Shown here one piece after another: positions 1 to 64,000 of a stretch of DNA of 64,000 nt (position 1 is its first letter; each line of letters starts with the position of its first letter). The notes beneath the pieces were generated by a model that worked only from the letters and a program-made list of their open reading frames with translations, did not search any database and was not told the origin of the DNA. Origin of the DNA: Chitinispirillales bacterium (GTDB taxonomy: Bacteria; Fibrobacterota; Chitinivibrionia; Chitinivibrionales; Chitinispirillaceae); NCBI GenBank assembly GCA_031281485.1, contig JAITFI010000045.1:1-64000 (forward strand), written 5' to 3'. A program made the position numbers and the translations under genes.

Positions 1-68
1 TTTAATCCTATAATCCTTTAAATCCTACTAACTTGTTTATCTCGGCGAAGCCAATCCTAGTTCAGACA
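1..68. repeat. Dispersed repeat family B, copy 1
   Basis: This is an A/T-rich iteration of AATCCT units containing the optional insert ACTTGTTTATCTCGGCGAAG and ending in the conserved CTAGTTCAGACA. The same blocks recur at 3104, 21580, 22151, 24688, 43752, 44868 and 44953 in either orientation. It lies downstream of infB. Its function is unknown. Confidence 0.75.
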
Positions 69-78
69 GTCTTTTGAT

Positions 79-137
79 TTTATATATGCGGGGTTTAGCC
101 CCGCATATCCTATGAAGCCGAAGGCTTCGTCTAAAAA
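79..137. repeat. Dispersed two-hairpin repeat family A, copy 1
   Basis: The first hairpin is the palindrome ATATGCGGGG-TTTAG-CCCCGCATAT (84-108). A CCTATGA linker follows, then a second hairpin GAAGCC-GAA-GGCTTC (114-128) and the tail GTCTAAAAAAG. This is the short-tip version of the element. It sits just past the 3' end of infB, so it may end transcription of the rimP-nusA-infB operon. Confidence 0.8.
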
Positions 138-188
138 AGAATTTGATTTTAAAAGATTTTAAAGAATTTGACTTTTAAAATCCTAATC

Positions 189-2825
189 TCAATTATTCTT
201 CGTCAACTTCCTCGCTATTTCCACTTCCTCGAACGTCACGATCCTATCGCCCTCTTGGAAATCCGAGAACCTATCCAACATAATTCCGCACTCGTAACCG
301 GTTTGCACTTCTCTAACGTCGTCTTGTAAACGTTTCAAACTCGATATCTTGGATTCTACCAATTCAACGTCATTTCTTATCACCCTCGCCTTAGAATTCC
401 TGTTCAGAGTACCGCTCTCCACTATGCAACCGGCTATCGTGCCGATCTTCGAGACTTTGAAGAGCTTGCGCACCACCGCCTCCGCCAGAATGTTCTCCCT
501 GATCTCCGGCTTAAGCATACCCTCCATGGCGTTGTGCACGGCGTCAACCGCCTCGTAGATGATGCGGTACGTCCTGATCTCCACGCCCTCGCGTTTCGCC
601 ATGTCCCTTATCTTCGTGTTGGGGCTCAAATGGAAACCGATGATCAACGCGTTCGACGCCACGCCGAGCATGATGTCGGTCTCCTTCACCGCGCCCACGC
701 TCTTATGGATCACCCGCACCTTGATCTCCGGCGTGCTCAGCTTCTCCAGCGATGTCGCCAGCGCCTCCACGGAGCCGTCCACGTCGCCCTTTATGATCAG
801 ATTGAGGTTCTGGACGCTGCCGGCCTGTATCTGCTCGTAGAGATTGTCAAGCGAGACGGCGTTGATCCTGCGCATCTCGCGTTCCCGCTGCGCCAAGCGG
901 CGGCGGGCGCTGATCTCCCTCGCCTCTTTCTCATCGTCGAGCACTCGGAATGAGTCGCCGGCCTGCGGCGTTCCGGAGAGTCCGATGATCAATACCGGTT
1001 GGCTCGGGCCGGCGTTCTCCACAATCGAACCGCGCTCGTTGTGCAGCTCCCGCACCCGCCCGCTGTGGATGCCGGTCACAAAGGCGTTCCCCTTAGTGAG
1101 CGTGCCGCGCTGTATCAATACCGTGGCTATCGGGCCTTTGCCTTTGTCCAGCTCCGCCTCTATCACCACGCCGTGCGCCCGGCCTTCGGGGGTCGCTTTC
1201 AACTCCAATATCTCCGTCTCTAATGCAAGCACCTCCAACAGCTTGTCTATGCCCTGACCGGTCTTCGCCGATATTTCCACGCATGAGGTCTGCCCGCCGT
1301 ACTCCTCCACAAGCACGTTGTAGCTGGCAAGCTCGCCCTTGATCTTCTCCGAGTTCGCCGTGGGCAAATCGATCTTATTGATGGCCACCACAAGCGGCAC
1401 GCCCGCCGCCCTCGCGTGGTCTATGGCCTCCCGCGTCTGCGGCATCACCGCAGAGTCGGCGGCCACGACCAACACTATGACGTCGGTAATCTGCGAACCG
1501 CGGGCGCGCATAGCGGTAAACGCCTCGTGGCCCGGTGTGTCCAAGAACGTTACAGACCCGTGCGACGTTTGAACCTCGTATGCCGCAATGTGCTGCGTGA
1601 TCCCGCCCGACTCTCCGGCGATCACGTTCGTTTTTCTTATGTAGTCAAGCAGCGAGGTCTTCCCGTGGTCGACGTGCCCCATCACCGTCACCACCGGCGC
1701 CCGCGGCAGCATCGCCCCCGACACCTCGTCCGCTTCCGCGCCGATTTCTTCGCTCGGAACGTACTCCTCCATGAGGCTTGCCGTGTAACCGAATTCGTCC
1801 ACAACAAGCTCTATCGTCTCAAAGTCAAGGCGCTGGTTTATGGTAACGAACATACCCAGTTCCAAGCATTTCGTTATCACGTCGTTGGGTGTCACGTTCA
1901 TCATGTTTGCAAGTTCGTTGGGAGTCACAAACTCCGCCACCTGCAGAACTTTCTTTGACGTGTCCTCCGCGACCTCGGCGCCGCCCTCTTTCTTGTACTT
2001 TTTCCTGCCGATGCCGGAACCGATGCGCGCCAGCGTCTTCTTCACGTTGGCCTTGAGTTCGATCTCGTTTATCTCGGTACGCTCGTTCCTATGTTTGCCG
2101 CCCTTCTTTTTACCGCGTTCGCCGCCCTTGCCGGACGCGGCCTTTTTACCCTCGGCGTCCGGCGTCTTGGGCGGCGCGCCCCAAACGGTCGCCCCGGAAT
2201 CTCCGCCGGCGTGACCGCCGCGGCCGGCGTGACTGCCGTGACCGCCGTGACCTCCATGACCGCCGCGCCCTCCGCCGGATCCGCCGCGACCGCCGCCCTC
2301 AGCGTGGCCGCCCCCGCCGTGGCCGCCCTGGCCCGATCCGGAGTGCGGGGACGAACCCGGCGCCCCGCCTTTAGCCCACGACTCCTTTTGGTGATACTTG
2401 CGCAGGGAATTCTTGGATTTTTGCTGTTGCTGGCCCTGCTGCTGCCCCGGCTGACTCTGCGCCGCGCCGCCGCCGCCGCCGCCTCCGCGGGGCTGCTCGG
2501 AACTGCGTTTCGCCACGGCTGCCACGTCGGCAGCGGCCGCTGCGGTCGTTTCAACGGCAGGCGGCGGCGACGGCGCGGCGCGCTGCGGCGGAGCCGCCTC
2601 CAACTCCTCGCTTGCCTTGCTCAATATCTGCTTCTTACGCTCATACTCTTTCTTAATGTCCGCACGCTCCTGCTCAAACTTCTCCTTGATCTGCGTGCGC
2701 AACTCCTCGTCCACCGTGCTCATGTGGCTCTTTACGAGAATACCCATTCCACGCAGCATCTGTACCAATGCCGCGCCGGAAACGTTGAACTCTTTGGCGA
2801 GATCGTGGACTTTCTTTTTGGCCAT
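189..2825 (-). CDS. infB: Translation initiation factor IF-2
   Basis: IF-2 is the GTPase that places initiator tRNA on the 30S subunit and promotes subunit joining. I place the start at the ATG at 2825 ([13 protein letters not shown]), which follows an A/G-rich stretch and gives 878 residues; the frame stays open upstream but that part reads as non-coding. The IF2_N fold is at residues 1-50, a low-complexity linker at about 75-245, and a second N-terminal domain at about 290-345. The G domain begins with GHVDHGKT (383-390), then DTPGHE and NKID. C-terminal domains follow. The linker is oddly rich in Gly and His (about 164-208). It is the last gene of rimP-nusA-infB. Confidence 0.97.
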
Positions 2826-2883
2826 TCTTTTCTTTTTCTTTCTTAAAATCAAAATCAAATAATAAAAGTCAAATTCAAATAAG

Positions 2884-2902
2884 GGGAGGGCTGCGCCCTC
2901 CC
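2884..2902. other. Perfect hairpin in the nusA-infB spacer
   Basis: GGGAGGGC-TGC-GCCCTCCC forms an 8-bp G/C-rich stem with a 3-nt loop. There is no U tract, so a pausing or processing role is as likely as termination. Confidence 0.5.
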
Positions 2903-2913
2903 TCGCTCCAACC

Positions 2914-2936
2914 AAAAATGGGCTTCGCCCATTTTT
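2914..2936. terminator. Terminator-like hairpin between nusA and infB
   Basis: AAAAATGGGC-TTC-GCCCATTTTT is a perfect 10-bp stem with A and T tracts. On the minus strand it reads as a stem ending in a U run, upstream of infB. It may act as an intrinsic terminator or attenuator inside the operon; whether it does is inference. Confidence 0.45.
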
Positions 2937-3025
2937 GTTTTCCGCTACCCACCCTGCGGGGAGGGCGCGCCCCTGTGGGGCGCTATTGCCCCGCAACGCC
3001 CCGCCAGATTCCCCCCCACCCTCAA

Positions 3026-3052
3026 TTCCTCCCCCTCAAATAGGGGGAGGAA
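3026..3052. other. 11-bp hairpin in the nusA-infB spacer
   Basis: TTCCTCCCCCT and AGGGGGAGGAA form a perfect 11-bp stem around a 5-nt loop, about 110 nt past the nusA stop codon. Confidence 0.5.
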
Positions 3053-3103
3053 CTTTTGATAACCAAGCGCCGCTTCGCGTCGCAACGTCAACACATTCGG
3101 GGG

Positions 3104-3148
3104 TTAAATCCTATAATCCTTTAAATCCTATAAATCCTAGTTCAGACA
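3104..3148. repeat. Dispersed repeat family B, copy 2
   Basis: AAATCCTATAATCC units end in CCTAGTTCAGACA, matching the copy at position 1 but without the CTCGGCGAAG insert. It sits directly downstream of the nusA stop codon. Confidence 0.7.
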
Positions 3149-3159
3149 TTTTTTCAACA

Positions 3160-4485
3160 TCAATCGGCACTTGTACTCTCAATTGCCACGGCGGAATCCA
3201 CACTGGTTTCCGATAATGTCTCTACGGCTTTGTTTATGATTTCGTTATGAATTGATTCATCTTCGTCAGAATCTTTGTCGTGTATTGCCACAACTACATT
3301 GTCCGCCGATTCCGTATCATCATCAACGATATCATCCGCCGCGTTATTCCCCTCAACAACCAGTTCCGCTTCTTTCTTTTCCGGTACTTCGCTCAGCACC
3401 TCGGCGCGTTGCTCCTCGCTCAGGTTTGAGAATTCCTCGTCGCCGAAGACGTCTATTTCCCTGCCCAGCATCTTGGAGGCGAGGCGGATGTTCTGGCCCT
3501 CGTGGCCTATCGCCATCGCCAAGCCGTCTTCCGCTATCACCACTACCATTTTATGCTCGCCGACGGGAATCACGCGCTTCACCTCGGCGGGCGCGAAGAC
3601 GCGGCGCACCAAGAGCGAGAGCTCGTCCGTCCAATTTATTATGTCGATACGCTCGTTAGACAACTCCCTCACTATGTTCTGCACGCGGTTGCCGCGCATT
3701 CCGACGCACGCCCCGACGGGGTCGACGCGGTTGTCCGTCGTCGTCACGGCGATCTTCGAGCGTTTGCCGGGATCGCGCACCACTTTTACTATCTTAACAG
3801 TCTTGTCAAAAATCTCCGGCACCTCGTTCTCAAAGAGCCGCGCCAAAAACTCGGGGCACGTCCTTGATATGATCACCTGCGGGCCTTTGATGTTGTTCCG
3901 CACGTCTATCACGCACGCCCTGATATTCTGCCCCTGAGTATAGTGCTCCTTGCGAATCTGCTCGCGGTACGGCAAAAGCGCCTCGGTACGCTCAAGGTCA
4001 ACCAAGATGTTGCCACGCTCCACCTGCTGCACCTTGCCGGTCACGATCTCGCCGATGCGCTCGCTGTAGTCGGTGAACACCTTTTCGCGCTCCGCCTCGC
4101 GCACCCGCTGCACGATCACCTGCTTCGCCGTCTGAACCGCCATACGCCCGAAGAGGGCGATGTCGAGCGACTGCTCAAGCTCCTCGCCGACGGCGATGTC
4201 GTCCTCAATCTCCCTCGCGTCCGCGAGCGAAATCTGACGCTCAGGATCCTCAACGACCTCAACCACCGTCTGGCGTGTGTAGACCTCTATCGTCCCCTTC
4301 TCGCGGTCTACCTTGGCCTCCACAAAGACCGGCGTCCCCAAGAACTTCTTCGCGGCGGTGGCAAGCGCGTCCCGCAACGTCTCGAGAACCATCTCCATGC
4401 CGATGCTCTTCTCTTTAGTAACCGCCCTAAGCGACTCTACTATCTCAGCCGTCTTGAGCGCCTCCTTATTCGTCTTCTTCTTCAT
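3160..4485 (-). CDS. nusA: Transcription termination/antitermination factor NusA
   Basis: NusA binds RNA polymerase and nascent RNA and modulates pausing, termination and antitermination. The 441-residue protein starts with MKKKTNKEALKTAEIVESL and has the expected order: N-terminal polymerase-binding domain (about 1-125), S1 domain (about 130-200, with VTGKVQQVERGNILVDL), then KH1 and KH2 (about 205-345, with VGACVGMRGNRVQNIV and GHEGQNIRLASKMLG). The last 80 or so residues form an acidic, low-complexity tail instead of the C-terminal repeats of enterobacterial NusA. It lies between rimP and infB on the same strand. Confidence 0.97.
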   Translation of the reverse strand: MKKKTNKEALKTAEIVESLRAVTKEKSIGMEMVLETLRDALATAAKKFLGTPVFVEAKVDREKGTIEVYTRQTVVEVVEDPERQISLADAREIEDDIAVGEELEQSLDIALFGRMAVQTAKQVIVQRVREAEREKVFTDYSERIGEIVTGKVQQVERGNILVDLERTEALLPYREQIRKEHYTQGQNIRACVIDVRNNIKGPQVIISRTCPEFLARLFENEVPEIFDKTVKIVKVVRDPGKRSKIAVTTTDNRVDPVGACVGMRGNRVQNIVRELSNERIDIINWTDELSLLVRRVFAPAEVKRVIPVGEHKMVVVIAEDGLAMAIGHEGQNIRLASKMLGREIDVFGDEEFSNLSEEQRAEVLSEVPEKKEAELVVEGNNAADDIVDDDTESADNVVVAIHDKDSDEDESIHNEIINKAVETLSETSVDSAVAIESTSAD

Positions 4486-4505
4486 CGATAAAACCTTTCA
4501 CTGTG

Positions 4506-4967
4506 TTACCCGAACCGCAGTTCCTCCCTGCCGCTGACGACGTCGGCAAGGGGCACGCGCACCGATTCGGCACCTATATCAATTGTTACAGTCCCATCCT
4601 CACAGCTCACAATAACGCCGCGAACGGTACGCTTCCCGCCCACCGCGACGCTCAAATTCAAAACCGCCTCCCTGCCGGCAATCCGAGCGAAATCCCGCTC
4701 CGTTTTCAGCAGCCTGTCGATCCCCGGCGACGACACCTCAAGCGTGTAAGGCCGACCGTCGAAGAAATCCCGCTCGTCCAAGAGCGCCCCAACCGCCGAA
4801 CTTACCCGCTCGCAGTCGGCCACTGTGACCCCGCCCGCCTTGTCTATAGTGACGCGCAGCACAGACCGCGACCCGGAGCCGAAAAAACGCGCGTCAAACA
4901 GATCCATGCCCAAACCGGCAACCGCCGCCTCGATATGCGGCCTAACGCTGTCTAACGGCGACGCCAT
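4506..4967 (-). CDS. rimP: Ribosome maturation factor RimP
   Basis: RimP assists 30S maturation. At 153 residues it has the normal family length. The N-terminal half carries LFDARFFGSGSRSVLRVTID and ADCERVSSAVGALLD, which match the RimP pattern of strand-loop and helix, followed by YTLEVSSPGIDRLL, the family hallmark, and an SH3-like C-terminal domain. It is the first gene of rimP-nusA-infB, with 20 nt to nusA. A decayed second copy of part of this gene lies at 6471-6605. Confidence 0.96.
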   Translation of the reverse strand: MASPLDSVRPHIEAAVAGLGMDLFDARFFGSGSRSVLRVTIDKAGGVTVADCERVSSAVGALLDERDFFDGRPYTLEVSSPGIDRLLKTERDFARIAGREAVLNLSVAVGGKRTVRGVIVSCEDGTVTIDIGAESVRVPLADVVSGREELRFG

Positions 4968-4997
4968 CCAAAACGACCCTCCCCACTAAATAGCAAA

Positions 4998-5018
4998 AAC
5001 GGGCGACGAGTGCCCGTT
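4998..5018 (-). other. Small hairpin upstream of rimP
   Basis: AACGGGC and GCCCGTT pair around a 7-nt loop, 30 nt upstream of the rimP start. It may be part of the operon leader. Nothing else was recognised in the rest of the spacer up to 5260. Confidence 0.3.
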
Positions 5019-5261
5019 GCCCGCATAATACCAGACGATACGAAAAGGCGGTAATCATTATAATATAAGTTATGGGCAAGGCTTGGGGCAAGATTTTGTG
5101 AATTTTTTTTATGCGGAGGAGCCGCAAAGGGCCCGGAGGCCTGTTTTTGAGGGGATTACCCACCTCAATGCGGCATAATATATATTTAGGTTTGACCAAC
5201 TAAATAGCGTGTGAATTGTGGACTGACATCCAAGTTATATAAAAAATATTTCAAATTTTTA

Positions 5262-5291
5262 TTGATATAGATATAACAAATTTGTTATATT
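5262..5291 (+). promoter_or_regulatory. Predicted higBA promoter with overlapping operator
   Basis: TTGATA (5262-5267) and TATATT (5286-5291) are 18 nt apart. A perfect 20-bp palindrome, ATATAACAAA/TTTGTTATAT (5271-5290), covers the spacer and most of the -10. This is where a HigA-type repressor would bind for autoregulation. The predicted start site near 5298 is just ahead of AGGAG (5300-5304). Confidence 0.6.
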
Positions 5292-5311
5292 TATATGTTA
5301 GGAGCGAATAC

Positions 5312-5671
5312 TTGTTTGAGGTGGAATTCTATGAGGACTGTCATGGCAAGCAACCGGTAAAGGAAGTTTTGCTTGAATTACGTGATAAGGCGCGGACAAG
5401 TAAGGATATGCGCATCCAATATGAAAAAATGTTGGCAAGCATAAAGGCTTTGGAAACATACGGAACCAGAATGGGCGAACCGCATGTAAAACATATTGAT
5501 GGAGATATATGGGAGTTGCGCCCGTCGCCACATCGAATATTGTTTTTTTATTGGCGTGGTAAAAAATTTGTCTTGTTGCACCATTTTTTGAAAAAAACAC
5601 GTAAAATTCCGCGGCGAGAGATTGACCGCACACGGCGTAACAAAGAAGATTTTATAGAAAGGAATCCTTAA
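5312..5671 (+). CDS. higB: HigB/RelE-type toxin (Gp49-like)
   Basis: This is a small basic toxin of the HigB/Gp49 branch of the RelE superfamily, which are usually ribosome-dependent mRNA endonucleases. The hallmarks are VEFYEDCHGKQPV at the start, VKHIDGDIWELRP in the middle and ILFFYWRGKKFVLLHHFLKK followed by the basic C-terminal helix. I choose the TTG at 5312 as start because AGGAG ends 7 nt upstream and because the frame's earlier TTG (5282) lies inside the promoter palindrome; this gives 119 residues. The antitoxin gene follows after 2 nt. The toxin-first order is typical of higBA. Confidence 0.88.
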   Translation: MFEVEFYEDCHGKQPVKEVLLELRDKARTSKDMRIQYEKMLASIKALETYGTRMGEPHVKHIDGDIWELRPSPHRILFFYWRGKKFVLLHHFLKKTRKIPRREIDRTRRNKEDFIERNP

Positions 5672-5673
5672 AA

Positions 5674-5955
5674 ATGAGTAAAAAGAGCAGCGCAAGCTTT
5701 CACGATTACTATATTGATGATGAAAACGTATCCCCTGCACAACGCGCAAAAATTGAGTTTGAGGTAGAACTAATCGGGAAGTTGATCGAGGTCAGGGAAG
5801 CCAAAAATTTGACCCAAAAGCAGTTGGCTGAAGCCGCCGGCGTAAAACAATCGGCGATAGCAAGATTGGAAAGCCTGAAATCCACGCCGCAGATTGATAC
5901 GCTTTTCAGAGTGCTGACGCCTATGGGGTATAAGTTAGCCATTGTGGAGAGTTAA
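5674..5955 (+). CDS. higA: HigA-type antitoxin, XRE-family HTH
   Basis: The 93-residue protein has an XRE helix-turn-helix at about 42-92 (LTQKQLAEAAGVKQSAIARL is the recognition region). The N-terminal 40 residues are acidic and would wrap the toxin. It begins 2 nt after the toxin gene with AAGGA upstream of the ATG. It probably neutralises HigB and represses the operon through the palindrome at 5271-5290. Confidence 0.9.
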   Translation: MSKKSSASFHDYYIDDENVSPAQRAKIEFEVELIGKLIEVREAKNLTQKQLAEAAGVKQSAIARLESLKSTPQIDTLFRVLTPMGYKLAIVES

Positions 5956-6204
5956 AAAAACACACTGTCCGCGACACGATACCGACCCGCCGCCCTAAAA
6001 TATGGCTTTCGTGCCACACGTTGCCGCTACGCCCCAAGACCGCCCGGAAACCGGCAGGAACGTACCCGCTCCAGCCCGCGCCGCACCGATCCGCTGACCG
6101 GGTCACTTCCGATATTCATGTTTTTTTTGGGGCAAAGCGGCGTGTCCATAATGTATATTATCTTACAGAGTAAAATATGCGGTTCACTAAAAAAAGGAGA
6201 CAGT
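5956..6204. other. Spacer with no recognised feature
   Basis: I see no gene, repeat or clear hairpin between the HigA stop codon and the next ribosome binding site. Confidence 0.4.
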
Positions 6205-6429
6205 ATGCTTATAGGCGGAAAAGGTTTTAATCCGAAAAGCTCGGTTAAGTTGTGCGAGTTCCTCAAAGTCGGCATAGACGGGTCGCTGCTCATCAAAGAC
6301 CCTACGAAAGGATGCCCGAGCTACAAGTTGGAATACAGAAGCCTCTCAGGCGGCGGACAGATAACCGCGTGCCAGTACTCAGAACTTAGGGACGGCGTGA
6401 TTAAGTGCACCAAGGTTAAACTCTTCTGA
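6205..6429 (+). CDS. Small hypothetical protein, 74 aa
   Basis: I do not recognise this gene. The start is the ATG at 6205, preceded by AAAAAGGAGA; the open frame reaches further upstream but without a binding site. The product is short and basic, has no signal peptide or membrane segment, and has four cysteines (KLCEFL, KGCPSY, TACQYS, VIKCTK) that could bind metal. It lies between a toxin-antitoxin pair and the rimP remnant, in accessory DNA. Confidence 0.6.
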   Translation: MLIGGKGFNPKSSVKLCEFLKVGIDGSLLIKDPTKGCPSYKLEYRSLSGGGQITACQYSELRDGVIKCTKVKLF

Positions 6430-6470
6430 GGCAGCCTCCCCGTGGCGGCGCGGTTATGCGGCGCGACCCG

Positions 6471-6605
6471 CCCGCGAGTAGTACGCTTCCCCCCGACCAC
6501 CGAACTGACCCGCTCGCAGTCGGCGACGGTGACCCCGCCCGCCTTGTCTATGGTGACGCGCAGCACGGAACGCGCCCCTGAGCCGAAAAAACGCGCGTCG
6601 AACAG
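6471..6605 (-). pseudogene. rimP remnant with internal deletion
   Basis: The minus strand encodes LFDARFFGSGARSVLRVTID...ADCERVSS, matching residues 23 to about 57 of the intact RimP 1.5 kb upstream, then jumps directly to VGGKRTTRG, which corresponds to VGGKRTVRG from RimP's C-terminal half. About 50 codons are missing between the two. There is no start, no further C-terminal domain and no binding site. DNA identity to the intact gene is high but not complete, so it is an older partial duplication or a recombined foreign copy. Confidence 0.85.
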
Positions 6606-6896
6606 ACGCGCAAGCGGGGTTCGGGAGGATGGTATCTTCGAAAACGGGCTAAAAACGCGATAAAACGCCCATAAAGGGGGCGAATTGGGCATAAAACGGG
6701 TCAGCAGAATAGGGGTTTCTAAAAAAATTACTCACAGACGGTTATATTTATTATGGGAACTATATACCCTACTCCGCAGAATCTCCGCCGCCGCCCTGTT
6801 TTCCACCCGAATCCCCGCCGAGGCCTTGGCCGAGTCCCTGCCGCGGGACGCGGGGTCAAGTATATAATTCCCCAAAAAAGAGAATATCAGAATTTA

Positions 6897-7241
6897 ATGA
6901 ATGAATACCGTGATATTGGTCGTGACGTAGAAATACCACCAACAAAAGGTTTTGATAGGGAACGTAGGCAATGCGTAAATATTAATGGTGGATTTAAAAT
7001 CTCATCTAATATAGAATCCGTTATTCACATAGAAAATAGAGTACGCGATATTGCTGTTGGTAAAGATAAAGTGCTAATTCTATTAGCTGACATTTTGGCA
7101 AATTATATTCACAACTATATGTTAAAATTACCGGATTCGGCCCCATTACATATGCAGGAAAGTTATGATAATTTTGATTTACGTGAAAACATCTATTGGG
7201 GTCATGATAAACATTGGCGTTTGATAGACAACGAGGTATAA
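6897..7241 (+). CDS. Hypothetical protein, 114 aa, AT-rich
   Basis: I do not recognise this gene. The frame is open from further upstream, but the upstream part is G/C-rich and reads as non-coding, so I start at the ATG at 6897; the binding site is weak. The product is soluble, with a predicted helix around KVLILLADILANYIHNYMLK and a polar, aromatic C-terminus. Base composition is clearly more A/T-rich than the core genes, which suggests acquired DNA. It may be a fragment. Confidence 0.4.
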   Translation: MNEYRDIGRDVEIPPTKGFDRERRQCVNINGGFKISSNIESVIHIENRVRDIAVGKDKVLILLADILANYIHNYMLKLPDSAPLHMQESYDNFDLRENIYWGHDKHWRLIDNEV

Positions 7242-7606
7242 GATTCGTAAACCAACTTGTCTGTAGCCAATTGGGTATACATCGGTGAAGACGGTTTCAA
7301 CTGTGCCATCGACGGCGGTGACTGCGCTTAGAGCCTGACCATATATTCCTACCTCGACTATGTGCGCGAGATATACTGCGTCTAGGGCACTAGGTCGTGT
7401 GTGGTCGGCATCATGGCAGGCGGGGTGTAGTCGTTACCCTTCCCCTTTAACCGCGATCCGTTCCCGCCGCTTGTGTCTGCGGCGGTGGTAGTGGGGTCGG
7501 TGTTCGTTCAGTCCCCACCTCTAAGATTAATTTGACATCGGTCGTCCTCAAGAATTATCTTTATACGTATTGCTTGATTTTTTCTTCATAAAGATATATA
7601 TTATTA
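7242..7606. other. Spacer with a possible eroded reading frame
   Basis: No intact gene is visible. One plus-strand frame from about 7268 to 7431 reads like a Cys-rich protein (ANWVYIGEDGFNCAIDGGDC...) but has in-frame TAG codons, so it may be decayed coding DNA. The last 60 nt are A/T-rich and probably hold the promoter of the next module. Confidence 0.3.
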
Positions 7607-7666
7607 TTGAGAGGTTCGGTAAGTTTTGTTTATATTCTACAGTCTCTGTGGGGGTTGGCGGTGTAT

Positions 7667-8110
7667 ATGGGAGTGTACTATGATACCTGCTGTTACAATC
7701 GTCCATTTGACGATCTTTCGCAGTTGCGAATCCGCAGGGAAGCAGTGGCTATACTGAGGATTAGGGGGTGGTGTCGCCGATGCGGTCACGCTATTTTTAG
7801 TAGTGCCGCGTTAGATGAAGAGATTGATCTTATATCCGATGTCGATAAACATCGGGACGTATTGCGTTTCTATAGGCAGACAACGACAGCCCGCGCATTT
7901 TGTTTGGACGAAACGATTGCCCGAATAATGGCGCAAACTTCCGACATTCGGATAGGAGAGATTGACGCTCTTCACTTATCGTTTGCGGAATCTGTTGAAG
8001 CGGACTATTTGTTTACCACGGACGATGATTTTGAAGAGATATGTAAGGGTTTGAGTCTTACTGTAAAAGTCGTTAATCCATTAAAATTTGCCTTTGGAGG
8101 TATAATATGA
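7667..8110 (+). CDS. PIN-domain toxin-like nuclease, module 1
   Basis: This 147-residue PIN-fold protein has the expected acidic residues: D in YYDTCCYNRPFDD near the N-terminus, an E in LDEEIDLI, D in IGEIDALHLSFA and D in LFTTDDDF. PIN toxins of the VapC type cleave RNA. I choose the ATG at 7667 because the fold starts right after it and a G-rich stretch precedes it. It overlaps the next gene by 4 nt (ATGA), indicating translational coupling. A diverged homologue with the same partner lies at 45234-45692. In VapBC the antitoxin normally comes first; here the partner is second. Confidence 0.8.
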   Translation: MGVYYDTCCYNRPFDDLSQLRIRREAVAILRIRGWCRRCGHAIFSSAALDEEIDLISDVDKHRDVLRFYRQTTTARAFCLDETIARIMAQTSDIRIGEIDALHLSFAESVEADYLFTTDDDFEEICKGLSLTVKVVNPLKFAFGGII

Positions 8111-8325
8111 GCGTAACGATAGATGTAACGAATCCCACGGAGGTGTGGGAGGCCGGACTTTTGGCGCTTAACGACGCGCTCGGTGTAGATGTGGCGGATG
8201 CGTTCATGGAATTGAAGTTTTGTGGGCATGGCGACTATACGGCAGAGAAGCGTACCCGTCCACCTATAAGCGCTGATGTCATAGAGCGGATAATAGCGCG
8301 TGGAAAATCTGACGCCAATCCGTGA
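8107..8325 (+). CDS. Putative antitoxin paired with PIN protein, module 1
   Basis: This 72-residue protein is of a type I do not recognise. It overlaps the PIN gene by 4 nt, with GGAGG upstream. Its pattern, VTIDV...E.W.AGLLALNDALG...AF...GDYTAEK...P.IS.D, is shared with the small gene after the second PIN gene (45694-45939). Conserved pairing with a PIN protein at two loci suggests an antitoxin or co-factor. I cannot see a classical DNA-binding motif. Confidence 0.65.
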   Translation: MSVTIDVTNPTEVWEAGLLALNDALGVDVADAFMELKFCGHGDYTAEKRTRPPISADVIERIIARGKSDANP

Positions 8326-8515
8326 ATTGGCGATTGTGCGGTAATCGGTAATCATCCCGCAAGCCCAGGGCGGCGTCAGTCCGCCCTATCCAAGCCCCAT
8401 TTTCACCCTCCGCCGTCCGTCCCCCCCGGTTGATGACGCGGCGGTAGGGAGGTAGCGCGGTTGGATAGACGGACTATTACAGCGTATTAAAAACGCCCGA
8501 AACAAGGACTGTTCT

Positions 8516-9370
8516 TTACCTCGTGAACGTCCCGCACCACCACTCGTTTTCTGTTTGTGTTGATGATAATCCGAATCCAAAACTACTCGCCGCGGAAATC
8601 GCCTCTTCCGATTCATCAACCAGTATTCCGGACCAAATCAGTACAGAGTCTTTTTGAATGATTGGGATGATCTGTTCTAATAACGGGGCGGATTCTGTCA
8701 GCAGCATATTCATTATCACCGCATCAAAACGCCTATCGTCATTGATACGTATCGAATCCAGCGTCCCGATAACAAACGCGACGCATCCGCCCGTACGCGG
8801 CGGATTATCCCTCAAATTTTCGGCTAGATTCTCCCGGCAGTCCCCGTCTATCTCCACCCCGACCGCCCTTTTCGCCCCCAAGTAGTCCGCCACGAAACAG
8901 AGTACGCCCGATCCGGTACCAATATCTATTACCGATTTGTTGACGACCGCTCCCCCGCCCTCTATCAGCGCCTTAGCCGCCAACCGCGTCGTCTCATGGT
9001 GCCCCGTCCCGAAAGCCATCTTAGGCTCTATTTTGATCCACGCCGCCCGCCCCTCTTCGGGCGGTTCAAGCCACGCGGGCGACACCCAAACTCCCGCCGC
9101 GACTTGCGCCGGTTCCATGGATTCCCGCCATTTGGCGTTCCAATCCTGCTTATCGTCAACATATCCAATAGCCGGAATATCGATAGACAGGGTCTCCCCA
9201 AACGCCGCGGCGGCAGAGGCAGCCTGATCTTCCCTCTCAAAATAAAAAGTCAAAGATACTCGCCCACCATACGACGCCCCCTCGACGCACCCCCCCATCC
9301 CGCATCCGTAACCAATGGCCGAAGCGATTTCGAGTTGTTCTTCACCTAATTCGCATATTAAAGTATACAT
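8516..9370 (-). CDS. prmA: Ribosomal protein L11 methyltransferase PrmA
   Basis: PrmA trimethylates ribosomal protein L11 using S-adenosylmethionine. The 284-residue protein has the N-terminal substrate domain with DWNAKWRESMEP, then KIEPKMAFGTGHHETTRL, the PrmA signature, and the SAM motif VIDIGTGSGVLCFVADYLGA. The family's NxxA/NIL motif appears as the variant VIMNMLLTESAPLL. The start lies 2 nt past the thiC stop codon, so the two are co-transcribed and possibly coupled; no strong binding site is present. Confidence 0.92.
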   Translation of the reverse strand: MYTLICELGEEQLEIASAIGYGCGMGGCVEGASYGGRVSLTFYFEREDQAASAAAAFGETLSIDIPAIGYVDDKQDWNAKWRESMEPAQVAAGVWVSPAWLEPPEEGRAAWIKIEPKMAFGTGHHETTRLAAKALIEGGGAVVNKSVIDIGTGSGVLCFVADYLGAKRAVGVEIDGDCRENLAENLRDNPPRTGGCVAFVIGTLDSIRINDDRRFDAVIMNMLLTESAPLLEQIIPIIQKDSVLIWSGILVDESEEAISAASSFGFGLSSTQTENEWWCGTFTR

Positions 9371-9372
9371 AT

Positions 9373-10656
9373 TTATATTACCGACTTAGACCTCTTTATC
9401 GCGCAAAACTCCCCGCACATACTGCAAAGCGCCTGATCCGCCGGCGGCAATGAGTCTCTGTACTGCCTCGCCTTCTCCGGGTCCACGCACAGCGAGATCA
9501 TCTTGTCCCAATCGAGCGCAATCTTCGCCCTTGATATTTCATGGTCTAATTCTATCGCCCCCGGCAGCCCCCGCGCCACGTCTGCCGCGTGACCGGCTAT
9601 TCTGGAGGCTATCACGCCCTCTTTAACGTCGTCTATCGACGGCAATCTCAAATGCTCCGCCGGAGTGACGTAACACAAGAAGTCGGCCCCGGCCATCCCC
9701 GCCACCGCGCCGCCTATCGCCGCCGTGATGTGGTCGTAGCCGGGGGAGATGTCGGTGACAAGCGGGCCTAAAATGTAGAACGGCGCGTTGTCGCAGAGAG
9801 TCTTCTGTATCTGCATGTTCGCCGCCACCTGGTGCAGCGGAACGTGGCCCGGCCCCTCAACGAAGACGCCGACGTTACGCGCCCGCGCCCGCTTCACCAA
9901 TTCGCCGAGGATGACCAGTTCCTCTATCTGCGCCCTGTCGGTGGCGTCGTAGAGGGCGCCCGGCCTGAACCCGTCCCCGAGGCTCATGGCCACGTCGTAC
10001 TCGGCGCATAGGTCTAGCAGCCTGTCGTACTGCTCGTAGAGCGGGCTCTCCTTGCCGTTGTGGTGTATCCACTCCATTATGATGGTACCGCCCCGGCTCG
10101 TGGCCCCGGCGAGCCGCCCGGTCTCCTTGAAGCGCTCAACCGACTGCTTCGTCACCCCGCAGTGTATGGTCAGAAAGTCCACCCCTTGGCGGCAGTGATC
10201 TTCTATCACGGCGAACATGTCGTCGGCGGTCAGGTCGAGCACAGACTTCTTGGCGTCACGCGCCCGTACCGCCATCTCGTAGAGCGGGACGGTTCCCACG
10301 GCGACCGGGCAGCGCTCTATGAGGGCGGCGCGTATGCCCGGCAGGTCGCCGGCTGTGGAGAGATCCATGATCGCGTCGGCCCCGTGTTTCACCGCGACGT
10401 TCATCTTCTCGATCTCCTCGCCGATGTCGCTCTTGGAGGATGAGGTGCCGATATTGGCGTTGACCTTGATGCGCGTGCCGCTGCCGATGGTCAGGGGGTT
10501 GATCTTCCGCAGTCTGTTCCTGACGACGACGACGGAGCCGTCGGCCACGGCGCGGCGGAGCTGTTCGGGCGGCAGGCGCTCTAAATCGGCGGCGAGTTTT
10601 ATTTCGTCGGTTATTACGCCGGATTTGGCTTGTCCGACGCGGGTTTCGGTTGTCAT
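9373..10656 (-). CDS. thiC: Phosphomethylpyrimidine synthase ThiC
   Basis: ThiC is a radical-SAM enzyme that converts aminoimidazole ribotide to the pyrimidine half of thiamine. The 427-residue protein carries the conserved KVNANIGTSS, MEWIHHNGKESPLYEQYD, EGPGHVPLHQVAANM and YHI/DHITAAIGGA-type blocks, and the C-terminal cluster motif CSMCGEFC (CX2CX4C). It is the short form lacking the N-terminal ThiC-associated domain. It precedes prmA; no other thiamine gene is close. I looked for a thiamine riboswitch upstream and saw none. A benzimidazole-forming paralogue (BzaF) is a less likely alternative. Confidence 0.95.
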   Translation of the reverse strand: MTTETRVGQAKSGVITDEIKLAADLERLPPEQLRRAVADGSVVVVRNRLRKINPLTIGSGTRIKVNANIGTSSSKSDIGEEIEKMNVAVKHGADAIMDLSTAGDLPGIRAALIERCPVAVGTVPLYEMAVRARDAKKSVLDLTADDMFAVIEDHCRQGVDFLTIHCGVTKQSVERFKETGRLAGATSRGGTIIMEWIHHNGKESPLYEQYDRLLDLCAEYDVAMSLGDGFRPGALYDATDRAQIEELVILGELVKRARARNVGVFVEGPGHVPLHQVAANMQIQKTLCDNAPFYILGPLVTDISPGYDHITAAIGGAVAGMAGADFLCYVTPAEHLRLPSIDDVKEGVIASRIAGHAADVARGLPGAIELDHEISRAKIALDWDKMISLCVDPEKARQYRDSLPPADQALCSMCGEFCAIKRSKSVI

Positions 10657-10835
10657 GGGTATTATTTTCCTGAAATCTGCGTTAATGTTTTGGGTTTATA
10701 CCGTATGGACGAATAAATATAATATTTGTCCGTAATCCTAAAAAATTATAAAAAGATTTTGCATTTTACACCGCCCATAATCTATCTTTCTAAGATTATC
10801 CAGTCCATTTTTTGTTTTTGCCCGGAGGGTCGTTA

Positions 10836-11237
10836 ATGAGTAAAAGTCTTACTAAAAAGCAGTTGGAGTACTTCAAGGACAAGCTTCTCGCCGAAAAACA
10901 GAAGGTTTTGGAGGAGATGGGCGAACTGCAGCAGGACAACCTGAAGCAGTCCATATCGGACGCCGCGGGGGAGAACTCGCGGTACAGCTACCATCTCGGC
11001 GACGTGGCTTCGCTCTCCTACGGGCGCGAGTTTTCCATGGGGCTTGCCGAGAGGCAGCAGAAGTACCTTGAGCAGATAGACGCCGCGCTCGCCCGCATAG
11101 AGGACGGCACCTACGGCATCTGCAAGGTGACGGGCGAGCCGATAGACGTCGAGCGCCTCGAAGAGGTGCTTGTCGCCAAATACTCCGTGAAGGGGAAAGA
11201 GATTCTGGAGCGGCAGAAGCGCAAGGAAGGGGTTTGA
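10836..11237 (+). CDS. DksA/TraR-family protein lacking the zinc cysteines
   Basis: DksA-type proteins enter the secondary channel of RNA polymerase and, with ppGpp, adjust transcription. The 133-residue protein starts at ATG 10836 with GGAGGG 6 nt upstream. It has a long N-terminal helical hairpin (about 1-90) and the family's globular signature YGICKVTGEPIDVERL (about 97-113). Only one cysteine remains where the four-cysteine zinc finger normally sits. Its stop codon overlaps the frame of the following Omp85 gene. Confidence 0.85.
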   Translation: MSKSLTKKQLEYFKDKLLAEKQKVLEEMGELQQDNLKQSISDAAGENSRYSYHLGDVASLSYGREFSMGLAERQQKYLEQIDAALARIEDGTYGICKVTGEPIDVERLEEVLVAKYSVKGKEILERQKRKEGV

Positions 11238-11254
11238 CCGGACGGGGGCGCGGC

Positions 11255-12751
11255 GTGTTCGGAATGCTGAGGTTCTGCGCTGTTCTCGCCCTCCTGACCG
11301 CCGCCGCCCCGTTCTTCGCGGAGGGGGCGCAGCGTTTTCGGATCGACGCGGTGGCCATAGAGGGTCTGCCGGACGATCCGCCGGTTCCCGACGCCGTTTT
11401 GCTCTCGTTTCCGCTCTACTATGACCGTTCCAGCGAAGTCGGGCGGTCGGTCTACGCCATATCCAAGATACTCTCCGACGGCGGTTACCCGTACAATAGC
11501 GTTTGGCAGTCTATAACCGTAAACTCGGTTGACGATCGGGACAGCGTCGTCTCCATCTCGCTGCGCTTCAGGATCGACCCCGGCGAGCGCGTCTGCATGG
11601 GCAAACCGCTCATCATCGCCAGTAACAAGCGTCCCGGCATCTACTACCGCGACGTGATTTTCACTCCAAACACGCCGTACAACGCCGCCGCCGTCGATGA
11701 GTCGGTAAAGCGCCTTTCGGCGCGCCCCTACGTGAAGAGCGCCGCAGCCGCCTCACCCGTGATCATCGAGGACGCGCCGAAGTGCCGCGACTCCATGCCC
11801 GTGGCGGTCGCCGCCATATCCGTGACCGATAGGCGCGGCATGGAGGCCGAGGGCGCGCTCGGCTACGAGTCGGAGCGCGGCGGAGGTTTATCGGGACGCC
11901 TCACCCTTTCATTTGTCAACATGTTACGGCGCGGCGAGTCGGTTGACCTATCCTACGTCGGAACACAGACCGTCCAGCGCCTAAAGTCCGCCGCGACCTA
12001 CCCGTGGGCGTTCGACCTGCCGTTCGAGCTCGGCGGGTCGCTCGGGGCGGAGATCGAGGACGGCGGTTACGGCTACCTCGGCGGCGACATAAGCGCGAGC
12101 GTGGACATAGGAACGCGCCTGCGCTGCGGCGTGTCGCTCGCGGCCTCCGAGACGGTTCCGCCGGACAGTATCGGCACCCCGTACACGTTCTACGGCGCGG
12201 ACGTCTTTTTGGAGCTCAAGCGCGCGCAGTGGGAGCGCGGAGCCTACGTTCCCGAATTTTCGGTGAAGACCGGCGGCGGCGCGGCGCGGCGGGAGAAATC
12301 TTACGCCCGTAACAAGGCGGAGGCGGCTGCGGGTATACACTATCCGATATCGGAGAATTACGCCGTAGCCGGACGCGTCTGCGCCAAATCGCTGTTTACC
12401 GAGGAGGAGTACCTGCCCCCCGCCGAATTGTACAGAACGGGCGGGCACGGGTCGCTGCGCGGTTACTCCGAGGATGAGTACGCCTTCCGCTCAGTGGCTT
12501 TTTCGCAGATAGAGCTGCTGTATTACTTCGACCGCGCCGGTTCGGTGTACATCTTTACAGACGGCGGCGCGGGATTCAACGTCAACGATATGAACCGCCT
12601 ATCAATGGCAAACGCAGAGAAACTATTGGGCTACGGCATAGGCCTAAGATTCCCCTCGCGTTTGGGGACGGTGTCGCTGGAGTGGGCAAGAAACGTCGCG
12701 GACGGAAAGAGCCTCGGGCGGGTGCATGTCGGGGTCAGGACGGGGATTTGA
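11255..12751 (+). CDS. Omp85/BamA-family outer-membrane protein
   Basis: This is an outer-membrane beta-barrel of the Omp85 superfamily, which insert or secrete proteins. I prefer the GTG at 11255 (a G-rich binding site sits 6 nt upstream), with ATG 11264 as alternative. A signal peptide (FCAVLALLTAAAPFFAEGA) is followed by a short POTRA-like part (to about 170) and a barrel of alternating strands. The C-terminal part contains YRTGGHGSLRGY, the lid-loop signature of the family. At 499 residues it is much shorter than BamA, so a TamA-like or patatin-less single-POTRA type is likelier than the main BamA. Confidence 0.8.
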   Translation: MFGMLRFCAVLALLTAAAPFFAEGAQRFRIDAVAIEGLPDDPPVPDAVLLSFPLYYDRSSEVGRSVYAISKILSDGGYPYNSVWQSITVNSVDDRDSVVSISLRFRIDPGERVCMGKPLIIASNKRPGIYYRDVIFTPNTPYNAAAVDESVKRLSARPYVKSAAAASPVIIEDAPKCRDSMPVAVAAISVTDRRGMEAEGALGYESERGGGLSGRLTLSFVNMLRRGESVDLSYVGTQTVQRLKSAATYPWAFDLPFELGGSLGAEIEDGGYGYLGGDISASVDIGTRLRCGVSLAASETVPPDSIGTPYTFYGADVFLELKRAQWERGAYVPEFSVKTGGGAARREKSYARNKAEAAAGIHYPISENYAVAGRVCAKSLFTEEEYLPPAELYRTGGHGSLRGYSEDEYAFRSVAFSQIELLYYFDRAGSVYIFTDGGAGFNVNDMNRLSMANAEKLLGYGIGLRFPSRLGTVSLEWARNVADGKSLGRVHVGVRTGI

Positions 12752-12808
12752 AAGCACTAGCGCCCATAGATTGCCGAAGGCTTCGTCTTAAAAATATTTA
12801 AAAAGATT

Positions 12809-12837
12809 TTGACTTTCTTAACCCCATATATTATATA
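12809..12837 (+). promoter_or_regulatory. Candidate promoter for the InlB-repeat lipoprotein
   Basis: TTGACT (12809-12814) and TATATA (12832-12837) are 17 nt apart. An alternative -10, TATAAT, lies at 12857-12862 but lacks a good -35. Confidence 0.3.
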
Positions 12838-12895
12838 TGTATTAATATGTTTATGCTATAATCATCATTAAACTTTTTATGAAAGGCGGTCTTTT

Positions 12896-13717
12896 ATGAA
12901 CAAACATTTCACCAAATTGAGCGTGACATGCGTCGTATTGAGCGTGGTCGCGGCGGGGATGGTTCTGTTGGCGGGGTGCGGTACCAAAGAAAGCAGCCCG
13001 GCGGGGATAGCCCAATACACCCTTAATTTGAAATCGAATCCGGCCGGAAGCGGCATCTTCTCCGTAGACAGCGGGGCGACATTCGACGCCGGCACAGAGG
13101 TTCCCGTGACGGTCAGCCCGAGAATCACCGGGAAGTACGTGTTTTTGAGGTGGGAGGGCGACGCTAACGGGACGACGGAGCAGGTTACGGTTACTATGGA
13201 TGATAATAAGACGCTGACGGCGAAGTTTGAGGAACTTTACGCGGTTACGGCGGTGGCGAATCCGGATAGCGGCGGGATAATTTTACGTGTTCCTAGCAAA
13301 GATTACTATCATTTGGGCGACACTGTGCTTATACGTCTTAATAAAACAAACCCCGGTTACAAATTCATAGGTTGGAATAATAACACGACGGATACTGCAA
13401 AAACGTTGTTGCTTGTTGTGAGAAACGACACAACATTTACAGCTAATTTTGAGGAAAAGTTCGCATTTAATTTCAATCCGGATCCGGCAAATGGTGGTAC
13501 TGTGGTACTCACCCCTACAAAAGACTACTATGACGATGGAGATGTAGTTATTGTGACAGTTACGCCGGCATCTGGATATATGTTCGTCGGTTGGAGAGAC
13601 CCTATTACGGGCGAAATAAACACTGATTATGACAATGATAACCCGTACACTGTTATAGTTGGCGAAAACAGCGAGACGTTGTTGATCCCAGAATTCTTTA
13701 ATGCTGGTGGTTTATAG
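12896..13717 (+). CDS. Lipoprotein with InlB B-type repeats
   Basis: A lipoprotein signal (basic start, hydrophobic stretch, LLAGC lipobox at about 24-28) is followed by three repeats of about 70 residues. Each repeat ends in an aromatic-G-W step and TAKFEE/TANFEE-like strand (KYVFLRWEGD...LTAKFEE; GYKFIGWNNN...FTANFEE; GYMFVGWRDP...). This is the divergent InlB B-repeat fold, common in surface proteins that bind host or polymer ligands. It would be anchored in a membrane leaflet by its lipid. It is a single-gene unit, followed by a family A repeat. Confidence 0.85.
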   Translation: MNKHFTKLSVTCVVLSVVAAGMVLLAGCGTKESSPAGIAQYTLNLKSNPAGSGIFSVDSGATFDAGTEVPVTVSPRITGKYVFLRWEGDANGTTEQVTVTMDDNKTLTAKFEELYAVTAVANPDSGGIILRVPSKDYYHLGDTVLIRLNKTNPGYKFIGWNNNTTDTAKTLLLVVRNDTTFTANFEEKFAFNFNPDPANGGTVVLTPTKDYYDDGDVVIVTVTPASGYMFVGWRDPITGEINTDYDNDNPYTVIVGENSETLLIPEFFNAGGL

Positions 13718-13748
13718 ACCCGTTTTTTTTTGACGTTGATTTTGACTG

Positions 13749-13806
13749 AAAATGCGGGGTTTAGCCCCGCATTTATCTATGAAGCCGAAGGCTTCGTCTA
13801 AAAAAG
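13749..13806. repeat. Dispersed two-hairpin repeat family A, copy 2
   Basis: AAATGCGGGG-TTTAG-CCCCGCATTT is followed by CTATGA, the short GAAGCC/GGCTTC hairpin and GTCTAAAAAAG. Outer bases of the first stem have changed symmetrically (AT to AA/TT) so that pairing is kept. It lies between two convergent genes. Confidence 0.8.
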
Positions 13807-13864
13807 ATTTTGATTTTAAAAGATTTTAAAAGATTTTGACTTTATGCAATAAAAGAAACTAACC

Positions 13865-15460
13865 CTACCCTTCAATCCACTCCCCTATCTGCCGTATCTT
13901 ATCGTCAATAGCAATCGCCACCTTCTTTGCGTTTTTGTATGGAGCGTCGTATTGTTTCTCATTTATCTGCTTCATCGCCTCCGCCGCGACCGTCTTGCAG
14001 TCGTCGTTGCGGGCTACTTTTATTTCGATTATCCACGTGTTGCCGGCGTAGGAGACGAGCAGGTCGGAGCGGCCTTTGCTGTTGTGTATTTCACCGAATG
14101 TGAGTACGCCGCAACCGCGTAGGAATGCCAGTATATTTGAGCGGTAGAGCCACTCCCCCGCCGGGATTTTTGACCGTTTTATCGCCGCCCTTGCCGACAT
14201 GGCGTAGTCGTCGTAGGGAATGCTTGCCAAGAGGCGGTTTATCGTTTCAGCAAAGAGATCAACGTCGCCGTCTTTAACAGAATCCAAAAGCGGGGTACGG
14301 AAATCAATAAAATAGCTGACGCCGTCATTCCGGATGATGTTCTCGGTTACCAACAGCGACATGGATTCAAGCACCTCGGCGTTGGGGTAATCGAGCGTAA
14401 AATCATTGCCGACGCCCTCGCGAAGCGTCAAGTAGCCCGACTGATACAGAAAACTCTCCGGCGACGCGGTCTCAACTTCGCCGGGACATCGCGCAAAATC
14501 CCTCGAAACCGGTATTCCGCGGAACTGCTCGACGGTGAGGTGTCTGTCTTTCATGTAGTCGGCTATGATTTTCGGGTTGCCGGATTCTATCCAATAATTT
14601 GAAAGATCGTAATCGCCGAAGAAATTAAGCACCGAAAACGGGCAGTATACCTTATGCACCCCGTCAAAACAAAATCCGTTGTAGTAGGTTCTCAGTTTAT
14701 CCACTAATTCCTCGGTCGATATATTTAAATCTTTCGCCCCGGCCTCAAGATGCTCTTGGAAATAATCAACAAGCTCCTGCTCGGTGTATCCGAATAGCGT
14801 ACCGAATTTTCTGTCGAGCGATAAATCATACAAATTATTCAGCGTCGAGAAAACGCCCGCCTTAGTGAATTTGGAAATCCCGGTCATAAACAAAAATCGT
14901 ATATGCGGCTCATTCCCTTTCAGCCGCGAGTAGTAACCTCTCATAATATCGCGGACTTCCTGCGCCATCGGCGGCTTTTGGTAGAAGTCTAAAAACGGCT
15001 TGTCGTATTCGTCCACAATCACTGCCGCGGGCTTACCGTATTTTTCAGAAGTTTTGACGATTATCACCTCCAACATCCTTCCCGGTTCCCTTTCGCCGAG
15101 GAGGTCTATTTCATATTTATCGGCGATATCTCCCGTCTGATCGGCTATCGACTTCCTGACACCGGCGGTGCCGTTGGTTGTGTCCACCTTGCTCATATCC
15201 AAGTGGATAACCGGATAGCTCTCCCACTCCCAATCGGTCTTTGAGATAGCCAGACCCTCAAACAGATCCCGCTTCCCGCTGAACAGCGCGTCGAGCGTCC
15301 AGCACGTAAGCGACTTACCGAACCGCCGAGGGCGGGACAGGAAGTACTGAATACGGGAGCCGGATACTAATTCGTAGAGTATGTCCGTTTTATCAACGTA
15401 CACGGCGTTTCTTTGGCGGATAGTCTCAAATACCTGCAAACCTGTCGGCAATTGTTTCAT
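13865..15460 (-). CDS. AAA-ATPase-like protein with PD-(D/E)XK nuclease domain
   Basis: This 531-residue protein belongs to the AAA-ATPase-like/DUF1703 family that is expanded in gut bacteria. The N-terminal part has YVDKTDILYELV and a shortened P-loop, RPRRFGKSL, then a Walker B-like VIVDEYDKPFLD (about 160). The C-terminal domain has GRSDLLVSYAGNTWIIEIKV, the D...ExK core of PD-(D/E)XK nucleases. The start is ATG 15460 (MKQLPTG). Its cellular role is not known; nuclease-based defence or mobile-element origin has been suggested for the family. It is convergent with the lipoprotein gene. Confidence 0.85.
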   Translation of the reverse strand: MKQLPTGLQVFETIRQRNAVYVDKTDILYELVSGSRIQYFLSRPRRFGKSLTCWTLDALFSGKRDLFEGLAISKTDWEWESYPVIHLDMSKVDTTNGTAGVRKSIADQTGDIADKYEIDLLGEREPGRMLEVIIVKTSEKYGKPAAVIVDEYDKPFLDFYQKPPMAQEVRDIMRGYYSRLKGNEPHIRFLFMTGISKFTKAGVFSTLNNLYDLSLDRKFGTLFGYTEQELVDYFQEHLEAGAKDLNISTEELVDKLRTYYNGFCFDGVHKVYCPFSVLNFFGDYDLSNYWIESGNPKIIADYMKDRHLTVEQFRGIPVSRDFARCPGEVETASPESFLYQSGYLTLREGVGNDFTLDYPNAEVLESMSLLVTENIIRNDGVSYFIDFRTPLLDSVKDGDVDLFAETINRLLASIPYDDYAMSARAAIKRSKIPAGEWLYRSNILAFLRGCGVLTFGEIHNSKGRSDLLVSYAGNTWIIEIKVARNDDCKTVAAEAMKQINEKQYDAPYKNAKKVAIAIDDKIRQIGEWIEG

Positions 15461-15668
15461 TTTCAGGCACCCCTCTATCCACAAAATACTATTCCGCGGA
15501 ACGGAAAGTCAAAATCAAGGCCGATTTTTTATTCCAACAACACCCCGCCTCCATATATTATATTATGATTCTTGTATTGTATAGATATAGATACCTTGAA
15601 CCGAAATTAAACCGGCGCGCACGTCTATATGGCGGCGTGCGTAACGCGATACCGTGAGGGAGGTTGCG

Positions 15669-17864
15669 ATGGCGGCTGTTAAAAAGTCGATGTCGATAAG
15701 GCTGAAGTTCTTCATCTTTTCCGCAACGTTGTTTCTGTTGATCGTGACGGCGGGAAGCGCGGCGTTCTTTCTCGCTATGCGTAATATAATAGTGGATAAC
15801 ATAGACGGCGAGACCGCCGGCATGCTCAATATAGAGCGGAACAAATTAGAGAGCTCCGTGAAAGGCGAGATCGCCATTGCCCTCAAGATGGCCTCGTCGC
15901 CGCTCATCATAAAGCACTTTTTGAATCCGGCGGACTCCGCCCTCAAAAAGATCGCGTTTGAGGAGATACAGGGGTACCGCAGGGCTTTCGGCAGCAATAC
16001 CGCTTTTTGGATAAGCGACGCGGACAAAAAGTTTTACTCCGACGACGCCTTTGTGTACGTGGTGGACCCGAAGGACAAGAGCAACTACTGGTATCCGATG
16101 ACCATGACCGAGACCGACAAATACAATTTCAATATAAACTATAACGAGAATGTGAAGAAGATCTTGCTCTGGATAAACGCGGTTGTGAGGGACGGCGCCA
16201 AAAAGCCGGTGGGCATAGTGGGAACGGGCATCAACCTCTCCGCCTTCGCCGACACGATTTACAAGGATTACACAGGCAAGGCGGATCTCTATTTTTTCAA
16301 CGCGTTTGACGAGATAACGGGGGCCAAGAACGGCGAGCTTGTGTCCGAGAAGAAGAAGCTCGACGCGGTGCTCGGGGAGGCCGCCGCAAAGGAGGTCGCC
16401 GCCGCCGCGAAGGGTTTGAAGGCCGGCGAGAACAAGATTTTCCACTTGCCCGCGGGCGAGGCGGTAATGACCGCCGTTCCGGCCTTGGAGTGGTACGCCA
16501 TCGCGATCCGCCCTATTACGAAGGCGGATTACGACATCTCCATGACGACCTTCTTCATCATCGTGCTCGCGGTTATCGCGGCGATATTCGTGGTGTTCAA
16601 CGCCCTCATCGCCCAAATGATCAAACCGCTGCGCAACATGACCAAAGTGCTGCATCAGACCTCCGAAGACTGGGACCTGACGCGGCGCTTGGAGGTAAAA
16701 AAGAACGACGAGATAGGTATAGTCGCCCGCTCGGTCAACGAGTTTATGGAGAGGCTGCATTCCACTATCAAAACGCTGAGCAGAATGAGCGGCGAGGGCG
16801 ACGGCGACCTGACCATCCGCTTTGAGGAGCTCGGTCAAGGCGATTTCGGGCAGATGGCGCACGGCCTGAATAAGCTGATGGAGAAACTGCACACCACGAT
16901 AAAGACGATGCAATCGGAGGCGAAGAACCTGTCGAGCACCTCCGCGGCGTTGTTTGAGCTCTCGAACGTGCTCTCCAAATCCTCCGAGACCACGCTTGGG
17001 GAGTCGATAAGCGTCTCTCGGCAAAGCAGGGATACGAGCGAGAACGTTCACGGTATCGCGAGCGAGGCGGCGCGGTCGAGCGCCGGCGCCTTGGAGCTAT
17101 CGGCCACCGCGGAGCAGATGGGCTCGAACATGAACACTGTTATTAAAGCCGTGAGCGATATGAACGATAACTTCAACAAAATCACCGACAACACGCGGGA
17201 GTCGAAAACCATCGCCGACCACGCGATCGACAGGGCCTCCGCCGCTATGGGCGTAATGGACGCGCTGGAGGCGTCGGTGGAGGAGATCGGGCGGTTTACG
17301 AACGTTATCAAGACCGTAGCCAAAAAGACAAACCTGCTGGCGCTCAACGCCTCGGTGGAGGCGGCGCACGCCGGAGAGGCCGGCAAGGGCTTCGCGGTGG
17401 TGGCCAACGAGGTTAAGCAATTGGCGAACCAGAGCGTGTCGAACGCCAACGACATCACGCGGCGCATAGAAAACATCCAAGCCGGAACCGCCGACGCCAT
17501 CGGCGTCATAAGGGAGATCTCATCCGTCATAAAAAAGATGAGCGAGTCCGCGAACTCGATATCAGAGAGCGTAGAGCGGCAGATAAAGGTCAGCGCCGAC
17601 CTGACGGACACGGCCAAGCAGACAAACATAGGCGCGCAGCATGTAGTTCAAGGGATAAGCGACGTGGCCGCGTCCATACAGACCTCCGCCAAACACGCCG
17701 GAGTGGCCGCGGACGGCGCGCGGCGCGTTTCCAACAGCATCGGCGTTATAAAGAGCGCCGCCGAAAAAACAAACGACCATTCCACGGAACTGAAAGAAAC
17801 GGCAAACTCGCTGAAAAATATGGCTGAACAGCTTGATTCGATTGTTTGCCGTTTTAAAACGTAG
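15669..17864 (+). CDS. Methyl-accepting chemotaxis protein
   Basis: A 731-residue chemoreceptor. One membrane helix at about 15-37 and a second at about 290-312 (FFIIVLAVIAAIFVVFNALI) flank a periplasmic Cache-like sensor. HAMP follows (about 313-365), then a second HAMP-like segment (about 370-415) and the cytoplasmic signalling domain with the tip NLLALNASVEAAHAGEAGKG. No C-terminal CheR-docking pentapeptide is seen. The start is ATG 15669 with GGGAGG upstream. It fits with the flagellar operon 3 kb downstream. The periplasmic TPR gene follows after 14 nt. Confidence 0.95.
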   Translation: MAAVKKSMSIRLKFFIFSATLFLLIVTAGSAAFFLAMRNIIVDNIDGETAGMLNIERNKLESSVKGEIAIALKMASSPLIIKHFLNPADSALKKIAFEEIQGYRRAFGSNTAFWISDADKKFYSDDAFVYVVDPKDKSNYWYPMTMTETDKYNFNINYNENVKKILLWINAVVRDGAKKPVGIVGTGINLSAFADTIYKDYTGKADLYFFNAFDEITGAKNGELVSEKKKLDAVLGEAAAKEVAAAAKGLKAGENKIFHLPAGEAVMTAVPALEWYAIAIRPITKADYDISMTTFFIIVLAVIAAIFVVFNALIAQMIKPLRNMTKVLHQTSEDWDLTRRLEVKKNDEIGIVARSVNEFMERLHSTIKTLSRMSGEGDGDLTIRFEELGQGDFGQMAHGLNKLMEKLHTTIKTMQSEAKNLSSTSAALFELSNVLSKSSETTLGESISVSRQSRDTSENVHGIASEAARSSAGALELSATAEQMGSNMNTVIKAVSDMNDNFNKITDNTRESKTIADHAIDRASAAMGVMDALEASVEEIGRFTNVIKTVAKKTNLLALNASVEAAHAGEAGKGFAVVANEVKQLANQSVSNANDITRRIENIQAGTADAIGVIREISSVIKKMSESANSISESVERQIKVSADLTDTAKQTNIGAQHVVQGISDVAASIQTSAKHAGVAADGARRVSNSIGVIKSAAEKTNDHSTELKETANSLKNMAEQLDSIVCRFKT

Positions 17865-17878
17865 AAAGAACGGTCTAT

Positions 17879-19699
17879 ATGCAAAATTATTATAGGATAT
17901 TGTTAATAATTGTATCAACGATAGCGGCCGCCGGACTCGCCAACACCGCGGCGGCGCAGAGCGCGGCGACGACGACACCGCAGAAAGCCGCGTGCATCGA
18001 CATCTCCGGCTGGGCGTCCGGACGCCCACAGACCATCGTCCCGTCGTTCAAATCGCCGCACATAACCGACGAGTGCTTCTCCTCTCTGGTGTCGTCGCTT
18101 ATCGCAACCGACAAGAAGACGCTGACGGACTCGCTCGCGCCGATCTTCTCCGCGCGCGCGCACAAGAACCGCTTTACGCTCGATCTCCTCTTCTCGCTCT
18201 ACAAGATAAAACCGCTCTCCGGCGACGCGGCGCTTTGGGGGAGAGTCGTCGATATATGGGCGGCGGCGTCCCCGCAAACGCCCGACGCGATCCTTGCCGA
18301 GAACGGCGAGGGGGGCAGGATCCCAGTCGCGGACACGCTCTACCGCGCGCTCGACGCGGCGGGGCGCTTGGACGCGCAAGGATTGCTCCGTTACGGACGG
18401 GTCAAGTGCCTCGTGGGCGACTACCGCGCCGCCGCCGCGATATATTGCCGCGCCGCCGCCGACAAACGCTTGGAACACGTCGCCGTCTCGCAAATGGAAC
18501 AGCTCTTCGCCGACGCCGACTCCGCCGCGAGATCGGACGCGATGCGCGGCTTCCGCGTCTGCGCCCTCGCTCTGCCGTCGGCGGACACCACCCTGTACCG
18601 CAACCGCCTCGCCGACTTCTACGGCCGGCACGGGCACTTCGACGAGGAGATATCCATCCTCGCGACGCTCAACACCCGCTCCGCGCCCACCGGACGCAAG
18701 TTAGCCGAGATCGCCCGCAACCATTTCTCAGCGCGGCGATACCGCTTAGCCGCCGTCGCCGCGTCCGCCGCTTACGGCAGGATGGAAGACGGCGACCAAA
18801 CCCGTACTTCGGCGGCGTTCACCGCCTATCAGGCCTACACGCAGATCAAGGCGCGAGACTCCGCCTTAGTCTGGTTACGCCTCTCCGGCGCTACTGACAA
18901 AGACGCCAAGATATTGGCCGTAGCGCTAAATCAGGAGACCGGGCGCTTGGAGGAGGCGGCGCAACTGCTGGAGCAGCTGCCGCCGTCGCTGTCAAAGGAC
19001 ACGCTCACGGTCAGGGCCTTCATATTCTCCGGCGAGATAGGCAAGGCGCTGAACCACATCGCCACCGCCACAACGCCCTCGTGGGTCATGAGCCCAAGAG
19101 AGCGCATGCTGTGGCGCATCCGCTGCCTGATCTTTCAAGGGCAGCCCTACGACGCCGCCACGACGCTCGATTCGCTCAAGTTCATGCCATCGTGGAACGC
19201 GACGTCCGAGACGCTGCGGTACAAGTACTGGCTGCAAAAGTTAGACGAGGGCGGCGCGCCGCAGGGAACGGCGCAGGTCTGGGGAAGGCTTGAGTACTGC
19301 GTCTACACGGGCGATCTAAACGCGGCGGTCAAAGGGCTTAAAGGATACTTCGACGCCGCGGGTCTTCAAGCCGTAGGCGCGGGCGAGGCGCTGGCGGTGA
19401 GGCTTGCCGGAGCGCTGTCCGCGAATCTGAAGTATGCGGAAGCGCTCGAAGTCTTGGAGATGGTCGGCGGCGGCGCGGCGGGCGGGCGCGGCGGACGTAA
19501 CTCTAATCTTAACCTCAATCTTAACCTAAACTTCAATATCGACAGCAGCCGCAGTCCGGAGTACATGTTCGTTAAAGCGGAGGCGCTCAAAGGGTTGGGC
19601 CGCAATGACGACGCGCGGGATATCGCGCAAAAGATTCTGAAGGAATATCCGGGGGATGTTTTCGCTCAGAGGGCGAGGATGTTGCTTATTAATCTTTAA
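17879..19699 (+). CDS. Periplasmic TPR-repeat protein
   Basis: The 606-residue protein has a signal peptide (ILLIIVSTIAAAGLANTAAAQ) and helical, Ala-rich repeats over the rest, of TPR type (for example YMFVKAEALKGLGRNDDARD near the end). No catalytic motif is visible, so it is probably a scaffold or assembly factor in the periplasm. An Asn/Leu run, NSNLNLNLNLNFN at about 545, comes from a short DNA repeat and marks a likely length-variable linker. It follows the chemoreceptor after 14 nt on the same strand. Confidence 0.75.
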   Translation: MQNYYRILLIIVSTIAAAGLANTAAAQSAATTTPQKAACIDISGWASGRPQTIVPSFKSPHITDECFSSLVSSLIATDKKTLTDSLAPIFSARAHKNRFTLDLLFSLYKIKPLSGDAALWGRVVDIWAAASPQTPDAILAENGEGGRIPVADTLYRALDAAGRLDAQGLLRYGRVKCLVGDYRAAAAIYCRAAADKRLEHVAVSQMEQLFADADSAARSDAMRGFRVCALALPSADTTLYRNRLADFYGRHGHFDEEISILATLNTRSAPTGRKLAEIARNHFSARRYRLAAVAASAAYGRMEDGDQTRTSAAFTAYQAYTQIKARDSALVWLRLSGATDKDAKILAVALNQETGRLEEAAQLLEQLPPSLSKDTLTVRAFIFSGEIGKALNHIATATTPSWVMSPRERMLWRIRCLIFQGQPYDAATTLDSLKFMPSWNATSETLRYKYWLQKLDEGGAPQGTAQVWGRLEYCVYTGDLNAAVKGLKGYFDAAGLQAVGAGEALAVRLAGALSANLKYAEALEVLEMVGGGAAGGRGGRNSNLNLNLNLNFNIDSSRSPEYMFVKAEALKGLGRNDDARDIAQKILKEYPGDVFAQRARMLLINL

Positions 19700-19705
19700 A
19701 AGATT

Positions 19706-20473
19706 TTAAAACAGCCTGCACCCGTTCTCATAAGTCAACTCCGCTACTTTCTTTGGTGATTCTTCCAGTATCTCCGCTACTTTGTTCAGTATCAATGAAA
19801 GATTCGCCGGTTCGTTGAACGGACCTGTCGCTCCGTATGGCAGTATGTCTGGGCTGTCCGTTTCTATCAGCAATCTGTCTTTGGGCGTTTTTTTTAATGA
19901 CGCTATCGCCCGCTTGTTCGTGGGGATCAGTATTGATCCTGAAAAAGATATGCAGCAGCCTAATTCCGCCAACTCGTCAACCAGATCCGGCGGGCCGCTG
20001 TATGAGTGGACCGCCCCTCCGAATTTCAGCCCGCCGTTGTCCCTCAGTATCGCCATCATCGCGCCGAAGGCTTTGCGGCAGTGCATTGATACGGGGCGTC
20101 CGTACCGTTCCGCGATCTTCAGCTGGCGGGCGAAGATTTCCGCCTGCCTCTCGTCGTCGCGCGGGCTGACGGCGTGGTCAAGTCCGATTTCGCCCACAGC
20201 GGCGGAGGGGTCGGCGGCGAGGCGTTTGGAAAGCTCATCCTCCCAACTCCCGCCGAGATCGATATTTTCGAGGTAAAAGGGGTGCGCTCCGTAGGCGCAG
20301 ACCACCCCGTCGTCCGCGTAAGCCGCCCCGATCTGTTCCACGCCGTCCCAGTCGGCGACGCCGCTGCCGCAACAGAGCATCTTGGCGACGCCCGCGCTTT
20401 TGGCGGCGGCGACGATATCGCCGATCCGGGCGGATATCCTATCATCTTGCAGATGGCAGTGGGTGTCAAACAT
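19706..20473 (-). CDS. tatD: TatD-family metal-dependent DNase
   Basis: TatD-type hydrolases cut DNA using divalent metals and act in repair and DNA turnover. The metal ligands are visible: FDTHCHLQD at the start, GEIGLDHA, SMHCRKAF, AVHSYSG and IETDSPDILP. Starting at ATG 20473 gives 255 residues, a normal family length; the longer frame would overlap the upstream gene. The TAA of the receiver-like gene and this ATG are joined as TAATATG, so the two are coupled. It is convergent with the TPR protein gene, with only 6 nt between stop codons. Confidence 0.92.
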   Translation of the reverse strand: MFDTHCHLQDDRISARIGDIVAAAKSAGVAKMLCCGSGVADWDGVEQIGAAYADDGVVCAYGAHPFYLENIDLGGSWEDELSKRLAADPSAAVGEIGLDHAVSPRDDERQAEIFARQLKIAERYGRPVSMHCRKAFGAMMAILRDNGGLKFGGAVHSYSGPPDLVDELAELGCCISFSGSILIPTNKRAIASLKKTPKDRLLIETDSPDILPYGATGPFNEPANLSLILNKVAEILEESPKKVAELTYENGCRLF

Positions 20474-20474
20474 A

Positions 20475-20873
20475 TTACTGACCGCAGATTTGTTTAACGA
20501 GCTCCTCAAACCCTTCCAGCGAAAACGGCTTGACTAAAAACGGCGCCGATTTCACGCTCTCTCCGGCGGACTCCGCGTATGATTCCATATCCGCCGCCTC
20601 GGCCGCCGTTCCCACGATTACAAACCTGCCGACCGCGTCCGGATTCGCCGCCGCTAAACGCTCCATAAATCCGGCGGGCTCCTCCTTTATGTACTCGGCG
20701 GATAGAACGACCAAGTGCCAAGGCGTGTCCGGCGGGGCGGGCAGCTTGGACCAGAAAACCGGCAGGCTCAAGGCGCGCTCTACCTTGACATTCCGCAGGC
20801 TGATCTCAAGAACGTCGCACATCAATTGCTGGACGTCCATGTCGTCGTCGGCGACTAATACGTTTGTTTTCAT
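20475..20873 (-). CDS. Receiver-like protein lacking the phospho-acceptor Asp
   Basis: This 132-residue single-domain protein has the CheY/receiver pattern: VLVADDDMDVQQLM at the start, a conserved Thr in VIVGTAAEA (about 89) and Lys in FLVKPFSLEGF (about 115). The normal phosphorylated Asp at the end of strand 3 is replaced by Ser (LVVLSAEY, Ser58). It therefore probably works without phosphotransfer. No output domain is present. It is coupled to tatD. Confidence 0.8.
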   Translation of the reverse strand: MKTNVLVADDDMDVQQLMCDVLEISLRNVKVERALSLPVFWSKLPAPPDTPWHLVVLSAEYIKEEPAGFMERLAAANPDAVGRFVIVGTAAEAADMESYAESAGESVKSAPFLVKPFSLEGFEELVKQICGQ

Positions 20874-21075
20874 GGTACTACTAATATACATCACATACAT
20901 CACGGCATGCGGCAAATATTTCCGCCCCCCTGCAATTTTTTCCTAACGCCGTCCGCCTATCGGCAATTATTACCCAAGGCCGGACGGGTGCCGATATCGG
21001 CAATTATCGATAAATATTTAATAATATCCGCAAATATCAGCCGCCCGTCGATCCGGCGTCAGCCGAAAACGCCCT

Positions 21076-21092
21076 TTGGCACGAGATTTGCT
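21076..21092 (+). promoter_or_regulatory. Sigma-54 promoter of the flagellar operon
   Basis: TTGGCACGAGATTTGCT matches every position of the RpoN consensus YTGGCACGRNNNTTGCW. It lies 49 nt ahead of the flgB start, leaving a short leader. Sigma-54 control of mid-hierarchy basal-body genes is well known in polar flagellates. It implies an NtrC-type activator elsewhere in the genome. Confidence 0.9.
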
Positions 21093-21141
21093 CTTAAATA
21101 TTAATAAAATCGCAAATTACACTTTCGCTTGGAGGTTCGGT

Positions 21142-21579
21142 ATGAACAACAACATGTTCAGCAGCGCCGTCGTCAACAAGACCAACATCCCGGTTTTGGC
21201 GGGGGCAATGAACGCGGCAATGCTCAGGGCGCGGGTCACGGCAAACAACATAGCCAACGTAAACACCCCGGGTTACGCGCGGGTGGACGTCTCTTTCGAG
21301 GACGAGCTGCGGAACGCGCTGGACAGGACGAGGTTGCAGGGAGTACGCACCGACGCGGGGCACATGCCGATAGGGCGCCTGAATTTGGACGAGATCGGCC
21401 CGAAGGCCTACAAACCATACGACCCTACGCAGCCGAGCGGCGTGAACAATGTGGATATAGACACGGAGATGGCGAAACTGGCGGAAACGCAGATAATGTT
21501 CAAGTACATGAACGCGTACGCTCAGGGGGTTTTCAATAAACTGAACGCGGCTATACAGGCGAGGCCGATACAGCAATGA
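21142..21579 (+). CDS. flgB: Flagellar basal-body rod protein FlgB
   Basis: FlgB forms the proximal rod. The 145-residue protein has the rod-family N-terminal motif ARVTANNIANVNTPGYARVDV and a C-terminal helix (DTEMAKLAETQIMFKYMNAY). The start is ATG 21142 with GGAGG 6 nt upstream; the longer frame extends into the sigma-54 promoter and is excluded. It is the first gene of the flagellar operon. Confidence 0.96.
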   Translation: MNNNMFSSAVVNKTNIPVLAGAMNAAMLRARVTANNIANVNTPGYARVDVSFEDELRNALDRTRLQGVRTDAGHMPIGRLNLDEIGPKAYKPYDPTQPSGVNNVDIDTEMAKLAETQIMFKYMNAYAQGVFNKLNAAIQARPIQQ

Positions 21580-21616
21580 TTAGGATTTATAGGATTTAAA
21601 GGATTATAGGATTAAA
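21580..21616. repeat. Dispersed repeat family B, copy 3, inside the operon
   Basis: TAGGATTTATAGGATTT-type units fill the gap between flgB and flgC, starting directly after the flgB stop codon. The usual CTGAACTAGG end is missing. Confidence 0.65.
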
Positions 21617-21631
21617 AGAAAGGAGCGGAAA

Positions 21632-22141
21632 ATGTCATCGGTAGGCGGAATCTTCGGCGGTTTGGAAATCAGCGCTTCAGGTATGCGGGCGCAGCGTATA
21701 CGGCAGAACACCATATCGTCCAATTTGGCTAACGCGGAGACGACGCGGACGGCTGAGGGCGGTCCGTACCGCCGCCAGTTCGTGGTCTTCGAGGCGCAGT
21801 CCAACAGGCGCGACACGCGGATACTGAACGAGAACGTCTCGCTCTACGGCGCGACGACGCAGGCGAACCACCTCCCCATCCCGCCGTCGGACTTCCCGAG
21901 GGACGAGCGCTTCTTCGGCCGCGGAGTAGACGTGCCGGAAATCCGTTCCGACTCGCGCCCGCCCCGTTTAGAGTACGACCCGGGCCATCCGGACGCCAAT
22001 GAGGAAGGCTATGTAGCGATGCCGAACGTTAATGTCATAGAAGAGATGACGGACATGATAGCCGCCACAAGGGCCTACGAGGCGAACGTCACGGCGTTCG
22101 ACGCAATTAAAGGGATGTTAATGGAGACTGTTAAAGGGTAG
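21632..22141 (+). CDS. flgC: Flagellar basal-body rod protein FlgC
   Basis: FlgC forms part of the rod with FlgB. The 169-residue protein shows the rod N-terminus LEISASGMRAQRIRQNTISS followed by NLANAETT, the linking motif GYVAMPNVNVIEEMTDMIAA and C-terminal YEANVTAFDAIKGMLMET. GAAAGGAG precedes the start. It is the second gene of the flagellar operon. Confidence 0.97.
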   Translation: MSSVGGIFGGLEISASGMRAQRIRQNTISSNLANAETTRTAEGGPYRRQFVVFEAQSNRRDTRILNENVSLYGATTQANHLPIPPSDFPRDERFFGRGVDVPEIRSDSRPPRLEYDPGHPDANEEGYVAMPNVNVIEEMTDMIAATRAYEANVTAFDAIKGMLMETVKG

Positions 22142-22150
22142 CGGTAAAAA

Positions 22151-22203
22151 ATGTCTGAACTAGGATTAATAGGATTAAAAAAGAGATTATAAGATTAAAA
22201 AAA
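22151..22203. repeat. Dispersed repeat family B, copy 4, inside the operon
   Basis: TGTCTGAACTAGGATTAATA followed by more GGATT-like units fills the gap after flgC. It is in the opposite orientation to the copy at position 1. Confidence 0.65.
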
Positions 22204-22221
22204 TAAGGAGGGGATAGCGCC

Positions 22222-22500
22222 ATGTCGATCAATGAACTAAACAGCTCAGTGGGCTCTTGGAGCCAGTTTATAAAGCTGAAAGAGGCGGCGAGCAAGCGTA
22301 ACTTCGGTCAAAGCGCCAAAGCCGCGTCCGAGACCGCCGCCAAAGCCGGAGGAACGAAATTCAGCGAAATTCTTTCATCTAAGGGCGGCGCTGATGTATA
22401 TTTAAATCCGACCGCCGTGAAAACGTTCAGCGATACGCTGGCGTCGGTGCGGGCCAAGGACCTGCCGGCTAAGGGGAAGATGTTTGATTCTTACGCTTGA
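22222..22500 (+). CDS. Small protein of unknown function between flgC and fliE
   Basis: I do not recognise this 92-residue product. AAGGAGGGG lies upstream and the gene has the composition of its neighbours, so it is probably real. It has no signal peptide or membrane helix, is rich in Ala, Ser and Lys, and has a C-terminal segment (VYLNPTAVKTFSDTLASVRA). FlgC and FliE genes are usually adjacent, so a protein made between them may be a lineage-specific rod or export component. Confidence 0.7.
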   Translation: MSINELNSSVGSWSQFIKLKEAASKRNFGQSAKAASETAAKAGGTKFSEILSSKGGADVYLNPTAVKTFSDTLASVRAKDLPAKGKMFDSYA

Positions 22501-22582
22501 CGGTAAAAAAGCATTAAGGGCGATAAGGCTATAACGGGGAGACCCGTAAACACAATAAAGAAATGAGAAGAGGAGGTATACC

Positions 22583-22891
22583 ATGGATGGTATCAATTCA
22601 ATCGGCCCGCTGCAAGGCGGAGCAATGCCGAGGAAGGCGGGGCCCGCGTTTCAGCAGCAGGGCAACGGCGGGGTGTCGTTCAAGGAGATGATGAACGGCT
22701 TTCTGAACGACGTGAACGGCTTGCAGCAGCGGGCCGACGAGTCGATAAAGAAATTGGCGTCAGGCGAGATCACCGACGTGCATCAGGTTATGACGGCGTC
22801 GGAGGAGGCCAAAGTGGCGTTTAACATGATGATGGAGATTCGGAACAAGGTGATGGACGCGTATCAAGAGGTTTTGAGAATCAGGTTGTAA
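22583..22891 (+). CDS. fliE: Flagellar hook-basal body protein FliE
   Basis: FliE joins the MS ring to the rod. The 102-residue protein has the family C-terminal half: GEITDVHQVMTASEEAKVAF, then MMMEIRNKVMDAYQEVLRI with the terminal RIRL. AGGAGG precedes the start. It sits in the usual order with flgB and flgC upstream and fliF downstream. Confidence 0.95.
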   Translation: MDGINSIGPLQGGAMPRKAGPAFQQQGNGGVSFKEMMNGFLNDVNGLQQRADESIKKLASGEITDVHQVMTASEEAKVAFNMMMEIRNKVMDAYQEVLRIRL

Positions 22892-22898
22892 TACCTAA

Positions 22899-22936
22899 GC
22901 GGCGGGGGCGCGATAAACGGCGCCCCCGTCCGCCGC
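22899..22936 (+). other. Strong G/C hairpin after fliE
   Basis: GGGGGCGC (22904-22911) and GCGCCCCC (22920-22927) pair perfectly, extended by an outer GCGGC/GCCGC. It lacks a U run, so it more likely shields the 3' end of the flgB-fliE message or marks a pause than acts as an intrinsic terminator. Confidence 0.5.
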
Positions 22937-23005
22937 ATCCGCGCCGCCGCCGAATATCCCCAGCAATCCGCCGCCAAGGCGAAATCAAAAAAAAACCGCT
23001 ATTTG

Positions 23006-23035
23006 TTGTCAATATTGCGTATTTAATTGTATACT
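23006..23035 (+). promoter_or_regulatory. Candidate promoter upstream of fliF
   Basis: TTGTCA (23006-23011) and TATACT (23030-23035) are 18 nt apart in the 197-nt fliE-fliF gap. Together with the hairpin upstream, this may split the flagellar genes into two transcripts. Confidence 0.35.
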
Positions 23036-23088
23036 TATTATATTATATAATAGGCGCTCGGCGTCTATAACAAGGTTTAAGGCGAAAA

Positions 23089-24687
23089 ATGAACGAACCT
23101 AACGAGATCAAAAACGAGGGCGGGACTGCTGAGTTTTTCCGGCAGGTTATCGTGCAACTTTCTGCTCTGTGGCAGAAGCTGTCGTTTCAGCAGAAGCTCA
23201 TCACGGGGTCGCTCGTGGGCATTACGCTTGTGGGGCTTGTAGGGCTGCTGTTCTTCGCCCACTCGGGCGGCGGCAGCGACAAGAGCGGCGGGCGGTCCGG
23301 CGGAATGCGGGTGCTGTACTCCGAACTCAGCGTCGACGAGGCGGCGCGGATCACCGATCAGTTGGGCAAGGGCGGCTACAAATACAAATTGGAAAACGAC
23401 GGGCGCAACATACTCGTGAACCAAAAGCAGCTCTACGAGATCCGTATGGCGCTGGCCCGCGAAGGCAGCCTGCCTAAACAGGGCGGCTTGGGGAACGAGC
23501 TCATCCTGAAGACGAGTTTGGGCACGACCGAATCGCAGCAGGAGCAGCAGAAACGGATAGCGCTTGAGGGAGAGTTGCAAAGAACCATAGAGGACATGGA
23601 CGAGGTCAAGTCGGCGCGCGTCCACCTTGTCACCCCTAAACCCTCCGTTTTCATTGAGGAGAAGCGTGAAGCCTCGGCCAGCGTGGTGTTGCGCTTCATG
23701 CCGGGGCGCGAGATGTCCAAGGAACAGATACGCGGAATCACCTACCTCGTGTCGTCGAGCGTGGAGGGGCTCAAACCCCAGCACGTCTCCGTAATCGACG
23801 CCGTCACCGGCGAGCCCAAGACCAACCCGTTCCAAGACGAAGGGTCGGCGACATCAATACAGAACAGAGAGATACAGCAGAGCGTGGAGCGAACCTATGT
23901 GAGAAAAGTCAAATCAATGCTCGCCGAGTTGCTGGGATACTCCAAGTCCACGGTGACGATAGACGTCAGTTTAGACTTTGACCAGGTAGAGAAGACGATA
24001 GAGACCTTTGACGCGGAGAATCCGGTAACCCGCTCCATAGAGAGCATAGAGGAGAATACAAAGAACGCGCCCGACGGCGACCACCAGAAGGAGCGGACGC
24101 TGACCAACTACGAGATAAGCAAGGTCGTCCAGCGCGTTGTGCAGGAGAGGGGCAGCATACGCAAAATGACCGTAAGCGTGGCTATAGACGGAAAGTACGA
24201 GACCGGCGCGGACGGCAAGCGGACATACGTGGAGCGCACACCCGCCGACATGCAGAAGATAGAGTCTTTGGTGCAGACCGCCGTAGGCTACGACCTCGCG
24301 CGCGGCGACCAAATCACCGTGACCTCTATGCAATTCGACAACGAACTTTTGGAAGAAGAACGCATACGCTTATCGAGGGAAGAAAAGGAGGCGAGATTGG
24401 CTCTCTACATAAAATTAGGTTTGGCGGTGATAGCCGGAGTTGCTTTCCTGCTGCTGATCCGCTCCATAGCCAGAGCCGTAACGGAAGCCATGAACCCGCC
24501 GGTACCGGTGCTGGAGCAATTGGGCTTAGAAAATTTGATAGAGGAAGAGGAACCGTCGGAGGCCGACAAAAAGGCGTCGGAGATATTGGCAAAGGTAGAA
24601 CTGCTGACAAGCCAAGCGCCGGTGAACATCGCGGCTATTATCAAGCAGTGGTTAGTTGAGGATGTGCAGGATAAGAATAAAAAGTAA
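23089..24687 (+). CDS. fliF: Flagellar MS-ring protein FliF
   Basis: FliF builds the inner-membrane MS ring. The 532-residue protein has a first membrane helix at about 39-60, the ring-building region with VLYSELSVDEAARI and KSARVHLVTPKPSVF, and a second helix at about 444-462 (LGLAVIAGVAFLLLI). The acidic C-terminal tail (AAIIKQWLVED) is the FliG-binding segment. It lies between fliE and fliG. Confidence 0.97.
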   Translation: MNEPNEIKNEGGTAEFFRQVIVQLSALWQKLSFQQKLITGSLVGITLVGLVGLLFFAHSGGGSDKSGGRSGGMRVLYSELSVDEAARITDQLGKGGYKYKLENDGRNILVNQKQLYEIRMALAREGSLPKQGGLGNELILKTSLGTTESQQEQQKRIALEGELQRTIEDMDEVKSARVHLVTPKPSVFIEEKREASASVVLRFMPGREMSKEQIRGITYLVSSSVEGLKPQHVSVIDAVTGEPKTNPFQDEGSATSIQNREIQQSVERTYVRKVKSMLAELLGYSKSTVTIDVSLDFDQVEKTIETFDAENPVTRSIESIEENTKNAPDGDHQKERTLTNYEISKVVQRVVQERGSIRKMTVSVAIDGKYETGADGKRTYVERTPADMQKIESLVQTAVGYDLARGDQITVTSMQFDNELLEEERIRLSREEKEARLALYIKLGLAVIAGVAFLLLIRSIARAVTEAMNPPVPVLEQLGLENLIEEEEPSEADKKASEILAKVELLTSQAPVNIAAIIKQWLVEDVQDKNKK

Positions 24688-24751
24688 GACTAGGATTGGC
24701 TTCGCCGAGATAAACAAGTTAGTAGGATTAAAAAAAAGATTATAGGATTAA
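24688..24751. repeat. Dispersed repeat family B, copy 5, inside the operon
   Basis: GACTAGGATTGGCTTCGCCG is followed by the AGATAAACAAGTTAGTAGG block and GGATTAAAA units. This is the long version with the insert, inverted relative to copy 1, in the fliF-fliG gap. Confidence 0.75.
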
Positions 24752-24801
24752 AAACACCGTCTGTACTGAGGATTTATTAACAAAAAGAAAGATCATACAG
24801 T

Positions 24802-25911
24802 ATGGCAAAGAAATCGAAAAAGGGTAAAGGCGAAGCCGGGAGCGATGCCGCTATTACCTCCGCGCAATTGGCCGCGTTGCAGAATAAGACCAAAAAGACC
24901 GTTAACATAAGCGGCATTCCGGGACCCGTCAAGGCGGCTATCGTTATGGTGGCGCTCGGCACGGACGCCTCCAGCAAGGTATTCAAGTTACTTGACGATG
25001 TGGACATAGAGCGCCTCTCCACGGAAATCGCGCGATTGGAGAACATTTCTCAGGATGTCCGCGAGGCCGTACTTGAGGAGTTTCATACCCTGGCCCTCGC
25101 GCACCAGTACATATCTCAGGGCGGTTTGGACTACGCGCGGCAGGTCTTGATAGCGGCTCTCGGACCGGAGAAGGCCAACGAGATTCTTGAAAAGGTGCAG
25201 GCCAAGATCAGGACGACCGGTTTCAACCTATTGGAGAATATAGACCCAAAGCAGCTTGTGAACTACATACAGAAGGAGCACCCGCAGACGATCGCGATCC
25301 TTCTCGCGCACATGGACGCGGCGCACGCGGCCGGCATAGTCTCGGCGCTGCCGCAGATGGTGCAGATCGACGTGGCGACGCGTATTGCCACTATGGAGAG
25401 CATATCGCCGGACACGCTGTCCCAGATCGAAGAGGTTCTGGTGACGCAGATAAAGTCCCTCTTCGGCGGCGACGTCTCGGAGATCGGCGGCGTAAAGGCC
25501 GTGGCGGAGATCCTGAACAACGTAGACCGCGGCACGGAGAAGAACATCATCGGCAACTTGGAAAGGGAAAACCCGGAGCTTGCCACGGAGATAAAGAAAC
25601 TCATGTTCGTCTTCGAGGACGCAATGCTTCTCGACGACCGCTCGATGCAGCGCCTGCTCAAGGAAATCGACACGAAGGAACTCGGCATGGCCCTCAAGAG
25701 CGCGACGGAGGAGCTGCAGGAGAAGTTCTTCCGCAACATGTCGTCACGCGCCTCCGAGATGATAAAAGAGGACATGCAATTCATGGGCCCGATACGCCTG
25801 AAGGACGTGGAAGAGGTCCAACAGCGCGTCGTGGACGTCATCCGCCGTTTGGAAGAGGACGGAGAGATCATAATCAGCGGCCGCGGCGGCGACGACAATG
25901 TCGTTGTGTAG
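24802..25911 (+). CDS. fliG: Flagellar motor switch protein FliG
   Basis: FliG is the rotor subunit that meets the stator and switches direction with FliM and FliN. The 369-residue protein has the N-terminal FliF-binding domain, the middle domain with EHPQTIAILLAHM, and the C-terminal torque domain with MFVFEDAMLLDDRSMQRLL. The first 40 residues (Lys-rich) extend beyond the usual start and are odd, but GAAAGA precedes the chosen ATG. Confidence 0.97.
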   Translation: MAKKSKKGKGEAGSDAAITSAQLAALQNKTKKTVNISGIPGPVKAAIVMVALGTDASSKVFKLLDDVDIERLSTEIARLENISQDVREAVLEEFHTLALAHQYISQGGLDYARQVLIAALGPEKANEILEKVQAKIRTTGFNLLENIDPKQLVNYIQKEHPQTIAILLAHMDAAHAAGIVSALPQMVQIDVATRIATMESISPDTLSQIEEVLVTQIKSLFGGDVSEIGGVKAVAEILNNVDRGTEKNIIGNLERENPELATEIKKLMFVFEDAMLLDDRSMQRLLKEIDTKELGMALKSATEELQEKFFRNMSSRASEMIKEDMQFMGPIRLKDVEEVQQRVVDVIRRLEEDGEIIISGRGGDDNVVV

Positions 25912-25931
25912 ACTAGGAAAGAATACACAAA

Positions 25932-26792
25932 ATGCCTAACACCCCGCCCAAACCGCAGGAAACGATAGTCAACGAGAACGTCTCCGTCCTCCTCGACCAA
26001 CTCCTAAAAGCCGAAGACCCGGCGGTTATCGGCATCCAACGCATCCTACGCCACAAAATCGACGACGCAAACGCCTTTCCGCTGAAAACAGAAATTATGG
26101 AACCCTTCGATACCTCCGGCAAACCGGGGACCGGCGGGAAACGCGGCAAGGAGTCGCATATTTTTACCGAGCAAGAGCGCTCCTACCTAGAGTTGGAAAA
26201 GCGTGTGCGAGAGGTAGAGCGCACGCTGACGCAGGAGCGTCTGGCAAACAAGCGCGCCGTGACCGACACTCTCGAAAAAGGCAAGGCGGAGGGATTCGCC
26301 GCCGGTGAGAAATCCGGGTACGACAAGGCAAAGGCCATCTTTGACGCGGAGATAGCGAAACACAAAGAGCAAATATCAAAGTACCTCAAACAATTGGAAG
26401 ACACCAAGAAAACGATGATCAACGGCTTGGAGCACGTACTGCTGCGCTTCTGCGTTGAACTAACGAAAAAAATCATCTCGTGCGAATTGGAAACGAACAA
26501 GGAGATGATCAACGCTACGATAAAGCGGGCGCTGGCGTTGATAGCCGACCGCGAGAACCTCCTGATCCGCGTGGCTCCGGGCGACATGGAGACGGCCAGC
26601 GGGAATAAAGATTTTTTAAGCACGGTAACGGAACGCTTGGAGAACGTACGCATAGAGGAAGACGCCAGAATAAGCAAGGGCGGGTGCATCATAGAGTCAA
26701 ACTCGGGACTTGTGGACGCGAGGCTCGGGGTGCAGCTGGAGGAGGTGGAGGAACTGGTGGAGAAGGCTTGGGAATCGTCGGATATGTCATGA
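25932..26792 (+). CDS. fliH: Flagellar export ATPase regulator FliH
   Basis: FliH is the stator-like partner of the FliI ATPase. The 286-residue protein has a coiled coil at about 85-160 (LELEKRVREVERTLTQERL) and a C-terminal domain with VLLRFCVELTKKIISCELET and DARISKGGCIIESNSGLVDA, the FliH/HrpE/YscL signature. It follows fliG after 20 nt. Confidence 0.93.
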   Translation: MPNTPPKPQETIVNENVSVLLDQLLKAEDPAVIGIQRILRHKIDDANAFPLKTEIMEPFDTSGKPGTGGKRGKESHIFTEQERSYLELEKRVREVERTLTQERLANKRAVTDTLEKGKAEGFAAGEKSGYDKAKAIFDAEIAKHKEQISKYLKQLEDTKKTMINGLEHVLLRFCVELTKKIISCELETNKEMINATIKRALALIADRENLLIRVAPGDMETASGNKDFLSTVTERLENVRIEEDARISKGGCIIESNSGLVDARLGVQLEEVEELVEKAWESSDMS

Positions 26793-26891
26793 TAAATGCA
26801 TTAGCAGTTAATAGATGAGCGGTAGAGACGCAATGCGTATCAATAATTAATCGGCATTATAACCGATGTTAACCAAAAGGACCGGCACAAA

Positions 26892-28220
26892 ATGCTTTTC
26901 GATGTCGATACCGTCTCCCGCCACTTCGACTCTTATTTGGACTTTATACGAGCGGCGGACTCCGTTCGCATGTACGGCAAGGTGACCGAGGTTATCGGCA
27001 TTCTCATAGAGAGCAGCGGCCCTTCCGCTTCCGTAGGCGACGTTTGCCGCATAGAGAAGGGCGGACGGCTCATTTGCCGCGCCGAGGTCGTAGGCTTCCG
27101 CAAAGATCGGACGCTCCTTATGCCGCTCGGACCGATCGAGGGGATACATCCGGGAATGGCGGTCGCCGGTACGGGGCGCCCCCTTTCGGTGCATATAGGG
27201 GACGCGCTTTTGGGGCGCGTTTTGGACGGGCTGGGGAATCCGATGGACGGCAAGGGGCCGATACGGGCGACCGCGGCGCGCTCTGTTTTTTCGTCCATAC
27301 CAAACCCCATGACGCGGCAGCGTATCAATCAGGTTTTCGAGACCGGGGTGCGGGCGATAGACGGTTTGGTGACGGTCGGCAAGGGACAGCGCTTGGGGAT
27401 TTTCGCGGGCAGCGGCGTTGGAAAGAGCGTGCTGATGGGTATGCTGGCCCGGAACTGCCGCTCCGACGTGAACGTGATAGCGCTCATCGGAGAGCGCGGA
27501 CGCGAGGTGCTGGAATTCATAGAGCGCGATCTCGGCGAGGAGGGGTTGCGGCGGTCGGTGCTCGTTGTGGCTACCAGCGACCAACCGGCGCTTATACGCA
27601 TAAAGGGGGCGCTGGTGGCGGCGTCTATCGCGGAGCACTTCAGGGATCAAGGGAAGGACGTTTTGTTTTTGGCCGACTCGGTGACGCGCTTGGCAATGGC
27701 GCAAAGGGAAGTGGGCCTCGCCATCGGGGAACCGCCGGCCTCAAAGGGATACACGCCGTCGGTCTTCGCGACCCTGCCGCAGTTTCTGGAACGGGCGGGA
27801 ACGTCGGACGTGGGGACGATCACCGGCCTGTTCACGGTGCTCGTGGACGGCGACGACATGGACGAGCCGATAGCGGACGCCGTGCGCTCTATCCTAGACG
27901 GCCACTTGGTGCTGTCGCGCCGCCTCGCCCACAGGAACCACTACCCCGCCATCGACGTGCTGCAGAGCATATCGCGGTGCATGTCGGACATAGTGTCAAA
28001 GGAGCACCGCGCCGCGGCTGGAAAGGTGAAGGACGCGATGGCCGCGTACTCGGAGAGCGAAGACTTGATACAGATAGGCGCCTACGCTATGGGGACAAAC
28101 GAACGCATAGACAGGGCGATACGCTTAAACGCGCCGATAACGGAGTTTCTGCGGCAAACGCGGGACAGCTCCACGACGCTGGAGGAAACGCTGAAAAAGC
28201 TTGAGGCGATCGCTAAGTGA
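26892..28220 (+). CDS. fliI: Flagellum-specific ATPase FliI
   Basis: FliI powers or primes flagellar protein export. The 442-residue protein resembles the F1 beta subunit, with the P-loop GIFAGSGVGKSVLMG (about 171), the Walker B strand VLFLADSVTRLAMAQREVGL and the family motif GEPPASKGYTPSVFATLPQF. AAAGGA is upstream of the ATG. It overlaps fliJ by 4 nt. Confidence 0.98.
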   Translation: MLFDVDTVSRHFDSYLDFIRAADSVRMYGKVTEVIGILIESSGPSASVGDVCRIEKGGRLICRAEVVGFRKDRTLLMPLGPIEGIHPGMAVAGTGRPLSVHIGDALLGRVLDGLGNPMDGKGPIRATAARSVFSSIPNPMTRQRINQVFETGVRAIDGLVTVGKGQRLGIFAGSGVGKSVLMGMLARNCRSDVNVIALIGERGREVLEFIERDLGEEGLRRSVLVVATSDQPALIRIKGALVAASIAEHFRDQGKDVLFLADSVTRLAMAQREVGLAIGEPPASKGYTPSVFATLPQFLERAGTSDVGTITGLFTVLVDGDDMDEPIADAVRSILDGHLVLSRRLAHRNHYPAIDVLQSISRCMSDIVSKEHRAAAGKVKDAMAAYSESEDLIQIGAYAMGTNERIDRAIRLNAPITEFLRQTRDSSTTLEETLKKLEAIAK

Positions 28221-28666
28221 AAAGATTCGTCTTCAAACTAGATACCCTCCTTAGAGTCAAGAGAAACAAGGAGGACGAGATCAAGCGCCGCCTCGCGGAA
28301 AAGAACCGCGAGGCCGAGTCCGTGCGGGCGGAGATTAAGGCGACGGAAACGGAGCTCAAGGATTTCCAGAAGAACGTGAAAGTAAATCGCGACGGAGGCG
28401 GCGAGAGCGTGGCGGATTTGCGTCATTCGGTCTCCTACAGGAACGCGCTGAAACTCAAGATGCTCAAAGCCGGGCAAAAGTTAGACAACGTAATGGTGGA
28501 GGCCTACGGCATAAACCAAGAGTTGATAAAAGCCGCCCAAGAACGCCGGGCTGTGGAGATCATCAGGGAGAAGCGGTACGAGGAGTGGAAGAAAGAGAAC
28601 GCGGCGGCGGAGCAGAAGTTCATAGACGACCTGTCGCAGCAAATGTTTGTCCGGGCAAACAAGTAA
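28217..28666 (+). CDS. fliJ: Flagellar export chaperone FliJ
   Basis: FliJ is the small coiled-coil stalk of the export ATPase. The 149-residue product starts with the family's FVFKLDTLLRVKRNKEDEIK and is almost wholly a two-helix coiled coil. The start is GTG inside the fliI stop (GTGA), a clear coupling. Confidence 0.9.
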   Translation: MKRFVFKLDTLLRVKRNKEDEIKRRLAEKNREAESVRAEIKATETELKDFQKNVKVNRDGGGESVADLRHSVSYRNALKLKMLKAGQKLDNVMVEAYGINQELIKAAQERRAVEIIREKRYEEWKKENAAAEQKFIDDLSQQMFVRANK

Positions 28667-28674
28667 ACGGTTTG

Positions 28675-29958
28675 ATGCGTAATATCAATATGAATATTAA
28701 AATAATTCTAACTATGCCGACGGTGCTGGCGGTCACGGCTTTCGCCGACCCGATAGTGATCGCCGGTAAGAATATTCCGCGCCTCTTGGGGAAACCCATC
28801 GCGTCGATAGTCGTCCTGAACGGGAGCGGCACCGCCATACCGTTTCAGATAGACGAGGTGACGAAAGACGGCGAGTACGTGCTTGACAAGGGCGAGTCGC
28901 CAAACGTCAAGGAGGGGAACGGCGTGCTGAACGAACAAGACGAAATCGCATTTTTGTGGAACGACGCGGACGCGGTTGACGCCGAGGCCGGCGTTAATAA
29001 AGGCATAGGTACCAATATCAATAATAACGACATCGATAGTAATATCAAAACAACAATAACTCTAACGCGCGGCAAGGAGAAACGTACCGTCACAGTCGTA
29101 TTTGACCCGACCTCTTCCCTGCCCCGCTCGCCCAGAAGTTACATCGGTTACAACCATAATACCGGACGGGTGGCCACGGAATACTACTACGCCGACTTTG
29201 CGAAAGATCGCTTTCACTTCGTGCGCGCGGGAGTGATGGACTTTACATCGAACAAGTACGTTGACTTGACAAATGAATTACGGGTTGAGATACTGCTCAA
29301 GACGCTTTTCGGGCTGATACCCATCCGCTACGGGGAGGGGGATCTCGTTTGCTTTGTCCGTCGTTACAAGGTGGGGCCGATACGTTTGATCCGCCGGGGC
29401 GACTTTCACTTGAATTTGGGATTCGGGGTTAAGGGCAGCCGCGCGGCGGTCAACCAGATTTGTTATCCGAAGGTGGTGAAGGTGCCGGTCTACGTACACC
29501 TGCCGATACGTTTCCGTAATCTATTCAGCCAGGCGCACATTGAGATGACGCCGGTGATAAGGGAGGCCGGCAAACGCTTCACCTTCGCGGTGCCGTCGAA
29601 TAAGCTCTACTTTCCGGTAGGCGGCGACAGGTTGGACACTCTCTGCCAATCAATGCCGCTGCGGCGGATGTTTACGCTTAAAAACGGCGACGCCGCCGGG
29701 TACGGTTGGATATTGGACGCGACGACGCAACCGGAGCATATATCCGGAAGCGGATTCGTAATGCGCCGCCCCGGAACAAGGGGAACGGGTCCGGCGGAAT
29801 GCGGTTTTCGGCTTACAGTTAGGGATGTGCCCAAGGGAAATTATTATATTACTAATTGGGTGTTATTTTCAGGCGGTAAGGCCGGGGATATAGAGCGCTT
29901 GGGAAAGGGCCTAATGGAACCGGTGGCGGTTAGCGAGGAAAAATATGGCGAACACTGA
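28675..29958 (+). CDS. Secreted protein of unknown function
   Basis: I do not recognise the family. I start at ATG 28675 (alternative 28690), 8 nt after fliJ; the frame upstream belongs to fliJ. A signal peptide (NIKIILTMPTVLAVTAFA) leads a 427-residue beta-rich protein. It has an N-terminal block seen in various secreted proteins: IPFQIDEVTKDGEYVL followed by LNEQDEIAFLWNDAD. A small Asn/Ile-rich stretch lies at about 115-125. It is co-transcribed with flagellar genes and overlaps the next gene by 14 nt, but a flagellar role is not shown. Confidence 0.65.
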   Translation: MRNINMNIKIILTMPTVLAVTAFADPIVIAGKNIPRLLGKPIASIVVLNGSGTAIPFQIDEVTKDGEYVLDKGESPNVKEGNGVLNEQDEIAFLWNDADAVDAEAGVNKGIGTNINNNDIDSNIKTTITLTRGKEKRTVTVVFDPTSSLPRSPRSYIGYNHNTGRVATEYYYADFAKDRFHFVRAGVMDFTSNKYVDLTNELRVEILLKTLFGLIPIRYGEGDLVCFVRRYKVGPIRLIRRGDFHLNLGFGVKGSRAAVNQICYPKVVKVPVYVHLPIRFRNLFSQAHIEMTPVIREAGKRFTFAVPSNKLYFPVGGDRLDTLCQSMPLRRMFTLKNGDAAGYGWILDATTQPEHISGSGFVMRRPGTRGTGPAECGFRLTVRDVPKGNYYITNWVLFSGGKAGDIERLGKGLMEPVAVSEEKYGEH

Positions 29959-30925
29959 CACAAGCATCGATACCGGCATTGACGATCGGGAAAACCAAAT
30001 CCCGGATCCGTCGCTAAGCCGCCTATGCGACAGCGTCCTATCGCTGCGCACCCCCTACGACGACATCGCCGAGCAGATAGAGGACGCCGCCTATTTCGAG
30101 TACGAGCAGGGCGGTCTCGAACACGCCGTCGAGCTCCTCAAAGGGCTCTCGCGCTTCTTTGAGGGATTGCGCAACAAAAGCGAGGAGGTGAGCCGCGATT
30201 TGGCGCAAGTCTACCTGCTCATAGGGCAAATCTACTTGTACGCGGGTAAATTTGAGGATAGTATCGTGTGGATCAACAATTCCATAGTCGTGGACGACAT
30301 GTACCCCGTCGCCTACCATAGTTTGGCGCTGGCGTTTAGAAACATCGGCGACGAGTCTATGTCCATAAAGAGCTTGGAGCAAGAGATACGCGTTGCGCCC
30401 GGAAATTACTACTCTTATTTGCTGCTCGCCGATCTATACGAGAAAAACGGGGATTTCGCGCGTTTTGAGGATGTATTGCGGCGGCTTCTGGAGCGCGCGC
30501 CGGACAATGTTCAAGGTCTGCATAGGTTGATACGGCACTGTGAGAACAGTGGCGGCGGCGCCGACGTGGATCTGCTGAGACGGCGGTTATTGGGCAACGA
30601 TCAAGGCCTAAGCCGTATAGAGGCGGTGATCCGCGCCTATCACTTGACGCAAGCGGGACGGGAGCGCGAGGCGGCGGAATTTCTTGAGGCTTGGGGCGAC
30701 GAAGCGCCGGATGTCTCGATCAACCACCTGGCAAACGCGCACATCTACGGCCAAATGAGCCTGCACTCAAAAAAACGGCGCGAAATGTCGCTATTCCGAA
30801 TAAAAAACCACGCTCGCGAGGATGTAATGGAGATAAAGATCGCCGAATTCGCGTCTGTATTCGGAAAGGAAGCGGCGGAAAAAATCAGGCGAAGCTTAAG
30901 GGTGGCCGGAATGTCTCAGTGTTGA
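29945..30925 (+). CDS. Cytoplasmic TPR-repeat protein
   Basis: The 326-residue protein has no signal peptide. Between about 50 and 220 it contains tandem helix pairs of TPR type, for example QVYLLIGQIYLYAGKFEDSI, PVAYHSLALAFRNIGDESM and YSYLLLADLYEKNGDFARFE. A binding or scaffolding role is likely. GAGGAAAAAT precedes the ATG, which lies inside the end of the preceding gene. Confidence 0.75.
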   Translation: MANTDTSIDTGIDDRENQIPDPSLSRLCDSVLSLRTPYDDIAEQIEDAAYFEYEQGGLEHAVELLKGLSRFFEGLRNKSEEVSRDLAQVYLLIGQIYLYAGKFEDSIVWINNSIVVDDMYPVAYHSLALAFRNIGDESMSIKSLEQEIRVAPGNYYSYLLLADLYEKNGDFARFEDVLRRLLERAPDNVQGLHRLIRHCENSGGGADVDLLRRRLLGNDQGLSRIEAVIRAYHLTQAGREREAAEFLEAWGDEAPDVSINHLANAHIYGQMSLHSKKRREMSLFRIKNHAREDVMEIKIAEFASVFGKEAAEKIRRSLRVAGMSQC

Positions 30926-30963
30926 CTAATGACTTTTACGAGTTATGAATATAAATACTAATT

Positions 30964-33174
30964 ATGAATACGAAATTTACAAAAAAAACCGCGTTGGCCG
31001 CATTCACGCTGACACTCATGGCGATCGCCGGCCTCGCGCTCGGCGGCGGCCTTGACAACAACCCCCGAAACGCCGGGGGGACGCTGTCGCGCAACTCCGC
31101 CGGCGTGACGCTCGACGGCGCTATGGGAAATCCGGCGCTCATCGGGCTCGACAAGCCGCCGCGCGGAGGGCTTTCGCTACTCCCCTTCTCCGTCACGGTA
31201 TGGAGCGACAAACTCTCGCCTCCGCTTGACCTGAACATCATCAACGACCCATCCGACTACATAACAAAATTCATGCGCGAGAGCTTTAACTTGAAAGGGA
31301 ACCTCACTCCGGAGGAGGTCTCGAAACGGTTGACAAACGAGCTGCGCGACGGGATAGGCGTGTACGCCGGCGTGAAGACCTCCCCCGTCGTATTCGCGAC
31401 ACGCGGCTTCGGGCTAAGCGTCAGCACCTTTGCCGACGTCGATGTGAGAATACCCGGCGGACTCCTTATACCGTTCTTCGCGGATACTACGGAGGGACTG
31501 TTGGCCGGCAAAAAAGGCATTGATCTCTCCGATATGCACGTTAATGCGATATCTGCATCGGAAATCGCCGTCAAACTCGGCTACACGACGGCTATCCCCT
31601 TTCTCCGCGAATATCTTGGTCTTGACAAGGGCGGGGCCGGGGTAGGGGTAAAATTGTTGCTCGGCCACTCCTACCTCGACGCCAAAATGCAGGATGGCAG
31701 CGCCATATCCTACTCCGATTCGACCAACAAGTACAAGGCCGGCGCCCGCTTTGACGTGCTGAGCGCCGGAACAGGCTTTAACAACAATTTCCGATACGAT
31801 GAGAAATACCTGATCGACAATCCGATAAACGGACAAGGATGGGGGTTAGACTTAGGAACGATTTTCCACAACGAAAACCACGCGGTGTCGGTTGACGTAC
31901 AGGACATCGGCATGATACTTTGGAACGGCAAAGCGGTACGCAGAGGGAGCATTTCGTTTAAACCTGAAAGCGGGTTTGAGGATGGGTTCGACCTAAACGA
32001 CCTGCAACTCGGCATCAACGAACTCTTCAAATACGACACGCTTGCGCCGACCAACGAAAGCTACATTATGTGGCTGCCCGCCGCACTAAACCTTGGGTAC
32101 ACATACAACCTGCGCATCAACGGAGGACCGAGCGCGCTCTTGGGCTACCTGACGACGAGTTTGGGTTACAACCAACAATTAATATTGGGCATCGGCCATG
32201 ACAGCTACTCGCCGCGCTTCTCAGCCGGCGCGACGCTGGGGCTTTTGGCGGGTTATCTGCCCGTACGCTACGGCGTGACCTACGGCGGCCCGCAAAAATT
32301 GACCTCGGCCTTGGGATTGGGTTTGGGATTGGGCGCGAAATACTTCTCCACAGACCTTTTCTACAAGGCGGTGGGGAGCCCTATACTACTGCCTAAAAGG
32401 GGTTTCGAGGCGGGCGGCGGCCTGACCTTCCAATGGGGCTTCCGGTACAAGGCGAAGGCCAAGTCTAAAACCAAACTGCCGAAATGCGCGGCGGCGGATG
32501 AATTCGCGTGGATTGACGACACCTTGTCGGAAGAACCGACCGTATCTGTGATATTTGAGTTCTTCCCGGACGATGATGAATCGGAGAATGAGTACTACGA
32601 GCCCATAGAGATAGATATGGTAATGTCTCCGCCGCCACCGCCAACGACAACGACAACAACGCCAACGACGACGGAGACGGAGACGGATCCCATGCCGCAA
32701 CCCACGGCTGAGGAGACGGAGATGCTCGTTGTTTCCCAACGCGCGATCAACTTCGTGTCCGGCAGCGCAAACCTTACCGAGAGCTCCTACGCGCCGCTCA
32801 ACGCGATAGCGAACCTTCTGAAACTGTACCCGCACATACGCTACGAGATACAGGGGCACACCGACTCGAAGGGCACGGAGATGCACAATCTGCTGCTCTC
32901 CGCGGAACGCGCCGCGGTTGTGAAGTACTACCTGATCTCGCGCGGCGCGCCGGAATCAAGCTTAGTGGCGGTGGGCTACGGAAAGAACATACCCATAGCC
33001 GACAACCAAAACACGGTGGGCCGCGCGCTGAACAGACGCGTGGAGTTCGTGCAAATACTGTCGCAGGAACACTACGACTGGGTAAAGAGGTTTGAACTGG
33101 AGATGATACCGAGGCTTACCAATAGGGTAATACTTCACAAGAAGAGAATTACGGAGCCGAATTTAGGGGAATAG
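30964..33174 (+). CDS. Outer-membrane barrel with OmpA C-terminal domain
   Basis: The 736-residue protein has a signal peptide, then a large beta-rich domain (about 30-490) with features of DUF5723-like barrels (a long run of Gly/aromatic strands, LGLGLGLGAKY). A Pro/Thr linker (PPPPPTTTTTTPTTTETE, about 560-577) leads to an OmpA-type peptidoglycan-binding domain. That domain shows INFVSGSANLTESSYAPLN, IRYEIQGHTDSKGTEMHN, LSAERAAVVKYYLISRG and ALNRRVEF. It would tie the outer membrane to the cell wall. No clear binding site is visible. Confidence 0.85.
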   Translation: MNTKFTKKTALAAFTLTLMAIAGLALGGGLDNNPRNAGGTLSRNSAGVTLDGAMGNPALIGLDKPPRGGLSLLPFSVTVWSDKLSPPLDLNIINDPSDYITKFMRESFNLKGNLTPEEVSKRLTNELRDGIGVYAGVKTSPVVFATRGFGLSVSTFADVDVRIPGGLLIPFFADTTEGLLAGKKGIDLSDMHVNAISASEIAVKLGYTTAIPFLREYLGLDKGGAGVGVKLLLGHSYLDAKMQDGSAISYSDSTNKYKAGARFDVLSAGTGFNNNFRYDEKYLIDNPINGQGWGLDLGTIFHNENHAVSVDVQDIGMILWNGKAVRRGSISFKPESGFEDGFDLNDLQLGINELFKYDTLAPTNESYIMWLPAALNLGYTYNLRINGGPSALLGYLTTSLGYNQQLILGIGHDSYSPRFSAGATLGLLAGYLPVRYGVTYGGPQKLTSALGLGLGLGAKYFSTDLFYKAVGSPILLPKRGFEAGGGLTFQWGFRYKAKAKSKTKLPKCAAADEFAWIDDTLSEEPTVSVIFEFFPDDDESENEYYEPIEIDMVMSPPPPPTTTTTTPTTTETETDPMPQPTAEETEMLVVSQRAINFVSGSANLTESSYAPLNAIANLLKLYPHIRYEIQGHTDSKGTEMHNLLLSAERAAVVKYYLISRGAPESSLVAVGYGKNIPIADNQNTVGRALNRRVEFVQILSQEHYDWVKRFELEMIPRLTNRVILHKKRITEPNLGE

Positions 33175-33180
33175 CGGAGG

Positions 33181-34728
33181 TCACTTCTCCAACCACTCTT
33201 CAGGATTAAGCGACTCCGCCCTGAGTTTTATTTCGAAATGCAATTTCGGTCCGCCCGTCGTCCCCGTCTCCCCCGCCTTGCCTATCTCGGCGCCAGATGT
33301 CACTTTGGCGTTTTCCGTTACGGACACCTCGTCTAAGTGGGCATACAGCGTATAGTATCCGCCGCTGTGGTCTATGAATACGCACCTGCCGTAGCCCCGC
33401 ATCCACTTTACAAGCGCCACTTCGCCCGTGGCGACGCTTGCCACAGACGCGCCTTTTTTGGCGGCTATGTCTATGCCGTTGTTCGGGGTTACCGTCTTGT
33501 AAACCGGGTGTATCACGTTGCCGAATTTCCTCACCACCTCTCCGCGCAACGGCCAAGGCAGCTTTCCCTTTCTGTTCTCGAAACTGACCGCCGCCTTACG
33601 CTCTTCCTCCTCCTCCTTGACCTTTTTGCGCCTGCCCTCCAACACCTTTATCATGGCGTTTAGCTCGCCGTGCGCCTCCTCCAACTCCGCGACCATCGCC
33701 TCGTGCGCGCTCTTCTTCGTGCGGATGTCAGAAAGCACCGTGCGCCTCTGCGCCTCCTCCGCCACCAAGGCCTGCTGCTCCCTCTTCTTGTCCGATAACA
33801 GCTTCACCAACTTGTCCCTATTCTCCCCCTGCGCGCTCCTCTTATCGTTCACAGAGGCGATACTCTCCTTGATAGACGCGGCGAGGAGCCTGTCGTGGCG
33901 GTTCAGATCCTGAAAGTAGCGCACGCGGCGGATAAACTCTGACGGGTTGCCGGAAGTAAGCAGCATTTGCAGTCTATTCATGTCGCCTGTCATTTGAGCG
34001 TTGCGCAGCCGCCTCTTCATCAACTCGCGGGCGCGGTACAGGTCGGCCTCCGCCTTAGTCAGGGAGTCTCCGAGCATCTCGATCACTATTTCTGTCGTGT
34101 CAATCTGTTTCTGTACAAGATCCGCGTATTTGCCGGAGGAGTAGATGTTTTTCTCTATCTGCTCCAAGCGGCTCAGGTAGTTCCCCTCCTCGTGCTGCAG
34201 CTCCTTGAAGCGCTGCCTGCCGCGTTCAAGCTCCGCTTTTATGGAGTCTAACGTGCCTTGGGTCTTGCTCAGCTCTTTCTCCACGGCGGCGACGGCGGGG
34301 CTTGACGGTTCCGCGCTCGATCTTTGCTGTGCCGATGTTGACACTGATTTCTTCTGATCCGCGGTTTTCGGTGCTGACTTCGACGTGGATTTTTTTTGAT
34401 TAGCGCCTTTCTGCGACGCCGGCGCTGTTTTCTGCTGATTAGCGCTCTTTTGCGGCGACGGCGCAGATTTTTGCTGACTAACACTCTTCTGCGGCGACGG
34501 CGCTGATTTTTGCTGACCGGCGCTCTTCTGCGGCGACGGCGCTGATTTCTGTTGATCAATACCCTTTTGCGCTGACGGCGCCGATTTCTTTTGAGCGGCG
34601 CCGGAGCTGTCGGGCAGCGCAAATAACGGCGAATAGTGCGCGGCGGCTATTATAAACGCCGCTACGCAGCACCGCGCCGCGAGCGCTATACCAGAAATTT
34701 GCTTACCGCGAGTCTGCTTCCGAGCCAC
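33181..34728 (-). CDS. envC: EnvC-like LytM protein with degenerate zinc site
   Basis: The 515-residue periplasmic protein has a signal peptide, a Lys/Gln/Pro tandem-repeat segment (nt 34324-34593), a long coiled coil with LSKTQGTLDSIKAELERGRQ, and a C-terminal LytM (M23) domain with LYAHLDEVSV and GGPKLHFEI. Two zinc ligands look lost: the first His is Asn (PNNGIDIA) and the HxH pair is KLH. So it is probably an activator of amidases, like EnvC, not an enzyme. The GTG at 34728 is chosen because a signal peptide follows; it overlaps ftsX by 43 nt. FtsX and EnvC are known partners in division. Confidence 0.82.
   Translation of the reverse strand: MARKQTRGKQISGIALAARCCVAAFIIAAAHYSPLFALPDSSGAAQKKSAPSAQKGIDQQKSAPSPQKSAGQQKSAPSPQKSVSQQKSAPSPQKSANQQKTAPASQKGANQKKSTSKSAPKTADQKKSVSTSAQQRSSAEPSSPAVAAVEKELSKTQGTLDSIKAELERGRQRFKELQHEEGNYLSRLEQIEKNIYSSGKYADLVQKQIDTTEIVIEMLGDSLTKAEADLYRARELMKRRLRNAQMTGDMNRLQMLLTSGNPSEFIRRVRYFQDLNRHDRLLAASIKESIASVNDKRSAQGENRDKLVKLLSDKKREQQALVAEEAQRRTVLSDIRTKKSAHEAMVAELEEAHGELNAMIKVLEGRRKKVKEEEEERKAAVSFENRKGKLPWPLRGEVVRKFGNVIHPVYKTVTPNNGIDIAAKKGASVASVATGEVALVKWMRGYGRCVFIDHSGGYYTLYAHLDEVSVTENAKVTSGAEIGKAGETGTTGGPKLHFEIKLRAESLNPEEWLEK
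34324..34593 (-). repeat. 13-residue tandem repeats in the EnvC-like protein
   Basis: About seven copies of a 39-42-nt unit encode QQKSAPSPQKSAG-like blocks. The middle three are nearly identical at the DNA level, so copy number may vary between strains. The segment is a disordered, basic linker between the signal peptide and the coiled coil. Confidence 0.85.
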
Positions 34729-35537
34729 CCGAAAAATACCCCTATGACGACGACGAACGGCAAATAGGAAAAGTGCCAGTTTATGGAAATATTCGACAGA
34801 GCCACCCGCGCCGCGATCATCACGCCGACGCAAAGCACCCCGCCTATGAAACCCTGCAGCATTCCCTCCAAGAGGAAGGGCATCTTAATGAACAGATCTG
34901 TGGCGCCGACGTAGTGCATGTTCCTCACAAGGTCGCGGCGGGCGTAGATGGTCAGCTTTATCGTGTTGGAGATGATGGCGTGCAACGCGAGAAGGATGAC
35001 GAGGCCGGCCGCTATCGATATTATGTAGAAGCGGTCGCGCACCATCTTTATATAGCTCAACCAATCACGCGAGTAGCGCACCGCGTCCACGCCGTTTAGC
35101 ACCGATATCCTCTCCTGCAACTCGGCCGCGGCCTGCGGGGTCTGGCTGCTCTCATAGAGCGTGATGTCGAGCGACGCGGCAAACGGGTTCTCGTCCACCG
35201 CTTCCAGCATCTCCGCGCCGTACATCACCTTAAAACGGCTCCACGCGCTGTCCTTGCTCTGGAAAACCACCGCCTTTACTCCGGGCATCTTTTTTATGGA
35301 GTCAATAAGCCCGCCCCGTTGCGCCAAATCGCCGGACACGCCGTCGCTTAGGTAGACGACCGCGTCCGGCATATCACCCGCGTTACTTAAAATCTCCTCT
35401 ATGTTCATGAGGGCGATAAAGACGCCGCAAATAAGGAAGAGCGTAGCGGCAATGGTCATAATAGAGACAAAAGTCATCAACTTGGCCTGATAGAAGCCGC
35501 GGAACGCCTCGACTATAAAGTAGATTATTTTTCTCAC
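34686..35537 (-). CDS. ftsX: Cell division protein FtsX
   Basis: FtsX is the membrane half of FtsEX, which couples division to peptidoglycan hydrolysis via EnvC. The 283-residue protein has four membrane helices (about 20-44, 170-190, 215-240, 255-275) and the large periplasmic loop between the first two with SKDSAWSRFKVMYG and AASLDITL. The C-terminal signature is IKLTIYARRDLVRNMHYVGA. The stop codon of the upstream gene abuts its start. The ATPase gene ftsE is not adjacent. Confidence 0.93.
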   Translation of the reverse strand: MRKIIYFIVEAFRGFYQAKLMTFVSIMTIAATLFLICGVFIALMNIEEILSNAGDMPDAVVYLSDGVSGDLAQRGGLIDSIKKMPGVKAVVFQSKDSAWSRFKVMYGAEMLEAVDENPFAASLDITLYESSQTPQAAAELQERISVLNGVDAVRYSRDWLSYIKMVRDRFYIISIAAGLVILLALHAIISNTIKLTIYARRDLVRNMHYVGATDLFIKMPFLLEGMLQGFIGGVLCVGVMIAARVALSNISINWHFSYLPFVVVIGVFFGWLGSRLAVSKFLV

Positions 35538-37406
35538 TCAATGCACCCGTACAAATCCCTTATCCGTAACTTTCATAATTATCGCCTCCCCGTTGGCCCC
35601 CGTAACCGGATCAAAAGTTATCAGGCCTGACAAACCGCTATACTCTTTTACCGCGGCTAAGGCTTTTCTCAGCTTCGCGATATCGAAGCCGCCGGCATCG
35701 GCGGTCGCTTTTATCACCAGCATCGCGGCGTCGTAACCCATCGCGGCTATGCGGTTCGGCTCGTCGTTGTATCTGTTTTTATATGCCGAGGCAAAAGTCT
35801 GCCAACCATCGCTCGCCATGTCGGGTTGTATGCCCACCGACACAATGGCGTTGTTCGCGTAGCGCTTGCCCTCGTTTCCTGACGGGACGCGCGGGTCGCT
35901 CCAACCGCCGGTTCCGAGCATCTGGGTGCGTATGCGCCTGAACACCACCTGCGACGAGAGCTTCAGCACGTCCTCGTAATCCGAAAGCGGCATAAAGAGC
36001 CCGCCCACGGCAAGCGTGGTATCGGCATACCGCATGCTGTCGGAGACGGAGAGGCTCGTCACCCTCTGCATGAGGCCGCGCTCCGCCAATACCTCCTCCA
36101 AGCGGCGGCGGATAAGCGCCCCGCGCAGCCTGTTCAGCGTGCCGGAAAAGTCGTGGGTGCCCTCCGCAAAATACTCCTCGTAGGCCACCTCTATATTCTG
36201 CCGGCGAAGCTCGTCCTTGAAGGCGTCGGCCATCGCAAAACCGAAACCGTTCGACGGCGCGATGATCGCGAAGTCGCGGATGCTCATGTTTTCGATGGCG
36301 TACTTGGCTAACCGCTGCGCCATTGTGCCGAGCGTCACATTCATCTGGAAGATGTTCTCGCCTATAGCGGATATGCCGTCTTCGTTGGCCGTGGGGGTGA
36401 TCATCACGATATCCCTGTCTGAGAACATCGCCGCGCTCACCACCGCCGTATTCGATAATATAGGGCCTATGCACAACTGCGCCTGATCCTTTACCAGCAG
36501 ATCCTTAGACTTTCTGGCCGTCTCGACCGGGCTGCCCTTGGTGTCGTAGACAATCAACTTGATGGGGCTCTCCGCCCTCTGATTGTGCCCGTCGAGCGCC
36601 AGCTTAACCCCTTGCAGGATGAACTTCCCGATATCGGCGTCCTCGCCGGTCATCGGCGCCAGAAGTCCCACCTGAAGCGGCGGGGGGCCCTTCCTCTGTT
36701 TCTGCTGCTGCTCCTTAACAAACTGGCTCAAAAAGACCTTGACAGGCTCCGTGTAGCGCGAACGCGGGTAGGTCTCCCGAAACTCCTCCGCGCTGTTCTT
36801 AGCCCGCACAACCTGCCCCGACTCTATGAGCTTCTGTATCTCGTGAAACCGCACAATTTCAAGCAGAACCGGGTGCAGCTCCGCCCGCCCGGAGATGTTC
36901 GACAGCTCCTCGCTGCTGAGCGACCGCCCGCATACAAGTTCGGCGTTGCTTATCGTAAGATTCAAAAGATCAACCGACACGCCAAGCGAGAGCGCCGTAG
37001 AGAAGGAGGTCAGCGCCTGAACCGGACGCGCCTCCCGAGCGTTGGTCACACCCTCTAAGTAGGCTAAACGCGGCAGAAACGACGACTCCGGGAACTTCTG
37101 CCGGTACATGTCTATCAACCGATGCACCTGCGGATGCTCCTTCTTTCGGAGATACGCCTCAATGACAAGCGGCACAAGCGTGTAAGACTCCGGGTCACGC
37201 CCGTTCTTACGCAGATGCTCGCGAATCACGGCGATCACGGAGTCAACCTGATCGGCGGCGTAGAAGTCCCGGGCGCGCTTGAAAACGGGCGAGCCGGAAC
37301 CGTTTGCGGCGGACGGCGGCGTATCCGACGGCGCAGCCGACGACACGACCGCAACAGCAGTCAATAAACAGGATGCCAACAGCAATATTCTTTTTTTGAC
37401 GATCAT
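35538..37406 (-). CDS. LpoA-like protein: TPR plus type-1 binding-protein domain
   Basis: The 622-residue protein begins at ATG 37406 with GGAG upstream. A signal sequence (IVKKRILLLASCLLTAV) is followed by a helical TPR-like region (about 45-240) and a periplasmic-binding-protein domain (LQVGLLAPMTGEDADIGKFI to the end). This architecture is that of LpoA, the activator of penicillin-binding protein 1A. The LLAS-C pattern could be a lipobox, but the preceding segment is short. Its place next to ftsX and envC favours a cell-wall role over solute uptake. Confidence 0.75.
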   Translation of the reverse strand: MIVKKRILLLASCLLTAVAVVSSAAPSDTPPSAANGSGSPVFKRARDFYAADQVDSVIAVIREHLRKNGRDPESYTLVPLVIEAYLRKKEHPQVHRLIDMYRQKFPESSFLPRLAYLEGVTNAREARPVQALTSFSTALSLGVSVDLLNLTISNAELVCGRSLSSEELSNISGRAELHPVLLEIVRFHEIQKLIESGQVVRAKNSAEEFRETYPRSRYTEPVKVFLSQFVKEQQQKQRKGPPPLQVGLLAPMTGEDADIGKFILQGVKLALDGHNQRAESPIKLIVYDTKGSPVETARKSKDLLVKDQAQLCIGPILSNTAVVSAAMFSDRDIVMITPTANEDGISAIGENIFQMNVTLGTMAQRLAKYAIENMSIRDFAIIAPSNGFGFAMADAFKDELRRQNIEVAYEEYFAEGTHDFSGTLNRLRGALIRRRLEEVLAERGLMQRVTSLSVSDSMRYADTTLAVGGLFMPLSDYEDVLKLSSQVVFRRIRTQMLGTGGWSDPRVPSGNEGKRYANNAIVSVGIQPDMASDGWQTFASAYKNRYNDEPNRIAAMGYDAAMLVIKATADAGGFDIAKLRKALAAVKEYSGLSGLITFDPVTGANGEAIIMKVTDKGFVRVH

Positions 37407-37449
37407 GGCGTCTCCAAGAAAAATCATATAAAAAATCAAATTAACACTA

Positions 37450-37935
37450 TCAACCCAGCGCGTACTTCCCAAAATCCACGGTATCTATCGACCTGATATA
37501 CGCCCGGAGCCTCTCCCCTTCCGATAAGCCCGAGCCGTCCGGTTGTTTGGAGAATACGCTCTCCCGAACGAAAATAGGAGTGCCGCTGCGGGCTGCCAGC
37601 GCCACCGCGTCGCACGGGCGGCAATCGATCACCTTGATCGAAGCCCCCCCGTCGGCCCTGACGACAACGCTGGCGGAGAAGATCCCCTCCTCCGACACGT
37701 CGCTTATGACCGCCCTGTAGACGGACGCGCCCAACTGCTCCGCCACAATCCGCACCAAATCGACGGTAAGCGGCTTGTCGGGCCGCACCAGCAACGTTTG
37801 CATGGCTATGGCGTTGGCGTCGGAGTGGTCAAGAGGAATGGCGACGACGCGCCCCTCGCGATCCTTGAGAATAACCAGCGGCGTCCCCTTGGCGGTGTCT
37901 ATGGCAAGGGAGGAGATTTCAACGGGTACAAGCAT
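37450..37935 (-). CDS. Bifunctional-nuclease-family protein (DUF151)
   Basis: The 161-residue protein begins MLVPVEISSLAIDTAKGTPL and carries the DUF151 pattern: ILKDREGRVVAIPLDHSDAN, RPDKPLTVDLVRIVAEQLGA and CRPCDAVALAARSGTPIFV. BFN-family proteins have DNase/RNase activity in some organisms, but the role here is unproven. The ATG at 37935 is chosen by family length; the binding site, AGGAAGG, is 14 nt away. It is the first gene of the envelope cluster on this strand. Confidence 0.85.
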   Translation of the reverse strand: MLVPVEISSLAIDTAKGTPLVILKDREGRVVAIPLDHSDANAIAMQTLLVRPDKPLTVDLVRIVAEQLGASVYRAVISDVSEEGIFSASVVVRADGGASIKVIDCRPCDAVALAARSGTPIFVRESVFSKQPDGSGLSEGERLRAYIRSIDTVDFGKYALG

Positions 37936-38060
37936 CTTCTGATTTTTGCCCTTCCTAAAAAACTCAGGTACGAATTTGCCGACTTTGCCGACCGCTATTA
38001 CACTGAACAACGTATAAATACTTAATGTACTAATATACATCATCCGTACCCCCAAAGTCA

Positions 38061-38093
38061 AAAAAAAAAGCCCCCGCCGAAACGGGGGCCTTC
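38061..38093 (-). terminator. Intrinsic terminator of the Cys-rich gene
   Basis: On the minus strand GGCCCCCG-TTTCGG-CGGGGGC forms a G/C stem followed by a run of nine T. It ends the 38124-39413 gene. The same sequence ends the paralogue (41907-41937). Confidence 0.9.
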
Positions 38094-38123
38094 GCCAATC
38101 AATACTAAATATAATGACTTAAC

Positions 38124-39413
38124 CTACTTCACAACGCTGATCGTCGACTGCGTTACGATCTTCTTGCCGTTCTGACCCACCGCGTTGATATGCACGAAGT
38201 ACATACCGGCGGGGACGCCGACGGTTCCGAGCTTCACGGAAACCTTGCTGCTGTTCGCCTTGATGAAGGCGGTCGATATAGCCGCGCCCTTCATGTTGAT
38301 CAACTGAACCGTGCCGCTTGAGACCTTGGTCGCGGGGGTCCAGTTGACGGTTACGCGGTTTTTGGCGTAAGAGACCTTGAGACCTTTGGCGACGGACTTG
38401 TTGCCAAGGAGGTGGACGCCGACGGTCGGGGTTAACTCAGGCAAACTGGAACACTGTACATCTTCACCATAGTTATTACCCTCATTTATTCCGCTCGGTT
38501 GAGTCGCTCCCAAGTACAACGCCCCGTTAGTCTGACATTCGTTAAGCACCTGATCGCATGTTTTACCGACATTATCGCCATACTTATTATTGACGCTGTT
38601 GCAACCGGTAGGCCACTGGCAGTAAGAAAATTTACCGTCAACTTTGCAATTTTCAACCGGAGCGGTCGGATCGGTAACAGGAAGATCCGGAGCTTGGGTT
38701 AATTCCGATAAATTAGCGCACCGCACGCCCGCGCCATAGTCGTTACCCTCATTTATCCCGGCCGGCTGACTCGTTCCCAAAAACAAAGTTCCGTAATTTC
38801 GGCAATTGGCAATAACCTCTTCGCATGTTTTTCCGATATTATCAGCGCCATACTTATTATTGACGCTATTGCAGCTTGTTCCCCAATCGCAGTAAGAATA
38901 CTTGCCGTCGGTTTGGCAGTTCTCGCAAACGCCGTCGGCATTACAATTGGCCGCGGTGCCGCCACCGCTGCCGTTGCCGCTTCCATTACCGCTACCGCTT
39001 CCAGACCCACCACCCGTTCCTCCGTTACCGGGAGGCAAGTGATCCGAAGGACACGTCGTCACAACGGTACCGCCGGTGCACGACCCGCCCGGCGCGAGAT
39101 AATAACATCCCCCGTCGCCGCAACTATATTCATCCACTCCCGCCCCAACACACGGACCATAGTCACAAAATTCCCTCGTCGAAGGAGCCTCGGCCTCACA
39201 GTCGGATACAACAACCCCGGAAGAAGCGGTACACTCCGCCGCAGTCTTTTTTTCATCATAAGTACCGCCAAAACCCCAGCAATTCGCCGCACTACCATCC
39301 CACATACAGCAACCTATCGTACCATTTTGGCCAATGGTACAAGTCGCCCACGCCTGCGCCCCCAACCCAGCCAGCAGCCCAACCGCTGCCGCAGCAATCA
39401 AAAACCGTTTCAT
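38124..39413 (-). CDS. Secreted Cys-rich repeat protein with sorting-like tail, paralogue 1
   Basis: The 429-residue protein has a signal peptide (KRFLIAAAAVGLLAGLGAQA). Two Cys-rich repeats of about 80 residues lie at about 165-245 and 250-330, with SYCDWGTSCNSVNNKYG, IGKTCEEVIANC and QPAGINEGNDYG. A Gly/Ser spacer precedes them. The last 95 residues (NKSVAKGLKVSYAKNRVTVN to TISVVK) look like the tail domain that the type IX secretion machinery recognises (motif GAAISTAF, then PAGMYFVHI). This tail is near-identical to the paralogue at 40809. Confidence 0.8.
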   Translation of the reverse strand: MKRFLIAAAAVGLLAGLGAQAWATCTIGQNGTIGCCMWDGSAANCWGFGGTYDEKKTAAECTASSGVVVSDCEAEAPSTREFCDYGPCVGAGVDEYSCGDGGCYYLAPGGSCTGGTVVTTCPSDHLPPGNGGTGGGSGSGSGNGSGNGSGGGTAANCNADGVCENCQTDGKYSYCDWGTSCNSVNNKYGADNIGKTCEEVIANCRNYGTLFLGTSQPAGINEGNDYGAGVRCANLSELTQAPDLPVTDPTAPVENCKVDGKFSYCQWPTGCNSVNNKYGDNVGKTCDQVLNECQTNGALYLGATQPSGINEGNNYGEDVQCSSLPELTPTVGVHLLGNKSVAKGLKVSYAKNRVTVNWTPATKVSSGTVQLINMKGAAISTAFIKANSSKVSVKLGTVGVPAGMYFVHINAVGQNGKKIVTQSTISVVK

Positions 39414-39487
39414 ATGACACTCTCCTTTTAAAAAGTTAAATAATATGGTTAACTGGTTAATTTAAACGATACTTTAAATTACACACT
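39414..39487 (-). promoter_or_regulatory. Conserved upstream region, copy 1
   Basis: The 74 nt before paralogue 1 match those before paralogue 2 (40733-40808): AAGTGTGTAATTTAAAG at the far end, ATCGTTT, then AAGGAGAGTGTC and ATGAAACG at the start. Shared control is likely. Confidence 0.7.
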
Positions 39488-39837
39488 TCAATCCCTACCT
39501 ATATACGGGGATTAAAGCCACACTTTTACGGCGCGAACACCCTACGTACGGACTGCCGCCTCTAAGGCTCCGCCGCCGCGCCCACCACCCTTTTCAGCAT
39601 TCCGCACCCCCCTTTCCTAAGCCGCCCCCGACAGAGCAAGGGCACCGTAACCCGCCCTTCTTCATCCGCAGAAACGTGTTTTTCAGCGAATTCAGCCTCA
39701 AAAACCACAAATACGCCCCATTTGAGGGGGGCAACTATATATATAATCTAATATAGATTATGGAAAAAGTCAATAATATAGTAAAAAAAAATCTATTTCG
39801 GAGTTTTTTAGGGGGTCTTTGACTGTGCCGGAAAGGT
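39488..39837. other. Spacer with one A/T hairpin
   Basis: No gene is visible. A perfect hairpin, ATAATCTA-ATA-TAGATTAT (39743-39761), lies about 80 nt after the YoeB-type gene end and may stop its transcription or act as a binding site. Confidence 0.4.
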
Positions 39838-40179
39838 CTACGTAGGGGCGGTGGGAGGTGGGTGTTGCTTTAAATCAGGTTTTGTGTAGTTATGTCCCCA
39901 CGCACGAACCACGTAGACGATACCGTCGTAAAGATTGCCGTGTTCGTCCACTGCATTTGCGGCATTGGGCAACACCTTGTAAAGAAAACGATTCTTATGA
40001 TTAATTTGCCGAGAGCATAGACCTTTTAGGTTACCTCTAAGACGTTCAAATTTTTGAGATGGGTCGTAGGGGTCATTTTTGACGGTATCTATTATCTTGT
40101 CTAACTGCGCTTTAAATCCGGCGCTTTTACAGATTGAAACGTCTTTTTTGGCCTGCTTCGTACGTTGTATTTTATACAT
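39838..40179 (-). CDS. YoeB/Txe-type toxin
   Basis: This is a ribosome-dependent mRNA interferase of the YoeB/RelE superfamily. The 113-residue protein has MYKIQRTKQAKKDVSICKSA, then FERLRGNLKGLCSRQINHKN and FLYKVLP, and VYVVRAWGHNY with the catalytic-type His near the end. The C-terminal extension (residues about 100-113, Pro-rich) is longer than usual. I start at ATG 40179, which overlaps the antitoxin stop codon as TAATG. The gene is downstream of its antitoxin, the normal order. Confidence 0.9.
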   Translation of the reverse strand: MYKIQRTKQAKKDVSICKSAGFKAQLDKIIDTVKNDPYDPSQKFERLRGNLKGLCSRQINHKNRFLYKVLPNAANAVDEHGNLYDGIVYVVRAWGHNYTKPDLKQHPPPTAPT

Positions 40180-40448
40180 TAATCGTCCCAATCCTCATAC
40201 TCGTTTAACGGCGTTTTCATCAACTCTATTAACGATTCCGCCATACCCGGAATAGCGTTCAAATAAGCCGTAGTGTCGGGATAGTCGTCAGGATCGATGT
40301 CGTATTCCTCCGGCACGACGCCTGTTTCGTCTACCACCGGGGTCAGCACCACCCTATCGGATTCCGCAGATACTAAAACGCGCGGCGACCCTATAAATGA
40401 CAAAATGGTCTCCGGTAACGTTTGACGGTCAATTACTAATGTTGTCAT
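40179..40448 (-). CDS. Phd/YefM-like antitoxin
   Basis: The 89-residue protein has a beta-rich N-terminus (TLVIDRQTLPETILSFIGSP and VLTPVVDE) and the acidic C-terminus typical of antitoxins of YoeB-type toxins: TAYLNAIPGMAESLIELMKT followed by PLNEYEDWDD. It overlaps the toxin gene by 1 nt. GGAG lies upstream of its start. It probably represses its own operon. Confidence 0.85.
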   Translation of the reverse strand: MTTLVIDRQTLPETILSFIGSPRVLVSAESDRVVLTPVVDETGVVPEEYDIDPDDYPDTTAYLNAIPGMAESLIELMKTPLNEYEDWDD

Positions 40449-40574
40449 ATTGCGCTCCTTGCCTATAAAACGGCCTTTTGAGGGATACCGCTATTTAACG
40501 TAATATAGTTTACGCCAAATGTCAACACTTATAATAAAAAATCACTTCTGTATTTTTAGCCTTTGACTTTGATT

Positions 40575-40637
40575 TTATATATGCGGGGTTTAGCCCCGCA
40601 TATCCTATGAAGCCCCGAAGGGGCTTCGTCTAAAAAA
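40575..40637. repeat. Dispersed two-hairpin repeat family A, copy 3
   Basis: This copy has the constant ATATGCGGGG/CCCCGCATAT hairpin but a longer second hairpin, AAGCCCC-GAA-GGGGCTT. It lies between divergent genes, so it is not simply a terminator here. Confidence 0.8.
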
Positions 40638-40732
40638 GAATTTGATTTTAAAGCTTTTAAAGATTTTAAAGAATTGGCCGTATTCATATAAAATACCTAT
40701 GCTTTAACTCCTGCCGTTGGATGACAAAAAGT

Positions 40733-40808
40733 GTGTAATTTAAAGGATCGTTTTAATTAGCCAATTATCAACTATCTTATTTAAACTTTTTTTCAAGGAG
40801 AGTGTCCT
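40733..40808 (+). promoter_or_regulatory. Conserved upstream region, copy 2
   Basis: It begins with AAGTGTGTAATTTAAAG and ends with AAGGAGAGTGTCCT before the ATG, matching copy 1 (39414-39487) with few differences. Confidence 0.7.
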
Positions 40809-41876
40809 ATGAAACGTTTTTTGATTGTGGCGGCAGTGGCTGTTATGTTGACGGGGTTGGGGGCGCAGGCGGCGGATTATACTGCCTGTACCGGCGCGAC
40901 CGCGGGGTATTGCAAGTGGGATGAGTGCTATGCCATCAACACTTGTTCGGGCACCGGCTGCGGAGAAACCGGTACCGATTGCAGTGTTGAGTATCAGAAA
41001 TGCTTACAATATTCGAGTTCGCATTCTGTGTATAGCGACGCCGCCTGCTCCCAAGCCAAGGAACAAAGCGCGATTCAGGAGTGCGGTGAGTGGTGCGATT
41101 GGGGCGCGAACGGTTGTCACCCGATTAAGACAAATCCTACCGCTTCAACAGATGATCCGACAGTGACAACAACTTGTGCGGAAGCAAAAGCAAATTGCGA
41201 TGCCGGAGGGTCGGGGAGATTTGACAACGCTACTTGTTCCGGCGATCCGATAGGCGGGGCACGGGGTTGCGGTGATTATTGCGATTGGGGAGCGGGAGGT
41301 TGCTGGGAGATAAAGCCGGACACTACTTATACCACTTGCGAGGCGGCCATTGCGCACTGCGACGCCGACGGCGCGAGGTACAGTTCTTCCACTTGCACCG
41401 GTACCCAAGTCGGAGGCGAACAGTCTTGCGGCGGTTCCTGCCTATGGGAAACAGGTTGTGTTGAACTTAAGACAAATGCCAATAACACGCCGGAACCGAT
41501 ACTCACTTGCGAGGCGGCAAGGGCGAATTGCCAGTCGTTCGGGCAGTTGTTTTCTGATGGCAGCTGCCAAACCCCGGTCAGCGTTCGTTTGATCGCCAAC
41601 AAGTCCGTCGCCAAAGGTCTCAAGGTCTCCTACGCCAAAAACCGCGTAACCGTCAACTGGACCCCCGCAACCAAGGTCTCAAGCGGCACGGTTCAGCTGA
41701 TCAACATGAAGGGCGCGGCTATATCGACCGCCTTCATCAAGGCGAACAGCAGCAAGGTTTCCGTGAAACTCGGAACCGTCGGCGTCCCCGCCGGTATGTA
41801 CTTCGTGCATATCAACGCAGTGGGCCAAAACGGCAAGAAGATCGTAACGCAGTCGACGATCAGCATTGTGAAGTAG
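40809..41876 (+). CDS. Secreted Cys-rich repeat protein with sorting-like tail, paralogue 2
   Basis: The 355-residue protein has a signal peptide and repeats of about 55 residues, each carrying a CDWGA-GC or CLWETGC core and a CxEAxxxCD motif (for example CGDYCDWGAGGCWEIK). The C-terminal 95 residues are identical to paralogue 1 except for one or two positions, while the Cys-rich parts differ strongly. The upstream region and terminator are also shared. Cys-rich repeats suggest a disulphide-stabilised surface or secreted protein. A paralogue-wide role is not known. Confidence 0.8.
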   Translation: MKRFLIVAAVAVMLTGLGAQAADYTACTGATAGYCKWDECYAINTCSGTGCGETGTDCSVEYQKCLQYSSSHSVYSDAACSQAKEQSAIQECGEWCDWGANGCHPIKTNPTASTDDPTVTTTCAEAKANCDAGGSGRFDNATCSGDPIGGARGCGDYCDWGAGGCWEIKPDTTYTTCEAAIAHCDADGARYSSSTCTGTQVGGEQSCGGSCLWETGCVELKTNANNTPEPILTCEAARANCQSFGQLFSDGSCQTPVSVRLIANKSVAKGLKVSYAKNRVTVNWTPATKVSSGTVQLINMKGAAISTAFIKANSSKVSVKLGTVGVPAGMYFVHINAVGQNGKKIVTQSTISIVK

Positions 41877-41906
41877 GTTAAAGCATTTATTGGTACTGAT
41901 TGATGA

Positions 41907-41937
41907 AAGCCCCCGTTTCGGCGGGGGCTTTTTTTTC
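41907..41937 (+). terminator. Intrinsic terminator of Cys-rich paralogue 2
   Basis: AAGCCCCCG-TTTCG-GCGGGGGCTT is followed by a run of eight T. It also faces the end of the convergent gene at 41957. Confidence 0.92.
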
Positions 41938-41956
41938 GTTCTTACTTCCGGCTCGG

Positions 41957-43483
41957 CTATCTCGGCGGCTGATAGTCAGACTGCTTCATGGCCGTTAGCG
42001 TATGGATATACCGGTACCGCGTCGGCGACGGCAGCATCTTGAACATGTGGGTGTCGGCCCCGCCGAAATAGAGGAAGAGGACGGCCATACCGTAATCCAC
42101 ATCCGCCAAATATGTAATCCCGGAGGGGCTGATCTGCACATCGGGAACGCCGACGTTGCACGTCGAGGTGGGAGTGTCTCCCGTAGACATACCGCCCTCG
42201 ACCCTTGTGCACGGTATCCCCCACGGCACGTCAACGGTCTTGTCGCCGAAATAGGCGAAATAGGCGTACGCGGCGGCCCGCAACTCCTCCCTCTCTATAT
42301 AGCCGGGTTTAGCCCAAACGGAATCTTCCTTTCTGGAAGAAGAGGCGTTTAAATAGGTTTTGGCATTGAAGCCCCAGTCGCCGGACTGGGTGACCACGAG
42401 GCTGACCTCGGATATCTTGTCGCCCGTCACCTTGAGGCGGGCGCCGAGAACATACTGCTTGGGATTCTTACCCCTGGCCGTATCGGCGATAATGATCTCC
42501 GTAAAAGTGGCGCACTCCTGCACATCGATAAGGTTGCGGTGGAAATCCGGCTTGAGCGGCGTCTTCCAGAGGCCTTCGCCGAACGGAACCGCCTTGTCGT
42601 ACGTCGTCTTGCCGCCGGAGTACGTCTGTTTGGCGCTGTTGTCGTTCTCAATGTATTTGGCATTCGGGGCGAGGGGCATCAGATTGTGGTTGCCGGCCTG
42701 AAGCGCCGCCAAGTAGGCGTCCACAGCCGCCGTCAAACCATCGCGGCTGCAACCTATCCCGCCCGACGCTGTACTTTTCGGCGTAAGCGTTATATTTTGC
42801 AACTGGTTCATACCTTTCACCGGGGTGAACTCGTATGAAACGGTGTCATATCCGGTCGCTGTCGCCTTTATAGTCCAAGAAGCGGCATCCAGGCTGTTCA
42901 CCTCTTTCTTCAACCGATCGGCGGACGCCGCGTTCTCGCCGCCGAACGTAACGCTGACATTCAGGCTCCCGCCACCGTGGGCGTGGCGGGCGGTGAAGGA
43001 GCCGCCGTCTATCCCCTTAACCGATAGAACGTACGCCCCGGCCGCGATATTAGGGTGGGATATGTTGTTTACGGCGCTTGAAGCGGTCACTTTCTCGGAC
43101 ATGACACGCTTTCCGTTTACGGTATACAGCGAAACTTCCGCGCTTTTGTACGACGCCGCCGGCAAGTTCAGGGAGACCTTCCCAGCCGAGCTTTTGATCA
43201 TCGCCGGAACGCCGGCCTGACCATGCGTCCAATACGATATAGAAGAGGTCTTTGGGAGGCGGATGATCAACGTATCCGTCAGTTTGGTCGTCAGGGTGCG
43301 CGCGCCCCCGACCCCGCCCGAACCATCCGGGGGCTGTATAGATACAGTGGCGGATACGTTTACCTTGACCGGCACCTTAGCCGTGTCCAAAGACTGCGAG
43401 AACGCTCCTACCGCGATGGCCGACACGAACATTATGGCCGTGACAGCCGATTTCTTCAAGAACTGATTTTGAGCGGTACTCAT
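41957..43483 (-). CDS. Secreted DUF8021-like protein
   Basis: The 508-residue protein starts at ATG 43483 with AAGGAGGT upstream and has a signal peptide (AVTAIMFVSAIAVGAFS). The N-terminal third has a sorting-tail-like beta domain inside the chain (VSLYTVNGKRVMSEKV and GAYVLSVKGIDG). The middle and C-terminal part (about 245-430) fits a DUF8021-type fold: AAVDAYLAALQAGNHNLMPL followed by APNAKYIEN, then GEGLWKTPL, QYVLGARLKVTGDKISEVSL and CTRVEGGMSTGD. Its activity is unknown. It is convergent with paralogue 2. Confidence 0.7.
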   Translation of the reverse strand: MSTAQNQFLKKSAVTAIMFVSAIAVGAFSQSLDTAKVPVKVNVSATVSIQPPDGSGGVGGARTLTTKLTDTLIIRLPKTSSISYWTHGQAGVPAMIKSSAGKVSLNLPAASYKSAEVSLYTVNGKRVMSEKVTASSAVNNISHPNIAAGAYVLSVKGIDGGSFTARHAHGGGSLNVSVTFGGENAASADRLKKEVNSLDAASWTIKATATGYDTVSYEFTPVKGMNQLQNITLTPKSTASGGIGCSRDGLTAAVDAYLAALQAGNHNLMPLAPNAKYIENDNSAKQTYSGGKTTYDKAVPFGEGLWKTPLKPDFHRNLIDVQECATFTEIIIADTARGKNPKQYVLGARLKVTGDKISEVSLVVTQSGDWGFNAKTYLNASSSRKEDSVWAKPGYIEREELRAAAYAYFAYFGDKTVDVPWGIPCTRVEGGMSTGDTPTSTCNVGVPDVQISPSGITYLADVDYGMAVLFLYFGGADTHMFKMLPSPTRYRYIHTLTAMKQSDYQPPR

Positions 43484-43640
43484 GATAAGTACCTCCTTTT
43501 TGTGGATATATGTTGCGAGGGTATCGTAACGGCGTAATAGTGCCGCAGCGCCGTATGCTATATTATAGTAATATAATACAAAAAATGGGGGGATGTTATG
43601 TTTTTTTTGAGGCACATTACTAAATCAAAATCTTAAAAAT

Positions 43641-43740
43641 CTTTTTTAGACGAAGCCTAAAAAAGCCAAATCTTTAAAATCTTTTTTAGACGAAGCCTTC
43701 GGCTTCATAGGATATGCGGGGCTAAACCCCGCATATATAA
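43641..43740. repeat. Family A repeat, copy 4, with a truncated half copy
   Basis: A partial element (CTTTTTTAGACGAAGCC, 43641-43657) is followed by a full, inverted copy (43683-43740) with the short tip. This reads as two nested or sequential insertions. Confidence 0.75.
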
Positions 43741-43751
43741 AATCAAAAGAG

Positions 43752-43797
43752 TGTCTGAACTAGGATTGGTAGGATTTAAAGGATTATAGGATTAAAA
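43752..43797. repeat. Dispersed repeat family B, copy 6
   Basis: TGTCTGAACTAGGATTGGTA is followed by GGATTTAAAGGATTATAGGA. It is adjacent to a family A copy, as at position 1. Confidence 0.7.
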
Positions 43798-44086
43798 AGA
43801 AAAAAGCCGTTGAAGTTGATTTTAAAGATTTTGATTTAATAAGACATTGTTGCATCAATACATGCTAAAAGATATAAATATAATCACAATAATTGTCAAT
43901 AAAATCCGCCTGAAAACAATTCGCGTTTGTCAACTTATTCTCATCTGTCAATCAACAAAGTTAAATTATCATTTGTCAATTTATTATTACCCCCTCCCCC
44001 CCCTACCACAAATATACATAAACATATCGCGCCGCACAGCGTATAATTGCCTTCAATGAGGCCTAAAAAATCAAATTCTTTAATTC
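43798..44086. other. A/T-rich spacer with no recognised gene
   Basis: The 290 nt are A/T-rich with a C-run (CCCCCTCCCCCCC). An open frame at 43847-44059 has no binding site and looks accidental. Confidence 0.4.
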
Positions 44087-44144
44087 TTTTTTAGACGAAG
44101 CCTTCGGCTTCATAGGATATGCGGGGCTAAACCCCGCATATATA
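44087..44144. repeat. Dispersed two-hairpin repeat family A, copy 5
   Basis: Inverted orientation with the short AGCC/GGCT tip. It forms a head-to-head pair with copy 6 around 44292, separated by about 150 nt. Confidence 0.8.
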
Positions 44145-44188
44145 AAATCAAAGTCAAAGGCGGTGTTGACGTTGACGGTTAGTTCCCT

Positions 44189-44247
44189 TCGACTTCGCTC
44201 AGGGAACTTACGAGCGAGCAATAAGGTCGCTGAGCGAAGTCGAAGTG
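44189..44247. repeat. 16-bp inverted repeat pair
   Basis: CTTCGACTTCGCTCAG (44189-44204) and its exact reverse complement (44232-44247) flank 27 nt. The motif resembles small hairpin repeats seen in many genomes. It sits between family A copies 5 and 6. Confidence 0.75.
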
Positions 44248-44291
44248 ACCTGACGTATGATTTGCCGCCGATTTTGACTTTGACGTTGACT

Positions 44292-44359
44292 TTATATGCG
44301 GGGTTTAGCCCCGCATATCCTATGAAAGGGCGCGATTTATCGCGCCCTTTCGTCTAAAA
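44292..44359. repeat. Dispersed two-hairpin repeat family A, copy 6
   Basis: The constant hairpin is followed by the third tip version, AAAGGGCGCGATTTATCGCG with CCCTTT closing the stem, then CGTCTAAAAAAG. Confidence 0.8.
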
Positions 44360-44482
44360 AAGATTTAAAGACTTTGATTTTAAAGATTTTGATTTAAAAA
44401 GATTTTTCTGTTTTTCTTGACACACCGCGTCACCATGAATTATCTTTCCTAATAAGGCTTTTTTTTGTTTCGACAGATCAGG

Positions 44483-44503
44483 CCGGTTAAACGGCTTAAC
44501 CGG
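44483..44503 (+). promoter_or_regulatory. Palindrome upstream of the FISUMP pseudogene
   Basis: CCGGTTAA-ACGGC-TTAACCGG is a perfect 8-bp inverted repeat, 33 nt before the start codon. It may be an operator or a leader hairpin. Confidence 0.4.
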
Positions 44504-44535
44504 GTCACATGGGCTTTACTATCAGGAGTTTTTAG

Positions 44536-44819
44536 GTGAAAAGACCAACATTTTTTCTAGTCGCCGCGGCGCTCTTTACCGTAATCACAGCGCCGCCCGC
44601 GTCGGCACAAATCAAGTACGTGGCCGTCGTGGAAACGGAGGTAGACGAAGCGTCCGGCGTGTCAGCCAAGCTTAACAAGATTGGTGGACGGCTACAGAGG
44701 ACGAGGGTGGCTTCGCCAACTTCTGGCATATGGACTACTACGGCAACGTGTACGGAAACTACAGCACCTACAAGCGCGTAGGCAACTCGGTGCGTTGTGT
44801 TGAAGACGAGGTGCCCTAG
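44536..44819 (+). pseudogene. Broken FISUMP-type gene
   Basis: It starts at a GTG with CAGGAG upstream. A signal peptide (FFLVAAALFTVITAPPASA) is followed by QIKYVAVVETEVDEASGVSA and KLNK, the start of a longer Fibrobacter-type secreted protein. At 44681 the sequence jumps into another frame: WWTATEDEGGFANFWHMDYY and then VGNSVRCVEDEVP and a stop at 44817-44819, the C-terminal end of a FISUMP domain. The middle, probably several hundred codons, is gone. As it stands the first frame runs on to a stop at 44779-44781, so a short truncated product is possible. Confidence 0.8.
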
Positions 44820-44867
44820 TTCGATGAATGATAGCTATCTAGGTAAGATTCCGCGTCCGGCAAAGAA

Positions 44868-44912
44868 TGTCTGAACTAGGATTTGTAGGATTATAAGGAT
44901 TATAGGATTAAA
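44868..44912. repeat. Dispersed repeat family B, copy 7
   Basis: TGTCTGAACTAGGATTTGTA with further GGATTATAAGGATT units, about 50 nt after the FISUMP remnant. Confidence 0.7.
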
Positions 44913-44952
44913 CGTCAAAGGCGTTGCGTGTGTGTTGAAGTTGACGTTGGTT

Positions 44953-45031
44953 TTTAATCCTAAAATCTGTTTTTCAATCCTACTAACTTGTTTATCTCGG
45001 CGAAGCCAACTTGTTTATCTCGGCGAAGCCA
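44953..45031. repeat. Dispersed repeat family B, copy 8, with duplicated insert
   Basis: AATCCTAAAATC units lead into the insert ACTTGTTTATCTCGGCGAAG, which occurs twice in tandem here. The CTAGTTCAGACA end is missing. Copies 7 and 8 are inverted relative to each other. Confidence 0.75.
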
Positions 45032-45133
45032 AACTTCGTGCGATGTTTGATTATATAGATAACGTTGGGGTAGGGGATTGTTTTAGCGGTGCCCGCCGCT
45101 TCGCGGTGGGTCGAGAATTTTTTTTGCGAAAAA

Positions 45134-45163
45134 TTGACACCGCCGCCGCCGGTATATTATATT
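45134..45163 (+). promoter_or_regulatory. Promoter of PIN module 2
   Basis: TTGACA (45134-45139), a consensus -35, and TATATT (45158-45163) are 18 nt apart. The expected start is near 45170. Confidence 0.55.
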
Positions 45164-45176
45164 AATTCATACCAAA

Positions 45177-45204
45177 GGGGCGTAGGTATGCACGAAAATG
45201 TCAA
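45177..45204 (+). repeat. Direct repeat flanking PIN module 2, left
   Basis: A 28-nt sequence beginning GGGGCGTAGGTATG and ending CAA matches 24 of 28 positions of 45925-45952. It contains a start codon (MHENVK...) that opens a 13-codon frame ahead of the PIN gene. Confidence 0.6.
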
Positions 45205-45233
45205 GACAGGGTGTACACGAGGGGTATAAGGAT

Positions 45234-45692
45234 ATGGAACTACTGAGGATGAGGTTGCTGAGGATTTATTTGGATACGTGTTGCTATTGTCGGCTGTTTG
45301 ATGAATCGGAACAGGACAAGGTTATTAAAGAACAAGAATTAATCTCAGCTATATTAGATTTGAGTCCTGTTATGAATTATGTGATTTTGGGTAGTTTGGC
45401 GCTAAGGACCGAAATCAGTAAGATTCGCGACACAGAAAAGCGAATAGGGGTTTCAGATTACTATAATAGTACGGTAAATGAATATATTCCGTATACCAAT
45501 GGTATAACTAAACTTGCGCGGACAATGTCAACAAATGTTAGACTAGGAGGTTTTGACAGTTTACACTTGGCGTTTGCGGTAACAGCAAATGCCGATTATT
45601 TGCTGACAGTTGACAATGATTTTGAAAAAGCAAGTTCTAAATTGAATTTAAAAGTAAAAGTTATAAACCCGCAAAAATTTTGGGAGGTTTAG
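45234..45692 (+). CDS. PIN-domain toxin-like nuclease, module 2
   Basis: The 152-residue protein is a diverged homologue of the product at 7667-8110. Shared blocks are IYLDTCCYCRLFDE, the acidic GGFDSLHLAFAVTANADYLL and TVDNDFE, and LKVKVINPQKF. The four PIN acidic positions are present: D in LDTCCY, E in TEISKI, D in GGFDSLH and D in TVDNDF. I choose ATG 45234; earlier starts would add residues unlike module 1. The gene is more A/T-rich than core genes. It is followed after 1 nt by its small partner. Confidence 0.8.
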   Translation: MELLRMRLLRIYLDTCCYCRLFDESEQDKVIKEQELISAILDLSPVMNYVILGSLALRTEISKIRDTEKRIGVSDYYNSTVNEYIPYTNGITKLARTMSTNVRLGGFDSLHLAFAVTANADYLLTVDNDFEKASSKLNLKVKVINPQKFWEV

Positions 45693-45693
45693 A

Positions 45694-45939
45694 ATGACAG
45701 TTACAATAGATACTGATGATTGCGTTGAAATCAGGCGTATAGGATTAAAGGCGTTAAACAAGGCGTTGGGTATAAACGGCACGAAAGCGTTTTTAAGACA
45801 GTATACTTGCCGAAAAGGAGACTATACTAAAGAAAAAAGCGAGAATCCGCAACTAACGTTAGATGAAGTTCTTGAAGCAATGCGCGATGTGGATAAAGGA
45901 GAGATGGATATGGCGGATTATGCTGGGGCGTCGGTATGA
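45694..45939 (+). CDS. Putative antitoxin paired with PIN protein, module 2
   Basis: The 81-residue protein begins VTIDTDD and carries the same pattern as the partner at 8107-8325: IGLKALNKALGINGTKAF, then GDYTKEKSENPQLTLDE. It has a longer C-terminus (about 10 residues). GGGAGG is upstream of the ATG. It probably serves as antitoxin or cofactor of the PIN protein. Confidence 0.65.
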   Translation: MTVTIDTDDCVEIRRIGLKALNKALGINGTKAFLRQYTCRKGDYTKEKSENPQLTLDEVLEAMRDVDKGEMDMADYAGASV

Positions 45940-45952
45940 ACGAAAACATCAA
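45925..45952 (+). repeat. Direct repeat flanking PIN module 2, right
   Basis: It begins GGGGCGTCGGTATG and ends CAA, matching 45177-45204 at 24 of 28 positions. It opens a short frame starting MNENIKAELDRI that ends after about 36 codons and looks like the start of a lost gene. Confidence 0.6.
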
Positions 45953-45993
45953 AGCCGAACTCGACAGAATCGTAAGCACTCCGGCCACGACCG

Positions 45994-46893
45994 TCAAAAC
46001 CGCTCGGACACAGACGCCAATACCCGCGCGGTTTCCACGCTTATAGCGCGCAAACGCAACGTTCTAACGCTCCCGCTCTCCGAAATCGCGCCGGTTATTA
46101 TCACGTCCGCGCCGGCGAATTTTCCTATGGATACTATTTGGCTGTCGTCGACGGCCCCGCTCAGTTGAAATTTTTGCTCGTCCCGTATGCGGTCCAGCTC
46201 GCTTCTGTCGACCACGGTGTACCCGTTGTTGACCAACAAAAACTCAAGTTTATCGGCGGCAAGTACGGATAAGTTCTTGAATTGATCGCTTGCCGATACA
46301 TTGGTTATGGCAAGTTTCAGCCTCTTTTGCGTAGATTTCATGATGGCCTCCGCGGCGCGGTTCAGGGCTTTTTCTATCCCGCCGCTTGCGGTCGCGGCCT
46401 TTTTTTCATCGGCTTTTCCGCCGGATCGCCCCCGCTCGTCCGGCGTAACCCTGTCAGCCTTCGCGCCGCCCTGAGGGGCAACCGTGGCTGTGTCGCTCTC
46501 GGCTACGCTCTTGGCGATAATAATAGTGGGTTTCCTGAAGAGGCCTTTTTCCACCGACACCACAAGCGCCGGCGCCCTCTGTGTCGCGGTAAAACTCACC
46601 ATGTCGCTCTTGGCGTCGCCGATCTTGACGTAAATGTAGTGCATTCCGTTTACGACCGAAAAGGAGATGGAACCGCCGTTTTCGAGGCTGTACGGAATTG
46701 TGGCGTCGTCAACAAAAACCTGCATGATCCTATCCGCGTACGCCTTAGCCGGACGGCGCTGGACGGTGACGACCGCCTGAACGGCCACGCCGGACACGTG
46801 GGCTGGGGCGGTAGAGGCGCACTCCGCGAAAAGCGGAAGCAGCAGTGCCGCGACGGTCAATACTAACCATAATCCTAATTTTCTTCTTCTCAT
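45994..46893 (-). CDS. CsgG-family secreted protein
   Basis: The 299-residue protein has a signal peptide (LGLWLVLTVAALLLPLFAEC) and a C-terminal CsgG/LpoB-like domain (about 180-299): VLAADKLEFLLVNNGYTVVD, RSELDRIRDEQKFQLSGAV and SIGKFAGADVIITGAISESG. The N-terminal part (about 40-120) is a beta sandwich-like segment. A Lys/Gly/Asp linker follows. Proteins like this act at the outer membrane, as regulators or export parts. The Cys in the signal region (AECAS) could be a lipobox but lacks the usual spacing. GAGGG is upstream of the start. Confidence 0.8.
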   Translation of the reverse strand: MRRRKLGLWLVLTVAALLLPLFAECASTAPAHVSGVAVQAVVTVQRRPAKAYADRIMQVFVDDATIPYSLENGGSISFSVVNGMHYIYVKIGDAKSDMVSFTATQRAPALVVSVEKGLFRKPTIIIAKSVAESDTATVAPQGGAKADRVTPDERGRSGGKADEKKAATASGGIEKALNRAAEAIMKSTQKRLKLAITNVSASDQFKNLSVLAADKLEFLLVNNGYTVVDRSELDRIRDEQKFQLSGAVDDSQIVSIGKFAGADVIITGAISESGSVRTLRLRAISVETARVLASVSERF

Positions 46894-46973
46894 GGCACCC
46901 TCTTTTAAGGTACAAGCGTTTAAGGTATAAAATAATATAAAATCTTTTAAATCTTTAAAATCTTTTAAAATCT

Positions 46974-47037
46974 TTTTTTTTAGACGAAGCCCCTTCGGGG
47001 CTTCATAGGATATGCGGGGCTAAACCCCGCATATATA
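46974..47037. repeat. Dispersed two-hairpin repeat family A, copy 7
   Basis: Inverted copy with the AAGCCCC/GGGGCTT tip. It faces copy 8 head-to-head at 47115 around a tandem repeat. Confidence 0.8.
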
Positions 47038-47060
47038 AAATCAAAGTCAAAGGCTTTTTT

Positions 47061-47112
47061 CTTTTGACGTTATCTTTTGACGTTATCTTTTGACGTTATC
47101 TTTTGACGTTGA
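47061..47112. repeat. 13-bp tandem repeat, four copies
   Basis: CTTTTGACGTTAT is repeated three times exactly and a fourth time with a changed end (CTTTTGACGTTGA). The unit is the spacer sequence that normally separates paired family A elements, here expanded by slippage. Confidence 0.85.
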
Positions 47113-47114
47113 CT

Positions 47115-47184
47115 TTATATGCGGGGTTTAGCCCCGCATATCCTATGAAAGGGCGCGATTTATCGCGCCCTTTCGTCTAAAAAA
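47115..47184. repeat. Dispersed two-hairpin repeat family A, copy 8
   Basis: Direct orientation with the AAAGGGCGCGA-type tip, ending 45 nt past the 3' end of hrpA. Confidence 0.8.
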
Positions 47185-47228
47185 GATTTAAAAGAATTTG
47201 ATTTTAAAAGATTTTGATTTTAAAAGAT

Positions 47229-50200
47229 TCATAGTTTCCCCATCTCTTCAACCTTTTTATCTAACCGTTGATTTGACACCGGAAACAGCGTCTTAACGTG
47301 TTGGGCGAACTGGTTGATCTCAAATTCTCTCACCATTAACGCCAATTCATTCAACATTCGCTTACGGCGGTGGGCGTTTTCAAGCATTACGCTTTTTTTG
47401 GATAAATCGTTACAAAGCGATACGTACAGATTGACTTCGGCGCGCTTTTGGCGGTATTTGAACGGTTCTAGAGAGGCTTTTTCTATGATTGCCGCGAAGA
47501 CTTTCAGGTAGCGTTGGTATTGGAAAAAGATTTCTAGCGTGGTTTGCCCGTCCAAAATATCAGTAAAAAATCCGTTTAGCGCCTTCGCCAGCTCTTTGTG
47601 GATGTCCGCCGGCAATTTCTTTTTCGCCGACGATAGACGGGCGGTATTGTCCGTAAATATGCGTAATGACTCCTCAAATACGGATAGTACGCGGAAGCCT
47701 ATTCCTCTCAGCGATTCTTTGGTCTTTATTACCAACTGATCGAAACCCTCTTTGCTTCTCGGCGCGTCGTCGAAATCTAGAACGGATTCGCATATCATAT
47801 CGTATAACCTCGCCGCGAACTCGTCTCCTGACGCGAACGGGGCGCACATCACCTTCACCTCTTTGGAAAAGGCGATGTCGCGTTCGGTCCACGCCAGTTC
47901 TTTCATTAACGTTATTTCCAGTAACTTGCGGACTCCGTAGCGGTGGGCGATGTCGCTTTTAATTTTTGACGGGAAGAGGACCAAATCGACGCAGTTGTCG
48001 TTATCTGTATTGATACCGCCGTCAATAATCCCGCCGCCGGGTATCAACGCCGGATACCCGCGAACCGCGAAACCGCCCTTGTTCGAACCGATATCAAGCG
48101 GCTTGTCCAAGTCCTCGTCCGGCCATGATACAAGACCCGATTTCCGGTATGACGCGAAAGCGCCGTCCCAAGGCGAGCCTGCCGCCGTATTAACGGATGC
48201 GCCGGTTATATCGTTTATACCTGTATTAGCATCCGTACCGCCAACCACAGCGGTATCATTCATCCGTCTGAACAGTTCGCCGCTCCTGCCTTTGGCGACG
48301 ATATCATTCTTCTCGTCCCTTACCTCAATTTTCAAATCCAAGTGCGGATCCGTCTTATCGGAGTCTAACAATGCGGGATCAATATCAATACCGTAAATTT
48401 TTTTGATAGCCGATGATAATTCCTCCGCGAACGATTTATATGTCGCGGGCGGCGCCGTGATGTTATCGGCAAGCTTTTGCGCCGCCTCGCCTATCGGTAC
48501 AAATATCTTTCGTTGACTGCGCGGTAGCTGCTGCAGCAGGCTCTTTATCTGCGCCGGCCACAGCGGCGGGATCAGCCATCCGATTGTTTCCTTCGCTATA
48601 AACGGCAAAACCTTTTGCGGCAGCGCCAAAGTCACGCCGTCGTCTTCATTCCCCGGAGCAAAGGCGTATTTCAGCGCGAAATTCTGATTGCCGATGTTGA
48701 CGTGGTCGGGGTAAGCGTGAGCCTCTTTCGGGATTGATTCCTCAATTATATCCTCTTCGCGCATATACAGAAATTTATCATTTCCGGCGGACCTTATCGC
48801 CTTGTTCAGATCGTGTACGGACGCCGCAATCGGCAAGCGCTTCTTGTAGAAATCAAATATCGCCCCATCCCCCTTGTAATAACCCCTCGACCTCAGTTTT
48901 GCCTCGTATGAAAGGATTTTTTGTTTGAGCTTCTTGTTGTGATCGTAAAATTTGTGATGGCAAACAAGGTTCTCCTCAACTAACCCGTCCCTTATAAAGA
49001 TTTCCGTAGCCGCCTCCGGCTCCGCTTTGCTGTATAGGGCGTTTTTCTTTACGGCGAGCGGAAGCCCGAAGAGCATAACGCGTTCTATCGCCCGCACGCA
49101 CCCGCTCTCGGCGTCGAAAAACGGCGCCTCGAAGGTCCGTTTGCAAAAATCGGCGGCTAACTCCTCAAGCCACTCCGGTTTGATCGCCGCCACGGTTCTG
49201 GCGAACACGCGGCTGGTCTCCACTATCTCGTGACACACCACCCAATCGCATTTCTTCTTGGCAAGCGCCGAGCCGGGAAATATCAAAACCTCTTTACCCC
49301 CGGCGGCCTTGTATTTTCCGTTCTTGTCAAGATATGCGCAGTTGGCCAACAATCCGGTCAGCAGCGACCTATGCACCGCGTCGTAAGAGGCGGGCGCGGG
49401 ATTCTGCTCGTACCCTTTCATCCGCGAGAGCGTCTCGTCAAGCTGCCAATAGACGTCGTGCCACTCGCGCATCCGCGTGAACGACAAGAAGTGCCCCTTG
49501 CAGAAACGCCGCAAACCGCCCTGAGTTTTGAGCGTGTCCCACTCGTTCCTATAGGCGTCCCATAGGTTGACATACGTCAAGAAGTCCGAGCCTTTATCGA
49601 CGAATTTGACGTGCGCGGCGTCGGCTTCGGCTTGTTTCTCAAGCGGCCTCTCCCTGGGGTCAACAATGGAAAGCGCCGCGGCGATAATCTTCACCTCCCG
49701 CAGCGCGTTTTCCCGTCTGGCGGCGATAATCATCCGCGATATGTGCGGGTCGAACGGCAGCTGTGCCATCTCCGCGCCCATCCGCGTGAGTTTTTTCCCG
49801 TTGTCAATCGCCCCTAGCTCTTTCAACTGCGCGTATCCCTCCGAGATCGCCTGCTTCGACGGCGGGGCGATGAACGGGAAATCCTCAATCGCCCCCAGTT
49901 TATGCGCCGTCATTGTAAGTATCACCCCCGCGAGGTTGGAACGCTTTATCTCCGGCAGCGTAAAGGCTTCGCGCGAGTTGTAATCCTCTTCCGAATACAG
50001 GCGTATGCAGACGCCGTCCTGAACGCGTCCGCAGCGCCCCTTGCGCTGGTCGGCGCTTGCGCGGCTTATCGGCTCTATGGGTAGGCGGTTGGTGCGAAGC
50101 CTCGGCGCGTACCGCGATATGCGGGCAAGTCCCGTGTCCACGACGTAGCTGATGTTCGGCACGGTGACGGAGGTCTCGGCTATGTTCGTGCAAACGATGA

Positions 50201-51044
50201 TCCGGATCCTGCCGGACGGGTTGAATATCGCCTCTTGATCCGCCCTTGTCAGCCGCGAGAAGAGCGGTAGTATCTGCACGTCGCGCCGCAAAAGCGCCCC
50301 GCCCAGCTTGTCGCACGTCTCTCGGATGTCGCGCTCGGTGGGCATGAATACGAGCATATCGCCCGGCCCGTAGTAATCAAGCAAATCGGTGGCGGCGGTA
50401 ACCGCGTTCTCCACGTAGCCCGACCCAGCCGTCTCGTCGCCCTCCTCGTTTTCGGGTTTTCGGTACAGCACCTCGATGGGGAAGAGGCGCCCCGACACCT
50501 CGATTATCGGCGCGTTGTTGAAACAAGCGGAGAAGCTCTCGGCGTCTATGGTGGCGGAGGAGATGATGATCTTCAAATCGGGGCGGTTGCGGAGTATCTT
50601 CCGCAGGTATCCGAGCAGAAAATCGATATTCAAGCTCCGCTCGTGCGCCTCGTCTATGATGATGGTGTCGTACTGCCGGAAAAGACGGTCGTTCTCGGCC
50701 TCGGCGAGGAGGATGCCGTCGGTCATGAATTTGATAACGGTATCAGCCGACTCTTTGGCCGCGAAGCGTATCTTGTACCCGACCCGCCCCCCGAGCTGGC
50801 ACCCGAACTGCGCCGCCACACGCGCCGCGATGGACGTGGCCGCGATGCGCCTCGGCTGCGTGCACCCGATCCGCCCCCGCCGACCGAGCCCCGCGTCCAA
50901 GCAGAAAAACGGCAGCTGCGTGGTCTTGCCCGACCCCGTCTGCCCCGCCACGACAATGACTTGGTTGCCGCGAAGCGCTTGTATGATTTCGGCCCGCTTT
51001 TCGTAGATTGGGAGGTTTCGGGCGGTCTTGTCGATTTGGTTCAT
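47229..51044 (-). CDS. hrpA: ATP-dependent RNA helicase HrpA
   Basis: This DEAH-box RNA helicase of 1271 residues resembles bacterial HrpA. The N-terminal helicase has GQTGSGKTTQLPFF (P-loop, about 33-46), TQPRRIAATS, DEAHERS and SSATIDA, then the C-terminal lobe with CTNIAETSVTVP and RKGRCGRVQDGVC, a variant of the QRxGRAGR motif (Cys for Ala). HA2 and OB domains follow and a long DUF3418 C-terminus. A Gly/Asn/Thr-rich insert lies at about 935-965 in that C-terminal part. It is a single-gene unit. Confidence 0.95.
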   Translation of the reverse strand: MNQIDKTARNLPIYEKRAEIIQALRGNQVIVVAGQTGSGKTTQLPFFCLDAGLGRRGRIGCTQPRRIAATSIAARVAAQFGCQLGGRVGYKIRFAAKESADTVIKFMTDGILLAEAENDRLFRQYDTIIIDEAHERSLNIDFLLGYLRKILRNRPDLKIIISSATIDAESFSACFNNAPIIEVSGRLFPIEVLYRKPENEEGDETAGSGYVENAVTAATDLLDYYGPGDMLVFMPTERDIRETCDKLGGALLRRDVQILPLFSRLTRADQEAIFNPSGRIRIIVCTNIAETSVTVPNISYVVDTGLARISRYAPRLRTNRLPIEPISRASADQRKGRCGRVQDGVCIRLYSEEDYNSREAFTLPEIKRSNLAGVILTMTAHKLGAIEDFPFIAPPSKQAISEGYAQLKELGAIDNGKKLTRMGAEMAQLPFDPHISRMIIAARRENALREVKIIAAALSIVDPRERPLEKQAEADAAHVKFVDKGSDFLTYVNLWDAYRNEWDTLKTQGGLRRFCKGHFLSFTRMREWHDVYWQLDETLSRMKGYEQNPAPASYDAVHRSLLTGLLANCAYLDKNGKYKAAGGKEVLIFPGSALAKKKCDWVVCHEIVETSRVFARTVAAIKPEWLEELAADFCKRTFEAPFFDAESGCVRAIERVMLFGLPLAVKKNALYSKAEPEAATEIFIRDGLVEENLVCHHKFYDHNKKLKQKILSYEAKLRSRGYYKGDGAIFDFYKKRLPIAASVHDLNKAIRSAGNDKFLYMREEDIIEESIPKEAHAYPDHVNIGNQNFALKYAFAPGNEDDGVTLALPQKVLPFIAKETIGWLIPPLWPAQIKSLLQQLPRSQRKIFVPIGEAAQKLADNITAPPATYKSFAEELSSAIKKIYGIDIDPALLDSDKTDPHLDLKIEVRDEKNDIVAKGRSGELFRRMNDTAVVGGTDANTGINDITGASVNTAAGSPWDGAFASYRKSGLVSWPDEDLDKPLDIGSNKGGFAVRGYPALIPGGGIIDGGINTDNDNCVDLVLFPSKIKSDIAHRYGVRKLLEITLMKELAWTERDIAFSKEVKVMCAPFASGDEFAARLYDMICESVLDFDDAPRSKEGFDQLVIKTKESLRGIGFRVLSVFEESLRIFTDNTARLSSAKKKLPADIHKELAKALNGFFTDILDGQTTLEIFFQYQRYLKVFAAIIEKASLEPFKYRQKRAEVNLYVSLCNDLSKKSVMLENAHRRKRMLNELALMVREFEINQFAQHVKTLFPVSNQRLDKKVEEMGKL

Positions 51045-51193
51045 GGGGATAAATATAATTTAAAGACTTTGATTTTAAAGATTTTTGTAACAAATCCTCT
51101 GATAGCGAGGTATAATATTAATGACCGCGACGGCCTTAATTTATACTGATACGGTTAGGGTTGCCGGTCGTTTTCATCTAAAAAGGAGGATTT

Positions 51194-52354
51194 ATGAGAG
51201 GATTTATCGGGGTAGGGCGGTCGCTGGCGGTCGCGGCGGTGGTGCTGTTGGCGGGGTGCGGGGGTGGCGGCGGCGGTAATCTGGTGGACAATGATGGTGG
51301 TAATAACAACAATAACAATAATAACAACAACAATGGTGGTAATAACAATAACGGCGGGGGCAGCAACGGCGGGAATAATACCGGGGTTGTTGACCCTAAT
51401 ACGGTAGTTAGAGGCACGATCACCGACAAAAGAGACGGTACGATATACAAGACGGTCAAGATAGGCGAGCAGACGTGGATGGCGGAGAATTTGAACTATG
51501 ATACGGCGGATGGCACCGGTTCATGGTGTTATGATAACGAGACTGCAAATTGCAATCAGTATGGTCGGTTGTATGATTGGAATACGGCGATGGCGGTTTG
51601 TCCTTCCGGCTGGCATTTGCCGTCGCGTGATGAGTGGGGGGTGTTGACTGTAGCCGCCGGTGGTACCGGTACTTATGGTGATGGCGGTAAAGCGGGTGAG
51701 GCGTTGAAATCGACAAGCGGTTGGAACAATCAGAACAATGGCAGTAACGGTAACGGTAAGGATGACTACGGATTTTCGGCCCTGCCGGGCGGCGAACGAA
51801 ACTACTTCAGAGGCAGTTTCGACGATGCCGGCATCTTCGGCAACTGGTGGACGGCTACGGAGAACGGTGTGAACATAGCCAAGAACCGGACCATGATCTA
51901 CAACCGCAACTTAGTGTCCGAAAACGGCAACGACAAGAGCGAAGCCTTCTCGGTGCGCTGCCTCAAAGACCAATCCTCTGCTGATAGTTCGCTCTTGAAT
52001 GGAACGTGGCAAAGAGGCGACGGCAGCTATTATTATCAACTTAAAGTTGACGGCAATACTTGGATGTACTCGGATGGTCCGTATGGCAATATGATTGCGC
52101 AAAGCAAGGGAACGTGGAGCGGTAATTCTGCAAATTCCGCCCCCGCGTCCGCAACTGTGACGCTTACGATAACGCAAATTAACCCCTATGGCGACGGTAA
52201 TTGGATAGATTTTCCCCCTGAGTACAACAGCATACGGGTGACTGCGGCGACTTACGAATTAGATGCTTCGGCAAGAACGCTTACGATACGTGATGTGGCT
52301 TTAGCGGCAGAGCTTACTTGGAGTACGTTGGAAGGAACGTATAGAAAACAATAA
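51194..52354 (+). CDS. FISUMP-domain lipoprotein 1
   Basis: The 386-residue lipoprotein (VAAVVLLAGC lipobox) has a long Asn/Gly linker (about 27-65) coded by an AAY repeat. A FISUMP domain follows: GTIYKTVKIGEQTWMAENLN, CPSGWHLPSRDEWGVL, GFSALPGGERN and WWTATENG with FSVRCLKD. About 120 more residues form a second beta-rich domain of lipocalin-like pattern (SLLNGTWQRGDGSYYYQLKV). Its function is unknown; the family is expanded in Fibrobacter. AAAGGAGG is upstream of the ATG. Confidence 0.92.
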   Translation: MRGFIGVGRSLAVAAVVLLAGCGGGGGGNLVDNDGGNNNNNNNNNNNGGNNNNGGGSNGGNNTGVVDPNTVVRGTITDKRDGTIYKTVKIGEQTWMAENLNYDTADGTGSWCYDNETANCNQYGRLYDWNTAMAVCPSGWHLPSRDEWGVLTVAAGGTGTYGDGGKAGEALKSTSGWNNQNNGSNGNGKDDYGFSALPGGERNYFRGSFDDAGIFGNWWTATENGVNIAKNRTMIYNRNLVSENGNDKSEAFSVRCLKDQSSADSSLLNGTWQRGDGSYYYQLKVDGNTWMYSDGPYGNMIAQSKGTWSGNSANSAPASATVTLTITQINPYGDGNWIDFPPEYNSIRVTAATYELDASARTLTIRDVALAAELTWSTLEGTYRKQ

Positions 52355-52407
52355 CGGATTATGATACGTTATGATTAACGGTTGATACCATCTAAAAAGG
52401 AGGATTT

Positions 52408-53184
52408 ATGAGAGGATTTATCGGGATAGGGTGGGCACTGGCGGTTGCGGCGGTGGTGCTGTTGGCGGTGGGGTTGGCGGGGTGCGGGAGCGGTAATATG
52501 GTTGACAATGATGGCGGGAATAATACCGGGGTTGTTGACCCTAACACGGTAGTCAGAGGCACGTTTACCGACGACAGAGACGGTACGGTATACAAGACTG
52601 TCAAGATAGGTACGCAGACGTGGATGGCGGAGAATTTGAATTATGCGGTTGACAGTTCTTGGTGTTATGACAACGATCCCGATAATTGCGTGATGTATGG
52701 GAGGTTGTATAGCTGGGCGGCGGCGATGGATCTAGATCGGCGTTTTAATGATAGTACATGGGGTGGCAATAGTGTTAAACACAAAGGAGTTTGTCCGACC
52801 GGCTGGCATTTGTCGTCTCGTGATGATTGGGATCAGTTATCGGAGTCGGTTGGAGGTACGAAAGATAATATAGGAAGTTTTATTAATTGGTTGGATGCGG
52901 GTAAAAAGTTGAAATCGACAAGCGGTTGGGTTAGCACCAGTACGAGAAACGGTAATGGTACGGACGACTACGGATTTTCGGCCTTGCCCGGCGGCATGCG
53001 CGACATCGGCGGTGCTGTGGACTTCACAAGAGGTGGTGCTGAAGGCACATGGTGGACATCTATGAATTTCAGTAGAGCTCAGGCCTACCACCGGAACATA
53101 GGTTACTCAAACGATCACGTGACCGAGGCCGGAAGGAAAAAATACGAAGAGCGTTCGGTGCGTTGCGTTCAGAATTTTGAGTAG
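52408..53184 (+). CDS. FISUMP-domain lipoprotein 2
   Basis: This 258-residue tandem paralogue has the same leader, signal sequence and start region as the preceding gene (MRGFIGIGWALAVAAVVLL), with lipobox LAGC. The linker is short. The FISUMP domain shows KTVKIGTQTWMAENLN, CPTGWHLSSRDDWDQL, GFSALPGGMRD and SVRCVQN. It lacks the second domain. The two genes are 53 nt apart. Confidence 0.92.
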   Translation: MRGFIGIGWALAVAAVVLLAVGLAGCGSGNMVDNDGGNNTGVVDPNTVVRGTFTDDRDGTVYKTVKIGTQTWMAENLNYAVDSSWCYDNDPDNCVMYGRLYSWAAAMDLDRRFNDSTWGGNSVKHKGVCPTGWHLSSRDDWDQLSESVGGTKDNIGSFINWLDAGKKLKSTSGWVSTSTRNGNGTDDYGFSALPGGMRDIGGAVDFTRGGAEGTWWTSMNFSRAQAYHRNIGYSNDHVTEAGRKKYEERSVRCVQNFE

Positions 53185-53208
53185 ATGGTATTATACGGGG
53201 AGGGTACC

Positions 53209-53523
53209 ATGAAAAATTTCGTATTAGCCTACATCACCGCGAAAGACAAGTCGCAAGCGTTGTCAATAGGCCGCGCCCTCGTAGAGGAGCGCCTTGCCGC
53301 TTGCGTCAACGTTATTGATAACATGACCTCAATCTACCGGTGGGAGGGCGAGATCAACGAAGATCATGAGGCTATATTGATAGCGAAGACGTCGTCTGAT
53401 AAATTCGAGGCGCTCACGGAGCGCGTCAAACAGCTTCATACTTATACTTGCCCGTGCGTTGTGTCGATACCAATTACAGGCGGTAATAAGGAGTATTTGG
53501 ATTGGCTGTCAAAATCTTTTTAA
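53209..53523 (+). CDS. cutA: Divalent-cation tolerance protein CutA
   Basis: CutA1 is a small trimeric protein with a ferredoxin-like fold. At 104 residues it is of normal length, with RALVEERLAACVNVIDNMTS and YRWEGEI, then LTERVKQLHTYTCPCVVSIP. I start at ATG 53209, with GGGAGGG upstream; the longer frame would overlap the FISUMP gene end. Confidence 0.93.
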   Translation: MKNFVLAYITAKDKSQALSIGRALVEERLAACVNVIDNMTSIYRWEGEINEDHEAILIAKTSSDKFEALTERVKQLHTYTCPCVVSIPITGGNKEYLDWLSKSF

Positions 53524-53541
53524 ATCAAAATCTTTTAAATC

Positions 53542-53605
53542 TTTTTTAGACGAAGCCCCTTCGGGGCTTCATAGAATATGCGGGGCTAAACCCCGCATAT
53601 ATAAA
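53542..53605. repeat. Dispersed two-hairpin repeat family A, copy 9
   Basis: Inverted copy with the AAGCCCC/GGGGCTT tip and one change in the linker (ATAGAATATG for ATAGGATATG). Confidence 0.8.
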
Positions 53606-53652
53606 ATCAAAATCAAAGGCTAAATACGCCGATTTTGACTTTGACGTTGACT

Positions 53653-53722
53653 TTATATGCGGGGTTTAGCCCCGCATATCCTATGAAAGGGCGCGATTTA
53701 TCGCGCCCTTTCGTCTAAAAAA
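53653..53722. repeat. Dispersed two-hairpin repeat family A, copy 10
   Basis: Direct copy with the AAAGGGCGCGA-type tip. Copies 9 and 10 form a head-to-head pair between the convergent cutA and hemerythrin genes. Confidence 0.8.
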
Positions 53723-53749
53723 GATTTAGATTTTAAAAGATTTTAAAGA

Positions 53750-54154
53750 TTAACAATTATTTTTAATATGCGCCGCCACCTTCGCGTCCTCTTTTTTTAT
53801 GTGGCTCACCAGCCAATCGCCCACGTTGCGGATAAAGTTGTTCACAAACACCGGCGTGGGTCCGTTCTTCTTCATATCCGCCGACAAATCGTTTACCGTC
53901 TTCAACAGCGACTCGTGGAGTTTGCGGTGATTCTGAAAGTCGGGGTAGTTCGATCTAATTTGCAACGCCTCTTCTTCGGCGAAGTGCTTCTTGGTGTACG
54001 AAATCAGAAAGTCGAGCGTGGGGCCGACCTTATCTTGGGCTTGGCCCTGCTGGCAGGCGTCGAGCAGGTTGTTGATTGCCTTGATAAGCTCCTTATGCTG
54101 CGAGTCAATGGTTTGGTTGCCGGTTTCCAGCGTCGGACTCCATGTGAATGCCAT
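53750..54154 (-). CDS. Bacteriohemerythrin
   Basis: Hemerythrins bind oxygen or nitric oxide at a di-iron site. The 134-residue protein starts with FTWSPTLETGNQTIDSQHKE and has the ligand pattern DSQH, HFAEEE, HRKLH and HIKKED. AGGAGG precedes the start. In a probable gut anaerobe it may sense or scavenge oxygen, supporting chemotaxis; that is inference. Confidence 0.93.
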   Translation of the reverse strand: MAFTWSPTLETGNQTIDSQHKELIKAINNLLDACQQGQAQDKVGPTLDFLISYTKKHFAEEEALQIRSNYPDFQNHRKLHESLLKTVNDLSADMKKNGPTPVFVNNFIRNVGDWLVSHIKKEDAKVAAHIKNNC

Positions 54155-54349
54155 AAAATGCCTCCTTACGTTTTTGGTGCTTGGGTGACGTATTATATAC
54201 TAAATATAATTAATGGGTCGGAGTAAAAAAATTGTTTTTACGGCGGGATTATAGTATATTGTATAATATTATGTTCCATTATATCGTGTCGTCCCGCGTT
54301 TCTTGGGTTATTGTTGTCCGTCCGTACCGTGATGATTTAGGGGGTAGGC

Positions 54350-55135
54350 GTGAAATATTCGAAAAAAACGTTAATATTGCCGGTCGTCGTTGTCTCACTG
54401 CTCGTTTTCGGCGGTTGCTACACCCGTATTATGTCGTATCAGGGCGAGGTGACCGAGGCGGGGAGCAAGGGCGGCGCCGGTTGCGGGGAGTGTCTGGAGG
54501 AGGTTCCGTACACCGGCAGCCGGCAGGTTTGCGTCTGGGAGCGTGATTTCTTCGGGTATCCTGAACTCCGGTGTTACAACACGGGCTATGCGAGCAGTTG
54601 GCTTTATTTCCACAATACGCCTTGGTGGTATAGGAACAGTTACGGGTGGCGCGATACGCGGGGGTGTCCGCCGTATTATTATTACGATAGGATTATGGGG
54701 ACGTGCCGCTACTACGGAGGGTCGTATTCGAGGCCGAATACGGGGATGGGCGGCGGCCACGGGGGTGGAAGCGGAGACGGCGCGGCTAAACACGAGCAGG
54801 CGCCTGCAAGACGTAACAATCGTGTCGTATCGCCGTCGGAAGGCGTCGGTTCCGAGCCCGCCGCGGGGAGCGCTTCTACGGGGGCGGTTTCTACGCCGTC
54901 GGCGCCGATGTTTTCGGGCGGTCTCAAAACGTTGAGCCCCGCTCCGTCGCCGGTTAAGCCGCCGCAGCCGTCCGTAGCAGAAGAAAACTCCGGTCAGGGG
55001 ATGTCAAAGCCTCAGGACGGGATATCGAACCACGCGCCGAGCCAGCCGCAGTTGCCGCAGCAAACGCCGCCGCCCTCGAAAAAGGACGATACGCCGCAGG
55101 GGCCGCCGCCAAGACGCAATTCGAGGGGTATGTAA
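54350..55135 (+). CDS. Proline-rich lipoprotein
   Basis: The start is GTG 54350, with GGGGGTAGG upstream. A lipoprotein signal (VVVVSLLVFGGC) is followed by a Cys/Tyr/Trp-rich segment (about 40-125; CYNTGYASSWLYFHNTPWWY and YYYYDRIMGTCRYYGG) and a long Pro/Ser/Gly disordered tail. I do not recognise the family. The stop codon directly abuts the next gene, so they are co-expressed. Confidence 0.75.
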   Translation: MKYSKKTLILPVVVVSLLVFGGCYTRIMSYQGEVTEAGSKGGAGCGECLEEVPYTGSRQVCVWERDFFGYPELRCYNTGYASSWLYFHNTPWWYRNSYGWRDTRGCPPYYYYDRIMGTCRYYGGSYSRPNTGMGGGHGGGSGDGAAKHEQAPARRNNRVVSPSEGVGSEPAAGSASTGAVSTPSAPMFSGGLKTLSPAPSPVKPPQPSVAEENSGQGMSKPQDGISNHAPSQPQLPQQTPPPSKKDDTPQGPPPRRNSRGM

Positions 55136-56476
55136 ATGAACAGAGCGATTATTCTGCCGGTAGCGTTGTTATTGTGTTTAACGTCCGCCGCCCTTGCCCA
55201 AGGCTCCGGCATCGAACTTGGCGCGGGGGCGCGGGCTATGGCTTTCGCAAACAACCATACCGCCGCCGCCAACGATCTTTCCGCCGTTTATTGGAATCCC
55301 GCAGCGCTCGGTTTTTTGCAGGTTCGCGAGGCGCAGGTGTCTTTTGACGCAATGCGTATAGGCGGAACGTCCGAGCTGTCGGGCGTCGGGGTGTCAATTC
55401 CGCGCGGCGCGAAATTGAGCGATAACAGAGATAGAATCCGTCTGAGCGGGATCGGCGCGATGACCGCCATCCCCACGGTGCAGGGGGGGCTTACGCTTGC
55501 CGCCTCTTTTGACCGCCCGTACGTCTTTGACGATTTTACCGTATACACGTACAAGGTCGGCGATGAGACAATGAAGTTGGACGGCGGGGGAGACGGCGAC
55601 CTCAACAGGTGGAGCGGCGCTTTCGGCATTCAGGTGGCCCCGAAAATCTCAATCGGCCTCACGATGTCTATAGTCAGCGGATCCGAAGAGGCGTATAACT
55701 ACCAGAAGAGCGTGAGCGATTTTCCTGAAAATATATACGATGGTTATCCGTACTTGACCGATTACTACGATGTGGAGTTTCAAAGGAAATATTTGGGATA
55801 CGCGATATCTCTCGGCGCGCTCTGTTTCCCGCTTGACAATCTGAAAGTTGGCTTGAAAGTCAATTTCGTCGATAATGTGGACTTTGTTGAAACGCAACAC
55901 TATAAATTGTTTCCGGACAGCAGCAGAGAAAAAGCGTCGCCGGGAAAGGGGCACCTCTATAGCGCCCCGTCAGGCGCGCTTGGGGCCGAGTTGACGCTTC
56001 CGTGGCTTACCGCCGCGCTTGATTTTCGCGTCACGCTGCCGTACACATTTATACTGCCGTCCGTAGATGTTAAAAGTATGCCCGACGGTCTGCAAGCCAG
56101 AGACCTCAAAGTCGGCGCTGGCTTGGGCCTTGAAGCGCCTGTGCCAAATCTCCCTATTGTGCTGCGCGCCGGATACTCTTTTGACCAATACGACCTTTTT
56201 CCGCGCATCGCCAAATACGAAGGTGATCGAGAAGACGGTATAGATTGGGATGTTATTCTCGGTGAAAGAACCGCTTGGCGCGCCGCCGGAGACCGGCATA
56301 CGGTAGCCGCCGGGATAGGCGTTTTCACATCCGGCTTCGGCCTTGAACTCTCTTACGCCTATCAGGTTTGGGGCGTGGCGAGCGAGACCAAGACCGAAGA
56401 GGGCAAAGTGTCGTTTAGATTTAATGAAGATTACTCAAGCCACCGCGTTATGACAGCGATAATATTCAGATACTGA
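55136..56476 (+). CDS. FadL/OMPP1-type outer-membrane protein
   Basis: The 446-residue barrel has a signal peptide (IILPVALLLCLTSAALAQ) and the N-terminal hatch motif LGAGARAMAFANNHTAAAND followed by LSAVYWNPAALG, typical of the FadL/PorV group. Strand-rich sequence continues to the C-terminal aromatic residue FRY. Such proteins move hydrophobic compounds or act in secretion (PorV). It is in a run with the Pro-rich lipoprotein and an ABC ATPase. Confidence 0.85.
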   Translation: MNRAIILPVALLLCLTSAALAQGSGIELGAGARAMAFANNHTAAANDLSAVYWNPAALGFLQVREAQVSFDAMRIGGTSELSGVGVSIPRGAKLSDNRDRIRLSGIGAMTAIPTVQGGLTLAASFDRPYVFDDFTVYTYKVGDETMKLDGGGDGDLNRWSGAFGIQVAPKISIGLTMSIVSGSEEAYNYQKSVSDFPENIYDGYPYLTDYYDVEFQRKYLGYAISLGALCFPLDNLKVGLKVNFVDNVDFVETQHYKLFPDSSREKASPGKGHLYSAPSGALGAELTLPWLTAALDFRVTLPYTFILPSVDVKSMPDGLQARDLKVGAGLGLEAPVPNLPIVLRAGYSFDQYDLFPRIAKYEGDREDGIDWDVILGERTAWRAAGDRHTVAAGIGVFTSGFGLELSYAYQVWGVASETKTEEGKVSFRFNEDYSSHRVMTAIIFRY

Positions 56477-56492
56477 AAGTAAAAGTTTTCCA

Positions 56493-57194
56493 ATGAACGC
56501 CATAATCAAACTAACGTCGATAGTAAAAACCTATGTCATGGGCGACGTGACGGTAAACGCGCTCCGCGGCGTAAGCCTCTCCGTCTACGAGGGAGAGTTC
56601 GTGGCCGTGATGGGCGCCTCAGGTTCCGGCAAGTCCACAATGATGAACGTGATAGGCTGCTTAGACGTGCCCGACGACGGTTCCTATATGCTTGACGGCG
56701 TGGAAGTGCGCGGCATGAGCCGCCGCGATTTGGCGGATCTGCGCAACCGCAAATTAGGCTTCGTCTTCCAGAACTTCAGCCTATTGTCGCGAACCACCGC
56801 TCTGGAAAACGTGGAACTGCCGATGCACTACCGCCACGGCCCCAAGCAAAACTACCGAGCCGCCGCTCACAGCGCTTTAGAGAAGGTCGGTCTTGGCGGG
56901 CGCGTAGGGCACATGCCCAACCAGCTATCCGGCGGCCAGCAGCAGCGCGTGGCCATAGCGAGGGCGATAGTCAACGACCCGCCGCTCGTCTTGGCCGACG
57001 AACCCACCGGCGCGCTCGATACCCAGACTTCCATAGAGGTCATGCGCCTCTTCGTAGATCTGAACAACAACGGCAAGACCATCGTCCTAGTCACGCACGA
57101 GCCGGATATAGCAATGTACGCCAAGCGGTTGATAAAGATGAGGGACGGAGAGATCATCAGCGACGAGCCGGTGGAGAATAGGGTAGTGGCGTAA
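56493..57194 (+). CDS. LolD/MacB-type ABC transporter ATPase
   Basis: The 233-residue ATPase has the P-loop GASGSGKSTMMNVIG, the Q-loop FVFQNFSLL, the signature LSGGQQQRVAIARAI, Walker B LVLADEPTGALD and the H-loop VTHEPD. The TMVTVNALRGVSL-like N-terminus fits the LolD/MacB family. No permease gene is adjacent; the neighbour is a DUF5683 protein. So the partner is unknown. Confidence 0.93.
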   Translation: MNAIIKLTSIVKTYVMGDVTVNALRGVSLSVYEGEFVAVMGASGSGKSTMMNVIGCLDVPDDGSYMLDGVEVRGMSRRDLADLRNRKLGFVFQNFSLLSRTTALENVELPMHYRHGPKQNYRAAAHSALEKVGLGGRVGHMPNQLSGGQQQRVAIARAIVNDPPLVLADEPTGALDTQTSIEVMRLFVDLNNNGKTIVLVTHEPDIAMYAKRLIKMRDGEIISDEPVENRVVA

Positions 57195-57195
57195 C

Positions 57196-58266
57196 GTGAA
57201 AACAAAAGACTTTATTGCCATCGCCGCAGTTGTTAAATACGCGGTCGTCATATTCGGATTGACGGTATCAATACAAGCTGAAGAGTTGATGCCCGCCGCC
57301 GTTGATACGACATCAGTACAAGCGATGTCGGTGTCGCCGTTAATCGATACGGTATCAATACCGCAGTCTGTTGATACCGCGTCGGCGCAATCCGTATCAA
57401 AGTCTCCCGCCCCACGTACAATCAACTATACCGGCGTTGCGCTCTCCGCTTTCATCCCCGGTTCCGGCCAGATCTATCAATCCCGCTACGTGATGGGCGG
57501 GCTCTTTTTGGCGGCTGAGGCCGCGGCTGCCGGTTTCGCCGTTTATTGGTCGAACTCGGCCGATATCCGGCGCTCCGACGCGCGACAGTTCAGGAATTTA
57601 TCCGATACTCTCAGCGGGCTCGTTTTGGCTGTTGACGACGATGTCGCGCTGCGCGATACGCTCCTTTACTTGTCCGGATTGTACGCGGTCCGCGCCGACG
57701 AGTTTGATTTTGAGGCGAAGGCCGCGAGGCACACGTTCTACAACGCGCTGGCTTGGGCGGTGGGCCTGCACCTGTACAACGCCTTAGACGCCCTTGAGGC
57801 GGGCGGCCTGACGCCGCGCGGTTTGGAGAAGAACCCGACGGCCGCCGGGCTTCTTTCCGCAGTGCCGTTTCTGGGTTTGGGCCAGCTCTACAACGAGCGC
57901 CCCTCCAAAGCCGGCATGCTTGCGATGGCGCAAGTAGGCTTGGCGCTGACGGCCTACAACCAACACCGGTTGATGAGCGCGGCCTCGGACAAATACAACC
58001 AAATGCGCGACTCAACGTCGGCCCAATACCTCTACCGCGCCGATCACATGAGCTACTGGAAGTCCCGCTACGACAGCGCCTTCTCCAGCCGCAACACCTA
58101 CCTATGGCTATCGCTCGCCGCCTACATATACTCAATCTTCGACGCAGTAGTAGACGCCTACCTGAGCGATTTCAACGCAAAGATCGACATAGGAACGGAT
58201 TTATCGGTAGCGCCAACCGGGGGAGCGTCAATTAATGTTACGGTGGGACTAAAAAAAGTCAAATAA
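57196..58266 (+). CDS. DUF5683-type membrane protein
   Basis: The start is GTG 57196, one nt after the ABC ATPase stop codon. The 356-residue protein has a signal-like N-terminus, a Ser/Val/Thr-rich segment (about 30-75), and the DUF5683 pattern: ALSAFIPGSGQIYQSRYVMG and then GLLSAVPFLGLGQLYNERPS, each followed by a hydrophobic segment (GLFLAAEAAAAGFAVY; AGMLAMAQVGLALTAY). A final helix contains YLWLSLAAYIYSIFDAVVDA. The function is unknown. Confidence 0.85.
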   Translation: MKTKDFIAIAAVVKYAVVIFGLTVSIQAEELMPAAVDTTSVQAMSVSPLIDTVSIPQSVDTASAQSVSKSPAPRTINYTGVALSAFIPGSGQIYQSRYVMGGLFLAAEAAAAGFAVYWSNSADIRRSDARQFRNLSDTLSGLVLAVDDDVALRDTLLYLSGLYAVRADEFDFEAKAARHTFYNALAWAVGLHLYNALDALEAGGLTPRGLEKNPTAAGLLSAVPFLGLGQLYNERPSKAGMLAMAQVGLALTAYNQHRLMSAASDKYNQMRDSTSAQYLYRADHMSYWKSRYDSAFSSRNTYLWLSLAAYIYSIFDAVVDAYLSDFNAKIDIGTDLSVAPTGGASINVTVGLKKVK

Positions 58267-58302
58267 TGAAAATCAAAATCTTTTAAATCAAAATCTTTAA
58301 AT

Positions 58303-58374
58303 TCTTTTTTAGACGAAAGGGCGCGATAAATCGCGCCCTTCCATAGGATATGCGGGGCTAAACCCCGCATATAA
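58303..58374. repeat. Dispersed two-hairpin repeat family A, copy 11
   Basis: Inverted copy with the GGGCGCGATAAATCGCGCCC tip, slightly altered next to the CCATAGGATATG linker. Confidence 0.8.
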
Positions 58375-58422
58375 AGTCAACGTCAACGTCAAAATCGGCG
58401 TTTTTAGCTTTTGACTTTGATT

Positions 58423-58483
58423 TTATATATGCGGGGTTTAGCCCCGCATATCCTATGAAGCCGAAGGCTTCGTCTAAAAAAGA
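58423..58483. repeat. Dispersed two-hairpin repeat family A, copy 12
   Basis: Direct copy with the short GAAGCC/GGCTTC tip. It is the right half of a head-to-head pair with copy 11, although the two carry different tips. Confidence 0.8.
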
Positions 58484-58605
58484 TTTTAAGAATTTGACTT
58501 AAAAAGATTTTAAAAGATTTTGACTTTCAACTATCCCTTATATTATATTATAAATCTGTCGATAACAAAAACAAACAATTAAGGACCGGGAAGCGGGTGA
58601 TGTGA

Positions 58606-58818
58606 ATGAATGGTATAGTCGTACGCGAAGACGAGGCTTTTGAGAAGGCGTTGCGCCGTTTCAGCAAGACTTGCGAGCGGGCGGGCATCCTCTCCGATAT
58701 GAAGAAGTACAGGCACTACGAGAAGCCCTCCGAGGAGAAGAAGAGGCGTCTCAATTCTTCCAAGCGCAAGCGCATCCGCGAGGAGAAGCGGGTGACGTGG
58801 AGGAGCGTTGAAAAGTAG
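58606..58818 (+). CDS. rpsU: 30S ribosomal protein bS21
   Basis: The 70-residue basic protein has the bS21 pattern: VREDEAFEKALRRFSKTCER and then YEKPSEEKKRRLNSSKRKR. bS21 is needed for start-codon recognition in many bacteria. GGGAAGCGGG is upstream of ATG 58606. The tmRNA gene follows after 55 nt. Confidence 0.95.
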   Translation: MNGIVVREDEAFEKALRRFSKTCERAGILSDMKKYRHYEKPSEEKKRRLNSSKRKRIREEKRVTWRSVEK

Positions 58819-58873
58819 TAGGTTTGCCATGCTAACGCGTTAATTAGTAAGCTCTTACGTGTTTTTAGTTTTT

Positions 58874-59220
58874 GGGGGTGTACTGGTTTTCGACGGGGGA
58901 TGGGAGGCATTGGTCAGCATGCCGAGGACGTCGGTTGGCCTCGTTAATAATCCGACAAAAACACAATTGCCGAAGATTACTCTTACGCAATGGCTGCCTA
59001 ATTAAAGGCGGCGACCCGACGGCGGAGCGCGCCTGTACGTCGTTGGGCAGACAGGGCGCTGGCTCGCGGGAGGAACCGGCCCGCGGGCGAGATTAAGGTT
59101 CTGGCGACCCTTGCAGCCCGCCGACCGGCGGCAGGGGGGGCGAGACTAAAAGGACGGCTAAGCATGTAGCGGGCCGTGTTGATCGTCTTTCGGACAGGGG
59201 TTCGACTCCCCTCACCTCCA
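58874..59220 (+). ncRNA. ssrA: tmRNA (ssrA)
   Basis: tmRNA rescues stalled ribosomes and tags the nascent protein. The 5' end GGGGGTG pairs with 3' CACCTCC, with the encoded CCA at 59218-59220. TACTGGTTTTCGACGGGG near the 5' end and the T arm GGGGTTCGACTCCCC near the 3' end are hallmarks. The tag frame reads DKNTIAEDYSYAMAA with stop TAA (58954-59001). The tag starts with Asp instead of Ala, and the preceding bases are AATAATCC. It sits between rpsU and htpX. Confidence 0.96.
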
Positions 59221-59262
59221 TTTTTTGTTTTTTGCCGCAGGGCAGCAGGGGGCTTTTCTAAC

Positions 59263-60096
59263 ATGAATTTTCTGAAAACCACGGTGCTTCTCGCCACGCT
59301 GACGGGGCTTTTGGTCGCGTTCGGGTATTACTACGCCGGGGAAAACGGGATGTTCGTGGCGTTTGGCGTCGCCGTGTTGATGAACTTCTTTTCGTACTTT
59401 TTTTCCGACAAGATCGTATTGCGGATGTATCACGCGCGTCGGGTGGATCCGCACGAAGCGCCGCAGTTTTACGGGATCGTTGAGAAGCTCGCCCGTAAAG
59501 CGCGGCTGCCCATGCCCAAAGTCTACATAATCCCCACCGACACGCCCAACGCTTTCGCCACAGGCCGCAGCCCGTCGCACGCGGCGGTGGCGGCGACCGA
59601 GGGGATTTTGCGGATTCTGAACGCCGAAGAACTCGAGGGCGTGATGGCGCACGAGCTGGCGCACGTGAAGCACCGCGACATCCTGACTTGCACTATAGCC
59701 GCGACGCTCGGCGGGGCTATAAGCATGCTGGCGCGGATGTTCATGTTCGGCGGCGACAGGGACAGAAACAAATCGGGCGGCATACTCGCGCTGGTTGTGA
59801 TGATACTTGCGCCGATAGCCGCCATGCTGATTCAAATGGCCATCTCCAGAAGCCGCGAGTACGCTGCCGACGCCGCCGGAGCGCGTATCTGCGGCAACCC
59901 GCCCGCGTTGGCGAGCGCGCTGAACCGTCTGGAGACGGGCGCCAAAAGAATCCCGATGGAGATGGGCGACCCCGCCACGTCAAGTTTGTTCATCGTAAAC
60001 CCGTTCAGAGCCGGCTTCATGTCCAAGATGTTCAGCACCCATCCGCCCATGGAAGAGCGCATCAAGCGTTTGCGTGAGATGCGGGGAGAGAGGTAG
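59263..60096 (+). CDS. htpX: Membrane zinc metalloprotease HtpX
   Basis: HtpX degrades damaged membrane proteins. The 277-residue protein starts at ATG 59263; the frame upstream runs into tmRNA and is excluded. It has two N-terminal membrane helices, [12 protein letters not shown] with the HExxH zinc site, [13 protein letters not shown] with the third ligand, and two more helices around [18 protein letters not shown] and [18 protein letters not shown]. The C-terminal [13 protein letters not shown] is the family end motif. Confidence 0.94.
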
Positions 60097-60103
60097 CGAC
60101 GCC

Positions 60104-60985
60104 ATGCCCATACGTTCTATGACTGGTTTCGGCTTGGCCGAGGCCGCCACGCCCTCCGGAACCTACCGCGTGGAGATCCGCGCCGTCAACAATAGGTTTC
60201 AGGAGCTTCAGATACGGCAGCCCAAGTTTATGCTCAACTTGGAGCCAAAGATAAAGAAAGAGATAACCGGCGCCGCCGTGCGCGGCAGCATAAGCGTCTT
60301 CATCAGTTGCGACAAGGGCGACAGCGGCCCCGTAGCGCTGACTTGGGACAAAGAGGGCCTCGACGGTTATATGCGGATTTTCAACGAGATAAAGAAGACA
60401 TACAAGCTGTCAGGGGAAATCGCCATATCCGACCTTCTGCGTTTCGGAGATTTCATCAAGAGCGAGTCCGAAATCCACGACGACGAGGCCCTGTGGAAGC
60501 ACCTGCGCCCGCCGCTTACGGCAGCCCTGAAATCCTTCCAAGAGTCGCGGGAAACGGAGGGGGCGCAACTTGTCAAGGAGTTGAAAAAGACGCTCAAAGA
60601 GATCTCCAAGACCTTGCACCTAATAGAGAAACGCGCCCCGCAACGCGTCAAAGAGTACGGCGCCGCGCTCTCCGACCGCATAGAAAAAATGCTATCCGGC
60701 AACCTCCCCGACCCCCAGCGCATAGCTACCGAGGTAACCATGATGGCCGAACGGTTAGACATCACCGAAGAAATAGTCCGCCTAAAGGCCCACATAGAAA
60801 AATTCAGCGCCGACTTCGAAGCGAACGAACCTGTGGGCAAGCGTATGGGCTTCCTGCTCCAAGAGATGAACAGAGAGGCCAACACTATAGGCTCAAAAGC
60901 CAATGATACCGAAATAGCGCATTGGTCTATCAGCCTTAAAGAGAATATTGAGAAAATCAGGGAACAGATACAAAATATAGAATGA
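60104..60985 (+). CDS. yicC: YicC-family endoribonuclease
   Basis: YicC-type proteins are endoribonucleases with a stress role. The 293-residue protein begins MPIRSMTGFGLAEA, the family signature, with VEIRAVNNRFQELQIRQPKF, and ends with KRMGFLLQEMNREANTIGSK and DTEIAHWSISLKENIEKIRE. I start at ATG 60104. In many genomes gmk follows; here rpoZ follows directly. Confidence 0.95.
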   Translation: MPIRSMTGFGLAEAATPSGTYRVEIRAVNNRFQELQIRQPKFMLNLEPKIKKEITGAAVRGSISVFISCDKGDSGPVALTWDKEGLDGYMRIFNEIKKTYKLSGEIAISDLLRFGDFIKSESEIHDDEALWKHLRPPLTAALKSFQESRETEGAQLVKELKKTLKEISKTLHLIEKRAPQRVKEYGAALSDRIEKMLSGNLPDPQRIATEVTMMAERLDITEEIVRLKAHIEKFSADFEANEPVGKRMGFLLQEMNREANTIGSKANDTEIAHWSISLKENIEKIREQIQNIE

Positions 60986-61021
60986 TTTTATGTACAACCG
61001 TCACAATAGGAGACCCGAAAA

Positions 61022-61234
61022 ATGGCCGATCTGTACGAGTTGGAGTTAGAGTCGCTTGAAAAGAAAGGCGTAAGCCGCTACAAAGCCGTCCTGATGGCCT
61101 CGCAAGAAGCCCGTTTCGTCAACAATCAGTTGCGTATGGGAATCGTCGATTCTAAAGAAAAACCGACGACGCTTGCCATGCGGAAGCTCTTTGAGGGCAG
61201 AGTCGTCGAGGATGTGGAGGAGCAGGCCGTTTAA
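61022..61234 (+). CDS. rpoZ: RNA polymerase omega subunit
   Basis: The 70-residue protein has the omega pattern: LYELELESLEKKGVSRYKAV, LMASQEARFVNNQ and PTTLAMRKLFEGRV. It stabilises the beta-prime subunit and is part of the ppGpp site. AGGAG precedes the start. It is followed by coaBC, as in many genomes. Confidence 0.9.
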   Translation: MADLYELELESLEKKGVSRYKAVLMASQEARFVNNQLRMGIVDSKEKPTTLAMRKLFEGRVVEDVEEQAV

Positions 61235-61264
61235 CAACGGTTCTGCGGCGGAGGCGGATCTATT

Positions 61265-62491
61265 ATGAGCGACGCGACGCGCAGAGTAATCGTAGGCGTA
61301 ACGGGCGGGATCGCGGCCTACAAGGTCCCCGCATTAGTGCGCCTGCTGCGCAAAAACGGGTGCGAAGTCAAAACGGTGCTGACAAACGCCGCCAAGCCGC
61401 TCGTCGGCGCGGAACCGTTGCGCGTTCTCTCCGGCAACCCTGTCTATTCCGACGACAAGTCCGCGCATTACGACATGGACCACATCCGCCTCTCCGAGTG
61501 GGCCGACCTGCTGTTAATCTGCCCAGCGACCGCGAACACCATCGCGAAGATGGCGGGCGGCATCGCCGATAATCTTCTGACCACGCTTACGCTCTCTATT
61601 CACGAATCCAAGATCATCGTAGTCCCGGCAATGAACTGCGTCATGTGGGCGAACAATGCAACGCAGTCCAATGTCGGTACGTTGGCGTCGAGGGGCGTGA
61701 CGGTGCTGCCGGTGGGGGAGGGCGAGCTGGCTTGCGGCGTGCGCGGGCCGGGGCGGATGGCCGGTACGGAGGAGATTGTCAAACGGGTTATGGATCGCTT
61801 TAATGCGTCTGAAAATCCCGCAAATGCCGCGTTAAAAGGAAAGAACGTTCTGATATCCTCCGGTCCTACGGAGGAGCCCATAGACCCCGTCAGAGTCATC
61901 ACCAATAGGTCTTCCGGCAAGATGGGCGCGGCGCTTGCCAAGGCTGCGCTCTCCATGGGCGCGCGGGTCACGGTGGTGAGCGGCCCGGCTTCAGAGCCGC
62001 CGCCCTCCGGCGCGAATGTCATCCGCGTCAGGACCGCGGCGGAGATGGCGGCGGAGATGGGTGGGCGCTTCGCGGAGGCGGATATCTGCGTCATGGCCGC
62101 CGCGGTGAGCGACTACCGCCCCGTCGTTTCGTCAAATATAAAGATACACCGTTCCGAAAAAGAGAACATCACGCTGGAGCTGGCCCCGAACCCGGACATA
62201 CTCGCCGCTCTCGGCGCCGTCAAAACGTCAAAGCAGTTTCTGATCGGCTTTTCACTCGAAAGCGGGGACGGCGTTGACCGCGCCGATGAGAAGATGCGTA
62301 AGAAGGGGTGCGACATGATGGTCTTCAACACCGCCGATACCGCTCTCGGCGGGAACGATATTGCCATGACGCTGCTGTTGACGGACGGGGGGCGCGAAGC
62401 CTTTCCGTCGATGGACAAGACGGCGGCGGCGGGGGTGATATTGGGTAAAGCGGCGGAGCGGATCGGCAAGGGTATCCAGAAATCGGTATAA
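61265..62491 (+). CDS. coaBC: Bifunctional phosphopantothenoylcysteine decarboxylase/synthase
   Basis: CoaBC makes 4'-phosphopantetheine on the way to coenzyme A. The 408-residue fusion has the CoaC flavin domain (VGVTGGIAAYKVPALVRLLR, the PATANTIAKMAGGIADNLLT block and PAMNCVMW) and the CoaB domain (ISSGPTEEPIDPVRVITNRS, SGKMGAALA, AAAVSDYRP and the KxxK-like region). CGGAGG-like bases precede the start. It follows rpoZ by 30 nt and is convergent with dxs. Confidence 0.96.
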   Translation: MSDATRRVIVGVTGGIAAYKVPALVRLLRKNGCEVKTVLTNAAKPLVGAEPLRVLSGNPVYSDDKSAHYDMDHIRLSEWADLLLICPATANTIAKMAGGIADNLLTTLTLSIHESKIIVVPAMNCVMWANNATQSNVGTLASRGVTVLPVGEGELACGVRGPGRMAGTEEIVKRVMDRFNASENPANAALKGKNVLISSGPTEEPIDPVRVITNRSSGKMGAALAKAALSMGARVTVVSGPASEPPPSGANVIRVRTAAEMAAEMGGRFAEADICVMAAAVSDYRPVVSSNIKIHRSEKENITLELAPNPDILAALGAVKTSKQFLIGFSLESGDGVDRADEKMRKKGCDMMVFNTADTALGGNDIAMTLLLTDGGREAFPSMDKTAAAGVILGKAAERIGKGIQKSV

Positions 62492-62525
62492 TACGGAGAT
62501 ATTGCTTCGCTGTCGATAAACAGAG

Positions 62526-64000
62526 TTATGCCTTTTGATTACTGCCGCCTATTGCCTCAGCGATTCTTTTGCCCATCTCTTCCACCCCGAGCCCGACCTC
62601 CTTTTTCAGCGTCGCGACGTCCCCGTGCTGTATGAATTTGTCCGGCAGGCCGAAGTTTATGATCTTGGTTTTTCCGTCGCCGATTTGCGCCGCCAAGCTT
62701 TGTACAGACGATCCGAAGCCACCGGCTAAGGTGTTGTTTTCAAAGGTCGCTACGAGCGGATACTTAACAAAAAGTTTCTTGTAGAAATCGGCGTTTAGCG
62801 GCTTGGCGAAGCGCGCGTCTATCAGCGCGGCGCTTATGCCCTGCGCCGATAGCATTTCGCGTATCTGCGCGGCGTCTTCGTACATGTCGCCGAGCGGGAG
62901 CAGCGCGGCTTGCGTCCCGCGTTTTATTAGTTTGGGCGACGCGATTTCCATCGGTTCGAACTCGCGGCTGCCTGAATCGGCGGGCACGTTTCCGCGCGGG
63001 TAGCGGATGAAGACCGGCCCGCCGCTGTGGTTCACGGCGGTGAAAAGCATGTCCCGCAGCGTTTTTTCGTCTATCGGCGCCATAATGACCGCGCCCGGAA
63101 CGGTGTTAAGGTACGATACGTCGAAGTTGCCGTGGTGCGTGGGGCCGTCGTCGCCGACAAGCCCGGCCCTGTCTATGCAGAAGACCACGTTCAGGCCGTC
63201 CAGCGCGACGTCTTGCATGATCTGGTCGTAGGCCCTCTGCAAGAAGCTCGAGTAGATGGCGACGACCGGGCGCAGCCCCTTTTGCGCAAGCCCGGCGGCG
63301 AAGGTCACCGCGTGCCCCTCCGCTATCCCGACGTCGAAGAATCGGTCGGGGTAGGCGTCCCTGAAGTCGTTGAGTCCGGTGCCATCCGGCATGGCGGCGG
63401 TTATGGCGACTATCTTTTCGTTTGTCTTTCCGAGTTCAACCATCGCCGCGCCGAAAACGCCGCTGTAGGAGGGCGCCGCCGGCGTGGCGGACTTTATCAC
63501 TGCGCCGGTCTCCGGGGTGAACTTGCTCACGCCGTGGAATTTCGTGGAATTGTCTTCGGCGTGTTGGTATCCCTTGCCCTTCTTGGTGACGACGTGCACG
63601 AGCACCGGCCCCTTGGAGTTTTCGCGGATGGATCTGAATACCTCTATCATGTCCGCCATGTTGTGCCCGTTTATCGGGCCGAAGTAGCGCAGGCCCATAT
63701 CCTCGAATAGTTTGCCGGGGATAACTACGTGCTTCAGGCCGTCGTCCACCGTTTTTATGAGGGTTCTCAGGCCCTTTCCGATGGTGCTGCGGTCACCGAG
63801 GAACTCCCACACGTAGTCTTTGAGCTTGTTGTAGCGCTTGTCGGTGATCATGCGGTTGAAGTACCGCGACAGCGCGCCGACGTTTTTGGAGATAGACATC
63901 TCGTTGTCGTTGAGCACCACCGTCATGTCCGTGGAGGACGACCCGAGATTGTTGAGCCCCTCGAAGGCCAACCCGCCGCTCATCGACCCGTCGCCGATTA
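62526..64000 (-). CDS. dxs: 1-deoxy-D-xylulose-5-phosphate synthase, 5' part outside the window
   Basis: DXS is the thiamine-dependent first enzyme of the MEP isoprenoid pathway. The gene runs off the right edge, so only the C-terminal 490 or so residues are seen: IGDGSMSGG (metal/ThDP), the middle pyrimidine domain with VGIAEGHAVTFAAGLA (the catalytic Glu), CIDRAGLVGDDGPTHHG and FIRYPRGN. The N-terminal 140 residues or so lie past 64000. It is convergent with coaBC with 34 nt between. Confidence 0.96.
   Translation of the reverse strand, partial: IGDGSMSGGLAFEGLNNLGSSSTDMTVVLNDNEMSISKNVGALSRYFNRMITDKRYNKLKDYVWEFLGDRSTIGKGLRTLIKTVDDGLKHVVIPGKLFEDMGLRYFGPINGHNMADMIEVFRSIRENSKGPVLVHVVTKKGKGYQHAEDNSTKFHGVSKFTPETGAVIKSATPAAPSYSGVFGAAMVELGKTNEKIVAITAAMPDGTGLNDFRDAYPDRFFDVGIAEGHAVTFAAGLAQKGLRPVVAIYSSFLQRAYDQIMQDVALDGLNVVFCIDRAGLVGDDGPTHHGNFDVSYLNTVPGAVIMAPIDEKTLRDMLFTAVNHSGGPVFIRYPRGNVPADSGSREFEPMEIASPKLIKRGTQAALLPLGDMYEDAAQIREMLSAQGISAALIDARFAKPLNADFYKKLFVKYPLVATFENNTLAGGFGSSVQSLAAQIGDGKTKIINFGLPDKFIQHGDVATLKKEVGLGVEEMGKRIAEAIGGSNQKA

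What the first reader, a model, noticed from the sequence alone, without database searches (positions are those of the whole stretch)
38124..41876. Cys-rich paralogues share tail, promoter and terminator but not the body
Two genes 1.4 kb apart, in opposite directions, have tails of about 95 residues that are almost identical in DNA, matching 75-nt upstream regions and the same terminator, while the Cys-rich bodies differ strongly. This pattern suggests cassettes in which the variable centre is replaced between constant ends, possibly by recombination. It could serve surface variation.
Basis: partly seen in the sequence, partly recalled or inferred. Interest (0 to 1): 0.55.

Follow-up and report, generated by a model that had tools for sequence, protein, structure and literature searches.

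The report
Surface proteins: shared ends, different middles
Two neighbouring genes of a probable termite-gut bacterium encode cysteine-rich, probably exported proteins whose tails and start regions have apparently been kept alike by DNA recombination while the middles differ, and relatives carry the same module on cellulases, so they may be grips for plant fibre.

Summary
Genes A (38124-39413, -) and B (40809-41876, +) share a tail in which 8 of 92 codons differ, 7 silently, a similar 5' block and terminator, but divergent Cys-rich bodies. The tail is a T9SS type A sorting-domain relative; SprA is present in 24 of 24 family genomes. Tail dS is 0.13 between A and B but 0.54 to the syntenic copy in a sister genome, so the tails became alike recently. 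One clade of A and B units is rejected (p 0.0002), but whole-body trees are inconclusive (p 0.245) and some proteins hold both unit classes. Similar pairs occur in a distant family. The unit matches no Pfam family; in that family it also sits on GH5 cellulases and a FISUMP protein. Best reading: T9SS-exported, disulfide-rich, perhaps fibre-binding proteins whose ends evolve in concert. 'Constant ends, variable centre, recombination' holds; a switching system is not shown: no donor copies were found in the 68%-complete genome, and inversion here would be silent. Two other divergent pairs have a tyrosine recombinase between them.

The parts
38124..39413 (-). gene A, 429 aa, 26 Cys: signal-peptide-like start, N-terminal Cys-rich region, Gly/Ser linker, two long-type Cys units, T9SS-like tail
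   Evidence: ORF; units; tail PF18962 23.6 bits
40809..41876 (+). gene B, 355 aa, 26 Cys: signal-peptide-like start, four C-x-W pattern units of which three match the unit model, T9SS-like tail
   Evidence: ORF; units; tail PF18962 24.0 bits
38113..38423 (-). constant tail block of A (T9SS type A sorting-domain relative), running past the stop codon
   Evidence: inverted arm, 311 nt, 94%
41577..41887 (+). constant tail block of B
   Evidence: inverted arm, 311 nt, 94%; 8 of 92 codons differ from A, 7 silent
39351..39488 (-). constant 5' block of A: upstream region, RBS-like AAGGAG, first codons
   Evidence: arms 39351-39434 (83%) and 39450-39488 (90%)
40729..40871 (+). constant 5' block of B
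   Evidence: apart from ~20-nt matches found only at A and B in the genome
38062..38108 (-). terminator region of A
   Evidence: 89% alike with 41890-41936
41890..41936 (+). terminator region of B
39192..39320 (-). N-terminal Cys unit of A
   Evidence: E 4.5e-6 (this unit was a row of the model)
38712..38903 (-). long-type Cys unit of A (first)
   Evidence: E 5.9e-23 (a row of the model)
38445..38630 (-). long-type Cys unit of A (second)
   Evidence: E 3.6e-25 (a row of the model)
41082..41273 (+). short-type Cys unit of B
   Evidence: E 2.9e-18 (a row of the model)
41268..41429 (+). short-type Cys unit of B
   Evidence: E 7.1e-18 (a row of the model)
41427..41570 (+). short-type Cys unit of B
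   Evidence: E 2.9e-14 (a row of the model)
39838..40191 (-). Txe/YoeB-type toxin gene between A and B; not part of the proposed mechanism
   Evidence: TIGR02116 54.5 bits, cut-off 51.8; PF06769
40179..40448 (-). small ORF before the toxin gene, presumed antitoxin
   Evidence: position and length only; no family hit

Best explanation
A and B are probably exported proteins of a Chitinispirillales bacterium (phylum Fibrobacterota). A signal peptide takes them through the inner membrane, and the C-terminal tail, a T9SS type A sorting-domain relative, takes them through the type IX system to the surface or outside. The bodies are strings of about 50-65-residue disulfide-rich units. The same kind of unit occurs, behind linkers, on GH5 cellulases and a FISUMP protein in another family of the phylum, so the likely job is binding plant cell-wall polysaccharide or holding cells and enzymes on fibre. 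The bodies derive from two old unit classes; the leaders and above all the tails are kept alike inside a genome by homologous recombination (gene conversion) between the paralogues. Shown: the like ends, tail divergence lower than to the sister genome's copy, the unit family with its GH5/FISUMP partners, presence of SprA. Inferred: gene conversion as the process, export, disulfides, binding.
For: Tail: PF18962 E about 5e-5, TIGR04183 E about 1e-4; all-strand tail domain in the model; SprA over cut-off in 24 of 24 family genomes, 0 of 14 controls. Recent homogenisation: last 47 codons dS A-B 0.13, A-G003 0.54, B-G003 0.68; between the same genomes 0.28 for a neighbour gene and 0.37 for the C71 tail; at the 5 A/B differences in the last 144 nt G003 agrees with A at 4, B at 1. 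Bodies: A's and B's units as one clade rejected, p-AU 0.0002; A's body nearer to G019.C160 (106 bits) and B's to G003.C65 (124) than to each other (51). Similar pairs: G073:C80 tail dS 0.22, body 1.28; G074:C275 0.31 and 1.25; G067 C86b/C29 0.19 and saturated. Function: GH5 E 4e-55 and 3e-54 in proteins with a unit, FISUMP E 1e-30 and 3e-46 in proteins with a unit; GH8 and GH5 neighbours in other genomes; unit model 0 hits on 24 reversed and 1200 Cys-keeping shuffled proteins, 18 on the 24 real ones.
Against: hmmscan scores of the tails are just under the curated cut-offs (23.6/24.0 vs 27; 21.5/21.9 vs 23). A whole-body tree did not reject A+B (p-AU 0.245), nor the G067 (0.171) or G065 (0.282) pair. 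G003.C65 and G066.C307 hold units of both classes in one protein, so a mixed ancestor with complementary losses could also part A from B. 4 of 24 genes (both of G073:C80, G074.C275b, G071.C51b) have their best body partner in their own genome. In G067 C86a/C86b the leader is identical but tail dS is 1.1. Tail-body incongruence could also come from body replacement between strains. No glycosidase was found beside A and B: no GH5 in the window by a local model, none among nine neighbours scanned with Pfam. Sugar binding rests on association. Unit model pLDDT 60, no fold match.
Confidence: 0.6

Rival explanations
1. Plain recent inverted duplication of one gene, followed by complementary unit losses and very fast divergence of the body, with tail and leader held by purifying selection.
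For: 4 of 24 genes have best body partners within the genome; whole-body test does not reject A+B; proteins with both unit classes exist (G003.C65, G066.C307).
Against: Silent sites of the tail are also alike (dS 0.11 over 93 codons) while body dS is over 1 or saturated; no stretch of A and B between leader and tail is alike at DNA level, though leftovers of a recent duplication should be; units as one clade rejected.
Confidence: 0.18
2. Cassette replacement for surface variation: the middle is swapped between constant ends from a store or from other strains, perhaps with a recombinase.
For: Body/tail incongruence; a tyrosine recombinase lies between the two divergent unit genes in G073:C80 (PF00589 E 8e-22) and a homologue in G065:C165; a T9SS parallel in Porphyromonas gingivalis (PMC5266723, abstract and passages).
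Against: No donor copies found in the 68%-complete genome; no matching recombinase in the window; inversion between the arms would leave the proteins nearly unchanged; no population data.
Confidence: 0.2
3. The units are not carbohydrate binders but structural spacers, a disulfide-linked coat, or protein docking modules.
For: High Cys content; units on GH5 enzymes and as repeats in tailed proteins would also suit docking; FISUMP has been suggested as a possible cohesin analogue (PMC4704652, section 18).
Against: One and the same unit on enzymes and tailed proteins fits a binding module better than a two-partner dock (reasoning); nothing measured.
Confidence: 0.3

Closest known systems
T9SS type A sorting domain (PF18962 / TIGR04183)
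   Same: C-terminal, about 80-95 residues, all-strand domain in the model, SprA in the genome
   Different: scores a little under the curated cut-offs by hmmscan; alike at silent sites between two genes, which sorting function alone does not need
Porphyromonas gingivalis gingipain / HagA adhesin family (PMC5266723)
   Same: T9SS proteins with a conserved C-terminal domain and modular adhesin bodies, domain rearrangement and allelic exchange
   Different: there shown among strains; here seen between paralogues and species of Fibrobacterota, with another module and no strain data
Carbohydrate-binding modules of cellulases (CBM families)
   Same: small domain joined by a linker to GH5 enzymes in relatives
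   Different: no Pfam CBM match for any of 18 units at E<=1; binding not shown
FISUMP (TIGR02145) and fibro-slime attachment proteins of Fibrobacteres (PMC4704652)
   Same: putative extracellular fibre-attachment proteins of this phylum; unit found in FISUMP proteins
   Different: other sequence family; the unit was found in 16 of 167 phylum genomes

Membership tests
T9SS type A cargo | C-terminal sorting domain matching PF18962/TIGR04183 | tested here: inconclusive
   E 5e-5 to 2e-4, slightly under cut-off by hmmscan; 27.4 bits, over cut-off 27, in the genome search
T9SS type A cargo | T9SS translocon SprA in the genome | tested here: met
   own genome C37; 24 of 24 family genomes over cut-off; 0 of 14 controls
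T9SS type A cargo | other core parts (PorV, PorU, GldK-N) | not tested
   no call made
T9SS type A cargo | N-terminal signal peptide | not tested
   read by eye only (MKRFLI...GAQA); no predictor available
carbohydrate-binding module | sequence match to a known CBM family | tested here: not met
   18 units against Pfam-A at E<=1: none; PDB profile search: best E 0.067, a growth-factor-binding protein
carbohydrate-binding module | linker-joined to glycosidases | tested here: met
   GH5 + Ser-rich linker + unit in G071:C31 and G070:C175, G068:C28 by a local GH5 model; all in the other family, not in A or B
carbohydrate-binding module | measured binding to polysaccharide | not testable with these tools
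   needs protein
cassette-swap surface variation | silent donor copies in the genome | tested here: not met
   near-identical tail only in A and B, leader only in A and B, unit only in A and B; assembly 68% complete
cassette-swap surface variation | variation among isolates | not testable with these tools
   one genome per species held; the orthologue in G003 is cut by the contig end
recombinase-driven inversion | site-specific recombinase beside the repeats | tested here: not met
   no match to the G073 recombinase among window ORFs of 120 aa or more; present in 2 other loci
integron cassette array | integron integrase | tested here: not met
   the two recombinases of the other loci score 51 and 73 bits against a cut-off of 265 for TIGR02249; attC sites not searched

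The most novel reading that the evidence does not exclude
In gut Fibrobacterota a family of fibre-binding proteins is diversified by a landing-pad arrangement: near-identical leader and T9SS-tail blocks, kept alike by gene conversion, let new strings of a so far unnamed cellulose-binding unit be dropped in between them, in some lineages with the help of a tyrosine recombinase lodged between divergent pairs; the wood-attachment repertoire is thus reshuffled.
Probability: 0.18. Interest if true: 0.8.

Novelty: new variant of a known kind. Interest (0 to 1): 0.55.

Why it matters
It gives a sequence-level handle on how fibre-degrading Fibrobacterota may hold on to plant fibre: an unnamed Cys-rich module joined to GH5 cellulases and FISUMP proteins, and a T9SS-tailed protein family whose ends look homogenised while bodies diverge. 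One survey reports about four times fewer CBMs in Fibromonadaceae and Chitinivibrionia than in Fibrobacteraceae, and no clostridial-like cohesins or dockerins in the phylum (PMC4704652, section 18), so an unrecognised binding module would fill a gap and is easy to test.

Tried and rejected
Inversion switch between the two genes: rejected on anatomy (each gene's upstream region, start and body lie inside the tail repeats). Silent cassettes: none found. Integron: scores far under cut-off. Assembly artefact: unlikely, both genes are in one 77-kb contig with several differences, and similar pairs occur elsewhere. Whole-body trees: too poor, tests not significant. Structure: unit model pLDDT 60 with no usable fold match; body of B under 50. 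A profile of A-type repeats alone found only A itself in the window, so the kinship of A's and B's units rests on the wider set. In one search the 24 proteins had been picked by earlier hits or by the C-x-W pattern, so 18 of 24 is no detection rate; the six not found (G073.C80a and b, G071.C51a, G067.C86a, G067.C29, G065.C165a) are unit genes by the pattern only (G073.C80b also at E 2.7e-4). Pairs were picked after seeing tail identity: examples, not a sample. Naming more genomes: the single genome-contig scan gave two loci. On recheck the 92-codon count replaced an earlier 93, and the mixed-class proteins were added; for the latter the confidence went from 0.62 to 0.60 and rival 1 from 0.15 to 0.18.
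Full report
What is there. Gene A (38124-39413, -, 429 aa) and gene B (40809-41876, +, 355 aa) face away from each other with starts 1.4 kb apart. Inverted arms: 311 nt (94%) for tails and first bases past the stops, 47 nt (89%) for the terminators, 84 nt (83%) and 39 nt (90%) for the 5' blocks. BLASTN gives 343/372 for the 3' block and 117/143 for the 5' block. Of the last 92 codons 8 differ, 7 silently. Between the leaders lie a Txe/YoeB toxin gene (TIGR02116, 54.5 bits, cut-off 51.8) and a small ORF, presumably its antitoxin. Nine further window proteins around the pair scanned with Pfam gave M23 peptidase, FtsX, periplasmic-binding, BFN nuclease, PIN, CsgG-like, helicase and OmpA families and one without a hit; no glycosidase.

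The genome. The window is contig C84 of a 2.28-Mb, 107-contig assembly, 68% complete. A sister genome of the same genus, G003, has a contig (C43) of the same length and with the same hit position as JAITCM010000032.1, 'Chitinispirillales bacterium isolate Nl494_bin39'; that they are the same is inferred. Chitinispirillales is an order of Fibrobacterota. That it comes from a termite gut is inferred from recalled naming habits; no call says so, and a literature search for the name found nothing relevant.

The tail. It matches PF18962 and TIGR04183 at E 5e-5 to 2e-4, slightly under the curated cut-offs by hmmscan and slightly over in the genome search (27.4 vs 27, which lists 32 places at E<=1, 15 of them over the cut-off; the same search also rings, under the cut-off, in 6 of 14 control genomes). 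The model of B has blocks of pLDDT 60-86 over residues 271-355, all strands; the body is mostly under 50. Fold search ranks MD-1/NPC2 chains first at low TM and then FnIII/Ig-like domains. SprA is over cut-off in 24 of 24 genomes of the family and in 0 of 14 controls. Other T9SS parts were not searched.

Copies. In the own genome the tail search (E<=10) gives A, B, C71 (47%; 628 aa, 6 Cys, beside a GH5 gene) and two weak places. Each of the seven other genus genomes has a match in a frame of 626-711 aa like C71's; G003 has two more. The leader matches A and B and two ~20-nt places. The Cys unit matches only A and B in this genome. Six of eight genus genomes have the flanking gene 37450-38061: in G003 the A tail stands beside it, cut at the contig end; in G001, G002, G004 and G005 no Cys-rich gene was seen there.

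Timing. In the last 47 codons dS is 0.13 between A and B, 0.54 between A and G003, 0.68 between B and G003; over 93 codons A-B is 0.11. Between the two genomes the gene 34686-35537 has dS 0.28 and the C71 tail 0.37. The 21-codon leader has A-B dS 0.38 (all). So the A/B tails became alike after the two species parted, while the leaders look older (few codons). Of five A/B differences in the last 144 nt, G003 agrees with A at four and with B at one, which suggests, on few sites, that A's tail is nearer the old state.

The bodies. Both consist of a unit [YFWS]-C-x-W-x(2-8)-C ... C-x(3)-G ... C. A profile of 18 units, all from this family, matches 16 of 167 genomes of the phylum in 3 of 40 genera: 5 of 8 of this genus, one of g4, ten of g33 in another family, f8. 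Scored on 24 proteins already picked as members it finds 18; it finds 0 of 24 reversed and 0 of 1200 shuffles that keep Cys in place. A tree of 20 units splits them into a long class (A) and a short class (B), each with members from both families; holding A's and B's units together is rejected (p-AU 0.0002), B with two G003 units and A with G019 are not (0.25, 0.41). Against a simple reading: G003.C65 and G066.C307 each have units in both classes. A whole-body tree is too weak: A+B p-AU 0.245, G067 pair 0.171, G065 pair 0.282. By BLAST without composition correction A's body is nearest to G019.C160 (106 bits) and B's to G003.C65 (124), against 51 between them.

Similar pairs elsewhere. In g33: G073:C80 (divergent; tail 94%, dS 0.22; body dS 1.28), G074:C275 (0.31; 1.25), G071:C51 (0.60; 2.39), G067 C86b/C29 (0.19; body saturated; 3' flank 79/80), G067 C86a/C86b (75-nt upstream 74/74 but tail dS 1.12); G065:C165 tails 91% aa, bodies without a BLAST hit. 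Of 24 listed genes 13 have a within-genome partner with tail identity of 75% or more; for 10 of the 13 the best body partner is in another genome (one of these narrowly, G071.C51c, 127 against 124 bits); exceptions are G073.C80a, C80b and G074.C275b. A tail query from G067 found 23 places in the ten g33 genomes; 17 have the C-x-W pattern and 6 do not (one of the six is cut by the contig start).

Recombinase. In the stretches fetched, six loci hold two or more unit genes with tails on one contig (G000:C84, G073:C80, G074:C275, G071:C51, G067:C86, G065:C165). Three are divergent; in two of these, G073:C80 and G065:C165, a tyrosine recombinase of one family lies between the genes (PF00589 E 8e-22). 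In the window a toxin-antitoxin pair stands there, and no window ORF of 120 aa or more matches the recombinase; nor do ORFs of the three tandem loci. G073:C80 has a second such gene near an ORF that looks DnaB-like by eye, so these may simply be mobile-element integrases.

Function. GH5 cellulases with a linker and a C-terminal unit: G071:C31 (E 3.8e-55), G070:C175 (3.1e-54), and G068:C28 by a local model. FISUMP proteins with a unit: G075:C126, and G001:C64 of this genus. GH5 genes next to unit genes: G067:C86 (two, one confirmed with Pfam), C29, C19, G001:C127, G019:C22 (local model); GH8 next to G068:C14 (PF01270 E 1.4e-31). No unit matches a Pfam CBM at E<=1; the PDB profile search gave nothing significant. 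Termite Fibrobacterota, Chitinispirillaceae included, are reported with GH5, GH8 and GH9 (PMC11481507, passages); attachment genes of the phylum are in PMC4704652 (passages and section 18). Searches for earlier mention: 'Fibrobacteres, termite, type IX secretion' 5 papers, listing only; 'Fibrobacteres, termite, cellulose-binding' 18, 15 listed; 'Fibrobacter, cysteine-rich, carbohydrate-binding module' 0; 'Fibrobacterota, termite, cysteine-rich' 1, on snails, listing only; 'tyrosine recombinase, surface protein, inverted, type IX secretion' 0; 'type IX secretion, C-terminal domain, gene conversion' 1, the P. gingivalis paper. These cover open-licence PMC papers only.

Verdict. Switching is not shown, and an inversion would be silent here. 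The most likely role is a T9SS-exported, fibre-binding, disulfide-rich protein.

Noticed in passing
window 41957-43615 (-): A 552-aa protein with a T9SS-tail-like domain in its middle (146-201) instead of at its end; 12 matches to it in the own genome including itself, most over part of residues 36-293.
   Followed up: partly
window 39838-40448 (-): Txe/YoeB-type toxin with a small upstream ORF, placed between the two leaders.
   Followed up: partly
L167 81-503 and 1-26 (G065:C165): A VapC-like toxin ORF near the unit-gene pair, and at the contig start 26 bases that match the end of the tail, perhaps a third copy cut off.
   Followed up: no
L124 3096-3857, L167 703-1476, L172 4753-5388: ORFs with a similar C-terminus (by eye) stand next to unit genes in three genomes; no NCBIfam match at 0.001.
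   Followed up: partly
L040 1-144 (G003:C43): The sister genome's contig begins inside the tail of the A orthologue, as an assembly would at a repeat, so G003 may have a second near-identical tail.
   Followed up: no
L134 4188-11456 (G067:C9): A 2422-aa ORF with a GH5 match (local model) and three C-x-W pattern units.
   Followed up: no
window 38125-38424 (-), shifted frame: The tail block is also open in a second frame on the same strand for about 100 codons; probably chance.
   Followed up: no
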